Below the pieces are notes generated by a model. That model saw only the letters and a program-made list of their open reading frames with translations. It was not told where the DNA came from and did no database searches. Positions 1 to 64,000 of a stretch of 64,000 nucleotides of DNA are shown piece by piece. How positions within the stretch are numbered: position 1 is the first letter of the stretch; every line of letters starts with the position of its first letter. The DNA is from Anaerolineae bacterium. Lineage in GTDB: Bacteria; Chloroflexota; Anaerolineae; Aggregatilineales; Aggregatilineaceae. The stretch spans positions 186,001-250,000 of the forward strand of contig JAHDLB010000002.1 of assembly GCA_018432315.1 (NCBI GenBank), written 5' to 3'. The position numbers and the translations under genes were made by a program.

Positions 1-367
1 CATCTTCGAGCCGCTGTCCGTCGAGCAGGTCGAGCAGATGGTCGATCTGCAGATGCGCGAGATCGCCAAGCGCATGGAGGAGCACGGCCTGTACATCGCC
101 ATGACCGAGGACGCGCGCGCCAAGCTGGCCCGCATCGGCTTCGACCCGCAGTTCGGGGCGCGCCCGCTGCGCCGCACGCTGCAGCGCTACGTCGAAAGCC
201 CGCTGAGCGTCCAGCTTCTGAAAGGCGAGTTCGCGCGCGGCGACCTGGTGGAGGTCTTCGTCAACGAGGACGAGGAGATCGACTTCCGCCGCGTGGAGGG
301 CGGTCACGTGCCGCCGAACATGCGCGCTGCCGTCGAAGAAGACGTCGAGCACGCCGACGCCGAATAG
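1..367 (+). CDS. Clp/Hsp100 AAA+ ATPase (ClpB/ClpC type), C-terminal part
   Basis: Only the last ~121 codons are present; the reading frame is open from base 2 and the gene starts before the window. The sequence matches the small C-terminal (D2-small) domain of Clp/Hsp100 unfoldases, with the hallmark GFDPQFGARPLRR followed by LQRYVESPLS and LLKGEF..GD. This domain packs between neighbouring subunits and stabilises the hexamer that threads proteins through its pore. Whether it is the disaggregase ClpB or the protease partner ClpC cannot be settled: 'VDLQ' looks ClpB-like and 'RYVESPLS' looks ClpC-like, and the M-domain and any ClpP-binding loop lie outside the window. The tail after residue ~90 is acidic and variable. 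The family call is firm and the paralogue is open. Confidence 0.88.
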   Translation, partial: IFEPLSVEQVEQMVDLQMREIAKRMEEHGLYIAMTEDARAKLARIGFDPQFGARPLRRTLQRYVESPLSVQLLKGEFARGDLVEVFVNEDEEIDFRRVEGGHVPPNMRAAVEEDVEHADAE

Positions 368-394
368 CCTCCCCACCGCCTGATACTGTTAACG

Positions 395-429
395 ACCAGG
401 GCCGCCGCGTGACGGCCCTGGTTTTTTTT
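395..429 (+). terminator. Intrinsic terminator of the Clp ATPase gene
   Basis: A perfect 10-bp stem (395-404 with 413-422) with an 8-base loop runs directly into a T8 tract (422-429), 27 bases after the stop codon. There is no T tract on the other side, so it serves the + strand only and protects the convergent gene that ends at 451. Confidence 0.92.
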
Positions 430-450
430 CGCGTCTGTCGCCAGAACGGG

Positions 451-3400
451 CTATTGCGGATCGAACGCGCAGGCCCCCGCCCCGACGGCACACGTCGCCA
501 GGATGTCGTCGTCGTGCCGGACCTCGAACATCGCCGCCGGATCGTCGCTGATCCAGAATTCGCGGCGAGGGGCGATCTCGCGCCAGGCGTGGCGTGTGCC
601 GCAGGCCGATGGACGCGCGATCGTCGTGTTCGTCAGCCCGGTCGTCCACACCTGGAAGCAGTCGCCGGGCGGCAGGGCGCCGGGTGGCTGGCTGCCGCCG
701 CTCCACCGGTCGGACTCGAAGACCAGCCGCTCGCCATCCGCCCCGGCCTGGATGAACGCCAGCCCGCTCACGTCCACCGGCTGGTCCGAGCGGTTGATCA
801 GGGCCAGCGTCTGGTCATCGTAGACCAGCAGCACCGCGCCGGACAGCGCATTCGCGGCGGCGGTCGGCACCGGGGTGACCGGCGCGGGTTCCACTTCAGA
901 TGCCAGCGCCAGCGCGCACGTCCCGCCGCCGAGCGGGCACGTCGCCAGCAGGTCCGTCCCCCGGCGCACCTCGAAGACCGCATCCGGATCGCCGCCAAAC
1001 CAGAACCAGCGCAGCGGCCCGACCTCGCTCCAGGCGTGGCGCAGCGCGCACGTCCCCGGCTGCAGGCCCGCGGTCGACGCCAGGCCCGATCGCCAGATCT
1101 GGAAGCAGTCGCCGGGCGGCAGGGCGTTGGGCGGCTGGCTGCCGCCGCTCCACTGGTTGGACGAAAAGCTCAGGCGGCGGCCATTCTCATCCGTCCGGGC
1201 GAAGGTCAGCCCACTCACGTCGACCGGCTGGTTCGAGCGGTTGACCAGCGCGAACGCGTCGCCGTCATAGACCAGGATCACCGGCGCTTCGTCCTCGCCA
1301 GCTTCGCCGGCTTCATCCGTGGGCGCGGGCGTTGCGGATGGCGCGGCGGTGGCCGTGGCGGTCGGCGGCGGGGTTGGCGTCCGGGATGGGGTGGCCGTGG
1401 CGGCGGGCGGCGGGGTTTCCGTCACCTCGACCGCCGGGCGCAGCGTGGCCGTGGCCGCCGGTTCGGTCGGGCTGAGCGCCGCTGCTGCCGCGCCCGCCGT
1501 CTCGCCGGGCTGCAGGCTCACCAGGCATTCGCCCGCCCCCACGACGCACGTCGCCAGGATGTCGTCCGCGCGGCGCACCTCGAACGTCGCCGCCGGGTCG
1601 TCATTGATCCAGAACCAACGCGGCGGCGCGGCTTCGCGCCAGGCGTGGCGCGTGCCACAGGCATCCGGGCGCGGCAGGCTGGTCGTCGTGATGACGGTCG
1701 TCCACACCTGGAAGCAGTCGCCGGGCGGCAGGGTGTTGGGCGGCTGGCTGCCGCCGCCCCAATCGTCGGACTCGAAGGTCAGCCGCTCGCCGCTTGCCGC
1801 CTGGATGAACGTCAACCCGCTGACGTCGATCACCTCGCCGGAGCGGTTGATCAGGGCCAGCGTCTGGGCGTCGTAGGTCAGGATCACCGGCGCGCGATCC
1901 GGGCCGGGGACCGCCGTCGCGGTGGGCGGGGCGCTGGTCGGCGGATCGGTGGGCGCGGGCGTGTCCGTCGGCGCGACCGTGGGAGACGCGGTGGGCGTGC
2001 GCGTGGCGCTGGGCGGCTGGCTCGTCGGAGCCGCCGTTGCCGGGAGCGCTGCGGGCCCGGTCGCGGTCGCCGCCAGGGCCGCCGGTTCCGTTGGCGCGGG
2101 CGTCTCGGATGGGGTCGCGGTGGGCGTGGCGGACGGTTGATCCGTGGCGGTCGGCAGATCGGTCGGGACGCCGGTTGGCTCTTCGGTGGGCGGGAGCGCC
2201 GTGGGGCTGGCCGTCGCCAGCGGCGTGATCGTCGGCGCGGGGGTGGGATAGGGCGTGGGCGAATTCACCATCGCCACCGCCTGCGCTTCCTCGTCGCACA
2301 GCGGCTCGACGCGGTACTGCTCGCGCTCCTCGCAGGTGATGTCGCGCACGTAGCGGTTGGCATACGTCCAGTCGATCAGCGTGTGCAGCGACGAGTCGAC
2401 GCGCCACACGGCCACGCGCGTATCCGCCGAGCCGGACACCACCGCGCCGCCGTCGGGACGGAAGGCCACGCTGTACACCGCCCCGCCATGGCCGACGTAA
2501 CGGCGCACCTGCTGGCCGGTCGCCAGGTCCCACAGGATCACGTCCCCGGCGCTCGTGCCGGAGATCGCCCGCGCCCCGTCCGGGCTGAAGGCCGCGCCGA
2601 ACACCGGCGCCCCGTGCGCGAAGGTGGTGCGCGGCTGGCCGGTGGCGGCGTCCCACAGGATCAGCGCGTTGTCCGCCCCGCCGGAGAGGATCGCGTCGCC
2701 GTCCGGGCTGAAGGCCGCCGTCAGGACGGTGTCCGCGTGGCCGGCGAAGCGGCGCTGCTCGTCGCCGGTCGCCACGTCCCACAGCACGAGCGACGCATCG
2801 ACCAGCCCGGCCAGCACGCCCTGCCCGTCGCGGCTGAACGTCACCGCCCGCACCGACCCCGCCCCGGTGTCGATGCGCCGGACGATTTCGCCGGTCGCCA
2901 CGTCCCAGATCAACACGGCGCCGTCGTCCCCACCGGAGGCCGCGTACTGCCCATCCGGGCTGAAGGCCACCGCCCGCACCCGGTCCGCGTGGCCCTCGAA
3001 GCGGCGGACGATCACGCCCGTCGCGACGTCCCACAGGATCAGCGTCGCGTCATACGAGCCGGAGAGCACCATCCCGCCGTCCGGGCTGAAGGCCACCGCC
3101 CGCACCCAGTCCTGGTGGCCCTCCAACTGGCGCAGCAGCGCGCCGGTTTCCAGGTCCCACACGATCAGCGTGCCGTCGCCGGAGGCGCTCACCGCCGCCC
3201 GGCCATCGGGGCTTGTCGCGACCGCGTACACGGTGTCGGCGTGCCCGCTCAGGCGGCGCATCTCGGAGCCGCGATGCAGCTCCCACAGGCGCAGCGTCAT
3301 GTCCGCCGAGCCGGAGAGCACGTCGCGGCCATCGGGGCTGAAGGCGGCGCTGGTCACGGCGTCGGTATGGCCCAGCAGGCGCAGCGCCTCCGCCCCGCGC

Positions 3401-6400
3401 TCGATGTTCCACAGGCGCACGCTGCCATCACGCGAAGCACTGAGCGCCTGGGCGCCGTCCGCGCTGAAGGCGACGCTCGTCACACCGTCGGTGTGGCCCT
3501 CGAAACGCCGGACCTCCAGGCCGGACTCCAGGTCCCACAGGCGCAGCGTGCCGTCCTGGGCGCCGGAGAGGGCGCGGGTCCCGTCCGGGCTGAAGGCGGC
3601 GCTCAGCACGGCGTCGGTGTGGCCCGCCAGCGTCAGCAGTTCCGCGCCGGATTCGAGGTTCCACAGGCGCAGGGTGCCGTCCTGCGCGCCAGAGAGGGCG
3701 CGGGTCCCGTCAGGGCTGAAGGCGGCGCTCAGCACGGCGTCGGTATGGCCCGCCAGCGCCAGCAGTTCGTCGCCGGACTCCAGGTCCCACAGGCGCAGCG
3801 TGCCGTCCCGCGAGGCGGAGAGCGCGCGCCTACCGTCCGGGCTGACGGCGACGCCGGTCACCGCGTCGGTGTGCCCCGCCAGCCGGGCCAGGACGTCGCC
3901 GGTTTCCAGGTCCCACACGATCAGCGTGCCATCCCGCGAGGCGGACACGACCGTCGCGCCGTCCGGCGCGAACTGGACGCCGGTCACCGCGTCGGTGTGG
4001 CCTTCCAGCCGGCCCACCATCTGCCGGGTCTCGACGTTCCACACGATCACGGCCCCATCCGCGCCCGCCGAGGCGGCGCGCCGGCCATCGGGGCTGAACG
4101 CCACCTGGAACACCGCGCCGCTGTGGCCCTCGAACCGGGCGTGCGTCCCCGGCGCGTCGGCCACGTTGAACAGGGCGCGGGCGGCCTGCTCGGGCGGGGC
4201 TTCCTGCTCGGCGGCCTGCAAGGCCAGCAGGATCGCCAGGTCGGTGTCGCGGTTGGTCAGCGCCAATTCGGCGCTGGCGGCCAGCAGCAGGCTCGAATTC
4301 AGCCGCGCGATGCCCGCCTGCTGCTCGGCGATCCCGGCCTGCGTCTGGGCGATTGCCACCTGAGTCTCGGCCAGGTCCTTGTTGAACTCCGAGGTTGCCA
4401 GCGCGTCCTGGCGCTCGGCGCTCTGGCTGAAGGCGAACAGCGACAGCCCCACCGCGCCCACCAGGAACACCACCAGCGTCGCGACCAGCATCCGCAGCCG
4501 GTTGGCCGCGCGCCGCTCGGACGCAATCGACCGGCGCTCCAGGGTGATCGAGCGCTGTTCCAGCTCGATCTCGCGGCGCAGCCGTTCCTGCTCGGCCTGG
4601 GTGCGAGCCTCCTGCTCGGCCATGCTGGCGACGAGGTAATCCCATTCCTCCTGGGCGAATTCGAGATCGGTGGCCGCGATCCACTCCTCGTACTGGGCGA
4701 GGCGCGACCCCGTCACCAGGAAGCCGGGGTCCTTGCCCGCGTTGATCCACTCCGCCGCCGCGACCATCAGCCGCCGGTGGAGCCGCAGGTCTTCGCGGCT
4801 GGTGTCGAGCCAGTCGCGCAGCCGCTGCCACTCGCGGATCAGCGCCTCGTGCGCCACCTCGACGGTCGGGCCGTGCGTCACCGGGTCGCGGTCGAAGGTC
4901 AGCAGGCGGTACTGGCTGAAGACCTGCATCACGGCGTCCATCGCCGGGCCGGCCACGGCCAGCGATTCCAGCTCGGCCAGCCGGACGCGCCGCCGGGTGT
5001 CTTCGGTGCCCTCGCCGGGCGTCACCAGCCGCAGGAACAACTGGCGCGTCGCCTCCTGGCGCGTCTCGTCCATCTCCGCGTAGAGTTCCTCGGCGCGGCG
5101 GGCCAGCGCGCCGGATACGCCGCCCACCGCCCGGTAGGCGTTCAACGTCAGGGCGCGGCCCTCGCGGCGCTCGAACAGCTCGGTGAGCGTGTATTGCAGC
5201 AGCGGCAGCGCGCCCGGCTGCTCGCTCACGTCGGCGATGATCGCAGCGACGAGGTCGGTGCCCAGCACCAGCCCGGCCCGCTCCGCCGGGTTGACGATCG
5301 CCTGCTCCAGCTCGTCCGGCGACAGCGGCAGCACGATCTCGGTGCGCTCGCGCATCACGCGGCCAAACTCGGCGTAGCGCAGCGGGCGGTCGTAGAAATC
5401 GGCGCGCAGCGTGACGATCACGCGCAGGCGGCTGTGCGGATCGCCGAGGGCGACCATCAGGCTGTCGAGGAAGTGGAACCGGGCCGATTCGTCCTCGACC
5501 AGCGTGAACAACTCCTCGAACTGGTCGATGACCAGCACCAGCTCGACGCCGGGCCGGTCCGGCAGGATGCGCTTGACGGCGCGCATCAGACCGCGCTCGT
5601 CCTGCCGGAGCTGGCTGAGCAGTTCCGGGATCGGCGTATCCGTCGCGCGCAGCAGCGCGGACTCGAGTTCTTCCAGCGGGTAGGCGCTGGGCAGCATCTC
5701 GATCACCACCCAGCTCTCGGACCCCGGCAGGGCGCCCTTGCGCAGCGCCGGGATGACGCCCGCCTTCACCACGCTCGATTTGCCGCTGCCGCTGGGGCCG
5801 ACCACCGCCAGAAACCGCGCCATCGCGTCCGGCTCGCCCAGGCGCCGGACCAGTTGGTCGATGAGCGCGTCGCGGCCAAAGAAGTTGTCGGCGTCTTCTT
5901 CCTGGAAGGCGCGCAGACCCTTGTACGGGTTGCGCAGCGGCTGGGCCGTTTCTTCGGGCGCGGGCAGCGTTTCGGCTTCCGGCTCCACCACCGGCGGCGC
6001 GGCGGGCGGCGCGACGACCTGCCGGGCCTCAGCCGCCGGGAAGTCCGCGGCGGGCGGCAGCGTGTCCTGGTTATCTTTGGCGTGCTGGCGCAGGAATTCG
6101 TGCATCTCATAGCGCCCGTCCGAGGTGCGCCGCAGCAGCGACTTGTCGACCAGGTCGAGCAGCGTGGGCAGCGAGACGTTCGCCACGCGGCGGGCCGTCT
6201 CGTGGCGGAAGCCGCCGGGCAGCGCCGAGAGTCGCTTGAGCACCTCCTGCTCGCTGGCAGAGAGCATGTTCCACGACTGGTCGAAGACGGCGCGCAGGCT
6301 GCGGTGCCGCTCGGGGACGTCCTGCAGCGAGGTCACCAGGAAGTCGAGGTTGCTCTCGATCTCGCTGACGATTTCGCCCGGCGCGAGCATCTGCACCCAG

Positions 6401-7605
6401 GCGGCGGCCAGCTCGATGCCCAGCGGCATCCCTTCCACCAGCTCGATGATGCGGTGGACGGCGGGGCGCGTCGTCTCGTCGAGCACGAATTCGGGCCGCA
6501 CGCGCCGCGCGCTCTGCACGAACAACTGGGTGGCGCTGTCCAGCGAGCCGTCGCCGGGCGCGGCCTGCATCCCGTCGATCTTGAACAGCCATTCGCCTTG
6601 CAGATTCAGGCGCTGGCGCGAGGTAACCAGCAGCTTCACGTTGGGCGCGTGGGCGAGAATGTCCGCCAGGACGCCCGCCGCGTCGAGCACGTGCTCGAAG
6701 TTGTCCATCACCAGCAGCAACCGCTTGTCGCGCAGGTGCTCCAGAAGCTGGGCGCGCTGGTCCTGCGTGCCGTAGACCGGCGGCTTCAGCGCGTCGAAAA
6801 TGGCCGGGATCAGCAGGTCCGGCGCGCTGACCGAGGCCAGTTGGACGGCGTAGACCCCGTGCTCGAACAGGTCGATCTGCTCGGCGGCGACTTGCAGCGC
6901 GAGGCGCGTCTTGCCGATGCCGCCCGGCCCGACCAGCGTCAGCAGGCGGCAGTCCGGATCGGCCAGCAGGTCGGCGATGCGGGCGCGCTCGTCCTCGCGG
7001 CCCACGAACGGGGTCGGCTGGGGCGGCAGGTTGTGCGCGCGCGAGGTCAGCGAGCGCAGCGGCGGGAATTCCTTGATCGGCAGGTCCGGGTGCGTCAGCG
7101 CGTAGATGCGCTGGGGATTGTGCAGGTCTTTGAGCAGGTGCACGCCCAGGTCCTGCAAAGTGGCCTGGGGGGGCAGCGTGTACAGGTTGACCACCGCCGG
7201 GGTCAGCAGGATCTGCCCGCCCCAGCCGGCGTCCATCACGCGCGCCGTCCGGTTGAGGACCGGGCCGAAGTATTCCTCCTTCTGGCCGATGGTCTCGCCC
7301 TCGAAGACGCGGCGCTCGGCCTGCCCGGCGTGCAGCGCCAGCCGGATGCGCAGCGCGGGGACCGGTCCCCAGTCCTCGGTGGCGAACTGGCGCTGGATGG
7401 CGATGGCGCACTCCAGCGGCTGGCCGTCGTCCTCGAACACGGCGGAGATGCCGTCGCCCCGGTGGCGGAGAATGCGCCCGCCGTACTGGCCGATCACGCT
7501 CTGCAAGATGGCGTCGTGCCGCGAAACGGCCTGACCCATCGCGTCCTGAAATTCTTCCCAAAGCCGGGTGGATCCTTCGATGTCGTTGAACAAGAAAACC
7601 GGCAT
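451..7605 (-). CDS. Giant class III cyclase - NB-ARC - nSTAND - TM - 14xWD40 protein
   Basis: 2384 residues. Order: class III nucleotidyl cyclase domain (1-165; metal Asp in [13 protein letters not shown] and in HRGDG, and N-x3-R in LNRTAR); NB-ARC ATPase (Walker [10 protein letters not shown] near 225, [16 protein letters not shown]) with a winged-helix tail; a second nSTAND1-type ATPase (GPSGSGKSS near 600, [12 protein letters not shown]); a coiled coil; one membrane helix (~1034-1058) preceded by Arg-rich sequence, so the N-terminus should be cytosolic; fourteen WD40 repeats, enough for two seven-bladed propellers; a Pro/Thr linker; three copies of a ~120-residue Cys-containing domain. The Lys that selects the purine in many cyclases is Arg here, so activity and product are uncertain. 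I chose M18 of the longer frame because GGGGGCAGG lies just before it and the protein then starts as this cyclase family usually does ([12 protein letters not shown]). It probably converts an external or propeller-bound signal into ATP-driven assembly and cyclic nucleotide output, but that is inference. Confidence 0.85.
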
Positions 7606-8184
7606 AGCGCCTGCCCCCGCGTGTTGGTGCGCACAAAAGCCAACCAAACAATTCACATATTATCATGACACATATCAAAAATTCCAAGAAATGGACGCGG
7701 GGATTTTTCCGGGGCGGGGCGGCGGCGCGGCGGTTCGCGCAAAACTGGACATTCATCAAAAAAATGTGATATAGTTGGTGTGCACTCGCCTGTCGTGCGG
7801 CACGTTCCCCGCACGAACACACCGGCCAACGATCGGGGTGAGCCAGAGGCGAGGCATGAGCAACCGCGCTCCCCAGCGACACTGACCTACACAACTTTAC
7901 GCCAAAACGGTCGCGCAGAGCTGAGATGTCATTTGGGGGCTGGTGGAGGCGGCACGGCGTTCTTTCCTTTTCTGTATCGCTGGTGGCTGGTGCAGTGCCC
8001 CGTGTGGTGCGGCGCCAGCCGGACAAGCACCTTTCGTTCCAGCCTGCATCGATTTCGATCGGCATCTCAGCTTCTAGGCTCGTGGCAATGCTACCTCGCC
8101 CGTTTTGGCCTGGTAAGAAGAATACTAACTATATAATAGTTTGAGTCTTATTCCAGTGGAACGGCATAGAAACGGAGGCTTAGT
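7606..8184. other. 579-base intergenic region between divergent genes
   Basis: No convincing gene. The part next to the giant cyclase is AT-rich. A sigma-70-like promoter (7746-7775) points right. Downstream of it are a hairpin (8-bp stem 7793-7800/7809-7816), a GC-rich stretch with further self-complementary segments around 7980-8030, and a second -10-like TATAAT at 8132-8137, about 47 bases before the next start codon. The region is either a ~400-base leader of the radical SAM gene or a separate non-coding RNA. I could not match it to a known riboswitch class. Confidence 0.5.
7746..7775 (+). promoter_or_regulatory. Sigma-70-like promoter upstream of the radical SAM gene
   Basis: TGGACA (7746-7751), an 18-base spacer and TATAGT (7770-7775). 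Predicted transcription start is near 7782, about 400 bases before the next start codon. Confidence 0.6.
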
Positions 8185-9528
8185 ATGCAGCAGAGTAGTT
8201 ACACGTACCAGCCGATCACCCGGCACAACGTCGAGTCCTTGCCCCAGTTTCAGGCTCTGCGACCTGAGCTGCGGCAGAGCATCAAGGTGGTTTCGAGCGT
8301 CTTCCCCTTCCGGACGAACCGCTACGTGGTCGATCACCTGATCGACTGGCATCGCGTCCCCGACGACCCGATGTACCAGTTGACGTTTCCCCAGCGGGGG
8401 ATGCTCTCGGACGCGGACTACAATACCATCCTGGCCCTGATGCGCAGCGACGCCCCGCGCGCCGAGCTGAAAGCGGCGGTCAACGCGATCCGGCTGCGAC
8501 ACAATCCCCACCCTGCCGGGCAGATGACCTACAACGTGCCCAAGCTCAACGGCCAGCCGCTGCCGGGGTTGCAGCACAAATATGCCGAAACGGTCCTGTT
8601 CTTCCCCAGCCGGGGGCAGACCTGCCACGCCTACTGCTCGTACTGCTTCCGCTGGGCGCAGTTCATCGGCGAGCAGGACCTGAAATTCGCCGCGCGCGAG
8701 GCCGATGGCCTGGTCGCCTACCTGCGCCAGCACCCGGAGGTGTCCGACGTGCTGTTCACCGGCGGCGACCCGGCGATCATGACCACGCGCGCCATGCGCG
8801 AATACATCGAGCCGCTGCTCTCGCCGGACCTGGAGCACGTCCAGACGATCCGCATCGGCACCAAGGCGGTCGCCTACTGGCCGCAGCGCTTCGTGACCGA
8901 CGACGACGCCGACGACCTGCTGCGCCTGTTCGAGGAGATCATCCAGGCTGGGCGCCACGTCGCGATCATGGGCCACTACAGCCACACGCGCGAGATCTCG
9001 ACCGTGATCGCGCAAGAGGCGATCCGGCGGCTGCGCGACGTCGGCTGCGAGATCCGGATGCAGGCGCCGATCATCCGCCACGTCAACGACAGCGCCCAGG
9101 TGTGGGCCAACCTGTGGCGGAACGGCGTCCGGCTGGGCATGGTCCCGTACTACATGTTCGTCAGCCGCGACACCGGCCCGAAGAACTACTTCGAGGTAAC
9201 GCTGGCCGACTCGCTGCGGATCTTCCGCAAAGCCTACAGCCAGGTATCGGGCCTGGGGCGCACCGTGCGCGGCCCGGTGATGTCGGCCACGCCCGGCAAA
9301 GTGCTGGTCAACGGCATGACCCACGTCGAGGGCGAGCCGGTCTTCGTGCTCAGCTTCTTGCAGGGGCGCAATCCGGAATGGGTCGGGCGCCCGTTCTTCG
9401 CCAAGTACGACCCGGCGGCCACGTGGCTGTTCGACCTGGAACCGGCGTTTGGCGCGGCGGAGTTCTTCTTCGATCCGGACGCGGAATATACCAAAGTGAC
9501 GAGCCGGAAAGACGTCGTGATCACCTGA
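8185..9528 (+). CDS. KamA-like radical SAM enzyme (lysine 2,3-aminomutase family)
   Basis: 447 residues. The radical SAM cluster motif C-x3-C-x2-C (C147, C151, C154 in TCHAYCSYCF) should hold the [4Fe-4S] centre that cleaves S-adenosylmethionine, and GGDPAIM is the usual SAM-binding glycine loop. The family moves an amino group between neighbouring carbons using PLP, and the Lys of ATPGK is the candidate PLP lysine. In clostridial lysine 2,3-aminomutase an Asp seven residues before that Lys binds substrate; here that place is not Asp, and the other substrate Asp region (YYMFVSRDTG) also differs. I therefore would not assume lysine as substrate. The start codon has GGAGG at 8174-8178, six bases upstream, and the gene stands alone between its own promoter region and terminator. 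Confidence 0.82.
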   Translation: MQQSSYTYQPITRHNVESLPQFQALRPELRQSIKVVSSVFPFRTNRYVVDHLIDWHRVPDDPMYQLTFPQRGMLSDADYNTILALMRSDAPRAELKAAVNAIRLRHNPHPAGQMTYNVPKLNGQPLPGLQHKYAETVLFFPSRGQTCHAYCSYCFRWAQFIGEQDLKFAAREADGLVAYLRQHPEVSDVLFTGGDPAIMTTRAMREYIEPLLSPDLEHVQTIRIGTKAVAYWPQRFVTDDDADDLLRLFEEIIQAGRHVAIMGHYSHTREISTVIAQEAIRRLRDVGCEIRMQAPIIRHVNDSAQVWANLWRNGVRLGMVPYYMFVSRDTGPKNYFEVTLADSLRIFRKAYSQVSGLGRTVRGPVMSATPGKVLVNGMTHVEGEPVFVLSFLQGRNPEWVGRPFFAKYDPAATWLFDLEPAFGAAEFFFDPDAEYTKVTSRKDVVIT

Positions 9529-9540
9529 CAGTGACTGCCC

Positions 9541-9575
9541 CATGCAGCCGATTTTCCCCGGCTGCATGTTTTTTT
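9541..9575 (+). terminator. Intrinsic terminator of the radical SAM gene
   Basis: A 9-bp perfect stem (9541-9549 with 9560-9568), 10-base loop and T7 tract (9569-9575), 12 bases after the stop codon. Confidence 0.92.
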
Positions 9576-9714
9576 GCCCCGTATTGTGAAGTTTATCACA
9601 AAAAGACCGGACAGATGGCACCGCCGCCGGGCGCCGATCGGGAGTACGATCGTGCCGTTATATTTACGAGTAGGGTCACCCTCCGGTCGGCTTGCGCGCC
9701 CGATCGCTGACCCG

Positions 9715-9756
9715 AAAACGGGCAGCCGCCGACCATCTCCGGTCAGGGGCTGCCCG
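9715..9756 (-). terminator. Intrinsic terminator of the LysM/M23 gene
   Basis: A 9-bp stem (9719-9727 with 9748-9756) with an inner 4-bp stem. It is followed on the minus strand by T4 (9715-9718) and lies 27 bases after the stop of the minus-strand gene. The T tract is short. Confidence 0.7.
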
Positions 9757-9782
9757 CTCTCTTTTGTGCCCAAAGGCGCGGC

Positions 9783-10988
9783 TTAGAAGCTCTGGAAGTC
9801 CCACGGGTTGGCCGGCGCGCCGCCCGGCCCGCGGATCTCGAAGTGCAGGTGCGGCCCGCTCGACCGGCCCGAATTGCCGCTGACGGCGATGTTCTGCCCG
9901 GCGGTGACCGTCTGGCCGCAGCTCACGAAGTCGCCGTTGAGGTGGCCGTAGACGCTCAGCGTGCCGCCGTGCGCGATGACCACCGTATAGCCGTAGCCCC
10001 ACGTGCTCCAGCCCTTGAAGATCACCGTGCCGCCGCCCGCCGCGAAGACCGGCGTGCCGGGGGGCACGGCCAGGTCGATCCCACCGTGCGTCCAGTTGAA
10101 GTCCTGCGTGATGCGGTAGTTGGCGTAGATGGGCGCGGACACCGGCGGTGACCCGCCGACGACCGCCTGCTCGCCGCACGAGCCCGGATCGCCGACCGCG
10201 AACGAGGCGCGCGTCGCGCCGGGGTTCACGCCGGTCCCGACCGGGTTGCTGCCGTCGGTGCTGGTGATCACGATGCCGGGGTCCCAGTAGATCGGCTCGG
10301 TGGAGCCGGTGCCGCCCGGCACGACCACGCGCAGCCCTTCGGGCAGCGTCACGTTGGGCGTGGCCCCGAACAGGTTGTTGTATTCCGAATCGATGATCGC
10401 GTAGGGATCGACGTCGTACATCTCGGCGAGCGACGCGATCGACGTCGGCTCGTCGACCTGGTGATAGACCCCGTCCACCGGCAGGATCGTCATTTCCATG
10501 CCGATGCGCATCGCGTTGACGTAAAACCGGTCGTTGGACCAGATCAGCGTGGATTCCTGCAGGCCGAACTGCTGGGCGATGGAGCCGAGCGTGTCGTCCG
10601 GCTTGACGCGGTAGGTGATGATCTCGCTGCGCGACCGGGCGGGCAGGATGGTGAGCGGGTCGATGGCGCGGTAGACCGCACCGGCCCCCGGCGCGTTCAC
10701 GACCGGCGCGTCGAGCGCGGCAGCGATGGCGTCGGGATCGGCGGTGGGGCGGACCCAGTCGACCGGGGGTTTCTGTTGGGCCGGGAGCGCGGTGGGCAGC
10801 GGCGTGGGGTAATCGACATCCGCAATCCCCAGCGGCATCGCGGGCGGCGCATCCGGCCCGCGTGGCGGGGTCGGGTCCGCTTCGTCGCGGTCGAACACGA
10901 TGCGACCGGCGATCAACACGACCGCGAGCGCCGCTACCAGCATGGCGCCGGACAGCGCCCGCTGGAGCCAGCGTCCATTGTCGAACAT
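9783..10988 (-). CDS. LysM-domain M23 (LytM-type) peptidoglycan endopeptidase
   Basis: 401 residues. An N-terminal membrane helix or uncleaved signal (residues ~10-30) is followed by a Pro-rich spacer, a LysM domain (around YRVKPDDTLGSIAQQFGL) with a second LysM-like segment (VDEPTSIASLAEMYDV), then a C-terminal M23 metallopeptidase domain. The zinc ligands are visible: H and D of HGGID near residue 300 and the HLH motif near 379. M23 enzymes cut peptide cross-links in peptidoglycan, and LysM anchors them to the wall, so this is probably a cell-wall remodelling enzyme on the outer face of the membrane. GGAG lies eight bases before the ATG. It shares its direction with the glycosyltransferase upstream (97-base gap). 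Confidence 0.88.
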   Translation of the reverse strand: MFDNGRWLQRALSGAMLVAALAVVLIAGRIVFDRDEADPTPPRGPDAPPAMPLGIADVDYPTPLPTALPAQQKPPVDWVRPTADPDAIAAALDAPVVNAPGAGAVYRAIDPLTILPARSRSEIITYRVKPDDTLGSIAQQFGLQESTLIWSNDRFYVNAMRIGMEMTILPVDGVYHQVDEPTSIASLAEMYDVDPYAIIDSEYNNLFGATPNVTLPEGLRVVVPGGTGSTEPIYWDPGIVITSTDGSNPVGTGVNPGATRASFAVGDPGSCGEQAVVGGSPPVSAPIYANYRITQDFNWTHGGIDLAVPPGTPVFAAGGGTVIFKGWSTWGYGYTVVIAHGGTLSVYGHLNGDFVSCGQTVTAGQNIAVSGNSGRSSGPHLHFEIRGPGGAPANPWDFQSF

Positions 10989-11085
10989 ACCAGTACTCCT
11001 TCACCCCCCACGATCGATCAGTCTACCAGTAAAACGCCGTGCGAATACTACCCCGCGCCCGGTGAGAGCGCAAAAGTCGCCGCCC

Positions 11086-13698
11086 TTACCGCACGCGCAC
11101 CGTCCCCAGCCGCAGGCGACCGTCCGGCTGCGGGCTGCCGTCGACCAGCGGCGTCAGGCGGTCGCCGGTCTGCCACGTGTACACGCCCAGCCAGACGGTG
11201 TACGTCCCCGGCGGCAGATCGCCGGGCAGCGCCAGCGCGACCGCGTCCGCCATCCGGTCGCCGGCGCGCCATGCTCCGGTCGGGTACGTCCCGCCGAGCA
11301 GGTGATCCGCCTGGGCGAGCGGCGGCGCGTCGTCCTCAGCGCTCAGGTGTACGAACAGCGAATAATCGACCGGCGGGCGGGCCAGCGTCTCCCACGCGAT
11401 ATCAAGCGCCAGCGTCTGGCCGGGCGCGGCCTCCCACGTCTCCCCAACCGGCAGCGGCGCGCCGTCCAGCGCCACGTCCAGCCCGGCCACGGCAAAGACC
11501 TCGCCGAAGTGCAGCGGCCAGGGCGGCGGCGCGCCGGGCGCGATCTCGGCGGGCGGGAGCGGGTAGCGCAGGTCCGGCGCGCGCGCGACGCGCAGCCCGC
11601 TGTCGGCGTCCGGCCCGGTCACCGGGACGCGCTCGTTTTCCAGCAGGCGGTACAGCCCGGCAACCAGCGTATAGCGCCCGTGGGCCAGCTCGTCCGGCAC
11701 GACGAACCAGTGATGCGTGGCGACGACCTCGCCCGGCTCCCAGATGCGCGAGCGGTACATGCCGCTGTAGGGGAAGTCGTGCGCCCCGCCGATCGAGTTC
11801 CCCGCGTCGTCCCACACCTGGGCGAACACCTCGTAATCCTCGCCGGGGCGGTCGCCGATGGCCTGCCAGAACAGCGTGACCGTCGTGACCGCGCCGGGCG
11901 TCAGGTCCGGGTCGGGCAGCGTGTAGCCGCGCAGACGGATCTCGTCCGCGCCGAAGACGGCGTCGAGCGGGGTGTCGATGGCCGGGCGCGGGGCGAACCA
12001 GTCGCGCGGGGTCGGCCCGGCGTAGAGCGTCCCGACCGGCGTGTCGCTGCGGTCGATTACCGTTTCCGGCGCTGCCGCCGCGATGAACGCGTCCAGCGCG
12101 CCCACCTGCGCCGCCGTCAGCGGGGGCAGCAGCAGCGCCTCGTCGCCCGCCAGCAGCACCCACAGCCGCCGGTCGAACTGGGCGGTGCGGGCGTCGTGCC
12201 GGGCGCGGTATGGGTCGGCGGCGATCACCACGGCCAGCTCGCCCGGCAGCGCCGGGACGTGCAGCATCCCGTCCGCGTCGATGGCGCTGCGCCGCTGGCG
12301 AAAGACGTCCGACAGCAGGAACGCGACGTTCGAGCGCTCGTACTCGCCGTAAGGCAGCAGGTAGGCGCGCTCCGGCTGGGCCAGGATGGCGCGGCTCAGG
12401 TCGACGTCGATCTGCTCGTGCCGCCAGCCGGTTTCGGGATCGGCATACTGCGCCGGGATGAACTCGTCCAGGTAGCGGACCAGCCCGATCGCGGACGGCA
12501 CGATCGCGGCGGCCAGCAGACCCGCCGCCAGCGCCCGCCGCCCGCCGGCGCTCGCCAGGCGCGCGTCGAGCGCGTCCCACAGGATCGCCAGCCCGGCGCC
12601 GGACAGGATGAACGCGAACGGCAGCACGCCCATCTGGTGCAGCGCGTGAATCTCGACGACCGCCCCGCTAATCAAATCGGTGACCAGCAGGACCGGGATC
12701 GCCAGGAACGGCCACGCGAAGGCGATCCGGCGCGGCCAGCGGACCAGCGCGCCGATGCTCACCGCCAGCCCGACGAAGAACAGCGGGGCCAACATCGGCT
12801 GGTCGATGACCGTGTATGGCCCGTCCCAGCGGATGCCGAACGCGGCCAGTGTCAGGCCGATCTTCTTGACCAGCACGGCGATCAGGCCGCCCTCGCCGCT
12901 GGTGTCGTATTTCCAGATCCAGCCGCCGGTAGCAGCGGTGCCCGCGTCGGCGCGCGAGGTGAACGCTTCGGGCGTGGCGACGAACAGGATCAGCGCGGGC
13001 AGCGTCAGGACGAACGAGACGCCCGCCATCACCAGCCAGCCGCGCCATTCGGCCCGCAGGCGGTCGCGCTCCGCCCAGGCCGCGTGACCGATCCACAGCG
13101 CCAGCACGACCGGCAGCAGGCGCGCGGGCAGGTAGATGTACTGCGCCAGGGCCAGCGCCGCCCCGGCCAGCGCCCAGCGACCCCAGCCGCCGCGCCGCCA
13201 CGCCCAGGCCGTCAGCCAGACGAGCAGCGCCACCGCCGCCATGAACGGCGGGGATTCCATCCCCAGGCGGCTGAGATAGCTCGCGTGGAGGCTCACCGCC
13301 GCCGACAGCGCGGCCAGCAGGCTCGCCCGGCGGCGGGACGCGTCCGGCCAGCCGTCGAGCAGCCACCACGTCGCGGGGACCAGCAGCGCGATCAGCAGCA
13401 GACCCGATCCGGCGGTCATCAGGCGCGAGGGCAGAAAGCTCACTTCGCCGGTCAGCTCGATCAGGATGCCGACGACGTACACGACCGGGAACTCCGGCGA
13501 ATACAGCTCGCGCACGTAGAACGGGCGCACGCCGCGATCGAGCCAGTCCAGCGCGTTGATGCCCACCCAGGCGACGTCGCCGTGCCCGCCGACCGGCGCT
13601 TCGGTCAGGTCCACCAGGCGGAAGACTGCGCCCAGCGCCACGATGGCGGCCAGCGCGAAGAGAGTCCACAATGTCGAAGTTCGGGTGAGTTTTGGCAT
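11086..13698 (-). CDS. GT39-like integral membrane glycosyltransferase with C-terminal beta-rich domain
   Basis: About 870 residues. The first half has roughly ten hydrophobic helices and fits the GT-C fold (ArnT/PMT-like), with an early periplasmic acidic motif in GGHGDVAW where these enzymes keep a catalytic Asp. GT-C enzymes take sugars from polyprenyl-phosphate donors and act on the outer face of the membrane. The second half is soluble; its last ~330 residues contain repeated beta-rich segments of the type LTPGAVTTVTLFWQA and also occur in the related protein at 15250-17181. I chose M20 of the longer frame (MPKLTRTST) because the preceding residues look non-native, though the ribosome site is weak either way. 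It is divergent from the TIM-barrel gene at 13793. Acceptor and sugar are unknown. Confidence 0.75.
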   Translation of the reverse strand: MPKLTRTSTLWTLFALAAIVALGAVFRLVDLTEAPVGGHGDVAWVGINALDWLDRGVRPFYVRELYSPEFPVVYVVGILIELTGEVSFLPSRLMTAGSGLLLIALLVPATWWLLDGWPDASRRRASLLAALSAAVSLHASYLSRLGMESPPFMAAVALLVWLTAWAWRRGGWGRWALAGAALALAQYIYLPARLLPVVLALWIGHAAWAERDRLRAEWRGWLVMAGVSFVLTLPALILFVATPEAFTSRADAGTAATGGWIWKYDTSGEGGLIAVLVKKIGLTLAAFGIRWDGPYTVIDQPMLAPLFFVGLAVSIGALVRWPRRIAFAWPFLAIPVLLVTDLISGAVVEIHALHQMGVLPFAFILSGAGLAILWDALDARLASAGGRRALAAGLLAAAIVPSAIGLVRYLDEFIPAQYADPETGWRHEQIDVDLSRAILAQPERAYLLPYGEYERSNVAFLLSDVFRQRRSAIDADGMLHVPALPGELAVVIAADPYRARHDARTAQFDRRLWVLLAGDEALLLPPLTAAQVGALDAFIAAAAPETVIDRSDTPVGTLYAGPTPRDWFAPRPAIDTPLDAVFGADEIRLRGYTLPDPDLTPGAVTTVTLFWQAIGDRPGEDYEVFAQVWDDAGNSIGGAHDFPYSGMYRSRIWEPGEVVATHHWFVVPDELAHGRYTLVAGLYRLLENERVPVTGPDADSGLRVARAPDLRYPLPPAEIAPGAPPPWPLHFGEVFAVAGLDVALDGAPLPVGETWEAAPGQTLALDIAWETLARPPVDYSLFVHLSAEDDAPPLAQADHLLGGTYPTGAWRAGDRMADAVALALPGDLPPGTYTVWLGVYTWQTGDRLTPLVDGSPQPDGRLRLGTVRVR

Positions 13699-13755
13699 CC
13701 GTCCGCCCCACGTGTCCGGCTCCCAGCGGCGGGATACTACCGCGCCGGGCCCCAT

Positions 13756-13784
13756 TTAGCAATTGCCCCCGCCTGCGCTATAAT
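13756..13784 (+). promoter_or_regulatory. Promoter predicting a leaderless mRNA
   Basis: TTAGCA (13756-13761), a 17-base spacer and a perfect TATAAT (13779-13784). The ATG of the next gene is at 13793, only eight bases after the -10 box, so transcription should begin at or next to the start codon. No Shine-Dalgarno sequence is present. Confidence 0.7.
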
Positions 13785-13792
13785 CCGCCGCC

Positions 13793-15232
13793 ATGAGCGA
13801 AACGACACCTTCTTCTCCCCGTACGCCCTTCGGATTCCGGCCCCGCACGCTGACGGTGGCGCTCGTGGTGATCGCGGTCGGCGCGGCGGCGCTGGGCCTG
13901 GACCTGCGCTATCACGGGCTGGTGTACGATACCCTGTGGGGCGTGACCGGCGAGACGGCGCCCGCCCAACAGATCCTCGGCTTCGGGCAGTACCTGATGC
14001 GCTACACCCGCGCCCAGCCGGACACGCAGCCCGGCGCGCGGATGGATCACACGGACGTCAACCCCTACGGCGTCAACACGTTTCTGGAACAGGAGGTCGA
14101 GCCGGAAAAACGCGAGCGCCAGATGCAGATGATCGCCGAGGCGGGCTTCGGCTGGATTCGCCAGCAGTTCACCTGGGAAGACATCGAGATCGACGGCAAG
14201 GGCGACTTCATCGACCGGCGCAACCTGGACGTACACGGCGCGATCAGCGCGTGGGACAAGTACGATCACATCGTCGATCTGGCCGAGCAGTACGGCGTCC
14301 GCGTGATGGCGCGGCTCAGCCAGCCGCCCGCCTGGAGCCAGCCGCCGGGCACGGAGAACGCCTACACCCCGCCCGCCGACTTTCAGGATTTCGTCGATTT
14401 CGCGGTGGCCGTCGCCGAGCACTACCGGGGGCGCATCCAGTACTACCAGGTGTGGAACGAGCCGAACCTGTACCCGGAATGGGGCGACCAGACGGTCAAC
14501 GCCGAAGCCTACACCGACCTGCTGTGCCGCACCTACGACGCGCTGAAAGCGGTCGATCCGGCCATCGTGGTGATCACCGGGGCGCTGGGGCCGACGGTCG
14601 ATCTCAGCGGGCGCAACGCCTACGACCTGCTCTACCTGCAGCGCATGTACCAGGCCGGGGCGGGTCGCTGCTTCGACATCCTGAGCGTGCAGGGCTACGG
14701 CCTGTGGAGCGGCCCCACCGACCGGCGGCTGCGCCCGGTGACGATCAACTACCAGCGCCACCTGCTGATCCGCGACATGATGGTCGCCAACGGCGACGCC
14801 CACAAGCCGATCTGGATCAGCGAGGCCGGGTGGAACCCCGTCCCGAACGATCCCACCATCGCCGACCTGGAGCGCTATGGGCGCGCCACGATGGACGAGG
14901 CCGCCGCGTGGGCGCCGCTGGCCTACGAGCGCGCCCGGCAGGAATGGCCGTGGATCGGGATGATCGCGTGGTGGTATTTCAAACCGGCCAGCGACGCCAA
15001 CCAGGGGCAGAGCTGGTATTACTTCCGCATGGTGGAGCCGGACTTCACGCCCACGCCGGTCTACGAGGCGCTGAAGGCGTACATCACCGGCGAGCAGCGC
15101 GCCGATCTGCCGGCTAACCCGTTCGCCCGCGACCGCCTGCCGTGGACCATCACCGGCGCGCTTGCCGCGCTGGGCGCCGCGATCGTGCTCGTCGCCGCGA
15201 TCTACGTCCGGCTGGGCCGCCCCGCGCTGTGA
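13793..15232 (+). CDS. Membrane-anchored TIM-barrel glycoside-hydrolase-like protein
   Basis: 479 residues with one membrane helix at each end (~22-42 and ~452-472) and a clan GH-A-like barrel between. The candidate acid/base Glu is in VWNEPN (near residue 223) and the candidate nucleophile Glu in WISEAGW (near 343), each at the end of a predicted strand as in GH5/GH39-type retaining glycosidases. It should act outside the membrane on a polysaccharide or glycan. It stands between two GT39-like transferases (one divergent, one immediately downstream with only an 18-base gap), which suggests a role in making or trimming a surface glycan. The mRNA is probably leaderless. The exact GH family cannot be fixed by eye. 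Confidence 0.75.
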   Translation: MSETTPSSPRTPFGFRPRTLTVALVVIAVGAAALGLDLRYHGLVYDTLWGVTGETAPAQQILGFGQYLMRYTRAQPDTQPGARMDHTDVNPYGVNTFLEQEVEPEKRERQMQMIAEAGFGWIRQQFTWEDIEIDGKGDFIDRRNLDVHGAISAWDKYDHIVDLAEQYGVRVMARLSQPPAWSQPPGTENAYTPPADFQDFVDFAVAVAEHYRGRIQYYQVWNEPNLYPEWGDQTVNAEAYTDLLCRTYDALKAVDPAIVVITGALGPTVDLSGRNAYDLLYLQRMYQAGAGRCFDILSVQGYGLWSGPTDRRLRPVTINYQRHLLIRDMMVANGDAHKPIWISEAGWNPVPNDPTIADLERYGRATMDEAAAWAPLAYERARQEWPWIGMIAWWYFKPASDANQGQSWYYFRMVEPDFTPTPVYEALKAYITGEQRADLPANPFARDRLPWTITGALAALGAAIVLVAAIYVRLGRPAL

Positions 15233-15249
15233 CGCACCGGGATCGGGCC

Positions 15250-17181
15250 ATGCGTCCCCGCGCCCCTGTCACGCTCGCGCTGTTCGCCCTGCTGATCCTG
15301 CTCGCCTTCGGAGCGCGCGTCCACCGCCTGGGCGCTCAATCGCTGTGGAACGACGAGGGCAACAGCCTGCGCCTCGCCCAGCGATCCGCCGCCGACCTGA
15401 TCGAGTCCGCCGGGCACGACATCCACCCGCCGGGCTATTACCTGGCGCTCAAAGCCTGGATCGCCGCCGCCGGGGAGAGCGAGTTCAGCCTGCGCTTCCT
15501 CTCGGCGCTGCAAGGCGTCCTGGCCGTCGCCCTCGCCGCCGCGCTGGGGCGCATGTTGTTCGGGCGCGGCGCGGGCTGGCTCGCCGGGCTGCTGGTGGCG
15601 CTCAGCCCCTTCGCGGTGTACTACAGCCAGGAGACGCGTATGTACGCCCAGCTCGGCCTGCTGAGCGCGGCGAGCATGGCGCTGTTCGTATGCTGGCTGC
15701 GCGACAAGAGCTTTTCACCACAGAGGGCGCAGCGGACACAGAGCAATATCTTTGAAAACCTCTGTGCTCTCTTTGGTTCATCTTCTGGAATCGCGCTGGC
15801 GCTGGTCAACGCTGGCGGGCTGTACACGCAGTATTCGTTCCCCTTCACCATGCTGGCCCAGGGAGTGCTGTTCGTCCTGTGGAGCGCGCGCCAGCCGGGC
15901 CCGGATCGCCGCCGCGCCGCCCTCGCCTACGCCGCGCTGAACGGGCTCACGTTGGCGCTGTTCCTGCCGTGGCTGCCCACCGCCTGGGACCAGATCACCG
16001 GCTGGCCGCGGACCGGCGTCGATCTGGCGCTTGGCGAGCAGATTCGGGCGGTGCTGACCTGGATCACCTACGGGAACACGGCGGGCGAGGTGAACTGGCC
16101 CTGGCTCCTCGCGCCGGGGCTGCTGGCGCTGGCCGCGCTGCGGATGCGCCGGCGGGTGGTGGTGCCGCTGGTGTGGGCGCTGGTCGGCATCGCGGCGCTG
16201 TTCGCGTCCGGCGCGTACCGCGAGGCCAACCTCAAGTTCCTGCTGCCTGCCCAGATCGCCGCCGCGCTGCTGATCGGCGGGGGCGCGTGGCGGCTGTGGA
16301 CGATGGCGCGCCCGGTCCCCCGCGCGCTGGCCGCCGCCGGGCTGGCGATCGCCCTGGGCGGGCAGGTCGCCGCGCTCGACGCGCTGTACACCGATCCGGC
16401 CTACGCCCGCGACGATTACCGGGCCATCGCCGCGCGCATCGTGGCCGATCCGCGCCCCGGCGACGCGGTGATCCTCAGCGCGCCGAATCAGTGGGAGACG
16501 TTCACCTACTATTACGACGGCGACGCGCCGGTCTACCCGCTGCCGCGCGGGTTGGGCGGCGACGACGCGGCGACGCGGGCCGAAATCGAGGACATCCTGG
16601 CGCGACACGCGCGGGTTTTCGCGCTGTTCTGGGGCCAGGACGAGCGCGATCCGCGGCGCGTCGTGCAGGCCGCGCTCGACGCGGGCGCCTACCCGGTCGA
16701 ATCGCGCTGGTACGGCGACGTGCGGCTGGCGGTGTATGCCGTGCTGGGCGGCGAGCCCGGCGCGCCCCAGGTGACGACCGAGGCCCGCTTCGGCGAGCAC
16801 ATCACGCTGGCCGGCTACACGCTCAGCGCGGCGGCGGTGCGCCCCGGTGACGCGCTGGGCGTCACCCTGTTCTGGACGGCGAACGCGCCGCTCGACGCGC
16901 GCTACAAGGTGACGGTCCAGTTGTGGGGGCCGGAGGGGACGCTGATCGCGCAGCACGACGCCGAGCCGGCCAACAACCTCGCGCTGACGCCCACCTGGGC
17001 GCCCGGCGAAACCGTGATCGACCCGCACGGGCTGGCCGTTCCGGCGGGGGGCGATCCCGGCGCGTACCGGGTCGTCGTGGCCCTGTACCCGATCGACGCA
17101 CCGGGCGACCGCCTGCCGGTGATGGTGGACGGCGCGCCGGTGGGGGATGTCCTGCCGATGGCGACCGTCACGGTGGAGTGA
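15250..17181 (+). CDS. GT39-like integral membrane glycosyltransferase
   Basis: About 643 residues. The N-terminus has a membrane helix followed by the conserved periplasmic acidic motif SLWNDEGNSLRLA and HDIHPPGYY, typical of the GT39/PMT-like fold, then about nine more helices and a soluble C-terminal part (YTLSAAAVRPGDALGVTLFW) that resembles the C-terminal domain of the protein at 11086-13698. It should transfer a sugar from a lipid-phosphate donor on the outer membrane face. Residues ~155-177 (SFSPQRAQRTQ...) are encoded by a non-native inverted-repeat insert that keeps the frame. I used the ATG at 15250; a GTG at 15229 overlaps the previous stop codon (GTGA) and is a real alternative. 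Confidence 0.78.
   Translation: MRPRAPVTLALFALLILLAFGARVHRLGAQSLWNDEGNSLRLAQRSAADLIESAGHDIHPPGYYLALKAWIAAAGESEFSLRFLSALQGVLAVALAAALGRMLFGRGAGWLAGLLVALSPFAVYYSQETRMYAQLGLLSAASMALFVCWLRDKSFSPQRAQRTQSNIFENLCALFGSSSGIALALVNAGGLYTQYSFPFTMLAQGVLFVLWSARQPGPDRRRAALAYAALNGLTLALFLPWLPTAWDQITGWPRTGVDLALGEQIRAVLTWITYGNTAGEVNWPWLLAPGLLALAALRMRRRVVVPLVWALVGIAALFASGAYREANLKFLLPAQIAAALLIGGGAWRLWTMARPVPRALAAAGLAIALGGQVAALDALYTDPAYARDDYRAIAARIVADPRPGDAVILSAPNQWETFTYYYDGDAPVYPLPRGLGGDDAATRAEIEDILARHARVFALFWGQDERDPRRVVQAALDAGAYPVESRWYGDVRLAVYAVLGGEPGAPQVTTEARFGEHITLAGYTLSAAAVRPGDALGVTLFWTANAPLDARYKVTVQLWGPEGTLIAQHDAEPANNLALTPTWAPGETVIDPHGLAVPAGGDPGAYRVVVALYPIDAPGDRLPVMVDGAPVGDVLPMATVTVE
15715..15780. repeat. Small inverted-repeat element inserted in frame in the GT39 gene
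   Basis: A stretch visibly poorer in GC than its surroundings. It holds ACCACAGAGG and GGACACAGAG on the left and CCTCTGTGCTC / CTCTTTGG on the right. A perfect 7-bp arm (CACAGAG 15737-15743 with CTCTGTG 15760-15766) is flanked by imperfect outer complementarity (15718-15725 with 15769-15776). This 'CCACAGAG' motif is a known kind of dispersed intergenic repeat in bacterial genomes, here translated within a membrane protein loop. Confidence 0.65.
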
Positions 17182-17262
17182 CGCCGCGATTCTCCATTCG
17201 CCATTTTCCCCGCGAAATGTGTACAACCTTACATAACTGGGGCATCGATAGGGGAGGTTGGC

Positions 17263-18213
17263 ATGATACTGGTCACCGGGGCATCCGGCTATGTCGGGAG
17301 CAACCTTGTGCGCCGCCTGGTGGCGGCGGGCAAGCCGGTCCGCGCGATGGTTCACAGCCCGGCCAAAGCCGAGGTCCGGCTGGCCGACGTGCGCGACCGG
17401 ATCGAGATCGTGAAGGGCGACGTCACCCGGCCCGAAACGCTCGCGCCGCTGATGGACGGCGTCAGCGCGGTGGTGCATCTGGTGGCGATCGCGATCGAGC
17501 GCGGGAGCGCGACCTACGAGGCGATCAACACGCAGGGCACGATCAACGTCGTCGAGGCGGCCCAGGCCGCGGGCGTGCGGCGCTTCGTCAACATGAGCCA
17601 GAACGGGGCCGACTCGTCGCTGCCGTACCGCTTCCTGGCGAGCAAGGGCCGGGCGCAGGACGCCGTCGCCGCTTCGGGCCTGGACTGGACCGCGCTGCGC
17701 CCGTCGGTCATCTGGGGGCCGCAGGACGAGTTCGCCAACGTGCAGGCCCGGCTGATCCGCCTGACGCCGCTGGTCTTCCCGATCGTGGGCGACGGGGGAG
17801 CCAGGTTCCAGCCGGTGTGGGTCGGGGACGTGGTCGAAGCGGTGGTCCGCAGCCTGGACGATGACGGCACCATCCACCAGGAGCTGAGCCTCGGCGGGCC
17901 GGAGGTGTTGACGTATGAGGACATCGTCAAGCGGGTGCTGGCCGCGCTGGATACCCGCCGCCTGACGGTGCGCGTGCCGGTGCTGCTGCTGCGCCCGGTA
18001 GTGAGTCTGATGGCCGCGGCGCTGCCTAACCCGCCGGTGACGCCCAGCCTGTTGGACCTGCTCAAGATCGACAACACCGTCGCGCACAACGCGCTGACCG
18101 AGCGCTTCGGGATCGAGCCGCGCCCCTTCATCCCGGAGAATCTGGGCTACATGCGCGAGTTCACCGCGCTGGGATCGCTCAAGCGGCTGTTGGGCCGGTC
18201 CGGCGACGACTGA
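17263..18213 (+). CDS. NAD(P)-binding atypical short-chain dehydrogenase (NDUFA9/NmrA-like)
   Basis: 316 residues. The N-terminal Rossmann motif VTGASGYVGSNLV, the 'VKGDVTRPETL' segment and 'VVHLVAIA' mark an extended/atypical SDR of the complex-I NDUFA9-like group. The classical YxxxK pair is not clear: the region after SQNGADSS reads PYRFLASKG, so a Tyr and a Lys are present but with a different spacing. Members often bind NAD(P) and act as sugar-nucleotide or quinone-related reductases or as structural cofactor binders; no substrate can be inferred. AGGGGAGG precedes the ATG. The next gene follows after 30 bases in the same direction and may be co-transcribed. Confidence 0.8.
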   Translation: MILVTGASGYVGSNLVRRLVAAGKPVRAMVHSPAKAEVRLADVRDRIEIVKGDVTRPETLAPLMDGVSAVVHLVAIAIERGSATYEAINTQGTINVVEAAQAAGVRRFVNMSQNGADSSLPYRFLASKGRAQDAVAASGLDWTALRPSVIWGPQDEFANVQARLIRLTPLVFPIVGDGGARFQPVWVGDVVEAVVRSLDDDGTIHQELSLGGPEVLTYEDIVKRVLAALDTRRLTVRVPVLLLRPVVSLMAAALPNPPVTPSLLDLLKIDNTVAHNALTERFGIEPRPFIPENLGYMREFTALGSLKRLLGRSGDD

Positions 18214-18243
18214 CGCGCGCCCTGCAACATCACAGGAGACGAC

Positions 18244-19134
18244 ATGGCCGACCTCTATTGCAGCGCGACCTCGCGGGACGCGGGCGAACAGCTCTTCGGC
18301 ACCGCCCCGCGCACGGATGTCTGGTTCCTGCTGGAGTATTCCGGGCGCTGGGAGCCGGAAGCCCTCGACAGCGCGCTGCCGGAGCCGGTGAAACAGGCCC
18401 TGTCCGCCCAGCTCGAAGCCGCCGCCCCGGCGCGCTTCGGCCTGATCCGCCGGGGAAGCGAGCCGGCGCCGGCCCCTGGGCTGGCGTTCTACGTGGCGGT
18501 GATCCGCGAGCAGCGCCCGGCCCTCTACGGCTTCCGGCTGGACGACAGCGCCGACCTGCTCGACCTCGACCTGGCGGCGATTTGGGGCGAAGACCCGGCC
18601 TATGACGCGGCGCGCACGGCGGGCCCGCTGATCCTGGTGTGCACGCATGGCCGCCGCGATCGCTGCTGCGCGCGCGCCGGGCTGCCGGTCTATGACCGGC
18701 TGTGCCAGGAAGCCGGCATCCCAATCTGGCAGGTGTCGCACGTGGGCGGGCACCGCTTCGCGGCGAACGTGATCGCGCTGCCGCACGGCATCTACCATGG
18801 CCGGGTGACGCCGGAGAACGCCGTGCCAACCGTCAGCGCGTATCGCCGGGGCGAGCTTCACCTGGAGACGTATCGCGGGCGGGCGTGTTACCCCAAGCCG
18901 GTCCAGGCGGCGGAGTATTACCTGCGGAGCGAAACCGGGATCGTGGACCTGGACGGGCTGGCGCTGCAATCCGCCGTCCAGCCCGCGCCGGGCCGGTGGA
19001 CGGTCCGGTTCGCCGAGACGCGCGGCGGGCAGTCGCATACCGTGTCGCTCGCGGCGGAAACCACCCCCGGCCTGGCGTATCTCAACTGCACCGATACCGA
19101 ACCGTCCAGCGTGACGCAGTACCGGCGGGTCTGA
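18244..19134 (+). CDS. Sucrase/ferredoxin-like (Apd1-type) thioredoxin-fold protein
   Basis: 296 residues. It matches the sucrase/ferredoxin-like family through VCTHGRRDRCCARAG (near residue 133-147) and the later WQVSHVGGHRFAANV (near 160-175). In this family the Cys residues and the His of HVGGHRFA ligate a [2Fe-2S] cluster in a thioredoxin-like fold, related to yeast Apd1. A redox role in the cytoplasm is likely and the partner is unknown. GGAG stands seven bases before the ATG. It ends six bases from the convergent lipoprotein gene with no obvious terminator between them. Confidence 0.82.
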   Translation: MADLYCSATSRDAGEQLFGTAPRTDVWFLLEYSGRWEPEALDSALPEPVKQALSAQLEAAAPARFGLIRRGSEPAPAPGLAFYVAVIREQRPALYGFRLDDSADLLDLDLAAIWGEDPAYDAARTAGPLILVCTHGRRDRCCARAGLPVYDRLCQEAGIPIWQVSHVGGHRFAANVIALPHGIYHGRVTPENAVPTVSAYRRGELHLETYRGRACYPKPVQAAEYYLRSETGIVDLDGLALQSAVQPAPGRWTVRFAETRGGQSHTVSLAAETTPGLAYLNCTDTEPSSVTQYRRV

Positions 19135-19140
19135 GCGGGA

Positions 19141-20547
19141 CTATTCGCTGTAGTAGTCCACCAGCGCGCTCCCGATCGTGCCCAGGCAATCGGTCAGATC
19201 GACCCAGGCCACGTTCGGGATCGTGCCCACGTTCCACAGGTTCACGCCCTTGACGTAAGGGTCTTCCTCAAGCTGGTAGATGTACTGGATCGCGTCGATG
19301 GTGATGTCCTCGCACGACTCGATCGTGTAGCCGCTGCCCTGCCCCGCCTCGGTGTAGTAAACCGGCACGTCGGTCACGTTGGGAACGCGCTGCTTGAGGA
19401 AGTCGTAGATCAGGCGGTGGCGAAAGGCCAGCCACACGCTCGCCTCGGAGAGCCGCCCGCCTTCGTTGCCGGTGTAGGCATGCATCGCCACCCCGTGCAG
19501 CCGCCCCGACGCGCACGGATTCGCCAGGATGTGCTCGAACACCGGGACGAGCGTCTCGTAATCCTCCACGTCGGGCACCCCGGCGGGGAACGAGAACAGC
19601 AGCAGGCACTGGTCGTACTCGCTGGCGACCTTCATCGCCTCGATCGAAAAGTCGCGCACCCAGTCGATATTGGCGCCGCACTCGTTCATCAGCTCGTAAT
19701 AGTCGGCGTTGACTGGCGCCCAGTGGCGCTGGAGCGACTCCACCCACTCGCGCGCCTCGGTGATCGGGTCGTTGTCGCCGTTGGGGCAGTCGCCGCCGGT
19801 GAAGCCGTGAATGATCGAGCGGAAGATGGTGACGGTCTGCGGCGAGATGCGCTTGGCCTCGTTGAGCGTGCCCTCCGCGCCGGACAGCCCCTTGAGGGTG
19901 CCCATCGGCTGGCCCGCGTCCACCAGACGCTGGACCAGCCCCAACACCTGGGCCTGGCTCGCCCAGTTGAGCAGGTGCAGCCCCAGCAGCGTCGTGTCCG
20001 GCTCGTCGCCCGCCAGGACCGCGCACGAGCGCAGCGCCCCCAGCGTGGCGAACTGCATCGCGCCGTCGCTCAACAACAGCCATCCGGCGTCGGTATTGGC
20101 CCAGCGCAGGCCCTCGCCGTCGGTGTACATCTCGCGGACGGTCAACTGCTGGCGCTCGGCAGCCGCGCCCACTGCCTCGGCGGATCGCTGCGGCGCGCCG
20201 TACAGCGTGACCTGCGGCGCGGTGATGATCGCCGGGCAGGGCCGCTCGCGCGGGATGTTGGGCAGCGGTGTGTAGAGCGGCTGCGCGGTGTATTCCGGCC
20301 CGACGATTGGCCCGTAGTTCACACCCGGCGGCAGCGTCGCCGCGGGGGTGCCCTGCCGGGACGCGGAGCTAACCGGCCTCATGCCCGCCGTGTCCGGCAG
20401 CGGCGTCGCCGGGGGCGTGGCCGTGACCGCGGGCGTGGGCGTGACGTAAACCGGGATCGGGTCCGGGCTGCCACAGGCGGCCAGCGCCAGCCCTCCCGCC
20501 ATGAGCAAGATCAGTGTGAGTAGGGGGAGTTGGGTGTTTGGTTTCAT
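19141..20547 (-). CDS. Lipoprotein with SH3-like and TIM-barrel glycosidase-like domains
   Basis: 468 residues. A signal peptide ends in the lipobox LALAAC (Cys ~25), so the mature protein should be lipid-anchored outside the cell. A Thr/Pro-rich spacer follows, then an SH3-like segment (ITAPQVTLYGAP to ANTDAGWLLL), then a barrel-like domain. The candidate catalytic Glu residues are in LMNECG (~287) and VYYTEAG (~397), the same arrangement as in the two other 'WNEPN' proteins of this window (13793 and 25201) but with a shortened acid/base motif. It probably binds or cleaves extracellular polysaccharide; the specificity is unknown. Confidence 0.7.
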   Translation of the reverse strand: MKPNTQLPLLTLILLMAGGLALAACGSPDPIPVYVTPTPAVTATPPATPLPDTAGMRPVSSASRQGTPAATLPPGVNYGPIVGPEYTAQPLYTPLPNIPRERPCPAIITAPQVTLYGAPQRSAEAVGAAAERQQLTVREMYTDGEGLRWANTDAGWLLLSDGAMQFATLGALRSCAVLAGDEPDTTLLGLHLLNWASQAQVLGLVQRLVDAGQPMGTLKGLSGAEGTLNEAKRISPQTVTIFRSIIHGFTGGDCPNGDNDPITEAREWVESLQRHWAPVNADYYELMNECGANIDWVRDFSIEAMKVASEYDQCLLLFSFPAGVPDVEDYETLVPVFEHILANPCASGRLHGVAMHAYTGNEGGRLSEASVWLAFRHRLIYDFLKQRVPNVTDVPVYYTEAGQGSGYTIESCEDITIDAIQYIYQLEEDPYVKGVNLWNVGTIPNVAWVDLTDCLGTIGSALVDYYSE

Positions 20548-20599
20548 GCCCCAGAGTCTATACTACGCGGCAGAAGACTCAAAAAACTCGATTCGAATC

Positions 20600-20633
20600 A
20601 AAAACCGGGACGGAGAGCAAAGCTCCATCCCGG
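20600..20633 (-). terminator. Intrinsic terminator of hsp20
   Basis: An 11-bp stem with one mismatch (20605-20615 with 20623-20633) and a 7-base loop, followed on the minus strand by T5 (20600-20604). It lies 21 bases after the hsp20 stop. Confidence 0.85.
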
Positions 20634-20654
20634 CAACAACCCGGTTCTGCGCGC

Positions 20655-21116
20655 TTAGACGGTCTCGACCTTGATGCGCTTGGGCTGGCTTTCGGGCCGC
20701 TTGGGCAGCTCCAGGGTCAGCACGCCGTTCGCAAAGGTGGCGTTGATGTTGGCGGCGTCGAGCGTGTCGGCCAGGCGCAGGCTGCGCTTGAACGCGCCGC
20801 TGTAGCGCTCGCGGCGGTGATAGCGCTCGCCGTCCTGCTCCGCGGTGTGGCCCATCTCACCGCTGATCGTCAGGAGGTCGCCCTCGACCTCGACGTTGAC
20901 GTCGTCCGGGGTCATGCCCGGCAGGTCCAGGCGGATAGTCACGCCGTTTTCATGCTCGCTCACGTCCATCGCGGGGCGAAACGCCGGGGCTGCGGCCTCG
21001 CCCCAGGACTGGCCAGGGCGCGCCCATGCCGTCCGCCACAGGTCATCGGCCAGCCGGTCCATCGTCCGCAGGTTGGTATGCGTTCCAATACGGGTCTTGG
21101 GGGTCAGGTTCATCAT
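20655..21116 (-). CDS. Small heat-shock protein (Hsp20/alpha-crystallin)
   Basis: 153 residues, normal for the family. The alpha-crystallin domain runs from about residue 50 (FRPAMDVSEHENGVTIRLDL) to the end, with the family motif ANINATFANGVLTLELPK and a short C-terminal tail containing IKV, the usual I-x-I/V groove binder. It should form oligomers that hold unfolding proteins for Hsp70/Clp machines. I chose the ATG at 21116 (MMNLTPKT) because GGAG lies ten bases upstream; the longer frame beginning at 21140 includes that ribosome site in its coding part. No CIRCE-like operator was recognised upstream. Confidence 0.92.
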   Translation of the reverse strand: MMNLTPKTRIGTHTNLRTMDRLADDLWRTAWARPGQSWGEAAAPAFRPAMDVSEHENGVTIRLDLPGMTPDDVNVEVEGDLLTISGEMGHTAEQDGERYHRRERYSGAFKRSLRLADTLDAANINATFANGVLTLELPKRPESQPKRIKVETV

Positions 21117-21237
21117 CTCGTCTCGTCTCCTTGATCGCATCCTTACATACCAGACTATCGCACAGGCGTGTAAGAATTATCTCGACGCCGCGTAAGAAAA
21201 CGCTCGACAAAACGTTAGCGTTTTACAAGAATGCGCG

Positions 21238-22218
21238 CTAGCGCCGGAACCAGTTGCGGTCGACGCCGGTCAGCTCGTCCAGGCGCCCCATCTCCTCCTC
21301 CGAGAGGCGCAGCCCGACGGCGCCCAGCGACTCCTCGAGCTGCTCGACTGTGTTGGCGCCGACGATGGGCGCCGTCACGAACGGTTGGGTGAGCAGCCAG
21401 CCGAGCGCCATCTGCGCGAGCGTCTTGCCGCGCGCCTGACCCATGGCGCGCAGCTCGTCCAGCAGTTGGAAGTTCTGCTCGGTCATCCAGCGCTGGACGC
21501 CTACGCTGGTGGTCCCGCGCGAGTTTTCCGGTACGTGATCGCGGGTGTACTTGCCGGTGAGAAAGCCGCCCGCCAGCGGGCTGTAGGGGATCATGCCGAT
21601 GCCCTGATCGAGGCACAGGGCGGCCAGGTCCGGCTCCACCTCGCGGCGGTTGAGCAGGTGATAATGCGGCTGGATCGAGTCGTAGCGGGCCAGGTTGTGC
21701 CGGTCGCTGGTCCACAGGGCCTTGGTCAGCAGCCACGCCGCGTGGTTGCTCGCCCCGATGTAGCGCACCTTGCCGTCCCGCACCAGGTCATCCAGCGCGC
21801 GGAGCGTCTCGTCCAGGGGCGTGTCCCAGTCCGGCGCGTGCGTCTGGTACAGGTCGATGTACTCGGTGTTGAGGCGGCGCAGGCTGTCTTCGACGGCGCG
21901 CATAATGTGCTGGCGGCTGAGGCCCTCGCCGTTAGGACCGTCCCACATCTGGCCGCGCACTTTGGTCGCGATCACGATCTGCTCGCGCGGCCTGGAGCGC
22001 AGCCACTGGCCGATGATCCGCTCGGCGACGCCGCCGGGGTTGCCCGGCGCCCACCGGCTGTAAACGTCCGCCGTGTCGATGAAGTTGATGCCCGCCGCCC
22101 AGGCGCGGTCCAACACGCGGTAGGACTGCTCCTCGGTGGCCGTCCAGCGAAATGTCATCGTGCCCAGGCACAGCTCGCTGACCTTCAACCCGGTACGCCC
22201 CAGCTTGCGGTATTCCAT
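21238..22218 (-). CDS. Aldo/keto reductase
   Basis: 326 residues. A typical (beta/alpha)8 aldo/keto reductase: N-terminal MEYRKLGRTGLKVSELCLGT, catalytic Asp and Tyr in DTADVY, Lys in VIATKV and His in LYQTHAPDWD, plus the NADPH-binding end IVGANTVEQLEE. These enzymes reduce aldehydes and ketones with NADPH; the closest look is the YghZ/PdxI-like or general stress group, but the substrate is unknown. The start at 22218 is supported by AAAGGA six bases upstream and by conserved sequence starting right there; the longer frame from 22254 adds a non-conserved MYIDIVKG segment. Confidence 0.92.
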   Translation of the reverse strand: MEYRKLGRTGLKVSELCLGTMTFRWTATEEQSYRVLDRAWAAGINFIDTADVYSRWAPGNPGGVAERIIGQWLRSRPREQIVIATKVRGQMWDGPNGEGLSRQHIMRAVEDSLRRLNTEYIDLYQTHAPDWDTPLDETLRALDDLVRDGKVRYIGASNHAAWLLTKALWTSDRHNLARYDSIQPHYHLLNRREVEPDLAALCLDQGIGMIPYSPLAGGFLTGKYTRDHVPENSRGTTSVGVQRWMTEQNFQLLDELRAMGQARGKTLAQMALGWLLTQPFVTAPIVGANTVEQLEESLGAVGLRLSEEEMGRLDELTGVDRNWFRR

Positions 22219-22386
22219 GATCGTTCCTTTCCCTTTGACTATGTCGATATACAACCCATTGTGGAATCAGAATCTTACCAGCGCCAGGTCATCGCCCGGA
22301 AAGCCCTGGTAATAACCCTGTTTTTCGCCCGTAAGACTTATAATTGAGGTTACGGTTGGTACTATCACTAATTGTAATTCTATTAT

Positions 22387-25143
22387 ATGATAAAAGATAT
22401 TTGGACCGGGCTGCAGCCTTCGTCGTACCCCCTGCAGGAAGAAGAAACGCTCTTGGGCCTTCAGATCATCCTGTTTTTTTCGATCGTGTTCCAGCTCACT
22501 GCTGCCGGTCTCGCCCTGAGCTTGATCCGGGTGACCGAGAACTACAAACGAACGTGGTTTTTCATCGCTGCGGCAGCGCTGGTGATGGTGCTCCGGCGGT
22601 TCACCATTCTCGGCCACCTGCTCAAGGACAGCGATGCAGTATCATCGCGCATGGCGGGCGAGCTGCTGGCGCTGGCGACCTCGATTTTGCTGGTGCTGTT
22701 CATGCTGTATATCCGCCCGCTGCTGATGGCGATCCACCAGGCGCAGGAAGACCTCAAGCGGCGCGTCGCGGAAGGCACCGAGCAGCTCACCCGCACGAAC
22801 GCCGCGCTGCAAAACGAGATCGCCCTCCGGCAGAGCGAGAGCAAATTCCGTCTTGTGTTCGAGTACACGCCGGTGTCGTTGTGGGAAGAGGATTGGTCCG
22901 ACGTCAAACGGTACATCGACACCCTGCGCGCGCAAGGCGTGACCGACTTCCGGGCCTACCTGACCGAGCACCCCGACGCCCTGCGCGAATGTGTGTCGCG
23001 GGTCCGGGTGGTGAACGTCAACCAGGCAACGCTCGATCTCCTCGACATCGCCAGCCGCGACGTGCTGCCCCGCAACCTGGCCTGGCTGCTCGACCTGCAG
23101 CCGCCTGACGTGTTCATCGAGGAATTCGCCGCGCTGGCCGAAGGCAAGACCCGCTTCACCATCGAGGAAGAGCGCCGCACCCTGACCGGCAGGCAGATCA
23201 ACACCATTCTGGGGATCTCCATCGCCCCAGGCTTCGAGGATAACTGGGGCAAGGTGTTGGCCTACGTGCTGGACATCACCGAACGCAAGCAGGCCGAAGA
23301 GGCGCTGAGGGCCAGCCAGGCGGTCCAGGCCGCCATGATCGAGGCGATCCCCGACATGCTGTTCCGGTTCAACCGCGAGGGACGGTACCTGGCCGCGTAT
23401 ACTCACCAGGAAAGCCTGCTGGTGGCCCCCACGCGCGAGTTGATCGGGCACACGATCGACGAGATGCTGCCGCCCGATCTCGCCCGGGCAACCCACGAGC
23501 ATTTGCACAAGGTGCTGGAGACGGGCGAAACTCACACGTTCGAATACACGCTGCCGGTGCAGGAAGATCTGCACTATTTCGAGGCGCGCTTCGCGGTCAG
23601 CGGGCCGGACGAGGTCGTCCTGATCGTGCGCGACGTCACCGAGCGCAAGACGGCGGATGAAGCGCTCCAGGCACAGCGCGCCTTCCTGCGGCAGATCATC
23701 GACGCGATCCCCAGCCTGGTTTTCGCCAAGGACCGCGAAGGCCGCTACATCCTGGCGAACAAGGCGATGGCCGACCGCTACAACGTGACGGCGGACGAAC
23801 TGCTAGGCAAAACCGATGCCGAGCTGAATCCGGACCCCGAAGAAGCCGCCCGGTATCTTGAGTCCGACCGCGTCGTGTTCCAAAAGCGCGAACCGTGGCT
23901 CATCCCGATCGAGCCGGGCGGCCACACGGCCAGCGGCGAGCCGAAATGGTACCAGACGATCAAGGTCCCGCTGTTTTCGCCGGACGGCGAGCCGGAATAC
24001 CTGCTGGGCGTCGCAACCGATATTACGTCGCGCAAGCAGGCCGAGGACGCGCTCGCCACCCAGCAGGAATACCTGCGCGAGATCATCGACGTCACCCCTT
24101 CGGTCATCTTCATCAAGGATCACGAGGGGCGCTATACCCTTGCCAACCAGGCGATGGCCGACCTGGCCCAGGTGCCGGTTGAGGACCTCATCGGGCGGCT
24201 GGATGCCGATTTTGCGGGCACGCCGGAAGACCGCGCGCGCCGCGAAGCGGAAGATCGTCACGTGCTCAGCACACTGCAGCCGCTCGTCATTCCCGAAGAG
24301 GGAATCTACGATCCGGGCACCGGCGAATGGCGCTGGTTCCAGGTTGCCAAAGTCCCGATCATCGCGCCGGACCGCGACGAATACCAGATCCTGGTCGTCG
24401 CCGAAGACATCACCACCCGCAAGCTGGCCGAGGAACAGGCGGGCGCCCTGGCGCTCGAAAAGGAGCGCAGCCGCATTCTCTCCGAGTTCATCCGCGACAC
24501 GTCGCACGAGTTCGGCACGCCGCTGTCGGTCATGCGGACCAGCCTGTACGTGCTCGGCCAGCTCGTGGACGGCACGGCTGAGGAACACCACCTCCAGTTA
24601 GTCAACAAGCAGGTCCAGTACCTCGAGACGCTGGTGCAGAACCTGCTCACCATGTCGCGGCTGGACAGCGGCGACGAGTTCAAGGCGCTGCCCGTCGATC
24701 TCAACGGCCTGATCGAGAGCGTGCACGAACGGCTGGAGACATACATCCGGGACAAGGGGCTGGCCCTCCGCCTGGAACTCGATGCCGGGCTGCCGCCGGT
24801 CAAGGGCGATCCCAAGTACCTGCACGTGGCGCTCGAAAACCTGGTCGATAATGCGATCCGCTACACGCCGGAGGATGGCGCGATCACGATCCGCACCTGC
24901 CGCGAGAACAACCGCGCCGTCGTCGAAGTGCAGGATACCGGCGTCGGCATTCCCGCGGACCAACACGATCTCATCTTCGCGCGGTTCTATCGCATCGACC
25001 AGGCGCGGTCCGATCGCGGCGCCGGGCTGGGGCTGCCCATCGCGCGGAAGATCGTCGACAACCACCAGGGCGCGATCACGATCGACAGCGCGCCCGGTGA
25101 GGGCAGTATCTTCCGGGTGTTTTTGCCAATTCCCCCCGCTTAA
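22387..25143 (+). CDS. Membrane histidine kinase with four PAS domains, orphan
   Basis: 918 residues. Three hydrophobic helices in the first ~115 residues are followed by a coiled linker, a divergent PAS (~155-300), three clear PAS domains each ending in a T-x-RK-type motif (VTERKTADEA, ITSRKQAEDA, ITTRKLAEEQ), a HisKA dimerisation helix with the phospho-accepting His707 in DTSHEFGTPLS, and a HATPase with N-box ENLVDNAIRY, DTGVGIP and GAGLGLPIA. The H-box reads HEFGT where most kinases have HELRT. No response regulator lies next to it, so its target must be elsewhere. A TATAAT at 22339-22344 may drive it. No Shine-Dalgarno is seen before the chosen ATG, so the start is the least certain part. 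Confidence 0.88.
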   Translation: MIKDIWTGLQPSSYPLQEEETLLGLQIILFFSIVFQLTAAGLALSLIRVTENYKRTWFFIAAAALVMVLRRFTILGHLLKDSDAVSSRMAGELLALATSILLVLFMLYIRPLLMAIHQAQEDLKRRVAEGTEQLTRTNAALQNEIALRQSESKFRLVFEYTPVSLWEEDWSDVKRYIDTLRAQGVTDFRAYLTEHPDALRECVSRVRVVNVNQATLDLLDIASRDVLPRNLAWLLDLQPPDVFIEEFAALAEGKTRFTIEEERRTLTGRQINTILGISIAPGFEDNWGKVLAYVLDITERKQAEEALRASQAVQAAMIEAIPDMLFRFNREGRYLAAYTHQESLLVAPTRELIGHTIDEMLPPDLARATHEHLHKVLETGETHTFEYTLPVQEDLHYFEARFAVSGPDEVVLIVRDVTERKTADEALQAQRAFLRQIIDAIPSLVFAKDREGRYILANKAMADRYNVTADELLGKTDAELNPDPEEAARYLESDRVVFQKREPWLIPIEPGGHTASGEPKWYQTIKVPLFSPDGEPEYLLGVATDITSRKQAEDALATQQEYLREIIDVTPSVIFIKDHEGRYTLANQAMADLAQVPVEDLIGRLDADFAGTPEDRARREAEDRHVLSTLQPLVIPEEGIYDPGTGEWRWFQVAKVPIIAPDRDEYQILVVAEDITTRKLAEEQAGALALEKERSRILSEFIRDTSHEFGTPLSVMRTSLYVLGQLVDGTAEEHHLQLVNKQVQYLETLVQNLLTMSRLDSGDEFKALPVDLNGLIESVHERLETYIRDKGLALRLELDAGLPPVKGDPKYLHVALENLVDNAIRYTPEDGAITIRTCRENNRAVVEVQDTGVGIPADQHDLIFARFYRIDQARSDRGAGLGLPIARKIVDNHQGAITIDSAPGEGSIFRVFLPIPPA

Positions 25144-25200
25144 TTTAAGATTCTGCCTTGTGCCACAATCCTAGCCACACCTAGTCACAGGGAAGAATCC

Positions 25201-26652
25201 ATGCTCAAACACGTTCGACGTTACCGCGCCGTAGGGATCGGGCTGTTTGGACTCGCGAGTCTGGTCGCAGCGGTGATCGTGCTGGTGGCGCCTCACTACG
25301 CCGATGCAGCGCCCTTCCTCCAGGCGACGCCATCCCCCACGCCCGGCTCTTACGGGCCGATCATCACCGCCGCGCCGCCTTCGACGGCGCCCACCGACGC
25401 CACCGCCGGGGCCGATACCGCTGAGCCCGCAACCGAGCCGGCGGAGACGCCGTCGCCCGAAGCCACTCCCGCCCCCACGACGCCCACGCCGCAGCCCACC
25501 GCCACGCTCGGCGGCACGCCGCTGCCTACCTTCGACGCCAGCATGATGGGCATCCAGATTCACCCCGACCTGTCCCGCGAGGATTTCCAGAACCGGCTCC
25601 AGCAGGTCAAGGAGATGGGGATGGAGTGGGTCAAGTTCCAGTTCGGCTGGGACCTCCTGCAGCCCTCGCCCGACTCCGAAGGCGACCAGATGGGTCGCTA
25701 TCGCCTGTTCGTCCAGAGCGCCTACGGGCTCGATCTCAGGGTGCTGGTGAGCATCGCCAAGGCGCCGGACTGGGCGCGCTCGACGACCGAAGAAGACGGC
25801 CCGCCCAGCGATCCGCAGGCGCTGGCCGCGATCCTGACGCGGATGCTCGAGCACATCGATCTCGACCTGTTCGGCAACCACCCGGTCACCGCGGTCGAGG
25901 TGTGGAACGAGCCGAACCTGCGCCGCGAGTGGAACGGCAACCCGCTGAACGGTGCGGACTACATGCGCTACTTCGACGCGGCCTACCACGCCGTCCGCGC
26001 GGCGCCCGGCGGCGAGCGAATCACGGTGGTGACGGCGGGCCTGGCGCCCACCGGCATCAACGATGGCGTGAACGCCGTCGACGACCGCGTCTACCTGCGC
26101 CAGATGTACCAGGCCGGGCTGGCGAATCCGGCCTACCAGAACATCGCCATCGGCATCCACCCGTACAGCGCCTGGAACGCGCCGGATGCACACTGGTGCG
26201 GGCAGGCGCAGTGCAGCGAGCGCGGGTACGACAATCACCCGTCGTTCTTCTTCGCCAACACCATCGAGGACTACCACAACATCATGGTCGAGTTCGGCGA
26301 CAACACGCGCCAACTGTGGGCGACCGAATTCGGCTGGGGCACGTTTGACGGCCTGTACTACAGCGATGGCACGCCCGCCCAGTCACCGGAAGGCTTCCCC
26401 TACTACGACTACATCGACGAGTGGGACATGGCGAATTATGTCATGCGCGCCTACGAGATCGGGCAGAACACGCCCTGGATCGGCGTGATGTTCTTGTGGA
26501 ACCTGAACTTCGCCGATCCGTACTACGTGGACAACCAGGACCCGCGCGCCGCGTATGCCGTCTGGGGCACCGAGCCGCAGCCGGAGCGCCCGGTCTTCAC
26601 GCTGCTGGCGCGCGCGCCGAAGATTCACAGCGAATACCCGCCCCAGCAGTAG
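25201..26652 (+). CDS. Exported TIM-barrel glycoside-hydrolase-like protein with Pro/Thr linker
   Basis: 483 residues. An N-terminal membrane helix (~12-32, possibly a cleaved signal ending near ADAA) is followed by ~80 residues rich in Thr, Pro and Ala, then a clan GH-A-like barrel. Candidate acid/base Glu is in EVWNEPN (~237) and candidate nucleophile Glu in LWATEFGWG (~376). It resembles the proteins at 13793 and 19141, so the window holds a small paralogous set. It likely binds or hydrolyses extracellular glycans. GGGAAG precedes the ATG. It ends next to the convergent LysM protein gene, separated by a strong hairpin. Confidence 0.78.
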   Translation: MLKHVRRYRAVGIGLFGLASLVAAVIVLVAPHYADAAPFLQATPSPTPGSYGPIITAAPPSTAPTDATAGADTAEPATEPAETPSPEATPAPTTPTPQPTATLGGTPLPTFDASMMGIQIHPDLSREDFQNRLQQVKEMGMEWVKFQFGWDLLQPSPDSEGDQMGRYRLFVQSAYGLDLRVLVSIAKAPDWARSTTEEDGPPSDPQALAAILTRMLEHIDLDLFGNHPVTAVEVWNEPNLRREWNGNPLNGADYMRYFDAAYHAVRAAPGGERITVVTAGLAPTGINDGVNAVDDRVYLRQMYQAGLANPAYQNIAIGIHPYSAWNAPDAHWCGQAQCSERGYDNHPSFFFANTIEDYHNIMVEFGDNTRQLWATEFGWGTFDGLYYSDGTPAQSPEGFPYYDYIDEWDMANYVMRAYEIGQNTPWIGVMFLWNLNFADPYYVDNQDPRAAYAVWGTEPQPERPVFTLLARAPKIHSEYPPQQ

Positions 26653-26677
26653 CCGGGCGGCGCAGCGTCCCTTCACC

Positions 26678-26718
26678 AAAAAACGGCGCGACCGGGATGT
26701 GCGATCTCCCGGTCGCGC
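26678..26718 (-). terminator. Intrinsic terminator of the LysM surface-protein gene
   Basis: A perfect 12-bp stem (26686-26697 with 26707-26718) with a T6 tract on the minus strand (26678-26683). The + side has only two Ts, so it mainly serves the minus-strand gene but may also slow transcription from the convergent one. Confidence 0.88.
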
Positions 26719-26746
26719 TTGTGATTCACGGGGCGCGGCGGCGCGG

Positions 26747-28498
26747 CTACGAGCGGCGCGTCAGCAACAGGCCCAGGGCGCTGCCCACCGCGAAGACCCC
26801 CGCCGCCGCCAGGACGATCAGCCCGCTGTTGTCGTAGAGCTGGTCCAGCGTGGACTTGTCGCCCTCCGTCTCGACCGGCATCTCGACCATCGGCGCGACG
26901 GCCCCCGGCGGCACGACCTCGGCGGCGACGTCACCGGCTTCGCCTTCCGGGATCGCGGGGGGGACGTAGCCTTCCGCACCACCGAACGCGATGTCCACCT
27001 GGCGACCGCTCGCCAGCCGCACGGTCGCCGAGTCGACGGTCGTGCTGCCATAGCCCTCCGGCAAAATCGCGCGGACCTCGTACCAACCCGGTTCCAGGTC
27101 CACGCACAGCGGCCCCTCGACGTAATCCACCATGTTCTCGACGCTGCCCGGCTGCGCGGTGACGACCTGCCCGCCGGTCAGAATGTCTTCGGCGGCGTCC
27201 TGCCTGCCGTTCATGTCGTCGTCCCGGTACACGGTGATGCACAGCGTCCCCTCGGTTGCCAGCAGTTCAGGCGCGGCTGCCACTGCGGGGGCGGCAGGCT
27301 CAGGCTCCTCGGTCGGTTCCTCTGTGGGTTCTTCGGTGGGTTCGGGCGTTGGCTCCTCGGTGGGTTCCTCGGTGGGCGCGGCTGTGGCAAGCGCGCCGCC
27401 CGGCCCCGGCAGGGGCTGCGTCTCGGCGGACACGGTCGGCCCTGCCTCGACGTCCTCGGTGGCCGCTTCGGTCGGTTCCTCGGTGGGCTCCGGCGTGGCG
27501 TCCGCGGCGGGCGCTTGCGTCGCGGGGCGGGTGGCCTGGGTGGGGACCGGCGTGGCGCGCTCGCCCGGCTCCAACCGCCGCCCGGTCTGCGGATCGACCG
27601 AGCCCGGCGGCAGGATCACGATCTCCTGGCCGATGCTCAGGAAACGCGTGTGGGTCTTCAGGTCGTTCAGCTCGGCGATCGAGGCCAGCGTCACGCCGTA
27701 ATCGTCGAAATAGGCGAAGGCGATGCTCGACAGGGTGTCGCCTTCCTGCACGACGTGGACGATGCTGCCATCCGGGCGGACGCCCTGCGGCACAACGAAC
27801 GGCACTTCCTGGGCCGGCTCCGGCTCGGCGCTCAGGTCCGACGCGCGCACCAGCGACGCCTGATCGAGGAACGCTTCGTTCAGGGCCAGCCCGGCAGCCT
27901 GGCTCACGTAGATGAACACGGTCACCGCCTCGCCGCCGGCGGTCGTGGCGACCGTCAGCGCGCCCCACCCGTCATAGGGCGAGCTGTCCGCCGACCACAC
28001 GATCGCGCCGGACGAGGGATCGGTCCCGCCGGTCGGGTCGATGCCGATGCGCACCACCGCGCCCGCCGCCCGGTCCGACCGGACATACGGCGCCTGGTCG
28101 ATGGCGCAGCCGGTCTGGGCGTTGTCGCAGGTGAACAGCCAGGCGTAAGCTTGCGCGCGTAGCGTTTCGCCGGGTGTCACGCCTTCCACGCGCTGGTAGG
28201 CCGCCGCTGCGAACGCCGCGCCGGGCTGTTTGATGTGCCACGACACCTCGCCATCGCGCACGCGCGTCCGGTCGTTCTGCGGCAGCGCGTCGGGCGCGCC
28301 GGTGCCCACCCACAGGTTCCACCCTTGCGGGGCGGTGCGCGTCGGGGCGCCCTGGCCGTAGTAGGGCCGTTCCAGGCTGGCGTTCGCCAGCAGGTTCGTG
28401 TCCTGCGCGGTGACGCGCTGGCGCGGCAGCCATGCGCCCAGGGCCGCCAGCGTCGCCGCAAACAAGGTCATGATCACAAAATAACGATGTCTTAACAT
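26747..28498 (-). CDS. Secreted, C-terminally membrane-anchored LysM protein
   Basis: 583 residues. A signal peptide (to about TAQD), then an N-terminal domain that may be a carbohydrate-binding jelly-roll (NLLANASLERPYYGQG...), then a LysM domain (VQEGDTLSSIAFAYFDDY), a long Thr/Pro/Glu-rich linker with PTEEPTEEPTPEP repeats, a SdrD_B-like segment (ITVYRDDDMNGRQDAAE), and a C-terminal helix ending LLLTRRS. It should be a wall-binding surface protein tethered by its C-terminus. There is no LPxTG motif. A consensus promoter lies just upstream, which fixes the start at 28498; the frame is open much further upstream only by chance. Confidence 0.82.
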   Translation of the reverse strand: MLRHRYFVIMTLFAATLAALGAWLPRQRVTAQDTNLLANASLERPYYGQGAPTRTAPQGWNLWVGTGAPDALPQNDRTRVRDGEVSWHIKQPGAAFAAAAYQRVEGVTPGETLRAQAYAWLFTCDNAQTGCAIDQAPYVRSDRAAGAVVRIGIDPTGGTDPSSGAIVWSADSSPYDGWGALTVATTAGGEAVTVFIYVSQAAGLALNEAFLDQASLVRASDLSAEPEPAQEVPFVVPQGVRPDGSIVHVVQEGDTLSSIAFAYFDDYGVTLASIAELNDLKTHTRFLSIGQEIVILPPGSVDPQTGRRLEPGERATPVPTQATRPATQAPAADATPEPTEEPTEAATEDVEAGPTVSAETQPLPGPGGALATAAPTEEPTEEPTPEPTEEPTEEPTEEPEPAAPAVAAAPELLATEGTLCITVYRDDDMNGRQDAAEDILTGGQVVTAQPGSVENMVDYVEGPLCVDLEPGWYEVRAILPEGYGSTTVDSATVRLASGRQVDIAFGGAEGYVPPAIPEGEAGDVAAEVVPPGAVAPMVEMPVETEGDKSTLDQLYDNSGLIVLAAAGVFAVGSALGLLLTRRS

Positions 28499-28529
28499 AC
28501 TTACAACTCCGCACTGAAAAAGCGCCGGG

Positions 28530-28557
28530 ATTATACCATACGGGCGAGCCATGTCAA
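28530..28557 (-). promoter_or_regulatory. Consensus promoter of the LysM surface-protein gene
   Basis: TTGACA (28557-28552), a 16-base spacer and TATAAT (28535-28530), both perfect. The predicted start near 28523 gives a ~25-base leader containing GGAG before the ATG. Confidence 0.88.
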
Positions 28558-28590
28558 CGACGCTCACCCGGCGCTCGGCACACGCGCGGG

Positions 28591-29499
28591 TCAGGGCGCG
28601 ACGTCGAGCAGGGCGTCGAGGTGCTGGATCGCGCCTTCGGGATTGTCCTCGGTGACGAAGTGGCCCGCGTCGTCGAGCAGGACCGGCCCCTGGGCGCGCG
28701 CCAGCATCGATTTCCAGTGCTGGGCGACGTCGGGCGTGAAAAAGGGATCGGTCCGGCCCCAGACGATCAGCGCCGGAATAGACGCGAGCTGCGCCAGCCC
28801 CTGCTCGATCTCGCGCATCAGCGGCGCGGACGGATGGCTGGGCGAGGTGTTGATCATTCGCGGGAACTGGTAGAGCACGGCGCGGTTGCGAGCGTCGCGG
28901 AACGGCGCTTTGTAGGCCGTCAGCACCGCTTCGGACAACTGGCGGGCGGTGCCGCGCTGCATGACCAGCGGAAAGGCCAGGTTGAGCGTCCCGAACAGCA
29001 GCTCGCCGATCCCCGGTTTGGTCATCCAGCGCACCAGCGAAGACAGCCGCTGGTGGTAGCTGTCCTGAAACGCCCACGAGTTCATGATCACCAGCCGCCT
29101 GACGTTGGTCACGTGGCGGACCGCGTACCCCAGGCCGAACGGGCCGCCCCAGTCCTCCATCACCAGCGTGATGTCGCGCAGTTCCAGCGTGTGGATGCAT
29201 TCCATCAGATTGTGGATGTGGCGCCGCAGGGTGTGATAGCCGCGGTTGGACGGTTTATCGCTCAGGCCGCAGCCGATGTGATCCATCGCGATGCAGCGAT
29301 ACCCGTGCGCGGCGTAATAGACGATGAACGCCCGGTATGCAAAACTCCAGGTTGGGTAGCCGTGCGAAAAAACCAACACCTCGCCATCTTCGGGCCCCTC
29401 GTCGATGTAATGCATCCGTTTGCCATCACTCAGGGTCAGGTAGTGTGACTTGAACGGGTAGAGGGTACGGGTGGTTTCCGGCAACACGACAGTTGCCAT
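28591..29499 (-). CDS. Alpha/beta hydrolase, haloalkane dehalogenase-like
   Basis: 302 residues. Alpha/beta hydrolase fold with the haloalkane-dehalogenase signature: oxyanion region HGYPTWSF, nucleophile Asp in VMEDWGGPFG (with the halide-holding Trp next to it), acidic residue in WGRTDPFF and the catalytic His in DDAGHFVTEDNP. True dehalogenases usually carry Asn or Glu right after the HG of the first motif; here it is Tyr, so halide release may be altered and an esterase or epoxide-hydrolase-like activity is possible. It lies downstream of no obvious operon partner; the LysM protein gene has its own promoter in the gap. Confidence 0.8.
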   Translation of the reverse strand: MATVVLPETTRTLYPFKSHYLTLSDGKRMHYIDEGPEDGEVLVFSHGYPTWSFAYRAFIVYYAAHGYRCIAMDHIGCGLSDKPSNRGYHTLRRHIHNLMECIHTLELRDITLVMEDWGGPFGLGYAVRHVTNVRRLVIMNSWAFQDSYHQRLSSLVRWMTKPGIGELLFGTLNLAFPLVMQRGTARQLSEAVLTAYKAPFRDARNRAVLYQFPRMINTSPSHPSAPLMREIEQGLAQLASIPALIVWGRTDPFFTPDVAQHWKSMLARAQGPVLLDDAGHFVTEDNPEGAIQHLDALLDVAP

Positions 29500-29604
29500 C
29501 TAACACTCTCTCATTGTATGTCATGCGGCGGCGGCCAATTCGAAACGATCTCCATTGTACGTCAGGATGCGTGATGAGGGAATCGCGGGGCTGCCGGGCC
29601 GCGG

Positions 29605-29633
29605 TGGACACCTGCCGCGCTTGGCGGTATGCT
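29605..29633 (+). promoter_or_regulatory. Promoter of the TolB-like secreted protein gene
   Basis: TGGACA (29605-29610), a 17-base spacer and TATGCT (29628-29633). Transcription should start near 29641, which rules out the ATG at 29629 that lies inside the -10 box. Confidence 0.65.
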
Positions 29634-29685
29634 TTGCCCGGTGAAGGACTCCCTTGGACGTCGCATAGATCGAGGAGTGAAGCGA

Positions 29686-31683
29686 GTGGTTGCGTGGCAA
29701 AAGTGGATCGGGATCGGGTTGGTGTGCGCGCTGCTGCTGGGGGGAATGATCCCGGCAGTTCGCGCCCAAGAGGACGTAGAGCGCGCGCGGTTCAATGCCG
29801 AGCAGTGGCTGCTCAGGACGTTGGGAAAACCGGGCCTGATCCTGGTCGAGTACACGTTCACCGGCACCAGTTGGCCCGATACCAGCATGGGCTGCCCGGC
29901 GGCGGGCGAAACGTACCAGCCGGAAACGGTGCACGGCTATAGCTGGACGTTCCTGTTCGATAACCTGGTGCGCTACGAAGTGCACAGCAATCTCGACGGC
30001 ACGATGGCCGTGCTGTGCAGCTCGACCAACGTCGCGCCGGACGTCCGCCTGACGACGTATTCGACCCCGGCATTCACCATCCTGGTGCCGGAGCCGTGGC
30101 TGGTGTTTGCCAACGCCGACAAGAGCGAGGTCCTGTTCGCGCCCCAGGCCAGCGACGAGTGCGACCAGCCGGGGATGCGCGTGCGTGTGCTGGGGCGCGT
30201 CGCCAGCGGCGTGACGCCCGACCGGTTGATCGACGACTACCTGGACGAGGGCGGCTACACCGACTCGCCCACCGCCCGCACCGCCGCCGGATCGTTCGGG
30301 CGCACAGCGGAGTTCGAGTCCGCGTGCGACGCGCTCACGCGCCAGTGGCGGCTCAGCGCGTTCGTGCAGTACGGCAGCGCGTACCAGGTCGAGCAGTGGG
30401 CGCCGGGGGACGCGTTCGGAGACTGGGCCGAGTTGTTCGCCAACATGGTGAACCAGTTCACGCCCGCCGGCGCTTCGGCGGCGCTGCCCGGCGAGCCTGC
30501 GGACGAGCCGCCGGAATCCGGCGCGGAAGAAGCCGCCGAGCCGTCCGGGCCGGTCGAGCTGGCGGGCCTGCCGATGGCGCACGTGTTCGTCGGCGATATC
30601 TTCATCGGCGCGCTGAACGAGATTCCGGGCCGCAGCGTGACCACCGTCCCCACCTGGGAGCGGCGCTTCCTCACCTTCTCGCCGGACGGGCTGCGGCTGG
30701 CGTTCGTGGACGTGACCAACGCCGAGCTGCGCGTGATCGACACGACCGGGGGCCGGTCGCCGCGCCGCGTGGCCGCAGAGATCGACCCGGCCTTCCCGCC
30801 CGCCTGGAGCCCGGATGGATCGCGGATCGCGTACGTCGTGCCGCCGAGCGAGGACGGCGCGGTCGCTTACGAAATCCGCGCGGCCCCGGTGGGCGGCGGC
30901 GAGCCGGAGGCCCTGGGCACGTTCGCCCTCGGCGGCGAGTGCGCGCCTGTCTCGGACGATCCGGCGGATGTGGCGTATTTTGCCGAAGCCGGACCGGGCG
31001 GCCACGACCCGGTGCTGGCGTGGCTGCCGGACGATCTGTTCCTGGTTTCGACGCGCTGTGATGGCGGGCTGGGCGTGCTGTCGCTGGCCGAAAACGAGGT
31101 CACCGAGCTGGGCGCGGACCTGATCGATGGCGCGCTCGCGCCGGACCGGGCGCGCTTCGCGGCGCGGACGCCGGAGGGAGTCGCTATCCTCGACTTCCGC
31201 ACCTGGGAGCGCACGAATCTGGGGCTGGGCGAGGGCGTGGGCCAGGTGGCCTGGAGCGCGGACGGCGCGACGGTGTACGCGGCGCTGGCGCGGCCCGCCG
31301 ACAGCCTGACGCTGGACAGCGCCGCCGACCGGGCACGCGGCGAAGAGGTGTTCGGCGTCTGGCCGGTGACGATCCACGTCAACGACCTGACCCTGGTGGC
31401 GGTGGACCTGGAAACGCGGCGCGAACGCGTGCTGTGGCGCGGCCAGGGGCGCGGCATCGGGCGCATCGCCCCGGCGCCGGACGGCAGCGGGCTGTTGTTC
31501 GCCCTGGTGCCGAGCGGGGCGCTGGTCGCGGACGTCTTCCGGAGCGGCGGGGACGCGTTCGCCCTGCGCGAAAACTGGCCCGCCACCGGGCTGTACTGGC
31601 TGGGGGCGGGCGAAACGACGGCGCGCCTGCTGGCCTACTCCGGCCAGCCCGCCTTCGCCCCGGTGACGGTCGGCGGGGAATAG
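29686..31683 (+). CDS. Secreted TolB/PD40-type beta-propeller protein
   Basis: 665 residues from a GTG start. GAGGAG (29672-29677) sits eight bases before this GTG, and the more upstream ATG overlaps the promoter. A signal peptide (~1-28, ending AVRAQ) leads into a region of unknown fold (29-280, including TPAFTILVPEPW) and then a propeller built of PD40-like strands such as LTFSPDGLRLAFVD and PAWSPDGSRIAYVV. It is probably extracytoplasmic and perhaps involved in protein interaction; no catalytic residues were recognised. It is divergent from the hydrolase gene at 28591-29499. Confidence 0.75.
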   Translation: MVAWQKWIGIGLVCALLLGGMIPAVRAQEDVERARFNAEQWLLRTLGKPGLILVEYTFTGTSWPDTSMGCPAAGETYQPETVHGYSWTFLFDNLVRYEVHSNLDGTMAVLCSSTNVAPDVRLTTYSTPAFTILVPEPWLVFANADKSEVLFAPQASDECDQPGMRVRVLGRVASGVTPDRLIDDYLDEGGYTDSPTARTAAGSFGRTAEFESACDALTRQWRLSAFVQYGSAYQVEQWAPGDAFGDWAELFANMVNQFTPAGASAALPGEPADEPPESGAEEAAEPSGPVELAGLPMAHVFVGDIFIGALNEIPGRSVTTVPTWERRFLTFSPDGLRLAFVDVTNAELRVIDTTGGRSPRRVAAEIDPAFPPAWSPDGSRIAYVVPPSEDGAVAYEIRAAPVGGGEPEALGTFALGGECAPVSDDPADVAYFAEAGPGGHDPVLAWLPDDLFLVSTRCDGGLGVLSLAENEVTELGADLIDGALAPDRARFAARTPEGVAILDFRTWERTNLGLGEGVGQVAWSADGATVYAALARPADSLTLDSAADRARGEEVFGVWPVTIHVNDLTLVAVDLETRRERVLWRGQGRGIGRIAPAPDGSGLLFALVPSGALVADVFRSGGDAFALRENWPATGLYWLGAGETTARLLAYSGQPAFAPVTVGGE

Positions 31684-31747
31684 CGGGGAACAACACGGCG
31701 AGCGGCCTCGCCAGCCGCTCGTTTTCGCGCGTGGCACTGCGCCGCGA

Positions 31748-33172
31748 TCAGCCCTGGGCGGGGGTCCATTCATCGACCGGCTTGATCCGGATCGACTCGA
31801 TCATGGCCTGGATCGTCTTGTCGTAGTCCCTGTCGCGGATGTCCGACGAGATGGTGACGGTCATCCACAGCATGATGCCGTCGTGCGGGATGTACACGTC
31901 GTAGGCGACATCCCGACCCGGCCAGCCGTTGCGCTCGGCCTGCGGGTCTTCGCTGGCGTATTTGTAGTAATAAGCCGTGTAGCCATCGAGCGTGCGCTCG
32001 CGCCGGTCGTAGACGACGGTCGCCTTGTCGCTCGACAGCCCCCAACCTTGCTGTGACCATTCGTACTTGGTCTTCGCCATGCTGCCGTTGTCGTAGGAGG
32101 GCGACGCCTGCGGCACGTCCATCACGATGATCGAGACCTGCTCGTCGGGCAGCTTCCCCCCGGTGAAAACCGAGGACAGCGCCTGCGACATCAGCTCGCC
32201 CAGGTTGACGTTTTTGCTGGCGTACCAGTCCACCTCGTTGTAGAACGAGCTGTTGGCGATGCCGCACACCGGGTAGCCCAGCGGCTCCGTCCGGCACCGG
32301 TGATCCCAGCCGGTCGGGTACTGGATCGTGAACGAGCCGCCGTCGAGCGTCGCCAGCGCGGGCACGCCGTCGCCGCCGGTCCCGATCAGGCCGCGCTGCC
32401 CGGCGGCGTAGAGCAGCAGCCCCACCAGCACGACCAGCGCCACGCCCACCACGGCCACGCCGATCACTTTCTCGATGTTCGCTTTGGGCGACGGGGCGGG
32501 CTCGTCGTCCTCCACGGCCAGGACGGGCGGCACCATCCCGCGCGGGCGCGGCGGCTGCGGCGGGCCACCGGCAGGCGGCGCGGCCCCGTCCGTCACGTAC
32601 GCCAGGCCGGGCCCCCATTCCGGTTGGTTGCCGGTGCCCGGCGCCTGGGCCGGAGCGGTGTCCGGCGCGGCGGCTTTGGCCTGGGCTGCCGGGTCGAACG
32701 GCTGCCAGACGGACGCGGCGCTGCTCGCCGGGATCGACTCGAACGGGTCGTCGGCGGGCGGCGCGGCGAAAGGGTCCGCGCGGTCGCCGGCCTGGGCCAG
32801 GTACGCCTCGAAGGTGCCGTTCGTTCCGTCCGGCGCGGAGTCGGGCGCCGGGCTTGCCGGCGCGGGCGGCGGCGTGGACGCTTTGCGGCGGGTGAAGAAG
32901 GTGTCGTCCGGCTCGCCGTCCGGCGCGGTGCTCAGCGCCGCGAGCTTCTGGCGCGCGCCGTTGTGGTTGGGGTTCAGCTTCAGCACGGTTTCCAGGCACT
33001 GGCGCACGTGATCGTTCTTGCGGACGGCGTGCGCCATCAGCCACCACGCGTTGGGGTCGCGCGGGTGCGCGGTGAGATATGCCTTGAGCACCTGTCCGGC
33101 CTGGGCGCGCTGCCCGGTTTTGATCAGGTGATGAGCCTCGGTGAGCTCCGGCGGCGGGGCGGTCGAACCCAT
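31748..33172 (-). CDS. TPR-like / single-TM protein with extracytoplasmic domain
   Basis: 474 residues. Residues 1-75 form a TPR-like helical pair (AGQVLKAYLTAHPRDPNAWWLMAHAV, split over two helices), then ~150 residues rich in Pro and Ala, a membrane helix (~238-258), and a C-terminal domain of ~210 residues containing FTIQYPTGWDHRC and several Cys. The layout suggests a cytoplasmic adaptor arm and an external sensor or binding domain. Function unknown. TATACT (33217-33212) and AGGGA lie upstream of the start. Confidence 0.7.
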   Translation of the reverse strand: MGSTAPPPELTEAHHLIKTGQRAQAGQVLKAYLTAHPRDPNAWWLMAHAVRKNDHVRQCLETVLKLNPNHNGARQKLAALSTAPDGEPDDTFFTRRKASTPPPAPASPAPDSAPDGTNGTFEAYLAQAGDRADPFAAPPADDPFESIPASSAASVWQPFDPAAQAKAAAPDTAPAQAPGTGNQPEWGPGLAYVTDGAAPPAGGPPQPPRPRGMVPPVLAVEDDEPAPSPKANIEKVIGVAVVGVALVVLVGLLLYAAGQRGLIGTGGDGVPALATLDGGSFTIQYPTGWDHRCRTEPLGYPVCGIANSSFYNEVDWYASKNVNLGELMSQALSSVFTGGKLPDEQVSIIVMDVPQASPSYDNGSMAKTKYEWSQQGWGLSSDKATVVYDRRERTLDGYTAYYYKYASEDPQAERNGWPGRDVAYDVYIPHDGIMLWMTVTISSDIRDRDYDKTIQAMIESIRIKPVDEWTPAQG

Positions 33173-33248
33173 ATGAATCCCTTTTTTGCTTCGATGAGCA
33201 TGTATTCTTTTAGTATAGTGGAGAATGAACTCATGGGTAATAAAAAAT

Positions 33249-34028
33249 TTAGAAAAAGATGTGGCGGCGCGCCTCGTAGATCAGGATGCTGGCCGACACC
33301 GCTGCGTTGAGCGATTCGGCGCCGGGCACCATCGGGATGCGGATGCGGGTGTGGGGGATGTCCGCCGCGGCGCGGCTGAAGCCGTGCGCCTCGCCGCCGA
33401 TCACGAGCATGGCGGGCTGCGTCCAGTCGACCGCGGTATAGGGCGTGTCGCCCGCAGCGTCGGCCAGGTAGACCGCCAGGCCGGGGAAACCGGCGGTCAC
33501 GCCCGGCCAGTCCAGCGCCCGGATCGGCACGCGAAACTGGCCGCCCATCCCGGCGCGCAGCGTCTTGGGGTTGAAGGGATCGACCGTGCCCGGCGTCAGG
33601 ATAACCGCGTCGACACCCGCCGCGGCGGCGGTCCGGATCGCCGTGCCCAGGTTGCCCGGATCGCGCCAGCCGTCGGCCACCAGCACCAGCCCCGGCGCGG
33701 GCGGCAGCGGCAGGTCCGGCAGCGGGAACACGCCCAGGATGCCCTGCGGCGTTTCGGTGTCGGCCATCTCGCGCATCAGCGAGGCGGCCACCGGCCAGCA
33801 CGCGATCCCCGCGGCCTGGACGCGCGCCACGAGATCGCCGGTGGGCGTCCCCGGCTGGCCCGCTGCGGCATCGTAGAGCACGAAATCGGGCTGCGCGCCG
33901 GAGCCGAGCGCATCCCCGACCAGCCGCGCGCCCTCCAGAACCAGCCGGTTGTGCTGGCGGCGGGCTTTGGACCGGCTTTGCAGCAGCCGGACCAGCTTGA
34001 CGCGCTCGTTATGCGGGCTGGTGATCAT
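33249..34028 (-). CDS. TrmH/SpoU-family RNA 2'-O-ribose methyltransferase
   Basis: 259 residues. The three SPOUT motifs are clear: RDPGNLGTAIRTAAAAG (motif 1), LVIGGEAHGF (motif 2) and IPMVPGAESLNAAVSASI (motif 3), forming the knotted SAM-binding site. An N-terminal ribosomal-L30-like substrate-binding part precedes it. These enzymes methylate ribose in rRNA or tRNA with SAM as donor. RlmB-like or TsnR-like assignment is not possible by eye. The start overlaps the end of the upstream membrane-protein gene by 20 bases, so the two are probably co-translated. Confidence 0.9.
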   Translation of the reverse strand: MITSPHNERVKLVRLLQSRSKARRQHNRLVLEGARLVGDALGSGAQPDFVLYDAAAGQPGTPTGDLVARVQAAGIACWPVAASLMREMADTETPQGILGVFPLPDLPLPPAPGLVLVADGWRDPGNLGTAIRTAAAAGVDAVILTPGTVDPFNPKTLRAGMGGQFRVPIRALDWPGVTAGFPGLAVYLADAAGDTPYTAVDWTQPAMLVIGGEAHGFSRAAADIPHTRIRIPMVPGAESLNAAVSASILIYEARRHIFF

Positions 34029-34593
34029 CGGCGTAGCCCGTGCCCGCGCTGCGCAGCGCGTCCAGGTAGGCGTTGAGCTGCCCGGCCAGCGTGGAGAGCT
34101 GGGTATCGGGCGTGTGGCATCCCTCCGGCAGCGTCAGCAGCGCGACCGGCCCTTCGGCGGCGGTTTCCATCACCAGGATGCAGCCGCCGCGCGGCCCGGC
34201 GGCGTGCTCGGCCAGCCGGAAGAGGACGACGTCGCCGAGCGGGTAGCGGCCCGCGCGCCGTTCTCCCGCGACCAGGTGCAGCGTCACCCGGCGCTGGGCG
34301 GCGTCGAACACCACGCGCAGCCGGCGGCGCAGCACGGCCCACACATAGCCGAGGTACAGCAGCACCGCCCCGGCGGCGGTCCCGGCGGCGAGCGCGATCC
34401 GGAACGCGCGCCAGTCTCCATCCACGTCCAGCGTCCCGGCGACGACCAGCGCCAGCGCCGCTGCGATCCCGATCGCCAGGCCGCCCACCAGGCACCAGAA
34501 CCACGCCGCGGGCGACAGCAAACGGCCCGGCAGCCGGTAGGTGACGGTCAGGCGGTCGGACGTCTGGCGGACCCGAATGCGCGCGCGCGGCAT
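34009..34593 (-). CDS. Small membrane protein of unknown function
   Basis: 194 residues. Two hydrophobic helices (~30-52 and ~66-88) are followed by a soluble domain of ~100 residues beginning RLRVVFDAAQRRVTLHL, which looks like a PH-like/bPH beta domain, though that is only a guess. I chose the ATG at 34593 with GAGAGCAG before it instead of the GTG at 34614, which lies within the terminator T-tract region of the ribosomal operon. Its 3' end overlaps the methyltransferase start. Unrecognised. Confidence 0.6.
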   Translation of the reverse strand: MPRARIRVRQTSDRLTVTYRLPGRLLSPAAWFWCLVGGLAIGIAAALALVVAGTLDVDGDWRAFRIALAAGTAAGAVLLYLGYVWAVLRRRLRVVFDAAQRRVTLHLVAGERRAGRYPLGDVVLFRLAEHAAGPRGGCILVMETAAEGPVALLTLPEGCHTPDTQLSTLAGQLNAYLDALRSAGTGYADDHQPA

Positions 34594-34611
34594 AGGCTGC
34601 TCTCGAAAAAA

Positions 34612-34650
34612 CACAAAAACCGGCTAGGGCCTCACTGGGCCGCCGGTTTT
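34612..34650 (-). terminator. Intrinsic terminator of the infC-rpmI-rplT operon
   Basis: A stem of 9 bp (34616-34624 with 34642-34650) followed by further Ts on the minus strand, 27 bases after the rplT stop. The stem itself includes an A4/T4 block, so it could act in both directions. Confidence 0.8.
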
Positions 34651-34676
34651 CGATGTCGTGGTGAGGCTGCGGAAAA

Positions 34677-35027
34677 TCAGCCTTGTTGGGCCACGGAAAC
34701 CAGGCTGGCGAACGTCTGGCTGTCGCGCACGGCGATGTCGGCCAGCACTTTGCGGTCCAGCTCGACATTCGCTTGCTTCAGGCCGTGCACCAGCCGGCTG
34801 TACGACATGCCGTTCAGGCGCGCCGCCGCGTTGATGCGGGCGATCCACAGCCGGCGCAGGTCGCGCTTGCGGTTGCGGCGATCGCGGTAGGCGTACCACT
34901 GGCTTTTCATCATCGCCTCGTTGGCGCGACGGAACAGCCGGTGCTTGGTGCCCCACTGGCCCTTGGTCATCTTCAGGACTTTTTTGTGACGGCGGCGCGT
35001 CGTGTAGCCGCCCTTGACACGAGTCAT
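34677..35027 (-). CDS. rplT: 50S ribosomal protein L20
   Basis: 116 residues, the usual length. Strongly conserved basic N-terminus ([19 protein letters not shown]) and [19 protein letters not shown] are diagnostic. L20 is needed early in 50S assembly and binds 23S rRNA; in other bacteria it also represses its own operon through an mRNA structure. GGAG precedes the ATG. Last gene of the infC-rpmI-rplT operon, 32 bases after rpmI. Confidence 0.98.
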
Positions 35028-35059
35028 GCTCTAGCTCCTTGATTGGATCGCGCCGGCAG

Positions 35060-35305
35060 CTAGGCCGGGGGATTCTGCTTGTATTTGCCGAGATAGGGCG
35101 CCAGCCGCCGCACGCGCTTGACTTCCTTCGCGCCGTTGACCTCGAGCATCTCGGAAAACTGGGCTTTCGTCCGCTTCGATTTGCGACGGCGCAGGTGGCT
35201 TTTGCCGCCCTTGGTGCGCATGACCTTGCCGGAGCCGGTCACGCGGAAGCGCTTGGCCGCCGCCTTGTACGTCTTCAGCTTGAATTTTTTCTGCTTCTTA
35301 GCCAC
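35060..35305 (-). CDS. rpmI: 50S ribosomal protein L35
   Basis: 81 residues starting with GTG (35305-35303), preceded by AGGGAG at nine bases. Diagnostic features are FKLKTYKAAAKRFRVTGSGK and HLRRRKSKRTK. It is about 15 residues longer than the common form, with an added tail ending YLGKYKQNPPA. It is part of the large subunit and lies in the standard order between infC and rplT. Confidence 0.96.
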   Translation of the reverse strand: MAKKQKKFKLKTYKAAAKRFRVTGSGKVMRTKGGKSHLRRRKSKRTKAQFSEMLEVNGAKEVKRVRRLAPYLGKYKQNPPA

Positions 35306-35334
35306 GAACAGGTCTCCCTATAAACACGTGAGCA

Positions 35335-35350
35335 CCGCACGAGCGTGCGG
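35335..35350 (-). promoter_or_regulatory. Hairpin in the infC-rpmI spacer
   Basis: A 6-7-bp GC stem (35335-35341 with 35344-35350) in the 94-base gap between infC and rpmI, without a T tract. It may be an RNA element for L20 autoregulation or an RNase site, as found in this operon elsewhere; the match is positional only. Confidence 0.35.
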
Positions 35351-35399
35351 CGCAGATGAACCGTACGGATTCCCCAACAAGCCCAACCGCGTTACGTCT

Positions 35400-35933
35400 T
35401 CACTTCTTCTTGTCGGACGCCGGCGCCAGAACCATCAACATCGTGCGGCCTTCCATGTTGGGGGCCTGCTCGACGACGGCGATGTCGTCCAGCTCGGCAG
35501 CGACTTCCTGCAACATCTCGTGCGCGATCTCCGGGTAGGTAATCTCGCGCCCCCGGAAACGGATGCGCACCTTGACTTTCATGCCCTCTTCCAGCCAGCG
35601 GCGCGCGTCGCGCACCTTGAAGGATCGGTGATGGTCGTCGGTTTTGGGCCTTAAGCGGATCTCTTTGACTTCGATCTGTTTCTGCTGTTTGCGCGCTTCG
35701 CGTTCTTTCTTGGCGCGTTCGTACTGGAACTTGCCAAAGTCCATGATCCGGCATACCGGCGGGTCGGCATTGGGCGCAACCTCTACCAGGTCCAACTCGC
35801 GATCGGCGGCGAGCTGCAATGCCTTTTGGATCGATACGACTCCAATGTTCTCGTTTTCGTCCGTGATTAAGCGGACTTCGCGAGCCCGTATGCGATCGTT
35901 AACCCGATAATCTCCAGCGCTTATGGCCCTGAT
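35400..35933 (-). CDS. infC: Translation initiation factor IF-3, probable AUC start
   Basis: About 177 residues, normal for IF-3. The N-domain begins with YRVNDRIRAREVRLI; the linker (ERAKKEREARKQQ) and C-domain (EIRLRPKTDDHHRSFKVRDA, RGREITYPE) follow. IF-3 keeps subunits apart and checks the start codon. The only upstream ATG (35990) overlaps the -10 box, so it should not be transcribed. AGGAG (35943-35939) points to the ATC at 35933-35931 as start, with an ATA at 35924 as the alternative. Rare start codons are a known self-control device of infC, because IF-3 discriminates against them. It is the first gene of the infC-rpmI-rplT operon. Confidence 0.9.
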   Translation of the reverse strand: MRAISAGDYRVNDRIRAREVRLITDENENIGVVSIQKALQLAADRELDLVEVAPNADPPVCRIMDFGKFQYERAKKEREARKQQKQIEVKEIRLRPKTDDHHRSFKVRDARRWLEEGMKVKVRIRFRGREITYPEIAHEMLQEVAAELDDIAVVEQAPNMEGRTMLMVLAPASDKKK

Positions 35934-35980
35934 CCTTTCTCCTGAAAACTGGTCTGGCGCTAAGCTGACTTTGGCAAGCC

Positions 35981-36009
35981 AGTTTAGCATAGCGCCCGCG
36001 TTTCGTCAA
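35981..36009 (-). promoter_or_regulatory. Promoter of the infC operon
   Basis: TTGACG (36009-36004), a 17-base spacer and TAAACT (35986-35981). The predicted start near 35974 leaves a leader of ~40 bases with AGGAG. Confidence 0.72.
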
Positions 36010-36142
36010 CCGTAGCTCGCGGAAATCGCCGCGTGTGATGGCAGGCCGCGCGCCGGGGCGCGCCCGCCGCAACTCGCGCGCGTCCCACGCGTATACTATG
36101 CTACAATGAGGCAGTGGTTCGGCACGACGAGGGGAGGGACCT

Positions 36143-36769
36143 GTGGACTTCGTACGCGCGATCAAATTCCCATTCGATGATGAGGACTGGCCGGTCAAGG
36201 TGATCGTGGGAACGCTGCTCAGCTTCATCCCGTTTTTTGCGCCGGGCTACCAGGTGCGCGTGGCGCGCAACGTGATTCGCGGCGAGCGGCGCCCGCTGCC
36301 CGGCACGAGCAATCTGGGCCAGATCTTCGTTGACGGTGTGATGGCCTCGATCGCGCTGTTCATCTACTTCCTGCCGGCCACCCTGCTGATGTGCCTGATG
36401 ATCTTCCCCGCCATGTTGACCGGCGACGACGAACTGGGCGGCCTGATGATCTGCCTGTCGTCGGTCTGCATCGTCGGCTTCATGCTGCTGTACGCGATCC
36501 CGGCGACGGGCATGTACACGATGGGCGTGATCCGCTACGCCGAGACGGGCAATTTCTCCGAGTTCATGCGCTTTGGCGTGTTGTGGGCCGACGTGCGCGA
36601 CAACCTCGGCCTGCTGCTGACGCTGCTACTGTACTTCCTGGCGCTGGGGCTGATCGGGTCCGTGTTGAGCGTCACGGTGATTATTGTGCCCTTCCTGGGC
36701 TTCCTCTACCAGGTGGCGAGCGGGCACCTGATCGGGCAGGCCGGGCTAGAGATCTCGCGGGGGTATTGA
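36143..36769 (+). CDS. DUF4013-type membrane protein
   Basis: 208 residues from a GTG start with AGGGGAGGG just upstream. Four or more hydrophobic helices and the conserved opening FPFDDEDWPVKVIVGTLLSF, then GYQVRVARNVIRGE, fit the DUF4013 family, common in archaea and Chloroflexota. Function unknown. A gene for a small membrane protein begins one base after the stop codon, so both are likely made from one mRNA. Confidence 0.8.
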   Translation: MDFVRAIKFPFDDEDWPVKVIVGTLLSFIPFFAPGYQVRVARNVIRGERRPLPGTSNLGQIFVDGVMASIALFIYFLPATLLMCLMIFPAMLTGDDELGGLMICLSSVCIVGFMLLYAIPATGMYTMGVIRYAETGNFSEFMRFGVLWADVRDNLGLLLTLLLYFLALGLIGSVLSVTVIIVPFLGFLYQVASGHLIGQAGLEISRGY

Positions 36770-36770
36770 T

Positions 36771-37124
36771 ATGCGCGACAGTGCACGTTTGGGGGCGACC
36801 CTGATCATCTGGCTGGCTTTTGCCGTGACGGTGGATATGCTTCTCACCACGCCCACCGGGGCTATCGCGGAGGCCGACGGCGCGACGGTGTTCGGGATCG
36901 TGCTGGTCATGGCGGTGGCGGCGCTGGTGAGCACCGTGTCGGTGTGGGCTGCCACGCGCGACAAGGGCGCGGAGCTGCAATCGCGCAGCAAGGCCAAGCG
37001 CAGCGGCGGCAGCCGCATCGAGCGGCTGGTCGAGACGCTGGACGATGACGAGATTTACGACCTGGAGGCGCTGCTGCTGGCCCGCGACGAACAGGCGCGC
37101 GACCGCCGGCACGAAGGGGGCTAG
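36771..37124 (+). CDS. Small two-helix membrane protein
   Basis: 117 residues. Two hydrophobic helices (~8-28 and ~40-60) are followed by a charged tail (SKAKRSGGSRIERLVETLDDDEIYDLEALL) that looks helical and SHOCT-like: a short C-terminal helix pair that often mediates oligomerisation. It is coupled to the DUF4013 gene. Unrecognised beyond that. It ends three bases before the convergent ferredoxin gene. Confidence 0.65.
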   Translation: MRDSARLGATLIIWLAFAVTVDMLLTTPTGAIAEADGATVFGIVLVMAVAALVSTVSVWAATRDKGAELQSRSKAKRSGGSRIERLVETLDDDEIYDLEALLLARDEQARDRRHEGG

Positions 37125-37127
37125 CCG

Positions 37128-37346
37128 CTAGAGCGGGTCGTGGCGCACCACCGCGCCGAACGGGCAGGAGGGAATGCACGTCAAACAGCCCCGGCAGCGC
37201 GCCGAGTCGACGAACGGCGCTTCCCCCCGATCGATTACCCGAATCGCTTTGCCCTGGCAGGCGGCTTTGGCGTAACAGGTCGTGCAGACGTGGCAGCGCG
37301 CGCTGTCGATCCTCAGCACGATCCAACTGCGACCGGAGCCTTCCAT
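37128..37346 (-). CDS. Small ferredoxin with two Cys-rich 4Fe-4S motifs
   Basis: 72 residues. Two cluster motifs: C-x2-C-x2-C-x5-C (CHVCTTCYAKAAC) and C-x2-C-x2-C-x3-CP (CRGCLTCIPSCP). The first motif has a wider last spacing than the classic x3, so it may hold a modified cluster. It probably carries electrons for an unidentified oxidoreductase; no redox partner is next to it. GAGG precedes the ATG and TATAAT lies upstream on the minus strand (37381-37376). Confidence 0.85.
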   Translation of the reverse strand: MEGSGRSWIVLRIDSARCHVCTTCYAKAACQGKAIRVIDRGEAPFVDSARCRGCLTCIPSCPFGAVVRHDPL

Positions 37347-37437
37347 ACGGCGGCCTCGTTTCTTCCGATGAATCTATTATAGTACGGGTTACCCCCTGTG
37401 AATCAACCCAGGCCGCGCGCCCTCCGCGACGGGCATT

Positions 37438-37466
37438 TTGTGCTGCCGTCCACGAAGCGTTATACT
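37438..37466 (+). promoter_or_regulatory. Promoter of the VOC-family gene
   Basis: TTGTGC (37438-37443), a 17-base spacer and TATACT (37461-37466). The leader of ~45 bases ends in AGGAGG, seven bases before the ATG. Confidence 0.65.
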
Positions 37467-37516
37467 GGGAGCGAGATAGCACGAATGTTCTGTCCCGTCC
37501 TTCACAGGAGGCCGCC

Positions 37517-37927
37517 ATGCGCGCTCAGATCGCCCTGATCACGATTTTCACCGACGATATGCCCGCCATGCTGCGCTTTTACCGGGACGTGCTCGGTTTC
37601 GAGCCGCAGCACGCCCCCGACAGCGACGCGCCCGACTACGTCGAGTTCAAGCACGACGGCGTGCGGTTCGCGCTGTGCCGCCGCGCGGTGATGGCCCAGA
37701 CCGGGCTGCCCGGCTATACCGAGCCGTTCGCCGGACATCCGTTCGAGCTGGCGTTCCCGTGCGACTCGCCGGAGAACGTCGACGCGAGCTACGCGGCCCT
37801 GGTCGCCCAGGGCGCGGCAGCCATCAAGGGACCGGCGGACATGCCCTGGAACCAGCGCACGGCATTCATCGCCGATCCCGACGGCAACATTCACGAGATC
37901 TTCGCCGACCTGCCGCCTAAGGCGTAA
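37517..37927 (+). CDS. VOC-family (glyoxalase/bleomycin-resistance-like) protein
   Basis: 136 residues, one pair of beta-alpha-beta-beta-beta units. FYRDVLGFEP, YVEFKHDGVRFALC and the C-terminal FIADPDGNIHEIF are typical of vicinal-oxygen-chelate proteins, which bind a metal through His and Glu residues (H and E of GNIHEIF). Substrates vary widely (glyoxal adducts, antibiotics, dioxygenase substrates) and none can be inferred. AGGAGG precedes the ATG. Convergent with the PhzF gene, four bases apart. Confidence 0.87.
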   Translation: MRAQIALITIFTDDMPAMLRFYRDVLGFEPQHAPDSDAPDYVEFKHDGVRFALCRRAVMAQTGLPGYTEPFAGHPFELAFPCDSPENVDASYAALVAQGAAAIKGPADMPWNQRTAFIADPDGNIHEIFADLPPKA

Positions 37928-37931
37928 GGCA

Positions 37932-38876
37932 TCACCAGGACAGGGTGCCCTCGATCACCGGGACGGTCTGGCCGCCGACGCGCACCATCTCGATCGCGCC
38001 CGGCGCGCCATCGACCTCGATCGTGATCCGGCTGGGGCGCTGCATCTCGATCCCCTGCTCGGAGACGAACGTCGTCGTGGGCGGCGTCGCCGGGACGATC
38101 CCGTGCTCGACCAGGTAGGCGCCCAGGCCGCCGCTGGCCGAGCCGGTCGCCGGGTCCTCGCTGACGCCCAGGCCGGGCGCGAACATGCGCGTGTGAACGG
38201 CGGCGTCCGGGCCGGTCGTTTCCGTGGTGAGGACCATCACCGCGTCGTTGCACCGCTGGACCGGGTCCAGTTCGGCGAACAGCGCACCGAGGGCGGCGGT
38301 ATCCTGGCGCTTGGGCGTCATGCTATGGACGTCGCGCAGCGAGCGCACCGGCACGAACAACTGCCGGATGCCGGTCGAGACGACCTGCACCGGCCAGCCC
38401 GTCGCGGTGATGGCGTCCGGCTCCAGGCCCAGCGCCCGCGCCAGGCGGGCGGCCTGGTCCGGCGTGGCCGCCGCGTGGAATTCGGGCGCCTGGTGATCCA
38501 TCACCACGCGCGTCACGGCGCCGCCGCGCACGTGCAGCGCCGCCGCCCGCACGCCCACGCCCAGCTCGAAGCGGACCGTCGTCACCGGCTCTTGCAGGAC
38601 CACCCGCCCCAGGCGGGCCAGCACCCAGTGCGTGCCCACGACCGGGTGCCCGGCGAAGGGCAGCTCGGACTCCGGCGTGAAGATGCGCACCTTGAAATCG
38701 GCGGCGGGATCGTCCGGCGGAAGGACGAACGTGGTTTCGGACAGGTTCATCTCGCGGGCGATGCGCTGCATCTGCGGGGCGTCCAGCCCTGCCGCGTCGG
38801 GGAACACGGCCAGCGGGTTGCCGCCAAAGGCGCGATCGGTGAACACATCGACCTGGAGAAACGGGTATCGGGGCAT
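37932..38876 (-). CDS. PhzF-family isomerase-like protein
   Basis: 314 residues. The PhzF fold (two diaminopimelate-epimerase-like halves) is shown by YPFLQVDVFTDRAFGGNPLAV, the catalytic Glu in NLSETTFV, and ESELPFAGHPVVGTHWVL, plus EDPATGSASGGLGAYL in the second half. PhzF isomerises a phenazine precursor; most bacterial members have unknown substrates, and no phenazine genes are present here. AAAGGAG lies 11 bases before the ATG. Confidence 0.9.
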   Translation of the reverse strand: MPRYPFLQVDVFTDRAFGGNPLAVFPDAAGLDAPQMQRIAREMNLSETTFVLPPDDPAADFKVRIFTPESELPFAGHPVVGTHWVLARLGRVVLQEPVTTVRFELGVGVRAAALHVRGGAVTRVVMDHQAPEFHAAATPDQAARLARALGLEPDAITATGWPVQVVSTGIRQLFVPVRSLRDVHSMTPKRQDTAALGALFAELDPVQRCNDAVMVLTTETTGPDAAVHTRMFAPGLGVSEDPATGSASGGLGAYLVEHGIVPATPPTTTFVSEQGIEMQRPSRITIEVDGAPGAIEMVRVGGQTVPVIEGTLSW

Positions 38877-39056
38877 AGCGGTGCGACTCCTTTGCTGCGT
38901 CAGGACGCCAACGGGCGACCAAATGTAAAAAACTTAGAGAAACGCCCTCTGAATCTGGTAAAGGCGCTTTCGCTGATCGTTCTCTCGTGTTACCGTAAAA
39001 TATGATGCATACTATGTCTGTGGATGAATGGTTACGCTGGACCGTGGCAGGCTATT

Positions 39057-39710
39057 ATGACTCCTTTGGAACGTTGGACCAAGCAGATACAGGACGCGAT
39101 AGCCGAGAACAGCGCCCTGCGCGAAGGGCTGCAAGACGACGAGGTAATGCCCCTCATCGACTGGGGCGCCCGGCAGGCCGAGCAGCTCGGCGCGCGCATG
39201 TCCGCGCCCGCTGCCCCCGAGCCGGACGAGGAACAGGTCGCCAACACGGCCTATTCGCTGGTGCGCCTGATGACGCGCGTCACCTGGCTGGCGGTGTATC
39301 GTCACAAGAAAGACGAAACCTGGCTCACGCGCACCTTCCAGACCATCAACGCCCTCAACCGCGAGCTGAACGGTCCGGACGCGCCCATCTTCTCCGACGA
39401 CGAGATCGCGGCCTGGATCGCCAGCCACGCGCAGTACAGCAACGCCGAGCTGGTGAATAACCTGATCGCGCACCTGTCGCCGGCCCCTGCCGGGGACGAG
39501 GCCGAACCCCCCGCCGCCTCGTCCACCCCACCCGCTTCGCTCCCCGGACGGGAACCCGGCCCGGCGGCGGAACCACCCGCCCGGCCCGCCTCACTTCCGG
39601 GGCGGGAACCCGGCCCGCCGGCTGAGCCACCCACCCGGCCCGCCTCACTCCCCGGACGGGAAGCGGAGCCGCCTGTTGACCCTGCTTCTCACCCAGGAGA
39701 TAGTTCGTAA
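39057..39710 (+). CDS. Hypothetical protein with Pro-rich tandem-repeat tail
   Basis: 217 residues. The first ~140 residues are mainly helical and soluble (MTPLERWTKQIQDAIAEN..., WLTRTFQTINALNRELN); the rest is an 18-residue repeat of the type RPASLPGREPGPxAEPP. No membrane helix. I chose the ATG at 39057 because GGCAGG precedes it. Its TAA abuts the ATG of the PLD gene (TAAATG), so the two are probably co-translated. Unrecognised. Confidence 0.65.
   Translation: MTPLERWTKQIQDAIAENSALREGLQDDEVMPLIDWGARQAEQLGARMSAPAAPEPDEEQVANTAYSLVRLMTRVTWLAVYRHKKDETWLTRTFQTINALNRELNGPDAPIFSDDEIAAWIASHAQYSNAELVNNLIAHLSPAPAGDEAEPPAASSTPPASLPGREPGPAAEPPARPASLPGREPGPPAEPPTRPASLPGREAEPPVDPASHPGDSS
39531..39671 (+). 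repeat. 54-bp tandem repeat in coding sequence
   Basis: About 2.6 copies with a period of exactly 54 bases; copies start at 39531, 39585 and 39639. They encode the 18-residue Pro-rich unit. Base differences between copies are few, which suggests recent slippage. Confidence 0.85.
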
Positions 39711-40976
39711 ATGACGAAAACTCCCAGCCGCCGGCAGCGGCGCGGCACCGGCTCCTCCACGGCGACACCCCGCCGCGTGCAGATCGGAACGACCAGCGGC
39801 TTGATCATCGTAGCCCTCGTCTTTTTCGTTCAGTTCGTGCTGGACATCGACGTGCTGCACCTGGACGAGCCCACGCTGACGCCCGTTTCGACCGCATCCA
39901 CACCCGCCCAAACGCCGTCGTTGACGGCGCCCACGCCCCACCCGACGATCGTCGCCGCCGCGCCGGGCGAGGCGCTGGTGCCCATTCCCGGCGGCTACGA
40001 TGGCGGCTGGTTCCAGTTGTATTTCACCGAGCCGATCAACACCCGCGACGAAAGCCGGTTCACCGGCTCCCCGGTCGAGGAAGCGCTGGTCGCGGCCCTG
40101 GACGGGGCGCGGTCCACCATCGACGCGGCGCTGTTCGAGATGAACTCGCAGCCGGTGACCGATGCGCTGCTGCGCGCTCACGAGCGCGGGGTTCGCGTGC
40201 GGATCGTGACCGATGGCGAGTACGGCCTGGAGCGCCCCGACGGGACCTTCGACCAGATCGAGTTCTCCGGGATCGAGCTGCGCTCGGACCAGGCGCGGCG
40301 CGGGCTGATGCACAACAAGTTTTTCGTGATCGACAGCCTGTACGTGTGGACCGGCTCGACCAACGTCACGCATAATGGGTTATACAATAACAATAACAAC
40401 GCGATGCTGATCCGCTCGTCGCGGCTGGCGCAGAACTTCACCGCCGAGTTCGAGGAGATGTTTGGCGGCAGCTTCGGCGTGACCTCGCCCGCCACCATCC
40501 CGAACCCGGTGGTGACGATTGACGGCACGCCGATCGAAACGGTTTTCGAGGCCGAGGGCGACGTCCCGGCGCGGCTGGTCGAGTTGATCACCAACGCGCG
40601 CTCGGTGCGGTTCATGGCCTTTTCGCTCACGCGGGACGACCTGATCCAGCCGATGGCGGCGCGCGCCCAGGCGGGCGAGCTGGACGTCATGGGCGTGATC
40701 GAGGCCAGCCAGCGCCGGTTCCTGACCGATCTGGTGTGCGCCGGGCTGCCCGTCCGGCAGGACGGCAATCCGAACATCCTGCACCACAAGGTGTTCATCA
40801 TCGACGAGTCGATCGTCGTCATGGGATCGTTCAATTTTTCGGGCAACGCTGCCGACAGCAACGATGAGAACACGCTCATCATCCACAACACGGCGATTGC
40901 CCGCGCCTACCTGGAAGAATTCGCCCGCCGCTGGAACGAGAGCCAGCCTATCCCGGAATCTGAGTTCGACTGCTAA
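39711..40976 (+). CDS. Membrane-anchored phospholipase D-like protein (two HKD motifs)
   Basis: 421 residues. One membrane helix (~28-46), a Thr/Pro-rich spacer, then two PLD domains with HxKxxxxD motifs: [18 protein letters not shown] and [20 protein letters not shown]. The paired HKD motifs form one active site in this superfamily, which cleaves phosphodiester bonds in lipids or nucleic acids. The layout, an external single-domain pair with no extra lipid-binding domain, also fits the Nuc-type endonucleases, so DNA or phospholipid is equally possible as substrate. It directly follows the repeat-tail gene. Confidence 0.87.
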
Positions 40977-41003
40977 CCGGTACCCGGCGTGAGGGGGATC
41001 ACC

Positions 41004-42056
41004 ATGAGCGAGACGGATACGCCAACCTCGAAAGACGTGCTGAACAGCCTGAACCTGCTGCGCAGCGAGGACCCTGCCGACCGCAAGCGGGCGATCGCGA
41101 TCCTGGCGCCGCTGCGCGAGGACCCGCGCGTGCAGCAGGTCTTCGAGCACCTGTACGAGAACGATCCCGATCCGGAGATCCGCCAGCTCGCCTGGCGCGC
41201 CATCAACGAGGCCGGGCCATCGATCCCCGCCCCGGCACCGGCTCCCCCCGCGCCAGCCGCCGCGCCGCGCCAGGGACGGCTGCGGCGGAAGGCATCCAAC
41301 TCGTCGCGGGGCGTGTTCCTGATCAACCCGGCGAACGCCAGCTTTCTGGCCCGCGAATCGCAGCGGCGGCGTCCGCGGCGGCTGGCGGGGTGCCTGTGGC
41401 TGGTGCTGGCGCTCGCGCTGCTGGCGGTTGCGGCGCTGCTGGTGGTGATGGTCGCGCCCGACTGGGTCGACTGGTACCGCCTGGAACAGGACGGCGTCGA
41501 GGTCGATGGCGCCGTGGTCGAGCGGCGCGTGGCCGACGACGATTACCGGGGCGAGCGCTACTTCCTGCGCTACAGCTTCAACGTCCCCCTCGCCGCGCCG
41601 GACGGCGTGCAGGTGGAAGGCGAGCAGGCTGTCGCCAGCCGCGACTATGCCGCGCTCGGCGAGGGCGACGCGGTGACGGTGACCTACCTGCTCGACGACC
41701 CGGACGTGTCGCGCATCGCGCAGGACGATCCCCGCGACGAGGAGCGCTACTGGATCACGGCGCTGGCGGTCGCGCTGGTGGCGTTGGTGTTCGTCGCGCT
41801 GGGGATGGCGTTCCGTCAGCGCAGGCGGCTCGCCGGGCGCCTGATCCGGGGGCAGGTCGTGGCATGCACCGGCATCCCGGACGCCGAGGGCGACTACACC
41901 GTCAAGCTGCGCTACCGGTTCCACTCGCCGGACGGCAAGGTGCTCGTGCGCCAGGCGACCCAGATTCGCAACGACATGAAGACGACCCGGCTGCCGGAGC
42001 CCGGCACGCCGGTCGCGGTTTACTACCGCAGCGACCGGTCGTACCGGCTGCTGTAA
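41004..42056 (+). CDS. HEAT-like / DUF3592-like membrane protein
   Basis: 350 residues. Residues 10-75 look like a short HEAT repeat pair ([36 protein letters not shown]), then a Pro/Ala linker and basic segment, a membrane helix (~134-154), an external beta-rich domain ([23 protein letters not shown]), a second helix (~253-272), and another beta-rich domain ([17 protein letters not shown]). The two beta-rich stretches resemble DUF3592. Function unknown. Started at the ATG at 41004 with GAGGGGGA upstream. Confidence 0.68.
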
Positions 42057-42091
42057 CGCGTTCTCTTGCTCACCCGATCCGAGGTTCGTTT

Positions 42092-42766
42092 ATGATCGTC
42101 CAAATCTATACCATGCAAACGCCCGACGAAGCCCGCGCAGTCGCCGGGCTTGGCGTGAATCACGTCGGGATCACGCCGTCCGCGCTGGGGCTGCCCGGCG
42201 AGGTCGACCTGCCCACCGCCCGCGCCATCGCCGGGGCGGTGCGCGGCATGGCGACGACGGTCGCGCTGTCGGTCGATGAAGACCCGGACGCGATCGAGGC
42301 TATGGTCCGCGCCGTCGAGCCGGACATCCTGCACCTGTGCGGCGAGTTTGGGACGGTGCCGCCGCCCGCGATCCGCGCGCTGCGCGAGCGCCTGCCGGGC
42401 GTCGAGATCATGCAGGCGATCCCGGTCGGCGGGACGGAGTCCATCGGCGACGCCCTGGCCTATCAGGACGTGGCCGACTACCTGATCCTCGACACGAAAG
42501 ACGCCGCGGTGACCGGCGTGGGCGCCAGCGGCCAGACTCACGACTGGTCGATCAGCCGCGCCATCGTCGAGGCCGTGCGGATCCCCGTGATCCTGGCCGG
42601 TGGCCTGGGGCCAGAGAACGTCGCGGACGCGATCCGCGCCGTGCGGCCCTGGGGCGTGGACTCGCTCACGCACACCAACGCGCCCCTGCCGGGCGGCGGC
42701 TTTCGCAAGGACCTGGAGCGCATCGGGGCGTTCGTGCGGGCGGCGCGCGAGGCAGCGGGCGCATGA
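42092..42766 (+). CDS. TrpF-like (phosphoribosylanthranilate isomerase-like) protein lacking the catalytic Cys
   Basis: 224 residues, a complete TIM barrel. It aligns with TrpF in the catalytic-acid strand ([13 protein letters not shown], Asp conserved), in QTHDWSI, and in the phosphate loop ([22 protein letters not shown]). TrpF needs a Cys in its first strand (KICG); here that strand reads MIVQIYTM, so the Cys is Tyr. The end of the last phosphate loop (SSGVE in TrpF) is also changed (SLTHTNA). It is therefore unlikely to make tryptophan and may do a related Amadori-type or sugar-phosphate isomerisation. GAGG precedes the ATG. It overlaps the PfkB kinase gene by four bases (ATGA). Confidence 0.75.
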
Positions 42767-43716
42767 CCGACCGGCCCGTGATCGCCCTGGGCGATGCCAA
42801 TGTGGACCTCGTGATCTGCCTGCCGGACCGCGCGGCGGGCAAGGCCGACATGAGCGGATCGGTGCCGCGCCTGTTCGGCGGCGGCTCGGTGGCGAACGTG
42901 GCCGTGGCGCTGGCCCGGCTGGACGTGCCGGTGAGCTTTGTGGGCATGATTGGCGACGACGGCTACGGGCGGTTCGTCCAGGCCGACCTGCAGGGCGAAG
43001 GCGTGGACACGTCCGGGCTGTGCGTCAGCCGCGAGGCCATGACGCCGATGGTGATCGCCCTGATCGAGCCATCCGGCGAGCGGATGATCGTCGTCTGGCC
43101 GCCCGAAGGCGGCGCGGACAAGCGACTCGCACCGGAGCACGTGAATCGCGGCGCGATCGCCGGGGCGGCGTGGCTCCACACGTCGGGCATGATCATGCGC
43201 AATTCGCCGTCCCGCGAGGCCGCCCTGCACGCCATGCGGCTGGCGCGTGACGCCGGGGTGCCGGTGTCGCTCGATCTCAACCTGCGGCTGGAGCTGTGGG
43301 GCTGGGGCGACGACATCGCCGCGACGATGGCGCAGGCGGTCGCCCTGGCCGACGTGGTGCTCGGCAGCGCGGACGAGGAGATCGCGCCGCTGGCCGGCGT
43401 CGAGCGGGTCGAGGACGCGGCGCGGTCGCTGGCCGCGGGGCAGCGGACCGTCGTGGCCCGCCTGGGCGAGGGGGGCGCGCTGGTGTGCGATCCCGCGGGA
43501 AGCCTGGCGCGCATCCCCGCCTTCTCGACGGAGGTGGTCGATACGCTCGGCGCGGGGGACGCGTTCAACGGCGGGTTCATCGCCGCCCGGCTGGCCGGCT
43601 GCGACTGGGCCGAGGCGGCGCGCTGGGGCAATGCCGTCGCCGCGCTGAAGATCGCGCGGTCCGGGGCGCGGGGCACGCCGGCGCGCGCGGAAGTCCTGCG
43701 CCTGTTGGGCGGCTAG
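42763..43716 (+). CDS. PfkB-family (ribokinase-like) sugar kinase
   Basis: 317 residues. The N-terminal glycine-rich motif ([18 protein letters not shown]) and the C-terminal signature [13 protein letters not shown] with the catalytic Asp of GAGD are typical of the family, which phosphorylates sugars, nucleosides or fructosamines with ATP. The substrate cannot be read from sequence. The start codon overlaps the stop of the TrpF-like gene, so the two products are expected in matched amounts and probably act in the same pathway. Confidence 0.9.
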
Positions 43717-43810
43717 CCTCCCTCTATTTGACGCTTCACATACTCCTGTAGGATGCTGTACTATAATACGGTGAAGTTCGTCCAATCCCATCATACAGGA
43801 GCTTGCACCG

Positions 43811-45367
43811 ATGCAAACAATCTCGAGAACTGTGGCGCTTCTCGCCGTTGTGGCGGCGCTGGTCGCCGGGGTGATGCCGTGGAGCAGCGCGGCGACGCCC
43901 GCCGAGGCCGGCGGCACGTGGTCAGCCTGGCTGTACAACCCGGAAGCGGGCCGGTTGGTCCATGCTTTCCCGGATGGCACCCCGCCGGTCGAGATACCCT
44001 TCCCGCTGCCGCCCGACACGTCGCGCTATCCCAGCCTGAACCAGGTCGCGATCTCGCCGGACGGGTCGCTGCTGGCGATGTGCCTGTACAACGACAGCGA
44101 CGAGTTCAGCGTGCGCGTCTACGACATCTATAACGAGGTGTACGTCGCGGCCTATATCCCCGGCGGCCCCGTGATCGAATGCGGCCTCACGCCGGAGTCG
44201 TTCAGCGCGGATGGCACCCAGGTCGCCGTCGGCATCTTCAACCACTATCCCGATCCCGCCGACCCGCGCCCGGAGTGGGAGCTGGTCGTGATGCAGATGA
44301 ACACGAGCGCCATCCTGCACCGCATCGACGCCACCTCGCCCGCGATCACGGCGCTGGGCGTGGACGCCAGCGGATCGGTCCCGTTCGTGCGGTGGTTCGA
44401 CATGGCGACGCCATCCTTCCCCGGCGTGCTGGCGTTCATCCCCGTGCGTTGGGGGACCGAAGGCTTTCCCGAGTATCCGAGCATGGTCTGGCAGCTTGGC
44501 GATGGCTCGGTGTCGATCGGCGGGCCCTATGGCAAGACCTCGCTCGACCTGCTGCCCAACCCCAGCGAAGCCGTGTGGATCGACGAGGACGACGCGTTTC
44601 CCAAAGGCGAGCTAATGGGGCCGGGCTACCTGTTCAACATCGTGATGTATTCCAACAAGGCCGGCGAGCGGTACCCGATCTTCAGCGGCGCCGGCCAGAT
44701 CGTGGGCTCGTCGGTGTTCGTCGACAACGGGCGCCGGCTGGCGATCCGGACCTTCGACGGCATGAGTGACGCCGAGCAGTGGTGGGTGCTGGAGCGCAGC
44801 GGAGAATACCGGGCGCTGCCCATCCCGCCCCGCGTGTACCAGGTGTGGGGCACGGTCGATGGCTATACCTTCATGACGGGCGGCAGCGATCCGAGCGCCA
44901 GGCCGGAGCTGCACTACCACCGGTTCACCGGCGGGCCCGCGCCCGATCAGTTCATCGCCTGGACCGGGACGCCCGGCGGATACTGGAGCATCATCTGGGC
45001 CAACCCGCTGGAAGGCGAGGCGGGCATGGCGCCCTTCGCATCGCTGACCATCATCGGCCCGCCGCCGGTCATGACGGACACGCCCGCGCCGGTGACGCCG
45101 CCGGTTGGCGGGGTGCTGGCGCCGGGCGGGACGGCGCGCGTCCAGACCACCGAGGGCGACATGCTGCGCGTCCGCACCGGGCCGGGGCTGAGCTTCGCCA
45201 TCTCGACCCAACTGGCGGACGGCACGCTGGTGTCGGTGCTCGAAGGGCCGGTGAGCGCGGATGGCCTGAACTGGTGGCGCATCGAGGCGCCGGGGCGCGG
45301 CAGCGGGTGGGCCGTCGAGGGGGTGATGGACGGCGGCAGCTTCCTGCAAACGCTGGTGCCGCAATAA
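43811..45367 (+). CDS. Secreted protein with C-terminal SH3 domain
   Basis: 518 residues. Signal peptide (~1-28), then a propeller-like region with motifs such as LNQVAISPDGSLLAM, and from ~435 a bacterial SH3 domain (MLRVRTGPGLSFAISTQLAD ... LNWWRIEAPG) of the type that binds cell-wall peptides. No catalytic motif seen. It resembles the other exported propeller protein at 29686. AGGAG lies before the ATG; TATAAT (43762-43767) is the likely -10 box, without a clear -35. Confidence 0.75.
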   Translation: MQTISRTVALLAVVAALVAGVMPWSSAATPAEAGGTWSAWLYNPEAGRLVHAFPDGTPPVEIPFPLPPDTSRYPSLNQVAISPDGSLLAMCLYNDSDEFSVRVYDIYNEVYVAAYIPGGPVIECGLTPESFSADGTQVAVGIFNHYPDPADPRPEWELVVMQMNTSAILHRIDATSPAITALGVDASGSVPFVRWFDMATPSFPGVLAFIPVRWGTEGFPEYPSMVWQLGDGSVSIGGPYGKTSLDLLPNPSEAVWIDEDDAFPKGELMGPGYLFNIVMYSNKAGERYPIFSGAGQIVGSSVFVDNGRRLAIRTFDGMSDAEQWWVLERSGEYRALPIPPRVYQVWGTVDGYTFMTGGSDPSARPELHYHRFTGGPAPDQFIAWTGTPGGYWSIIWANPLEGEAGMAPFASLTIIGPPPVMTDTPAPVTPPVGGVLAPGGTARVQTTEGDMLRVRTGPGLSFAISTQLADGTLVSVLEGPVSADGLNWWRIEAPGRGSGWAVEGVMDGGSFLQTLVPQ

Positions 45368-45386
45368 GCCGCTGAGCAAAACAAAC

Positions 45387-45415
45387 CGGGGGCGATCCGG
45401 ACCGGATCGCCCCCG
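45387..45415 (-). terminator. Strong hairpin terminator between convergent genes
   Basis: A perfect 13-bp GC-rich stem (45387-45399 with 45403-45415) with a 3-base loop, 21 bases after the minus-strand stop and 19 bases after the + strand stop. The minus side has a mixed T-rich tract (TTTGTTTT), so it serves the minus gene better; it may work both ways. Confidence 0.75.
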
Positions 45416-45436
45416 TGCTCGTGTCAGGCGGTGGGG

Positions 45437-46873
45437 TTACTTCTTCTTGCCGCCGTTGTTGCTCTTGTCCTTGGTCTGGCCGGGAGGGCCGCCCAGTGGG
45501 TGATCGTTCGGCGGGCCGCCGGCGTTGCCGTTATCGTTGACCTTGTCTTTGTTCTGGCCGGGAGGGCCGCCCAACGGGTGACCGTTCGCGTTGCCGTTAT
45601 TGCTGGGAGCGCTGGCCGGAGCGACATCGACGATCTCGCCGTCACCCTCGCCGGTGTCGGCATCGTCATCCTCGTCGATCACGTCGCCCTTCTTGACCTT
45701 CTTCTCTTTCTGCTGCGCGGAGATCACGCGGCCCATTGCCAGGCTGCTCGGGTGCACGTCGTAAGCCTGCTTGATCGTGCCCCAGCCCGCGCCGCTGGCG
45801 AACTCGTCGAGCACCGCCTGGGCGCTCAAGCCGTCGACCTGTTCGGCCAGCAGCAGCGCCTGGGCGATGTCGCCGAAGCCGAATCCCTGGCAGTGCCACG
45901 ACATGATCGTCTCGTATTCGACGCCGAACTCGGTCGCCAGCGCCATGCCTACCGGGTGGGGAGTGGCCCCGACACACACGTTGTCGCCATCCTCGAAGTC
46001 GGAATCGCACGCGTTGCCGATACCGTCACCGTCGGCGTCGGCCTGGTCGGGGTTGGCGACCAACGGGCAGTTGTCCATGCTGTCGACGAAACCGTCGCCG
46101 TCCGTGTCGATCAGGTCCCCGTCGCAGGCGTCGCCGACACCGTCTTCATCGGCGTCTTCCTGGTCCGGGTTGGGGACGAGCGGGCAGTTGTCCAGGCTGT
46201 CGGAGATGCCGTCCTCGTCCGTGTCGAGGAAGTCCGGATCGCAGGCGTCACCGATGCCGTCCGCGTCAGTGTCTTCCTGGTCCGGGTTATAGACCTCGGG
46301 GCAGTTGTCCAGCGTATCCTCGACGCCGTCGCTGTCCATGTCGTCGAAGTCCGGATCGCAGACGTCGCCCACGCCGTCCCCGTCAGCATCGGCCTGGTCC
46401 GGGTTGTAGATCAGCGGGCAGTTGTCGACCGCGTCCAGCAGGCCATCTTCATCGGTGTCGATCAGGTCCGGATCGCAGGCGTCGCCGATGCCGTCACCGT
46501 CGGTATCGGTCTGGTCCGGGTTGGCGACCTCGGGGCAGTTGTCATCGTCCCCGACGAGCCCGTCGCCGTCCGGATCATCGGCCATCACCAGGCTAACCGT
46601 CTGGATGGTATCGTCCGGCAGCAGGTAGCCGGTGATCGTCACCACGTCGCCCAGGTTGAGCGAAGCCGGGCTGAACACGCCCGCCGGGTGAACCCAGACG
46701 CCGCTCACCAGGATGAGATCGGGCTGAAGCAGCTCAACCGTCCCGGTGAACTCGACCAGCGTCTCGTCGCCGCCATCATCCTGGGCGACCGCCGTGCCGG
46801 ACGGCATCAGGCCGAACGCCACCAGGGCCGCCAGCAGGACGAACAGAGGTACAAGGGTGAGCTTTCTATGCAT
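45437..46873 (-). CDS. Secreted thrombospondin type-3 repeat protein
   Basis: 478 residues. Signal peptide (~1-31, ending TAVAQ); a DUF5666-like small beta domain ([20 protein letters not shown]...); then about seven calcium-binding thrombospondin type-3 repeats ([26 protein letters not shown]), whose Asp-rich loops and paired Cys bind Ca2+; then a helical Cys-poor domain (~310-390); and a low-complexity tail with two copies of [13 protein letters not shown]. It should be an extracellular, calcium-stiffened stalk protein. AAAGGAG lies nine bases before the ATG. Confidence 0.85.
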
Positions 46874-46917
46874 CGCGGTATTCTCCTTTGTTGCAAAGGC
46901 TTTGTAAGGTATACCGC

Positions 46918-46966
46918 AAAACAGCCCGCAATATTCGCTAGTACTTTGGGACCATGTTACGGGCTG
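46918..46966 (-). terminator. Possible terminator of the HerA-like gene
   Basis: A 7-bp stem (46922-46928 with 46960-46966) with a long 31-base loop and T4 on the minus strand (46918-46921). It lies 20 bases after the stop codon. The long loop makes it doubtful. Confidence 0.45.
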
Positions 46967-46986
46967 CGAGCCGCGAATGCTGTTTC

Positions 46987-49686
<2,700 letters not shown>

Positions 49687-49826
49687 GGGATCCCTTGCCT
49701 TTGGGTGCTAACCGTCGATAGTGCACCAATGGTAGCACGGATTTTCTAGTATTAGAAGTCCGTTTAAAATTCCGGCCCGCAGCACCCCGCCATCCGCCAA
49801 GGCCGTACACTATACAGACCACCTAG

Positions 49827-51644
49827 ATGAGGAAGCGACATTTGCGCCCCGATACCCATTCCATCCCCTCGACCGAGTTCGCCGGCGCGCGGTCCCAGTA
49901 CCGGCGCCTGCTGCGCTATCTCGGCCCGTACAAGGGCCGCCTGATCATCGGGCTGGGCGGGCGCATGATGGCGTCCGGCATGTTCTTGCTGCTGCCCGCC
50001 GTCGTGCGCGACGTCGTCGATTCCGTGCTGGCGAACAAGGACATGGCCCAGCTCAACCAGATCACGCTGCTGTTGATCGGGGCGGTGGTCGTGCTCACCA
50101 TCGGCTCGATCATCGGCAACTACCACATCAACTACGTGGGCGAGCGGATCGTGGTCGACCTGCGGCGCGAGCTGTACGGGCACCTGCACACGTTGTCGGT
50201 CAAGTTCTTCGCCACGCGGCGCGTCGGCGAGCTGGTCAGCCGCATGTCCAGCGACGTGACCGTGATGCGCCAACTGCTGACCGAGAACCTCACGCGGCTG
50301 ATCCGGCACACGCTGACCATTGTGGCGGGCATCGCGATCATGATCGTGCTCAACTGGCGGCTGACGGCGTTCATCGTGATCAGCACGCCGGTGGTCGCGT
50401 TTCTGGGCGTCATCGTGACCCGCTTCTCGCGGCGGGGCAGCCTGCTGGTCCGCGACGAGCTGGCGAACGCGACGGTCGTGGCCGAAGAAGCGCTGTACAA
50501 CGTGCGCGAGGTCAAGAGCTTCGTCCGCGAGGACTACGAAACGGGCCGCTACAACAACGCCATCGAGCGCGCGTTTCAGGCGGCGCTGCGGCTGCTGCAG
50601 ATTCGCGCCGTGGTCAGCCCGACGGTCAGCCTGATGTTCGTGGTCAACATCGCGCTGATTCTGTGGTACGGCGGGCGCGAGGTCATCAACGACCGCCTGA
50701 CCGGCGGCGAGCTGGTCGCCTTCCTGGTCTACGTGACGGTGATCGGGCAGATGTCCTCCGAGCTGAGCTGGCTGTATACCCAGCTTCAAGAGTCGCTGGG
50801 CGCCACGCAGCGCATCTTCGAGCTGCTGGACACGGCGCCCGACCTGCACGATGCGCCGGGCGCGCGCGTCCTGGATCGCGTCGAGGGGCGGATCACGTTC
50901 GACGACGTGAGCTTCACCTACGACGAAGACGAGGAGCCCGTGCTGGAAGACATCGACCTGGACATCGCGCCGGGCGAGATCATCGCGCTGGTGGGGCCGA
51001 GCGGCGCGGGCAAGAGCACCATGTTCAACCTGATTCCGCGCTTCTACGACGTGACACGCGGCGCGCTGCGCGTCGACGGCTGGGACGTGCGCGAGGTCAC
51101 GCAAGAGAGCCTGCGCGAGCAGATCGGCATCGTCCCGCAGGAAACGCTGCTGTTCGGCGGCACCATCCGCGAGAACATCCTCTACGGGCGGCTCGGCGCC
51201 ACCGATGACGAGATGATCGCCGCCGCCGAGGCGGCCAACGCGCACAGCTTCATCGCGCAGCTTCCACGCGGCTATGACACCATCGTCGGCGAACGCGGCA
51301 TCCGGCTCAGCGGCGGGCAGCGCCAGCGCGTCGCCATCGCCCGCGCCATCCTCAAGGACCCGCGCATCCTGCTGCTGGACGAGGCGACGTCCAGCCTGGA
51401 CAACGAGAGCGAGCTGCTGGTGCAGGAAGCGCTGGAGCGCCTGATGCAGAACCGGACGACGGTCATCATCGCCCACCGGCTGAGCACGGTCCGTATCGCG
51501 CACCGCATCGCCGTACTGGACCGGGGCCGGATCGTCGAGCTGGGCACGCACGACGAGCTGATGAGCCTGGGCGGGCTGTACGCGCGGCTGTACGAGATGC
51601 AGTTCCGCGCCCAGGAGCGCGACGCGCTGACCGGTGTGGTGTGA
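49827..51644 (+). CDS. ABC exporter half-transporter (MsbA/LipA-like)
   Basis: 605 residues. A six-helix type-1 exporter domain (~30-330) is fused to an ATPase: Walker A GPSGAGKST (~390), Q-loop in VPQET, signature LSGGQRQR (~494), Walker B ILLLDEATSSLD (~515), H-loop IAHRLST. It should act as a homodimer that exports lipids, drugs or peptides; the sequence does not tell which. It has no partner half-transporter next to it. TATACA lies just before the ATG, so this mRNA could also be nearly leaderless. Confidence 0.92.
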   Translation: MRKRHLRPDTHSIPSTEFAGARSQYRRLLRYLGPYKGRLIIGLGGRMMASGMFLLLPAVVRDVVDSVLANKDMAQLNQITLLLIGAVVVLTIGSIIGNYHINYVGERIVVDLRRELYGHLHTLSVKFFATRRVGELVSRMSSDVTVMRQLLTENLTRLIRHTLTIVAGIAIMIVLNWRLTAFIVISTPVVAFLGVIVTRFSRRGSLLVRDELANATVVAEEALYNVREVKSFVREDYETGRYNNAIERAFQAALRLLQIRAVVSPTVSLMFVVNIALILWYGGREVINDRLTGGELVAFLVYVTVIGQMSSELSWLYTQLQESLGATQRIFELLDTAPDLHDAPGARVLDRVEGRITFDDVSFTYDEDEEPVLEDIDLDIAPGEIIALVGPSGAGKSTMFNLIPRFYDVTRGALRVDGWDVREVTQESLREQIGIVPQETLLFGGTIRENILYGRLGATDDEMIAAAEAANAHSFIAQLPRGYDTIVGERGIRLSGGQRQRVAIARAILKDPRILLLDEATSSLDNESELLVQEALERLMQNRTTVIIAHRLSTVRIAHRIAVLDRGRIVELGTHDELMSLGGLYARLYEMQFRAQERDALTGVV

Positions 51645-51750
51645 GCGATCCCTCCCCGGCGCGGCCCGTTTTTGCCAGCGGCGCGGGCGCTGGTAGACTC
51701 GGACGCTATCGGTGGTTGGCACGTCACGGCAACGGGTGCGCGGCAGCGGT

Positions 51751-52722
51751 ATGAAGAAGCTGATCAGACTGGCAGGGATCCTCGCGTGGAGCGCCGCGCT
51801 GCTCGCGCCCGTCCCGGCGCGCGCCCAGGGCGACGAAGGCTGGCTGCTGGAGCAGATCAACGGGCTGCGGGCGAGCGTCGGGGTGCCGCCCTACGCGCTC
51901 AACGCCCAGCTCAACGCCGCAGCGGCCCAACACAGCGCCTACATGGCCGAGACGTGCGACGTCTCGCACACCGAGGCGAACGGCTCGCGCCCCATCGACC
52001 GCGCCCGCGCCAACGGTTACACCGGAAGCTGGATCAGCGAGAATATCTACGGCAGCAGCCGGGCGCAGGTCACCGACGCGTGGGCGTTCTGGACCACTTC
52101 GACGATTCACTACAACGGGCTGGTCAACACCAACACCAACGAGGTCGGCATCGGGGCCGTGTCCGGCGAATGTGGGAACTACTTCACGCTGGTGTTCGGC
52201 CACCGGCCCGACGTGACCGCGCCGCCCGCGCCACCGCCGCCGCCGGAGCCGCCCGCCCCGGAACCGGGCGCGGATGAGGACGAGCCGGAACAGGCCGTCG
52301 CCGCCGCGCCGCCGCCCACCCAGGCGCCCTACGTCCCGCCGCCGCCCTCGCGCACGCCCACGCCGACGATCCCCACGCTGACGCCCTCGGCCACCTGGAC
52401 GATCACGCCCACGCGCACCCCCACACCGACCGGCACGGTCCAACCCGCCACGGCGACTCCGCTGGTGCTGCCGACCGTGGCCGCCCAGGGCGCCCCATCG
52501 ACCCGCGTGGCGGTGGCCGCATCGCCCACCGGCGAGCCGGTGACGGTCGCACGCACCCCATCCGGCACGCCCGCCGCGCAGCCGGTCGCCGTGGCCCAGG
52601 CAGCAGCGAGCGCCTCGGCGGGCGGCAGATTCGACATCCGCGACCTGATCCCGTTTGCGCTGGTCGGGCAGGTGGCGCTGATCGGAATCGCCGGATTGGC
52701 CTATTTCCGCCGCGGGCGGTAG
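51751..52722 (+). CDS. CAP-domain secreted protein, C-terminally anchored
   Basis: 323 residues. Signal peptide (~1-28), then a CAP/SCP domain (LLEQINGLRASVGVPPY, SAYMAETCDVSHTEANG, and ISENIYG) with the conserved His/Glu pair of the family in VSHTE and SENIYG, then a long Pro/Thr linker (SRTPTPTIPTLTPSATW) and a C-terminal membrane helix (~298-318). CAP proteins bind sterols, lipids or peptidoglycan, or act as secreted proteases, so the role is open. Started at the ATG at 51751. Confidence 0.85.
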   Translation: MKKLIRLAGILAWSAALLAPVPARAQGDEGWLLEQINGLRASVGVPPYALNAQLNAAAAQHSAYMAETCDVSHTEANGSRPIDRARANGYTGSWISENIYGSSRAQVTDAWAFWTTSTIHYNGLVNTNTNEVGIGAVSGECGNYFTLVFGHRPDVTAPPAPPPPPEPPAPEPGADEDEPEQAVAAAPPPTQAPYVPPPPSRTPTPTIPTLTPSATWTITPTRTPTPTGTVQPATATPLVLPTVAAQGAPSTRVAVAASPTGEPVTVARTPSGTPAAQPVAVAQAAASASAGGRFDIRDLIPFALVGQVALIGIAGLAYFRRGR

Positions 52723-52771
52723 GGTATACTCTGTCTGATTCTGTGCGAGATTGCCTATCCACGGGGGAGCC

Positions 52772-53803
52772 ATGCCCGACTCAGATCCCACTTACGTGCT
52801 GATCACCGTGCCGTTCGATGAGGAAACGCTCGCCACGTTCCGCACCGTGTCGGACCGGGTGGAGATCCTCTACCATCCGACCGAACAGGCCCGCGACGTG
52901 CCCGAGGACGTGTGGGCGAATGCCGAAGTGCTCTACACGCTGAATACCGTCCCTGAGCCGTCGCTGGCGCCCCAACTGCGCTGGATTCACGCCCACAGCG
53001 CCGGCGTGGATCACCTGCTCGACCAGCCGGTGATCCAGACGGAAGGCGTGCTGCTCAGCTCGTCGAGCGGCATCCACGCGACCAACATCGCGGAATACGT
53101 GTTCATGATGATGCTCGCCTTCGGGCACCGCCTGCCGACCATGCTGCGCTTCCAGGCCGAGGCCCACTGGCCGGACGAAGGACGCTTCCGGCTGTTCATG
53201 CCGCGCGAGCTGCGCGGGAGCACGATCGGCATCGTGGGCTACGGCAGCCTGGGCCGCGAGATCGCCCGGCTGGCGTTCCTGTTTGGCATGGAAGTGCTCG
53301 CCTCCAAGCGCGACGTGCGCCAACCCGCCGACCCGGACGGGTACGTGCTGCCCGGCACCGGCGACCCGGATGGCAGCTTCTTCCACCGGCTCTACCCGCC
53401 CGAGGCGCTGGTGTCGATGGTGCGCGAGTGCGATTTCGTGGTGCTGACCGTGCCGCTGACCGAATCCACGCGGATGATGTTCGGCGCGGACGTGTTCGCC
53501 GCGATGAAAGAGACGGCCTACCTGATCAACGTGGCGCGGGGCGGCATCGTCGACGAGGCGGCGCTGTTGGACGCGCTGCAAACCGGCCAGATCGCCGGGG
53601 CCGCGATGGACGTGTTCGAGGCCGAGCCGCTGCCCGCCGACAACCCGCTGTGGAAACAGCCCAACATGATCATCAGCCCGCACATTTCGGGCAACACCGC
53701 CGACTACAACGACAAGGCCGCTGCGCTGTTCGTCGAAAACCTGGGGCGCTACCTGGCCCGCAAGGACCTGCTCAACCTGGTCGACCGCACGCGGGGCTAT
53801 TGA
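52772..53803 (+). CDS. D-2-hydroxyacid dehydrogenase family protein
   Basis: 343 residues. The NAD-binding motif GIVGYGSLGREIARLAF (~154-170), the conserved Arg of NVARGGIVDEAAL, Glu of FEAEPLP and His of SPHISGNT form the usual catalytic Arg-Glu-His set. The family reduces 2-keto acids to D-2-hydroxy acids with NADH. No companion gene identifies the substrate. GGGGGAG stands close before the ATG, which argues against the ATG 21 bases further upstream. Confidence 0.92.
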   Translation: MPDSDPTYVLITVPFDEETLATFRTVSDRVEILYHPTEQARDVPEDVWANAEVLYTLNTVPEPSLAPQLRWIHAHSAGVDHLLDQPVIQTEGVLLSSSSGIHATNIAEYVFMMMLAFGHRLPTMLRFQAEAHWPDEGRFRLFMPRELRGSTIGIVGYGSLGREIARLAFLFGMEVLASKRDVRQPADPDGYVLPGTGDPDGSFFHRLYPPEALVSMVRECDFVVLTVPLTESTRMMFGADVFAAMKETAYLINVARGGIVDEAALLDALQTGQIAGAAMDVFEAEPLPADNPLWKQPNMIISPHISGNTADYNDKAAALFVENLGRYLARKDLLNLVDRTRGY

Positions 53804-53884
53804 GGCTGCAACCGGGTGGGGCTATTTTCGTAGTATAGTGTAGATAGAATCGGAAATCGTTTAGCTGAGTGAGGATGGAGCGTA

Positions 53885-54178
53885 ATGGTCAAGCGAAAAG
53901 AGACACCCGAGGCCGCCGCCGAGGCTGCCAAGCCGAAATCGCCGCTGTCGGCGTTCGTCGAGCACCAGACCGCCGCGCTGGAACAGACCGGCAAGGCGTT
54001 CGCGTCGCTGCTGCCGGAGAAATTCCGCGAGCACACCAACCGCGCCCTGGAAGAGGGCCGGGCCGGCTGGGAAGCCCTGTTCGACGGCATCATCGATGGC
54101 GTTGAGCGCGGGCTGGACAAGCTGCGCAGCACCCCGTCGGAGGACGAGCCGAATAAGGTCAAGGTCGAGGTCGAATAA
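53885..54178 (+). CDS. Small charged helical protein, phasin-like
   Basis: 97 residues, charged and helical (AFVEHQTAALEQTGKAFASL, HTNRALEEGRAGWEALFDGI), with a long acidic/basic C-terminus. The amphipathic helix pattern and 'GIIDGVERGLDKL' resemble phasin or gas-vesicle-like coat helices, but I cannot place it in a family. GGATGGAG precedes the ATG; TATAGT upstream is a possible -10 box. Confidence 0.6.
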   Translation: MVKRKETPEAAAEAAKPKSPLSAFVEHQTAALEQTGKAFASLLPEKFREHTNRALEEGRAGWEALFDGIIDGVERGLDKLRSTPSEDEPNKVKVEVE

Positions 54179-54238
54179 GCCGCGTCCGGCGTTCACAAAC
54201 AGTATCTCGACAGCATCTCGAAAACACTCAAACAAGCA

Positions 54239-54278
54239 AAAAAGAGAATGCCCTGTGTCGTTGATGGCACAGGGCATT
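54239..54278 (-). terminator. Intrinsic terminator of the cold-shock gene
   Basis: A perfect 11-bp stem (54247-54257 with 54268-54278), 10-base loop, then on the minus strand TTCTCTTTTTT (T6 at 54239-54244). It lies 33 bases after the stop codon. Confidence 0.85.
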
Positions 54279-54311
54279 GTGTTTAGCTGCGGTATTGTGT
54301 GGATCGAGAAC

Positions 54312-54524
54312 CTAGTTGAGCCGCATCACTTCGCTGGCCTGCGGGCCTTTGGGGCCCTCAGTGATCGAGAATTCGACTCGTTCGCCTTCCTCCAGGTTGC
54401 GGTAGCCTTCGCCGACGATGGCGCTGTAGTGTACGAATACGTCGGGGCCGGTTTCCGGCTGGATAAAGCCGTAGCCCTTCTGCGAGTTGAACCATTTGAC
54501 GACGCCAGTAAGACGCTCTGACAT
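54312..54524 (-). CDS. Cold-shock domain protein (CspA family)
   Basis: 70 residues. The RNA-binding motifs RNP1 (KGYGFIQ) and RNP2 (DVFVHYSAI) are intact, and GVVKWFNSQ is typical. CSD proteins melt RNA secondary structure and can prevent termination at hairpins. The ATG at 54524 follows GGAG. The promoter at 54709-54681 gives a leader of ~150 bases, as long as the well-known cold-shock leaders, and that leader contains a terminator-like hairpin. Confidence 0.95.
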
Positions 54525-54591
54525 GTTTGGGGACTCCTTCTGCCCACTTTCAGGATCACGATCTACGTGGGATGGGTGTTGCGGAAGGGCG

Positions 54592-54631
54592 AAAAAAAAC
54601 ACCCGGTGCGTTGTTCTTGCTACACCGGATG
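54592..54631 (-). terminator. Attenuator-like hairpin in the cold-shock gene leader
   Basis: A 9-bp stem with one G-U pair (54623-54631 with 54600-54608) and a 14-base loop, followed on the minus strand by T8 (54599-54592). It sits between the promoter and the ATG, with the T tract ending 67 bases before the start codon. ACCGG at 54650-54646 can pair with CCGGT at 54628-54624, the left arm, and would then block the terminator. Confidence 0.75.
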
Positions 54632-54680
54632 CCTTACTTTTCGTGCCGGTACTGCAAACAACCTGCTCCACACACATCAA

Positions 54681-54709
54681 ATTGTAGTATAGCTTTTATA
54701 GCTTGTCAA
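54681..54709 (-). promoter_or_regulatory. Consensus promoter of the cold-shock gene
   Basis: TTGACA (54709-54704), a 17-base spacer and TACAAT (54686-54681). Transcription should start near 54674. Confidence 0.82.
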
Positions 54710-54775
54710 ACAAAGTTGTGACGTACTGTTGTAACCCATTTTCCACAACAACATGAGCCTCACCACGCGGCGCGC

Positions 54776-56671
54776 TCAGCTCGACAGGCCGCTGAGCAGC
54801 ACGCGCAAAAACACCAGCCCCGCCAGCCCCAGGCCGACCAGGCTCAACGTGTGCTCGCCCGCGCTGTACAGGATCGCGCTGGTGACCGCCAGCCCGGTGA
54901 ACAGCACCGCCCCGGCCAGCCGGTGAACCGCCGCGCTCAACTGGCGCGCCTCGTGCTGGGACTCCGGCGTGGGGGCGACGCGAACCGTGATCTCGCCCCG
55001 GTCGGCGCGGCGCAGCACGCTGTCGGCCAGCGCGGGAAGCTGAGCCGTGCGCAGGGCCACGTCCAGCCCGGTTTCCAGCGCGGACTCGACGTGCTCGGCG
55101 GTCAGCAGGGCGCGCAGCGTCTCCGGGCGCAGCAGGTCGCGCGGCCTGAAGCCGAACCCCATCACCGCCGGGAGCGCGTCCCCGTCCTCGGCGACCAGCG
55201 TCATCACGAAGGGCAGCACCTCGCGCCAGGGATCGAAATCCGGATCGAGGCCGGTGCACATCCCGAACAGGATGCCCACCGCGCGCATCAGGTAGAGGAA
55301 GTCCTGCGGGACCTGGAACGGCAGCGAAAACAGCAGGTCGCTGAACTCGCGGCCCAGCGACGTGATCTCCGAGAACGACAGCCCGCTGATCTGGGCCATG
55401 TTCATGCCCCACACCCGGTCGAAGGCGGCGCGGCTGGCCTGCTCGATCCGGTCCAGGTCCGCGCCGGGCAGCAGGATCCCCAGCCGCTGGTACGACTCGA
55501 CCAGCCGGCGCGCGTCGCGCGTGGTCAGCGCGATGAGCGTCTCGCGCAGCCCTTCCGCGATCTCCGGCGTCAGGTGGCCGGCCATCCCGAAGTCGACGAA
55601 GATCAGGTAGAACGGGCGGCCCAGCAGCGGCGTCCCGTTGGCGTGATGTCCGACGGGCGCGGCGGTGTCCGGCGGCAGCGGGTAGACGAACAGGTTGCCG
55701 GGGTGAGGGTCGGCGTGGAAGAAGCGCTTGACGAACACCATCCACAGGTAGGTGGCGATCAACCGGCGAGCGACGTCGCGCCGGGCGATGCCCGCCGCCG
55801 CGATCGCGGCGTAGTCGGTGATCTTGATCGCCGTCACGTCTTCGAGCGTGACGACGCGCGGCGTGCTCAGCTCGCGGTACAGCCGGGGAATGTAGATCCC
55901 GCCGTCGCGGGCGAACAACTCGGCGAACGCCTCGGCGTGATCGGCTTCCTGGCAGTAGTTCAGCTCCTCCCACAACACGGCGCTGAACTCGTCCAGCAGG
56001 GCCGGGACGTTGGCGCGGCGGCGGATCAGCGGGATGCGCATCAGCCAGCGGGCCACCACTTCCAGCGCCTTGAGGTCGGTGTGCACCAGCGTGCCGATGC
56101 CGGGCCGCTGCACCTTCACGACCACGCGCGTGCCGTCCGGCAGCCGGGCGCGGTGGGCCTGCCCCAGCGAAGCCGCCGCGGTCGGCGCCGGGTCGAGCCA
56201 GTCGAAACGCTCGTCGACCGGGCCAAGCTCCTCTTCCAGCCGCGCGCGGATCACGTCGAACGGCACGCCGGGGACCTCATCCTGCAGGCTCGCCAGCTCC
56301 TGGATCACTTCCGGCGGCAGGATGTCCATGCGGCTGGAGATGAACTGGCCGAGCTTGATCATCACGCCGCCCATCGCCACGGCCATCCCGCGAAAGTCGC
56401 GCGCCCAGCGACGCATCCGGCCCGAGCGCCCGCGCCCGACCGTGCCCTCGCCCAGCACGCGCCGCAGGACCAGCTCCCAGGCGAAGATGCGCGCCATCAG
56501 CCATCCGGCAAACCACAGCGTGCGCCGGTAGCGCCACCAGTCGATTCGATAGCGACCGGCCCCGGCGGCGAGTCCGGCGGCGGGTTGGGTGTCCGCCGGG
56601 TTGTCGGGTGGCGCGGCCCGGTCAGTCACTCGCGAAGTGGATGCGAAGCCGGGATTGCTCGAATCGGGCAT
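54776..56671 (-). CDS. UbiB/ABC1-type atypical kinase
   Basis: 631 residues. The family motifs are all present: KLGQ (KxGQ, in MIKLGQFISSR), the Ala-rich loop AAASLGQAHRA in place of the protein-kinase Gly loop, the catalytic Lys in VVVKVQRPG, the Glu/Asp of ELNYCQEADHAEAF, HADPHPGN, and DFGMAG. Two hydrophobic helices at the end anchor it in the membrane. UbiB proteins are ATPases linked to quinone or isoprenoid lipid handling. The ATG at 56671 overlaps the ArsA gene by 50 bases; a GTG at 56629 (8-base overlap) is an equally possible start. No quinone-synthesis gene is adjacent. Confidence 0.9.
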   Translation of the reverse strand: MPDSSNPGFASTSRVTDRAAPPDNPADTQPAAGLAAGAGRYRIDWWRYRRTLWFAGWLMARIFAWELVLRRVLGEGTVGRGRSGRMRRWARDFRGMAVAMGGVMIKLGQFISSRMDILPPEVIQELASLQDEVPGVPFDVIRARLEEELGPVDERFDWLDPAPTAAASLGQAHRARLPDGTRVVVKVQRPGIGTLVHTDLKALEVVARWLMRIPLIRRRANVPALLDEFSAVLWEELNYCQEADHAEAFAELFARDGGIYIPRLYRELSTPRVVTLEDVTAIKITDYAAIAAAGIARRDVARRLIATYLWMVFVKRFFHADPHPGNLFVYPLPPDTAAPVGHHANGTPLLGRPFYLIFVDFGMAGHLTPEIAEGLRETLIALTTRDARRLVESYQRLGILLPGADLDRIEQASRAAFDRVWGMNMAQISGLSFSEITSLGREFSDLLFSLPFQVPQDFLYLMRAVGILFGMCTGLDPDFDPWREVLPFVMTLVAEDGDALPAVMGFGFRPRDLLRPETLRALLTAEHVESALETGLDVALRTAQLPALADSVLRRADRGEITVRVAPTPESQHEARQLSAAVHRLAGAVLFTGLAVTSAILYSAGEHTLSLVGLGLAGLVFLRVLLSGLSS

Positions 56672-57794
56672 TTTTCACGTCCAGCTTCCACAGCGCGTAG
56701 GGTAAGACGATGTTGCGCCGGTACGGCCCCACCCGCAGCGTCAGTTCGTCGGCGGACCGGTAGAGGTCCAGGTCGCTTTTTTCGGCGAACGGCAGCGGCA
56801 CTTCCAGAATGTAGCCGCCGTTCTCGTCCGGCGTGATGCGGTGCGTCTGCTCGTGGGCGAGCACCGACGCCGGGTTGGTGTCGCCGTAGAGCGCATCGGC
56901 CAGCCGCCGCAGCCGGTCGAAGCCGCCGATCTCCTCGCTGAACAGCGGCGCGCTGAGCATGGGCAGCTCGCCGAACGCCTCGCGGATGAACGCGATATTC
57001 TCGGACTGGCTCTCTTTCCAGGCGGCGAAGTAGGGGTCGGTGACTTCGTCCGGGTACACGCGGTTGACCAGCACGGCGTCCACCGCGTAGCCGTACAGGT
57101 TCAGGTAGGTGTAGGTGCGCTGCGTCTCTTTGATGACCATGCGCTCCGGGTTGACCACCAGGCGCAGGCTGCTTCTGTCCGGATCGGTCAGCAGGTCGCG
57201 CACGCGGTCGAGCGTGTTGAACAGCCCGTCGATGCTTTCGAGTGTGTCGTCGTCCGGCAGGTCCGCGCCGATCAGCGGCTTGGAGATCGGGCGCAGCAGC
57301 CGCCCGCTGGTGCCGCGCATCAGCGACGTGATCCGCTGGAACCACCAGCGCGTGGTGTCGGGCAGGCTCAGCAGGCGCAGCGTCTCGGCGGTGGGCGCGG
57401 CGTCGACGATCAGGACGTCGTGCTCGTCGTCCTCGACATACTTGTTGATCCACAACAGGTGGGCGCCCTCGTCCAGCCCCGGCAGGATCGTCACTTCTTC
57501 GGCCACGATGTCGTTGACGTGGCGCGGATTGAGCACGTTGAGCATGTATTTCTGGATGCGGCCCCAGTACTTGTCCATCGAGTAACGCGCGTCGACTTCC
57601 TGGGCCCACAGGTTATCCCGGATCAGGATCGGCTCCGGCCCGATCTTCACGTCCAGCGAATCGGCCAGCGAGTGGGCCGTATCGGTGGAAATGACGATCG
57701 TGCGCAGCCCCATCTCGGCGCAGCGCAGCGCGGTTGCGGCGGAAATGCTGGTCTTCCCGACGCCGCCTTTGCCGGTATGCACAATGATTCGCAT
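56622..57794 (-). CDS. ArsA/Get3-family ATPase
   Basis: 390 residues. Deviant Walker A GKGGVGKTS (8-16), switch I STDTAHSLADSLD and switch II VDAAPTAETLRLLSLP define the ArsA/Get3 family of dimeric ATPases that move metalloids or insert tail-anchored proteins. The metal-binding Cys residues of the arsenite pump are not seen, so membrane-protein targeting or another role is more likely. The C-terminal third ends with a beta-rich alpha-crystallin-like tail (YILEVPLPFAEKSDLDLYRS), common in bacterial relatives. It is the first gene of a pair that overlaps the UbiB gene. Confidence 0.88.
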   Translation of the reverse strand: MRIIVHTGKGGVGKTSISAATALRCAEMGLRTIVISTDTAHSLADSLDVKIGPEPILIRDNLWAQEVDARYSMDKYWGRIQKYMLNVLNPRHVNDIVAEEVTILPGLDEGAHLLWINKYVEDDEHDVLIVDAAPTAETLRLLSLPDTTRWWFQRITSLMRGTSGRLLRPISKPLIGADLPDDDTLESIDGLFNTLDRVRDLLTDPDRSSLRLVVNPERMVIKETQRTYTYLNLYGYAVDAVLVNRVYPDEVTDPYFAAWKESQSENIAFIREAFGELPMLSAPLFSEEIGGFDRLRRLADALYGDTNPASVLAHEQTHRITPDENGGYILEVPLPFAEKSDLDLYRSADELTLRVGPYRRNIVLPYALWKLDVKNARFEQSRLRIHFASD

Positions 57795-57955
57795 CGAATT
57801 CGCTACCTTCTACTCTGTGGATACTCCCTACAAGCATTACGTACCGGGGCGACAAACGATGCGCCGGCGACGTGTTTCCAATACAGATTTTACACACATC
57901 AGGCGGCGGTTCCCCCTGTCGAGGGGCGGCGGCGCGGCGACGGCGCCCCGCCCGC

Positions 57956-58963
57956 TCAGCCGATCAGGCCGCGGTCGTAGATCAGCCACATGCCCAGGGC
58001 GTACCCGATCAGGATCAGCAGCGCGTCGATTTCGATGATCAGGCGGCGCGTGCCGCCCCAGGTGAGGTTGCGCGCCAGGTTGCCGATCAGCGCCAGCGTG
58101 ATCAGCAGCAGGCCGATGATCCCCGCCAGCACCATGTCCGACGACACAGCCTCCAGAAAGCGCCCGTCGGTGTAGAACAGGTCGGTGAGGCCCAGCGCGA
58201 AAATGTTGAACACGTTGCTGCCGAACAGGTTGCCCGCCGCCAGGTCGTAGGCGCCGATGCGCGCCGCCGAAATAGTGGTCACGACTTCGGGCAGCGAGGT
58301 GACGACCGCCACCAGCGCGATCCCGACGAAGCCGGTCGTCAGGCCGGTTTCCTCGGCGATCTGCGTCGAGCTGCTGACCAGCAGCGGCGTGATGGCGATC
58401 AGCGCCGCCGCCGCGACGGCGAAACCGATCCCCGCGTAGGCCAGGCTGGGCGTGCCTTCGGGAATTTCCGGGGCGGGGATGGGTTGTTCCGGCGCGCCGG
58501 GGCGGTTGCCGCCAAACAGGATGCGCGTCCCGCCGATGTACACTACGATCAGCACCAGGCTGTCCAGGCCCAGCCAGCCGATCTTCACCGTGACCTGGGC
58601 GAGGATGAAGAACACGGCCAGCCCGGTCAGCAGCACGCCGACGCTGGCGCTGAGAGTGTGCATCATCGTGATCCGGCGCAGGATGTGCAGCCGGTGATAG
58701 AGCAGGTCCAATAGGGCGAGCAGGAACATGTTGAACATGGTGCTGCCGAAGATATTGCCCACCGTCAGGTTGGGCACGTTCTGGTCGATGGCGTTGATCG
58801 CGGTGAGCAGCTCCGGCAGCGACGTCGCACCGGCCAGCAGCAGCGTGCCCACGAACATCCCGCCCAGCTTGGTGCGCAGCGCGATGACGTCGCCGTACTG
58901 GGCCAGCTTGGTCGCGGCGAAAACGATCAGGGCCGCGCTGGCGACGAATTCGATCCAGATCAT
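57956..58963 (-). CDS. Sodium/calcium exchanger-like (CaCA) membrane protein
   Basis: 335 residues with about ten helices and the internal duplication of the family: GATSLPELLTAINAI with GNIFGSTMFN, and VVTSLPEVVTTISAARIGA with GNLFGSNVFN. The Glu of each SLPE is part of the ion site of CaCA exchangers. It should swap a cation (Ca2+ or another) for Na+, K+ or H+ across the membrane. The start ATG overlaps the stop of the PII-like gene (ATGA), so its expression is coupled to that protein. Confidence 0.88.
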   Translation of the reverse strand: MIWIEFVASAALIVFAATKLAQYGDVIALRTKLGGMFVGTLLLAGATSLPELLTAINAIDQNVPNLTVGNIFGSTMFNMFLLALLDLLYHRLHILRRITMMHTLSASVGVLLTGLAVFFILAQVTVKIGWLGLDSLVLIVVYIGGTRILFGGNRPGAPEQPIPAPEIPEGTPSLAYAGIGFAVAAAALIAITPLLVSSSTQIAEETGLTTGFVGIALVAVVTSLPEVVTTISAARIGAYDLAAGNLFGSNVFNIFALGLTDLFYTDGRFLEAVSSDMVLAGIIGLLLITLALIGNLARNLTWGGTRRLIIEIDALLILIGYALGMWLIYDRGLIG

Positions 58964-59331
58964 GAAAGGTCGTCTCCTGGGTTGCGCAGATGATCCGGTA
59001 CGCCTTTCACGAACGGGAGTTCCCACGCGGTGAACACGCCGGTATTGGGCTGCGACAGGTCACCGACGATCGACTCGACGGCCTCCAGGCAGTTCTGGAC
59101 GGTCGCGGCGTCGGGCACGATCACGAACAGGGTATAGTGGCCCACTTCCACGTTTTGAGCGCCCAGGCCCATGCCGAACGCATACCGCGCGCCGACGCGT
59201 TTCGGCTCGCGCCGCCGGTACAGGCCCGACGACTCGATGATGGTCACGCCGCTGACGCCGAGCGCGCGCCACGCGTCCAGCACCTCGTCGAGCCGGTCGG
59301 GGTTGTCCAACACAAGCATCACCATCTGCAT
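58960..59331 (-). CDS. PII-like signalling protein, coupled to the exchanger
   Basis: 123 residues. Ferredoxin-like PII fold: first strand MVMLVLDNPDRLDEVLDAW, then GVSGVTIIESSGL, a basic T-loop-like stretch (YRRREPKRVGARYAFGMG), VGHYTLFVIVPD and the C-terminal AVESIVGDLSQPNTGVFTAW, matching the PII-like family of trimers that bind nucleotides or other small ligands. The uridylylation Tyr of GlnB is not at the expected place. GGAAAGGA precedes the ATG, and TATACT (59379-59374) may be its -10 box. Gene order and the 4-base overlap with the exchanger suggest it senses a ligand for that transporter. Confidence 0.75.
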   Translation of the reverse strand: MQMVMLVLDNPDRLDEVLDAWRALGVSGVTIIESSGLYRRREPKRVGARYAFGMGLGAQNVEVGHYTLFVIVPDAATVQNCLEAVESIVGDLSQPNTGVFTAWELPFVKGVPDHLRNPGDDLS

Positions 59332-59486
59332 GACAGCGTCCTTTCCCTTCCACGCGTGCACAGGTACGCCGCGAGTATAACCGAGAGCCGGTCCGGCGCC
59401 CACGCAGCCGGGCCGCCATTCGCCTGTTGCGAAGCGGAGTGGGAATGTGAGGAGGGAATGGGGCGAGGGCGCGCGCCCTCGCCGGG

Positions 59487-60146
59487 TCACTTCACCAGGG
59501 CCGCGGCCAGCCCATCGCCCACCGGGATCACCGTGCTGAACAGGCCGGCATGGGTGGCGAGCGCTTCCAGAAACGCGCGCGTGGCGTTGGCGGTGGGGTT
59601 GTCGTCGTGCAGGTGCCCCTCGCGGAAGGCGTTGTGCGCGGTGATCAGCCCGCCGGGGCGCACGTGCGCCAGCGACCACGCCAGGTAATCGCTGTTGGCT
59701 TCCTTGTTGGCGTCGATGAAGACCATGTCGAACGGCTCGGCCTGTCCCAGCCGCTCCAGGCTGGCGGCGGCGTCGCCCTCCACGATCTCGACCCGGTCCG
59801 AAACCCCGGCCAGCGCGAAGTGCTGGCGCGCGATCTGGGCGTGGCGCGGGTCCAGTTCCAGCGTGACGAGCCTGCCGCCGGGTGGCAGGCCGCGGGCCAG
59901 CCAGATCCCACTATACCCGGCCAGCGTCCCGATCTCCAGAATGCGGCGCGCGCCGATGATCGCGGCCAGGAATTGCAGCATCTGGCCCTCTTCGGGCCGG
60001 ATCTGGATCTCCGGCAGGCCGTGCGCGACCGTGTTGGTGCGGACGGTTTGCAGGATGCGGTCTTCCGGCGCGAACCACTGGCGGATGCTCTGCGTCAGGC
60101 GGCGCTGGACATCGGGCGCGAAGGTGAGAATACGGTCATCCAGCAT
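59487..60146 (-). CDS. SAM-dependent O-methyltransferase (caffeoyl-CoA OMT-like)
   Basis: 219 residues. Methyltransferase family 3: the SAM motif ILEIGTLAGYSGIWLARGL, acidic residue in LVTLELDP, and the metal-binding pattern MVFIDANKEANSDYL, in which the Asp binds Mg2+. These enzymes methylate catechols or caffeoyl-like phenols; bacterial members often act on unknown small molecules. The ATG at 60146 has GAGGAG seven bases upstream, which fixes the start; the frame is open far upstream only by chance. Confidence 0.9.
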   Translation of the reverse strand: MLDDRILTFAPDVQRRLTQSIRQWFAPEDRILQTVRTNTVAHGLPEIQIRPEEGQMLQFLAAIIGARRILEIGTLAGYSGIWLARGLPPGGRLVTLELDPRHAQIARQHFALAGVSDRVEIVEGDAAASLERLGQAEPFDMVFIDANKEANSDYLAWSLAHVRPGGLITAHNAFREGHLHDDNPTANATRAFLEALATHAGLFSTVIPVGDGLAAALVK

Positions 60147-60175
60147 GATCTGCTCCTCAGTCGATAAGACAAACT

Positions 60176-60580
60176 CTACCAGCGATTCATCCCGCCCGGC
60201 AGCAGGACCACGCCCACGAACACCAGCACCGCCACCGCGATCACGGTCAGCGCGTCGTTGCGATAGCGCACCGGGGCCGGGGCCGACCGCCAGCGGCGCG
60301 GCAGGTGAGCCACGCCCGCCGCGACCAGCATCACGGCCAGGTGCTCGAACCGGTAGCGCGGCCAGTAGTCGGCGTCGATGCCGTTCCAGACGAGGTAAAT
60401 GAGGCCGACCAGGACCTGAACGTCCACGCCGATGGTGAACAGCAGCATCAGGATGCGGCTCGCCCGGTCGTACGGCGACTCGCCGCGCAGCCAGCCAACG
60501 GCCAGCCGGACGGCGGCCAGCACGGCCACGGCCACCAGCAGCCAGCGCAAATCCGAGTGAATCCGAAACAGGGTGCTCAC
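60176..60580 (-). CDS. Four-helix membrane protein
   Basis: 134 residues with four hydrophobic helices and a start MSTLFRIHSDLRWLLVAVA. His residues at 8 and in FEHLAVMLVAAGVAHLP could bind haem as in small cytochrome-b561-like proteins, but the spacing is not decisive. Function unknown. It lies 29 bases upstream of the O-methyltransferase gene, in the same direction. Confidence 0.65.
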   Translation of the reverse strand: MSTLFRIHSDLRWLLVAVAVLAAVRLAVGWLRGESPYDRASRILMLLFTIGVDVQVLVGLIYLVWNGIDADYWPRYRFEHLAVMLVAAGVAHLPRRWRSAPAPVRYRNDALTVIAVAVLVFVGVVLLPGGMNRW

Positions 60581-60748
60581 GGTGTGCTCCTCCGGATGCA
60601 GAATGGGCGTTCAGACGAAGCGGCTGGCGCCGCACGCGGCGAACGCGCCAGGCCCGACCAGATTGTACAAAATCGACCGGGCGCGCGCCCACCACCGGGC
60701 GCGGCGATCCGGCAGACCGGCGTATGCAGTTGGGGCGAGGGAAGCGGG

Positions 60749-60997
60749 CTAGCTGATCCAGTCGCGGTTATGCGCGTCCCACTCGCGGTGCCGGTAGGCG
60801 TTCTTGCAGTCGCGGCAGATCAGGGCGCTCTCGACACGGCCATTGGCGCGCCAGCGCCAGCGGACGCGCCCCATGTGAAAGCGGCAGGTGGGCCGGTGAC
60901 ACACCGGGCAATAATCGCCCTGGGCGAGCGAGGCGTCGCCGTATTGGCGTTTCTCTGCTTCGTTCTGCTCGCAGATATGACAGTAGGGGACAGGCAT
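60749..60997 (-). CDS. Small zinc-ribbon protein
   Basis: 82 residues with three Cys pairs: CHIC (residues 6-9), CPVCHRPTC (30-38) with the following His in FHMG, and CRDC (61-64). This pattern suggests two zinc sites. No known family recognised. It may bind RNA or protein. TTTCC to the right of the start gives a weak GGAAA ribosome site. Confidence 0.65.
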   Translation of the reverse strand: MPVPYCHICEQNEAEKRQYGDASLAQGDYCPVCHRPTCRFHMGRVRWRWRANGRVESALICRDCKNAYRHREWDAHNRDWIS

Positions 60998-61147
60998 ACC
61001 GTTTCCTTACAACACACAGTCGTCAGCACGTGCAGGTTCGACATTATACCCTGTTAGCAGCAACTTATACAGACCATCTTTCCCCACGCGCCCTTCCTCA
61101 ACGATTCTATCAATCTTGTTTGATATATAGTTAATTTTGTCTTAAGG

Positions 61148-61159
61148 TATGGTACCATA
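61148..61159. promoter_or_regulatory. 12-bp palindrome upstream of a small membrane protein gene
   Basis: TATGGTACCATA is a perfect palindrome 55 bases before the ATG of the small gene at 61214, in an AT-rich stretch. It could be a repressor site or chance. Confidence 0.35.
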
Positions 61160-61213
61160 GCTACAAGCTGCGACGTTCATAGTGCGCGGCACGCTAGAGA
61201 GGAAAGACTCGTC

Positions 61214-61339
61214 ATGGGTGGCGGAGAGGAACAGATCTTCTGGTTGATTCACATCTTCATCGGGCTGGCGCTGCCGTTCTTCATGTTCAGCGGCTGCTGC
61301 CGCAGGCAAGAGGAAGAAGAAGCCAAACAGGAAAAGTGA
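61214..61339 (+). CDS. 41-residue single-helix membrane protein
   Basis: A short gene below the usual length cut-off. The product has a short acidic head (MGGGEEQ), one hydrophobic helix (IFWLIHIFIGLALPFFMF), an SGCCRR pair of Cys and Args, and an acidic/basic tail (QEEEEAKQEK). GAGGAAAG precedes the ATG at about nine bases. The positive residues right after the helix and the paired Cys suggest a membrane-anchored peptide with the C-terminus inside, perhaps palmitoylated-like or metal-binding. Partner unknown. It is not overlapped by a more convincing frame. Confidence 0.6.
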   Translation: MGGGEEQIFWLIHIFIGLALPFFMFSGCCRRQEEEEAKQEK

Positions 61340-61473
61340 CTTCCCTCGTCGGGTTGTCGGCGCCCCGGTGACACCTCGCTCCAACACGAGCGCGGCGCAT
61401 CCCCTCGCGGGCGGTGCGCGCCTGCACAACGTACTGCTTACCAGGATTTGCCCCCATCTGGCCCAGGCCGGGG

Positions 61474-62034
61474 TTAATTGGCCTTCGTCGCGTTGAAAAA
61501 CACGATCAAATGCAGCGATCCCAGCACCAGGTGATCGCCGTCCGCCAGCACGTAATCGCGGTGCGGCAGCAGCAGCTCGCCGTTGAGATACGTGCCGTTG
61601 GTGCTGCCCAGGTCGGTGACCACCAGGCGTTTGTCGCGGCGGCGCAGCAGGCAGTGCGACCGCGAGACGCCGTGCTGGTGCGCGTTGTACGGGGTGAGGT
61701 CGATCACGTCGGGGTGAGACGTCTCGCGCGGGGCCGTGCGGCCCAGCATCACCGACGCGGTGATCGTCAGGGGCAGGCAGGCGCCTGAGGGCAGAATCTG
61801 GAGCAGGGCCGACGCCGTCGCCTCGAACCGGTCGCTGCCGTGGCTCTGCGACGTGACGACCAGCGGGCGTCGGCTGAGCAGCCGGGTCGAGCGTCCGTGG
61901 ATCGGCTCGGTGTGCTGCAGGTTGGCGCGGCAGCGCGAGCAGTGAGTGTCGTCCGGGCGGCAGAAATGGCCGCACTGAGCGCACTGCACGGGTCGCTGAT
62001 CGACCGGCCACACGATGTCTGACGAGCTCACCAT
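61474..62034 (-). CDS. FHA-domain protein with N-terminal zinc ribbon
   Basis: 186 residues. An N-terminal zinc ribbon (CAQCGHFCRPDDTHCSRC), a spacer and a C-terminal FHA domain with the phosphothreonine-binding core GRTAPRET, HGVSRSHC and LGSTNGTYLNG. FHA domains read Ser/Thr kinase signals, but no Ser/Thr kinase gene is nearby. AGGGA stands five bases before the ATG at 62034. Confidence 0.85.
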   Translation of the reverse strand: MVSSSDIVWPVDQRPVQCAQCGHFCRPDDTHCSRCRANLQHTEPIHGRSTRLLSRRPLVVTSQSHGSDRFEATASALLQILPSGACLPLTITASVMLGRTAPRETSHPDVIDLTPYNAHQHGVSRSHCLLRRRDKRLVVTDLGSTNGTYLNGELLLPHRDYVLADGDHLVLGSLHLIVFFNATKAN

Positions 62035-62204
62035 CACGATCCCTGACGCTTCCCCAAGCGTAAGTAAGTCTTCAATTACAGCTTGATTCGAAGTATACGC
62101 GGCGCTATGCAACAGTGCGCTTACCCGCCAAAAACGCGATTCCGGTTCGCCGCGCCGCCGGTGCGGGCCGGGATGGGGAATTCGGGCCGCGCTGGCCGGG
62201 CGAT

Positions 62205-63065
62205 CTAGCTGTAGGCCACCTCTACCGGCTGGATGCGCGGCTTGCCTTGGTCGTCCGGGCGCAGGTGGCCCGCCGCGGTGATCGTGTCGTGCTGAAAGAT
62301 CAACAGGCCGCCCGTTTCCAGCGCCCAGCGCTGCCAGCGGCGCTTGCTTTCGAGCGTGACCAGCGGCTCGACGTCGTACGCGGTCATCCAGCCGAGTTTT
62401 TCGAAGTGGATCGCGTAGCTCGCCAGGTCGGCCACGAAGAGCGCGCGCTGGCCCCCGCTCTCGAACAGCACGGACTGGTGGCCGGGCGTGTGCCCCGGCG
62501 TGACGATCGCCGTGATCCCCGGCGCGATCACCGCGTCGCCGTCGAGCAAGGTGAGCTGACCCGCGCGGTGGAGCGGCTCGTAGTTGACCGGGAAGTAGCT
62601 CCCGCGCGTGCGCTCGTTGGGCTGCATCGCGTCCTCGAACTCGCGGCGCTGCACCACGTAGCGCGCGCGGGGGAACGTGGCGCGGGCTTCGCCGTCCCCG
62701 GTCACTGTCGTGTTGCCCGAGCAGTGATCGGCGTGCAGGTGCGTGTCGATCACGATGTCCACGTCTTCGGGCGCCACGCCCAGCCGCGCCAGCCCGTCGA
62801 GCAGCGTCCCGCTGGCGCGTTCCAGCCCCCAGATCGCGATCTCGCGCTCGCTGAGCTTGTCGCCCAGGCCGGTGTCGACGACGATCGTCTGCCCGGCGGC
62901 GCGCACCAGCAGGCAGGTGAGGATCATCGGGACGCGGTGTTGATCGTCGGGCGCCAGGTATTTGCTCCACAGCGCGCGCGGCACCAGGCCCCACGGCCCG
63001 CCGCTGTCCATCATCACCACGCCGTCGCTGATCAGGTGAATCTCGATCTCGCCGATTCGTATCAT
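62205..63065 (-). CDS. Metallo-beta-lactamase-fold hydrolase
   Basis: 286 residues. The zinc motif HLHADH (in IVIDTHLHADHCSGN), GHTPGHQSVLFE and LFVADLAS with the bridging Asp, and a final His (FQHDT) mark the MBL fold of the lactonase/glyoxalase-II group. It should hydrolyse a lactone or thioester; an acyl-homoserine lactonase-like role is one possibility. The start ATG at 63065 is only 70 bases from the divergent SRAP gene. Confidence 0.88.
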   Translation of the reverse strand: MIRIGEIEIHLISDGVVMMDSGGPWGLVPRALWSKYLAPDDQHRVPMILTCLLVRAAGQTIVVDTGLGDKLSEREIAIWGLERASGTLLDGLARLGVAPEDVDIVIDTHLHADHCSGNTTVTGDGEARATFPRARYVVQRREFEDAMQPNERTRGSYFPVNYEPLHRAGQLTLLDGDAVIAPGITAIVTPGHTPGHQSVLFESGGQRALFVADLASYAIHFEKLGWMTAYDVEPLVTLESKRRWQRWALETGGLLIFQHDTITAAGHLRPDDQGKPRIQPVEVAYS

Positions 63066-63098
63066 GTGGGCATCCGTCCTGTGAAAGGCTTATATTTT

Positions 63099-63127
63099 TT
63101 GGCAACAGGACACGAGCGAGGTATAAT
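63099..63127 (+). promoter_or_regulatory. Promoter of the SRAP gene, predicting a leaderless mRNA
   Basis: TTGGCA (63099-63104), a 17-base spacer and TATAAT (63122-63127). The ATG is at 63135, seven bases after the -10 box, and there is no Shine-Dalgarno sequence, so transcription and translation starts should nearly coincide. Confidence 0.78.
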
Positions 63128-63134
63128 AGAACGT

Positions 63135-63815
63135 ATGTGCGGACGATTCACACTCACCCAACTCGATCCCGACCTGCTGTCGGCCACGTTCTCGCTGCCC
63201 GACGTGCCGGACCTGTCGCCGCGCTATAATATCGCACCCACCCAGCCGGTGGCAACCGTGGTGCGCGACGCCGAAACGGACGAGAACGCGCTGCTGGTCA
63301 TGCGCTGGGGGCTGATCCCTCACTGGGCCAAAGACCCGTCGATCGGCTCGAAGATGATCAACGCTCGCTCCGAGACGCTGGCTGAAAAGCCGAGTTTTCG
63401 CAACGCGCTGCGCTACCGGCGCTGCCTGGTGGTGGCCGATGGCTTCTACGAATGGCGCGCCCAGCGCGACGGCCCCAAGATCCCGATGTACATCACGGTG
63501 GACGATCACCAGCCGTTCGGCTTCGCCGGGTTGTACGAGCGCTGGACCGAGCCGGAGAGCGGCGAGACGGTGCTGTCGTGCACCATCATCACCACCGCGC
63601 CCAACGCGCTGATGGCGCCGATCCACAACCGGATGCCGGTCATCCTGCCGCGCGAGCATTACGGCGCGTGGCTCGACCCGTCCGAGACGGACGGCGCGCG
63701 CGTGCTGCCCCTGCTCCAGCCGTACCCCGCCGAGCGCATGACCGCGTACCCGGTGTCGCGCCGCGTGAACGCCCCGACGGTCGACAGCCCGGACCTGATC
63801 GAGCGGGCGGGCTGA
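63135..63815 (+). CDS. SRAP domain abasic-site DNA-protein crosslinker (YedK/HMCES-like)
   Basis: 226 residues. The catalytic Cys is residue 2 (MCGRFT), exposed after Met removal. Asn in MINARSET, Glu in FYEWR and His in PIHNRMPV complete the active site. SRAP proteins form a covalent bond with abasic sites in single-stranded DNA and so shield them. The whole N-terminus to C-terminus is intact. In other bacteria the gene belongs to the SOS response; I see no LexA box in the short promoter region here. Confidence 0.95.
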   Translation: MCGRFTLTQLDPDLLSATFSLPDVPDLSPRYNIAPTQPVATVVRDAETDENALLVMRWGLIPHWAKDPSIGSKMINARSETLAEKPSFRNALRYRRCLVVADGFYEWRAQRDGPKIPMYITVDDHQPFGFAGLYERWTEPESGETVLSCTIITTAPNALMAPIHNRMPVILPREHYGAWLDPSETDGARVLPLLQPYPAERMTAYPVSRRVNAPTVDSPDLIERAG

Positions 63816-63848
63816 CCCGATGCGTCCCGGTCCCGATCGGATGCGGCC

Positions 63849-64000
63849 ATGAGCGAGTACGATCCCGGCGACCTGTACGAGCCGCCGCCCCCACGCAAGC
63901 GCCGCCGCCCGTACCTGCGCGAGAACGAGCTGGACGACGCCTGGGCCGCCGCCGCCGAGGACGACGCTTTCGACGACGCGGTCGAGATCGAAGACCTGGC
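63849..64000 (+). CDS. Hypothetical acidic protein, N-terminal part
   Basis: Only the first ~50 codons are in the window. The product begins MSEYDPGDLYEPPPPRKRRR and then becomes very acidic (DDAWAAAAEDDAFDDA). No domain can be called and the ribosome site is poor. It follows the SRAP gene by 33 bases. Confidence 0.5.
   Translation, partial: MSEYDPGDLYEPPPPRKRRRPYLRENELDDAWAAAAEDDAFDDAVEIEDL

Follow-up and report, generated by a model that had tools for sequence, protein, structure and literature searches.

A PII-like protein gene is conserved beside a CaCA-type cation exchanger gene in Chloroflexota

PII proteins linked to transporters are already known. In GlnK-AmtB, the gene of the PII-family protein adjoins that of the transporter it controls. 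In cyanobacteria, the gene of the PII-like protein SbtB shares an operon with that of a secondary transporter, the bicarbonate transporter SbtA; the available portions of PMC8352866 and PMC10710835 describe T-loop docking and nucleotide-dependent inhibition, and the former places SbtB on SbtA with trimer symmetry. In both GlnK-AmtB and SbtB-SbtA, the PII-type trimer rests on a trimeric transporter with its T-loop inserted (PMC8352866, PMC10710835). A PII-type gene is likewise found with a cation efflux antiporter in the proteobacterial metal efflux system CzcABC, beside which PII-NG is encoded; sensing was proposed for PII-NG, which belongs to a proteobacterial GlnB/GlnK-derived clade as described in the accessible text of PMC7726332. 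The RCK/KTN domain of KefC is also a cytosolic nucleotide-binding regulator (AMP, GSH), acting on a CPA2 antiporter, according to the excerpted part of PMC11150392. Its fold is Rossmann-type and unrelated to that of PII-like proteins, and it is fused to the antiporter. To our knowledge, no bacterial CaCA exchanger has been established to be under the control of a separate soluble protein. In titles and abstract openings of the open-licence literature, no description of a PII-like/CaCA or PII-like/CPA2 pair was found among the matches listed. Here we describe a PII-like/CaCA pair that is real and new, and for which we infer a regulatory function.

The DNA analyzed, hereafter the window, is a stretch of 64,000 nucleotides from an Anaerolineae bacterium. 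On its minus strand, the gene of a PII-like protein of 123 amino acids (58960..59331) is followed by that of a CaCA-type (Na+/Ca2+ or H+/Ca2+ exchanger-like) antiporter of 335 amino acids (57956..58963). Both reading frames share an ATGA overlap at 58960..58963: the PII-like frame ends with GAC CTT TCA TGA and the exchanger starts with ATG ATC TGG, and this 4-base overlap recurs in 12 of the 27 distinct pairs from relatives. A preliminary description of this locus had placed the PII-like gene first, overlapping the exchanger gene as ATGA, which is correct to the base on the minus strand; its gene-family names were also borne out, PII-like by the fold and the relatives, and CaCA by PF01699 and the fold. 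On the same strand, the pair is flanked by an O-methyltransferase gene upstream (155 bases off) and an ArsA-type ATPase gene downstream (161 bases off). The PII-like gene and the exchanger gene are one tight two-gene unit. No Rfam family was detected in the window at gathering thresholds, and a scan of 57700-59700 for consensus promoters and terminators found nothing. Farther along, at 54776-57794, the ArsA-type ATPase, which has a C-terminal HSP20-like domain, and then an ABC1/UbiB-type kinase are encoded on one strand; relatives of both adjoin the pair in two other loci (L038 and L039).

The window PII-like protein scored 17.5 bits against the Pfam P-II model (E 0.0053), under the 25-bit cut-off, which sets it apart from GlnK. 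Its relatives passed this cut-off (CPA2-linked L059, 35.6 bits; L069, 32.5 bits; the own-genome paralog, 35.2 bits), and the exchanger-linked and CPA2-linked profiles aligned with each other over 120 columns with an E of 4.9e-30. The AlphaFold model of the window protein (pLDDT 82) contains the ferredoxin-like beta-alpha-beta-beta-alpha-beta core of PII, and each of the 50 Foldseek matches listed for it was a PII or PII-like protein, with a best E of 1.2e-6. In the VIA comparison, the model aligned with 2v5h_J over 96 residues (Z 12.6, rmsd 4.7) and with 1hwu_F over 85 (Z 12.5, rmsd 2.5). PII membership is firm because homologues pass the cut-off, the profiles align and the model has the fold; a spurious PII call was ruled out via the intermediate sequences and the model. 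The SbtB structure matched with a Z of 11.6, tied with canonical PII. The window protein differs from SbtB in having a CaCA partner rather than SbtA, and its identity to the SbtB chains listed is 10-12%; the C-terminal CGPxGC motif of some SbtB members is absent from it. The model also matched PotN of lactobacilli (structure 7o4x) with a Z of 11.8. PotN is linked to a polyamine ABC transporter, and an ABC importer as partner would be a difference from the window pair if that link holds. In the available part of a dye-labelling paper, PotN appears with the PotA subunit of this transporter (PMC9692440).

Three PII-type genes were found in the genome that carries the window, each beside its own transporter: a canonical PII gene after amtB (L120), a PII-like gene downstream of a CPA2 antiporter gene (L002), and the window pair. 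Because the separate canonical PII adjoins amtB, a standard nitrogen PII was ruled out as the identity of the window protein. GlnK-AmtB also involves another transporter superfamily. At L002 (1384-3014, contig C35), the CPA2 antiporter has 415 amino acids and the PII-like gene begins 11 bases downstream.

The exchanger matched Na_Ca_ex (PF01699) in two stretches with 109.9 bits (cut-off 24.9) and NCX_Mj by sequence with an E of 2.6e-10. The fold of its AlphaFold model (pLDDT 83) matches CAX_Af, NCX_Mj, YfkE, VCX1 and NCLX. Both alpha-repeats are present as in NCX_Mj, YfkE and CAX_Af, the first as ATSLPE ... GNIFGSTMFN (58730..58828, minus strand) and the second as TSLPE ... GNLFGSNVFN (58205..58300, minus strand). 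T47, S48, E51, G73, S74 and N78 of the first repeat and T222, S223, E226, S249 and N253 of the second are invariant in 23 linked exchangers and at least 80% conserved in 19 sister exchangers. We take the T, S and E residues of TSLPE and the GS...N residues of the repeats to bind the ions; in the alignment, N253 stands at the position of a D in NCX_Mj. The score against TIGR00367 was 98.7 bits, below the cut-off of 179.65; therefore, we treated the exchanger as a distinct CaCA subfamily, which differs from NCX_Mj, YfkE and CAX_Af in having a dedicated PII-like partner gene.

We then assessed the conservation of the pair. A match to the window PII-like protein was present in 35 of 61 genomes (its own and 60 relatives). 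At all ten places with 48-67% identity in the 60 relative genomes (L003-L012), an exchanger gene lies directly downstream on the same strand, with the 4-base overlap in nine. Scanning a genome-contig collection of 84,980 species matched 68 stretches, 34 of which were confirmed, all from Chloroflexota as far as this one pattern scan, which could miss distant members elsewhere, can tell. The 34 loci comprise 22 with an exchanger downstream (nine of them repeating loci already found among the 60 relatives), one remnant (L068), nine with a CPA2 antiporter upstream, and L066 and L069. In L068, the start of the PII-like gene is joined to the end of the exchanger gene (4001-4506), through either a deletion or an assembly break. 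Taken together, the fetched loci number 93, counted without L001, L032-L035 and L070, which duplicate the window region or contain the other exchanger of its own genome, and provide 82 distinct related PII-like proteins besides that of the window. Twenty-seven are exchanger-linked (26 intact and the remnant), 51 are CPA2-linked, and four have neither partner: the CBS fusion L066, L069 with no transporter, and L031 and L080 at contig ends. Every linked gene (78 of 78) is on the same strand as its partner, and the gene order is fixed, CPA2 then PII-like and PII-like then exchanger. The PII-like and exchanger genes are spaced by -4 to +16 bases in 23 of the 27 pairs. Thermanaerothrix daxensis (L054) and Ornatilinea apprima (L055) are among the relatives with the pair. 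On contig C49 of genome G414 (1237-4001, covered in part by L074), the pair occurs in tandem, as PII-like/exchanger/PII-like/exchanger.

Meanwhile, the surroundings of the pair vary. Across 22 sources (19 exchanger-linked loci, the window, L059 and L066), gene families outside the pair are common to three at most. Nine such three-locus families are common to L038, L039 and the window, and five others fall among L045, L046, L050 and L052 or among L049, L053 and L054; some three-locus families are antisense shadow frames. The wider gene order of the window is common to L038 and L039 only, among the 22 sources. The pair is therefore kept in differing contexts, and sister exchangers have no PII-like gene beside them, as described below; because of both, chance adjacency was ruled out. 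The pair is strongly conserved and its adjacency is far beyond chance.

As a control, exchangers were located in 400 evenly sampled Chloroflexota genomes, in which the PII-like profile matched 44 places in 37 genomes (E 1e-6). The exchanger profile was built from linked exchangers, and the subfamily was delimited post hoc, at the score gap between 359 and 245 bits; so defined, 9 of its 9 places adjoin a PII-like place. Eight of these are full-length with at least 359 bits, and the ninth is a gene in G196 that is split at a contig end and was counted in the subfamily as its first half (193 bits) ends there beside the PII-like place. The next 37 full-length exchanger places (132-245 bits) are all in genomes without a PII-like match, which rules out a PII-like partner as a general CaCA trait. 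Around sister exchangers, tblastn with two PII-like queries found no PII-like match in 20 fetched loci at E 0.01, a threshold that a very diverged neighbor could escape. Exchanger matches below 132 bits are mostly partial; some are in genomes that bear a PII-like match (for example G018, G065, G115, G130, G164, G180, G196 and G342), and by coordinates none among the matches listed lies beside a PII-like place. As for the 44 PII-like places, 30 were fetched as loci, five more were matched to an exchanger by coordinates and one is L002; the remaining eight are outside the partner count, and canonical PII may account for the weakest among them. The genome that carries the window has a second exchanger, on contig C35 and approximately 20 kb from the CPA2-linked PII-like gene, with no PII-like gene beside it. 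In L116 (G149, contig C25), two CaCA genes are adjacent in tandem, and no PII-like gene is present.

The commonest partner of the PII-like family is a Kef-like CPA2 antiporter, encoded directly upstream in 51 of the 82 distinct relatives. In 49 of the 51, the spacing from the CPA2 gene to the PII-like gene is -38 to +57 bases; the CPA2 neighbors in L013 and L062 are shortened frames at gaps of 280 and 379 bases. CPA2 partners are 396-426 amino acids long in 49 of 51. The RCK domain was absent from both CPA2 partners scanned (n = 2); therefore, the PII-like protein may take the place of RCK. In L066 (3980-5737), the PII-like domain is fused to two CBS domains, and a CitMHS/ArsB-type transporter gene begins 3 bases after the fusion and runs off the contig; its best NCBIfam model was MamN, below cut-off. 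This is a third transporter type for the family. A plasmid-collection search with the CPA2-linked L059 gave no match.

Gene linkage alone would also fit co-expression without contact, in which case the PII-like protein could regulate another target, such as an enzyme or a transcription factor, with the operon setting stoichiometry or timing. PII proteins have several soluble targets, and in L069 the PII-like gene adjoins ftsZ, and the sequence examined has no transporter gene flanking it. However, 79 of the 80 informative distinct relatives adjoin a predicted ion transporter, of one of three unrelated superfamilies, and other gene families recur in so few of the 22 sources that we consider another target unlikely. 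The PII-like proteins are probably a branch usually encoded beside ion antiporters, which they would switch on or off. The preliminary description had made its reading depend on conservation of the pair in relatives, and the pair is found in 10 of 10 close relatives, 27 of 82 members of the wider family and 9 of 9 sampled exchangers of the subfamily. Its reading of a PII-like/CaCA pair holds for both families and the conserved linkage; as a picture of the family it was too narrow, as CPA2 partners are commoner (51 versus 27), and the canonical ATP-site motif is apparently missing, judging from a weak alignment.

This alignment relates the CPA2-linked profile to GlnZ (domain score 16.4 bits), with the B-loop GDGK opposite DTGV and, equally weakly, the C-loop RxR opposite g-l-r. 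The GDGK and RxR residues of GlnZ hold the ATP phosphates in canonical PII. Carried over to the window through the family columns, NTGV stands at GDGK, and G110 and P112 stand at RxR. The putative B-loop position, PNTGV (59035..59049, minus strand), which was placed by this weak alignment and by conservation, is thus without the GDGK of canonical PII. At position 112, 28% of CPA2-linked rows have R. As far as so weak an alignment can indicate, the window protein appears to have lost the lysine of GDGK and the arginines of the C-loop, which GlnK has, and classical ATP/2-oxoglutarate sensing is therefore unlikely; the signal is probably another one. The loops lining the PII cleft have family-conserved residues of their own (P95, T97, G98 and G110). 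Across 47 family rows, the columns conserved to at least 90% are six glycines, A20, W21, T30 and E33.

The apparent loss of the ATP-site residues could be read in other ways. The protein might sense metal directly, as CutA does and PII-NG is proposed to do, with Ca2+ or another divalent ion in the nucleotide cleft; this would agree with the linkage to ion transporters of three superfamilies, and PII-NG beside CzcABC, for which the accessible text of PMC7726332 proposes metal sensing, is a precedent. We regard this as improbable, since no conserved acidic or histidine/cysteine cluster is found across the 47 family rows and the commoner partners are predicted monovalent-cation antiporters. PII-NG is set apart by its description, and CzcABC is another transporter type; the partners of the PII-like family are CaCA, CPA2 and one ArsB/CitMHS type, with no CzcABC. 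The apparently lost residues and the regular pairing with the exchanger subfamily would also suit a subunit that serves the structure or assembly of the exchanger constitutively, without responding to a ligand. The conserved cleft-loop residues look instead like those of a retained but altered site, and the transporter-bound PII-family proteins covered in the available part of a review are conditional regulators (PMC10710835), so that a purely structural role seems very unlikely.

We therefore return to a ligand-responsive regulator, in which the T-loop would be the point of contact. In the model, residues 37-62 or thereabouts (59146..59223, minus strand) have no regular structure and lie between strands 30-34 and 65-72, with block pLDDT values of 69, 51 and 48. 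This basic, low-confidence and apparently flexible stretch is as a T-loop would look. Y50 stands opposite the tyrosine of GAEY in GlnZ (the uridylylation site in canonical PII), and only 57% of the 21 exchanger-linked rows have Y there. No other 26-residue stretch separates exchanger-linked from CPA2-linked proteins as strongly as the T-loop: windows of this length that start at residues 35-42 are the top eight of 85 by divergence, and the mean Jensen-Shannon divergence is 0.54 for residues 37-62 and 0.32 for the rest of 2-112. Eleven single columns reach a divergence of at least 0.80, three in the T-loop (R40, G47 and F52) and eight outside it (L14, G64, Y66, C81, A102, F107, K109 and P112). 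A class-specific T-loop is what partner specificity would look like at the sequence level, although a fast-evolving loop could also give this pattern without contact.

On balance, we find it rather likely that the pair consists of a transporter and a cytosolic regulator dedicated to it, and that the T-loop of the regulator docks on the exchanger and gates it. By analogy with SbtB-SbtA, which serves as the model for the window pair, the PII-like protein would form the usual PII trimer, and a small cytosolic signal, perhaps an adenyl or cyclic nucleotide, would bind in the cleft between subunits. The basic T-loop may then dock on the cytoplasmic side of the exchanger, itself probably a trimer, and restrain or gate Ca2+ efflux; GlnK-AmtB and SbtB-SbtA suggest inhibition as the direction. 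YfkE and NCLX, both CaCA, are trimers, and VCX1 and AfCAX, also CaCA, were crystallized as dimers, as given in the accessible parts of PMC4982074 and PMC12571890 for the former two and of PMC4982074 for the latter. CPA2 antiporters such as KefC are dimers in the portion of PMC11150392 available; therefore, a 3:3 plug cannot hold throughout the PII-like family. With this dimeric relative, the CPA2 partners would test the trimer rule directly. We counted in favor of docking and gating the conserved linkage, the control, the several partner types, both folds, the amtB-PII pair of the same genome, the CaCA trimers and the T-loop divergence. Against it, we counted the dimers VCX1, AfCAX and KefC, the fast-evolving loop and the possibility of co-expression noted above, the family member without a transporter (L069) and the apparent loss of ligand residues.

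The history of the pair was considered in a quick tree of one canonical PII and 81 proteins of the family, that of the window among them, built without the remnant L068 and the truncated L031 and with 39 of its 79 inner branches drawn open. In this tree, exchanger-linked proteins cluster with one another amid the CPA2-linked ones. The exchanger label amounts to one change against the CPA2 label, and to two once every other row is included, since the CBS fusion L066 is placed next to the exchanger group; the place of L066, which has a long branch, is unsure. A constraint holding the 27 exchanger-linked proteins together was not rejected (p-AU 0.816). The tree fits a single partner switch from CPA2 to CaCA, as far as these sequences can suggest. 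A broader proposal, which we judge evenly balanced, is that this distinct PII-like clade would be a portable regulatory subunit of antiporters that moved among CPA2, CaCA and ArsB/CitMHS transporters, replaced fused domains such as RCK, changed its T-loop with each partner and responds to a ligand other than ATP/2-oxoglutarate, which would make the window pair the first PII-controlled Ca2+ exchanger.

The transported ion is presumably Ca2+. If so, and if the PII-like protein is a subunit acting on the CaCA exchanger, the pair would tie bacterial Ca2+ homeostasis to a metabolic or second-messenger signal. A P-type ATPase gene lies beside the exchanger gene in 4 of the 20 sister loci without a PII-like gene (L101, L103, L110 and L115). 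The best NCBIfam model for these ATPases, all four partial and below the full-length cut-off, was the Ca2+ ATPase of the PMR1 type, and such neighbors hint at Ca2+ as the substrate of the wider exchanger group.
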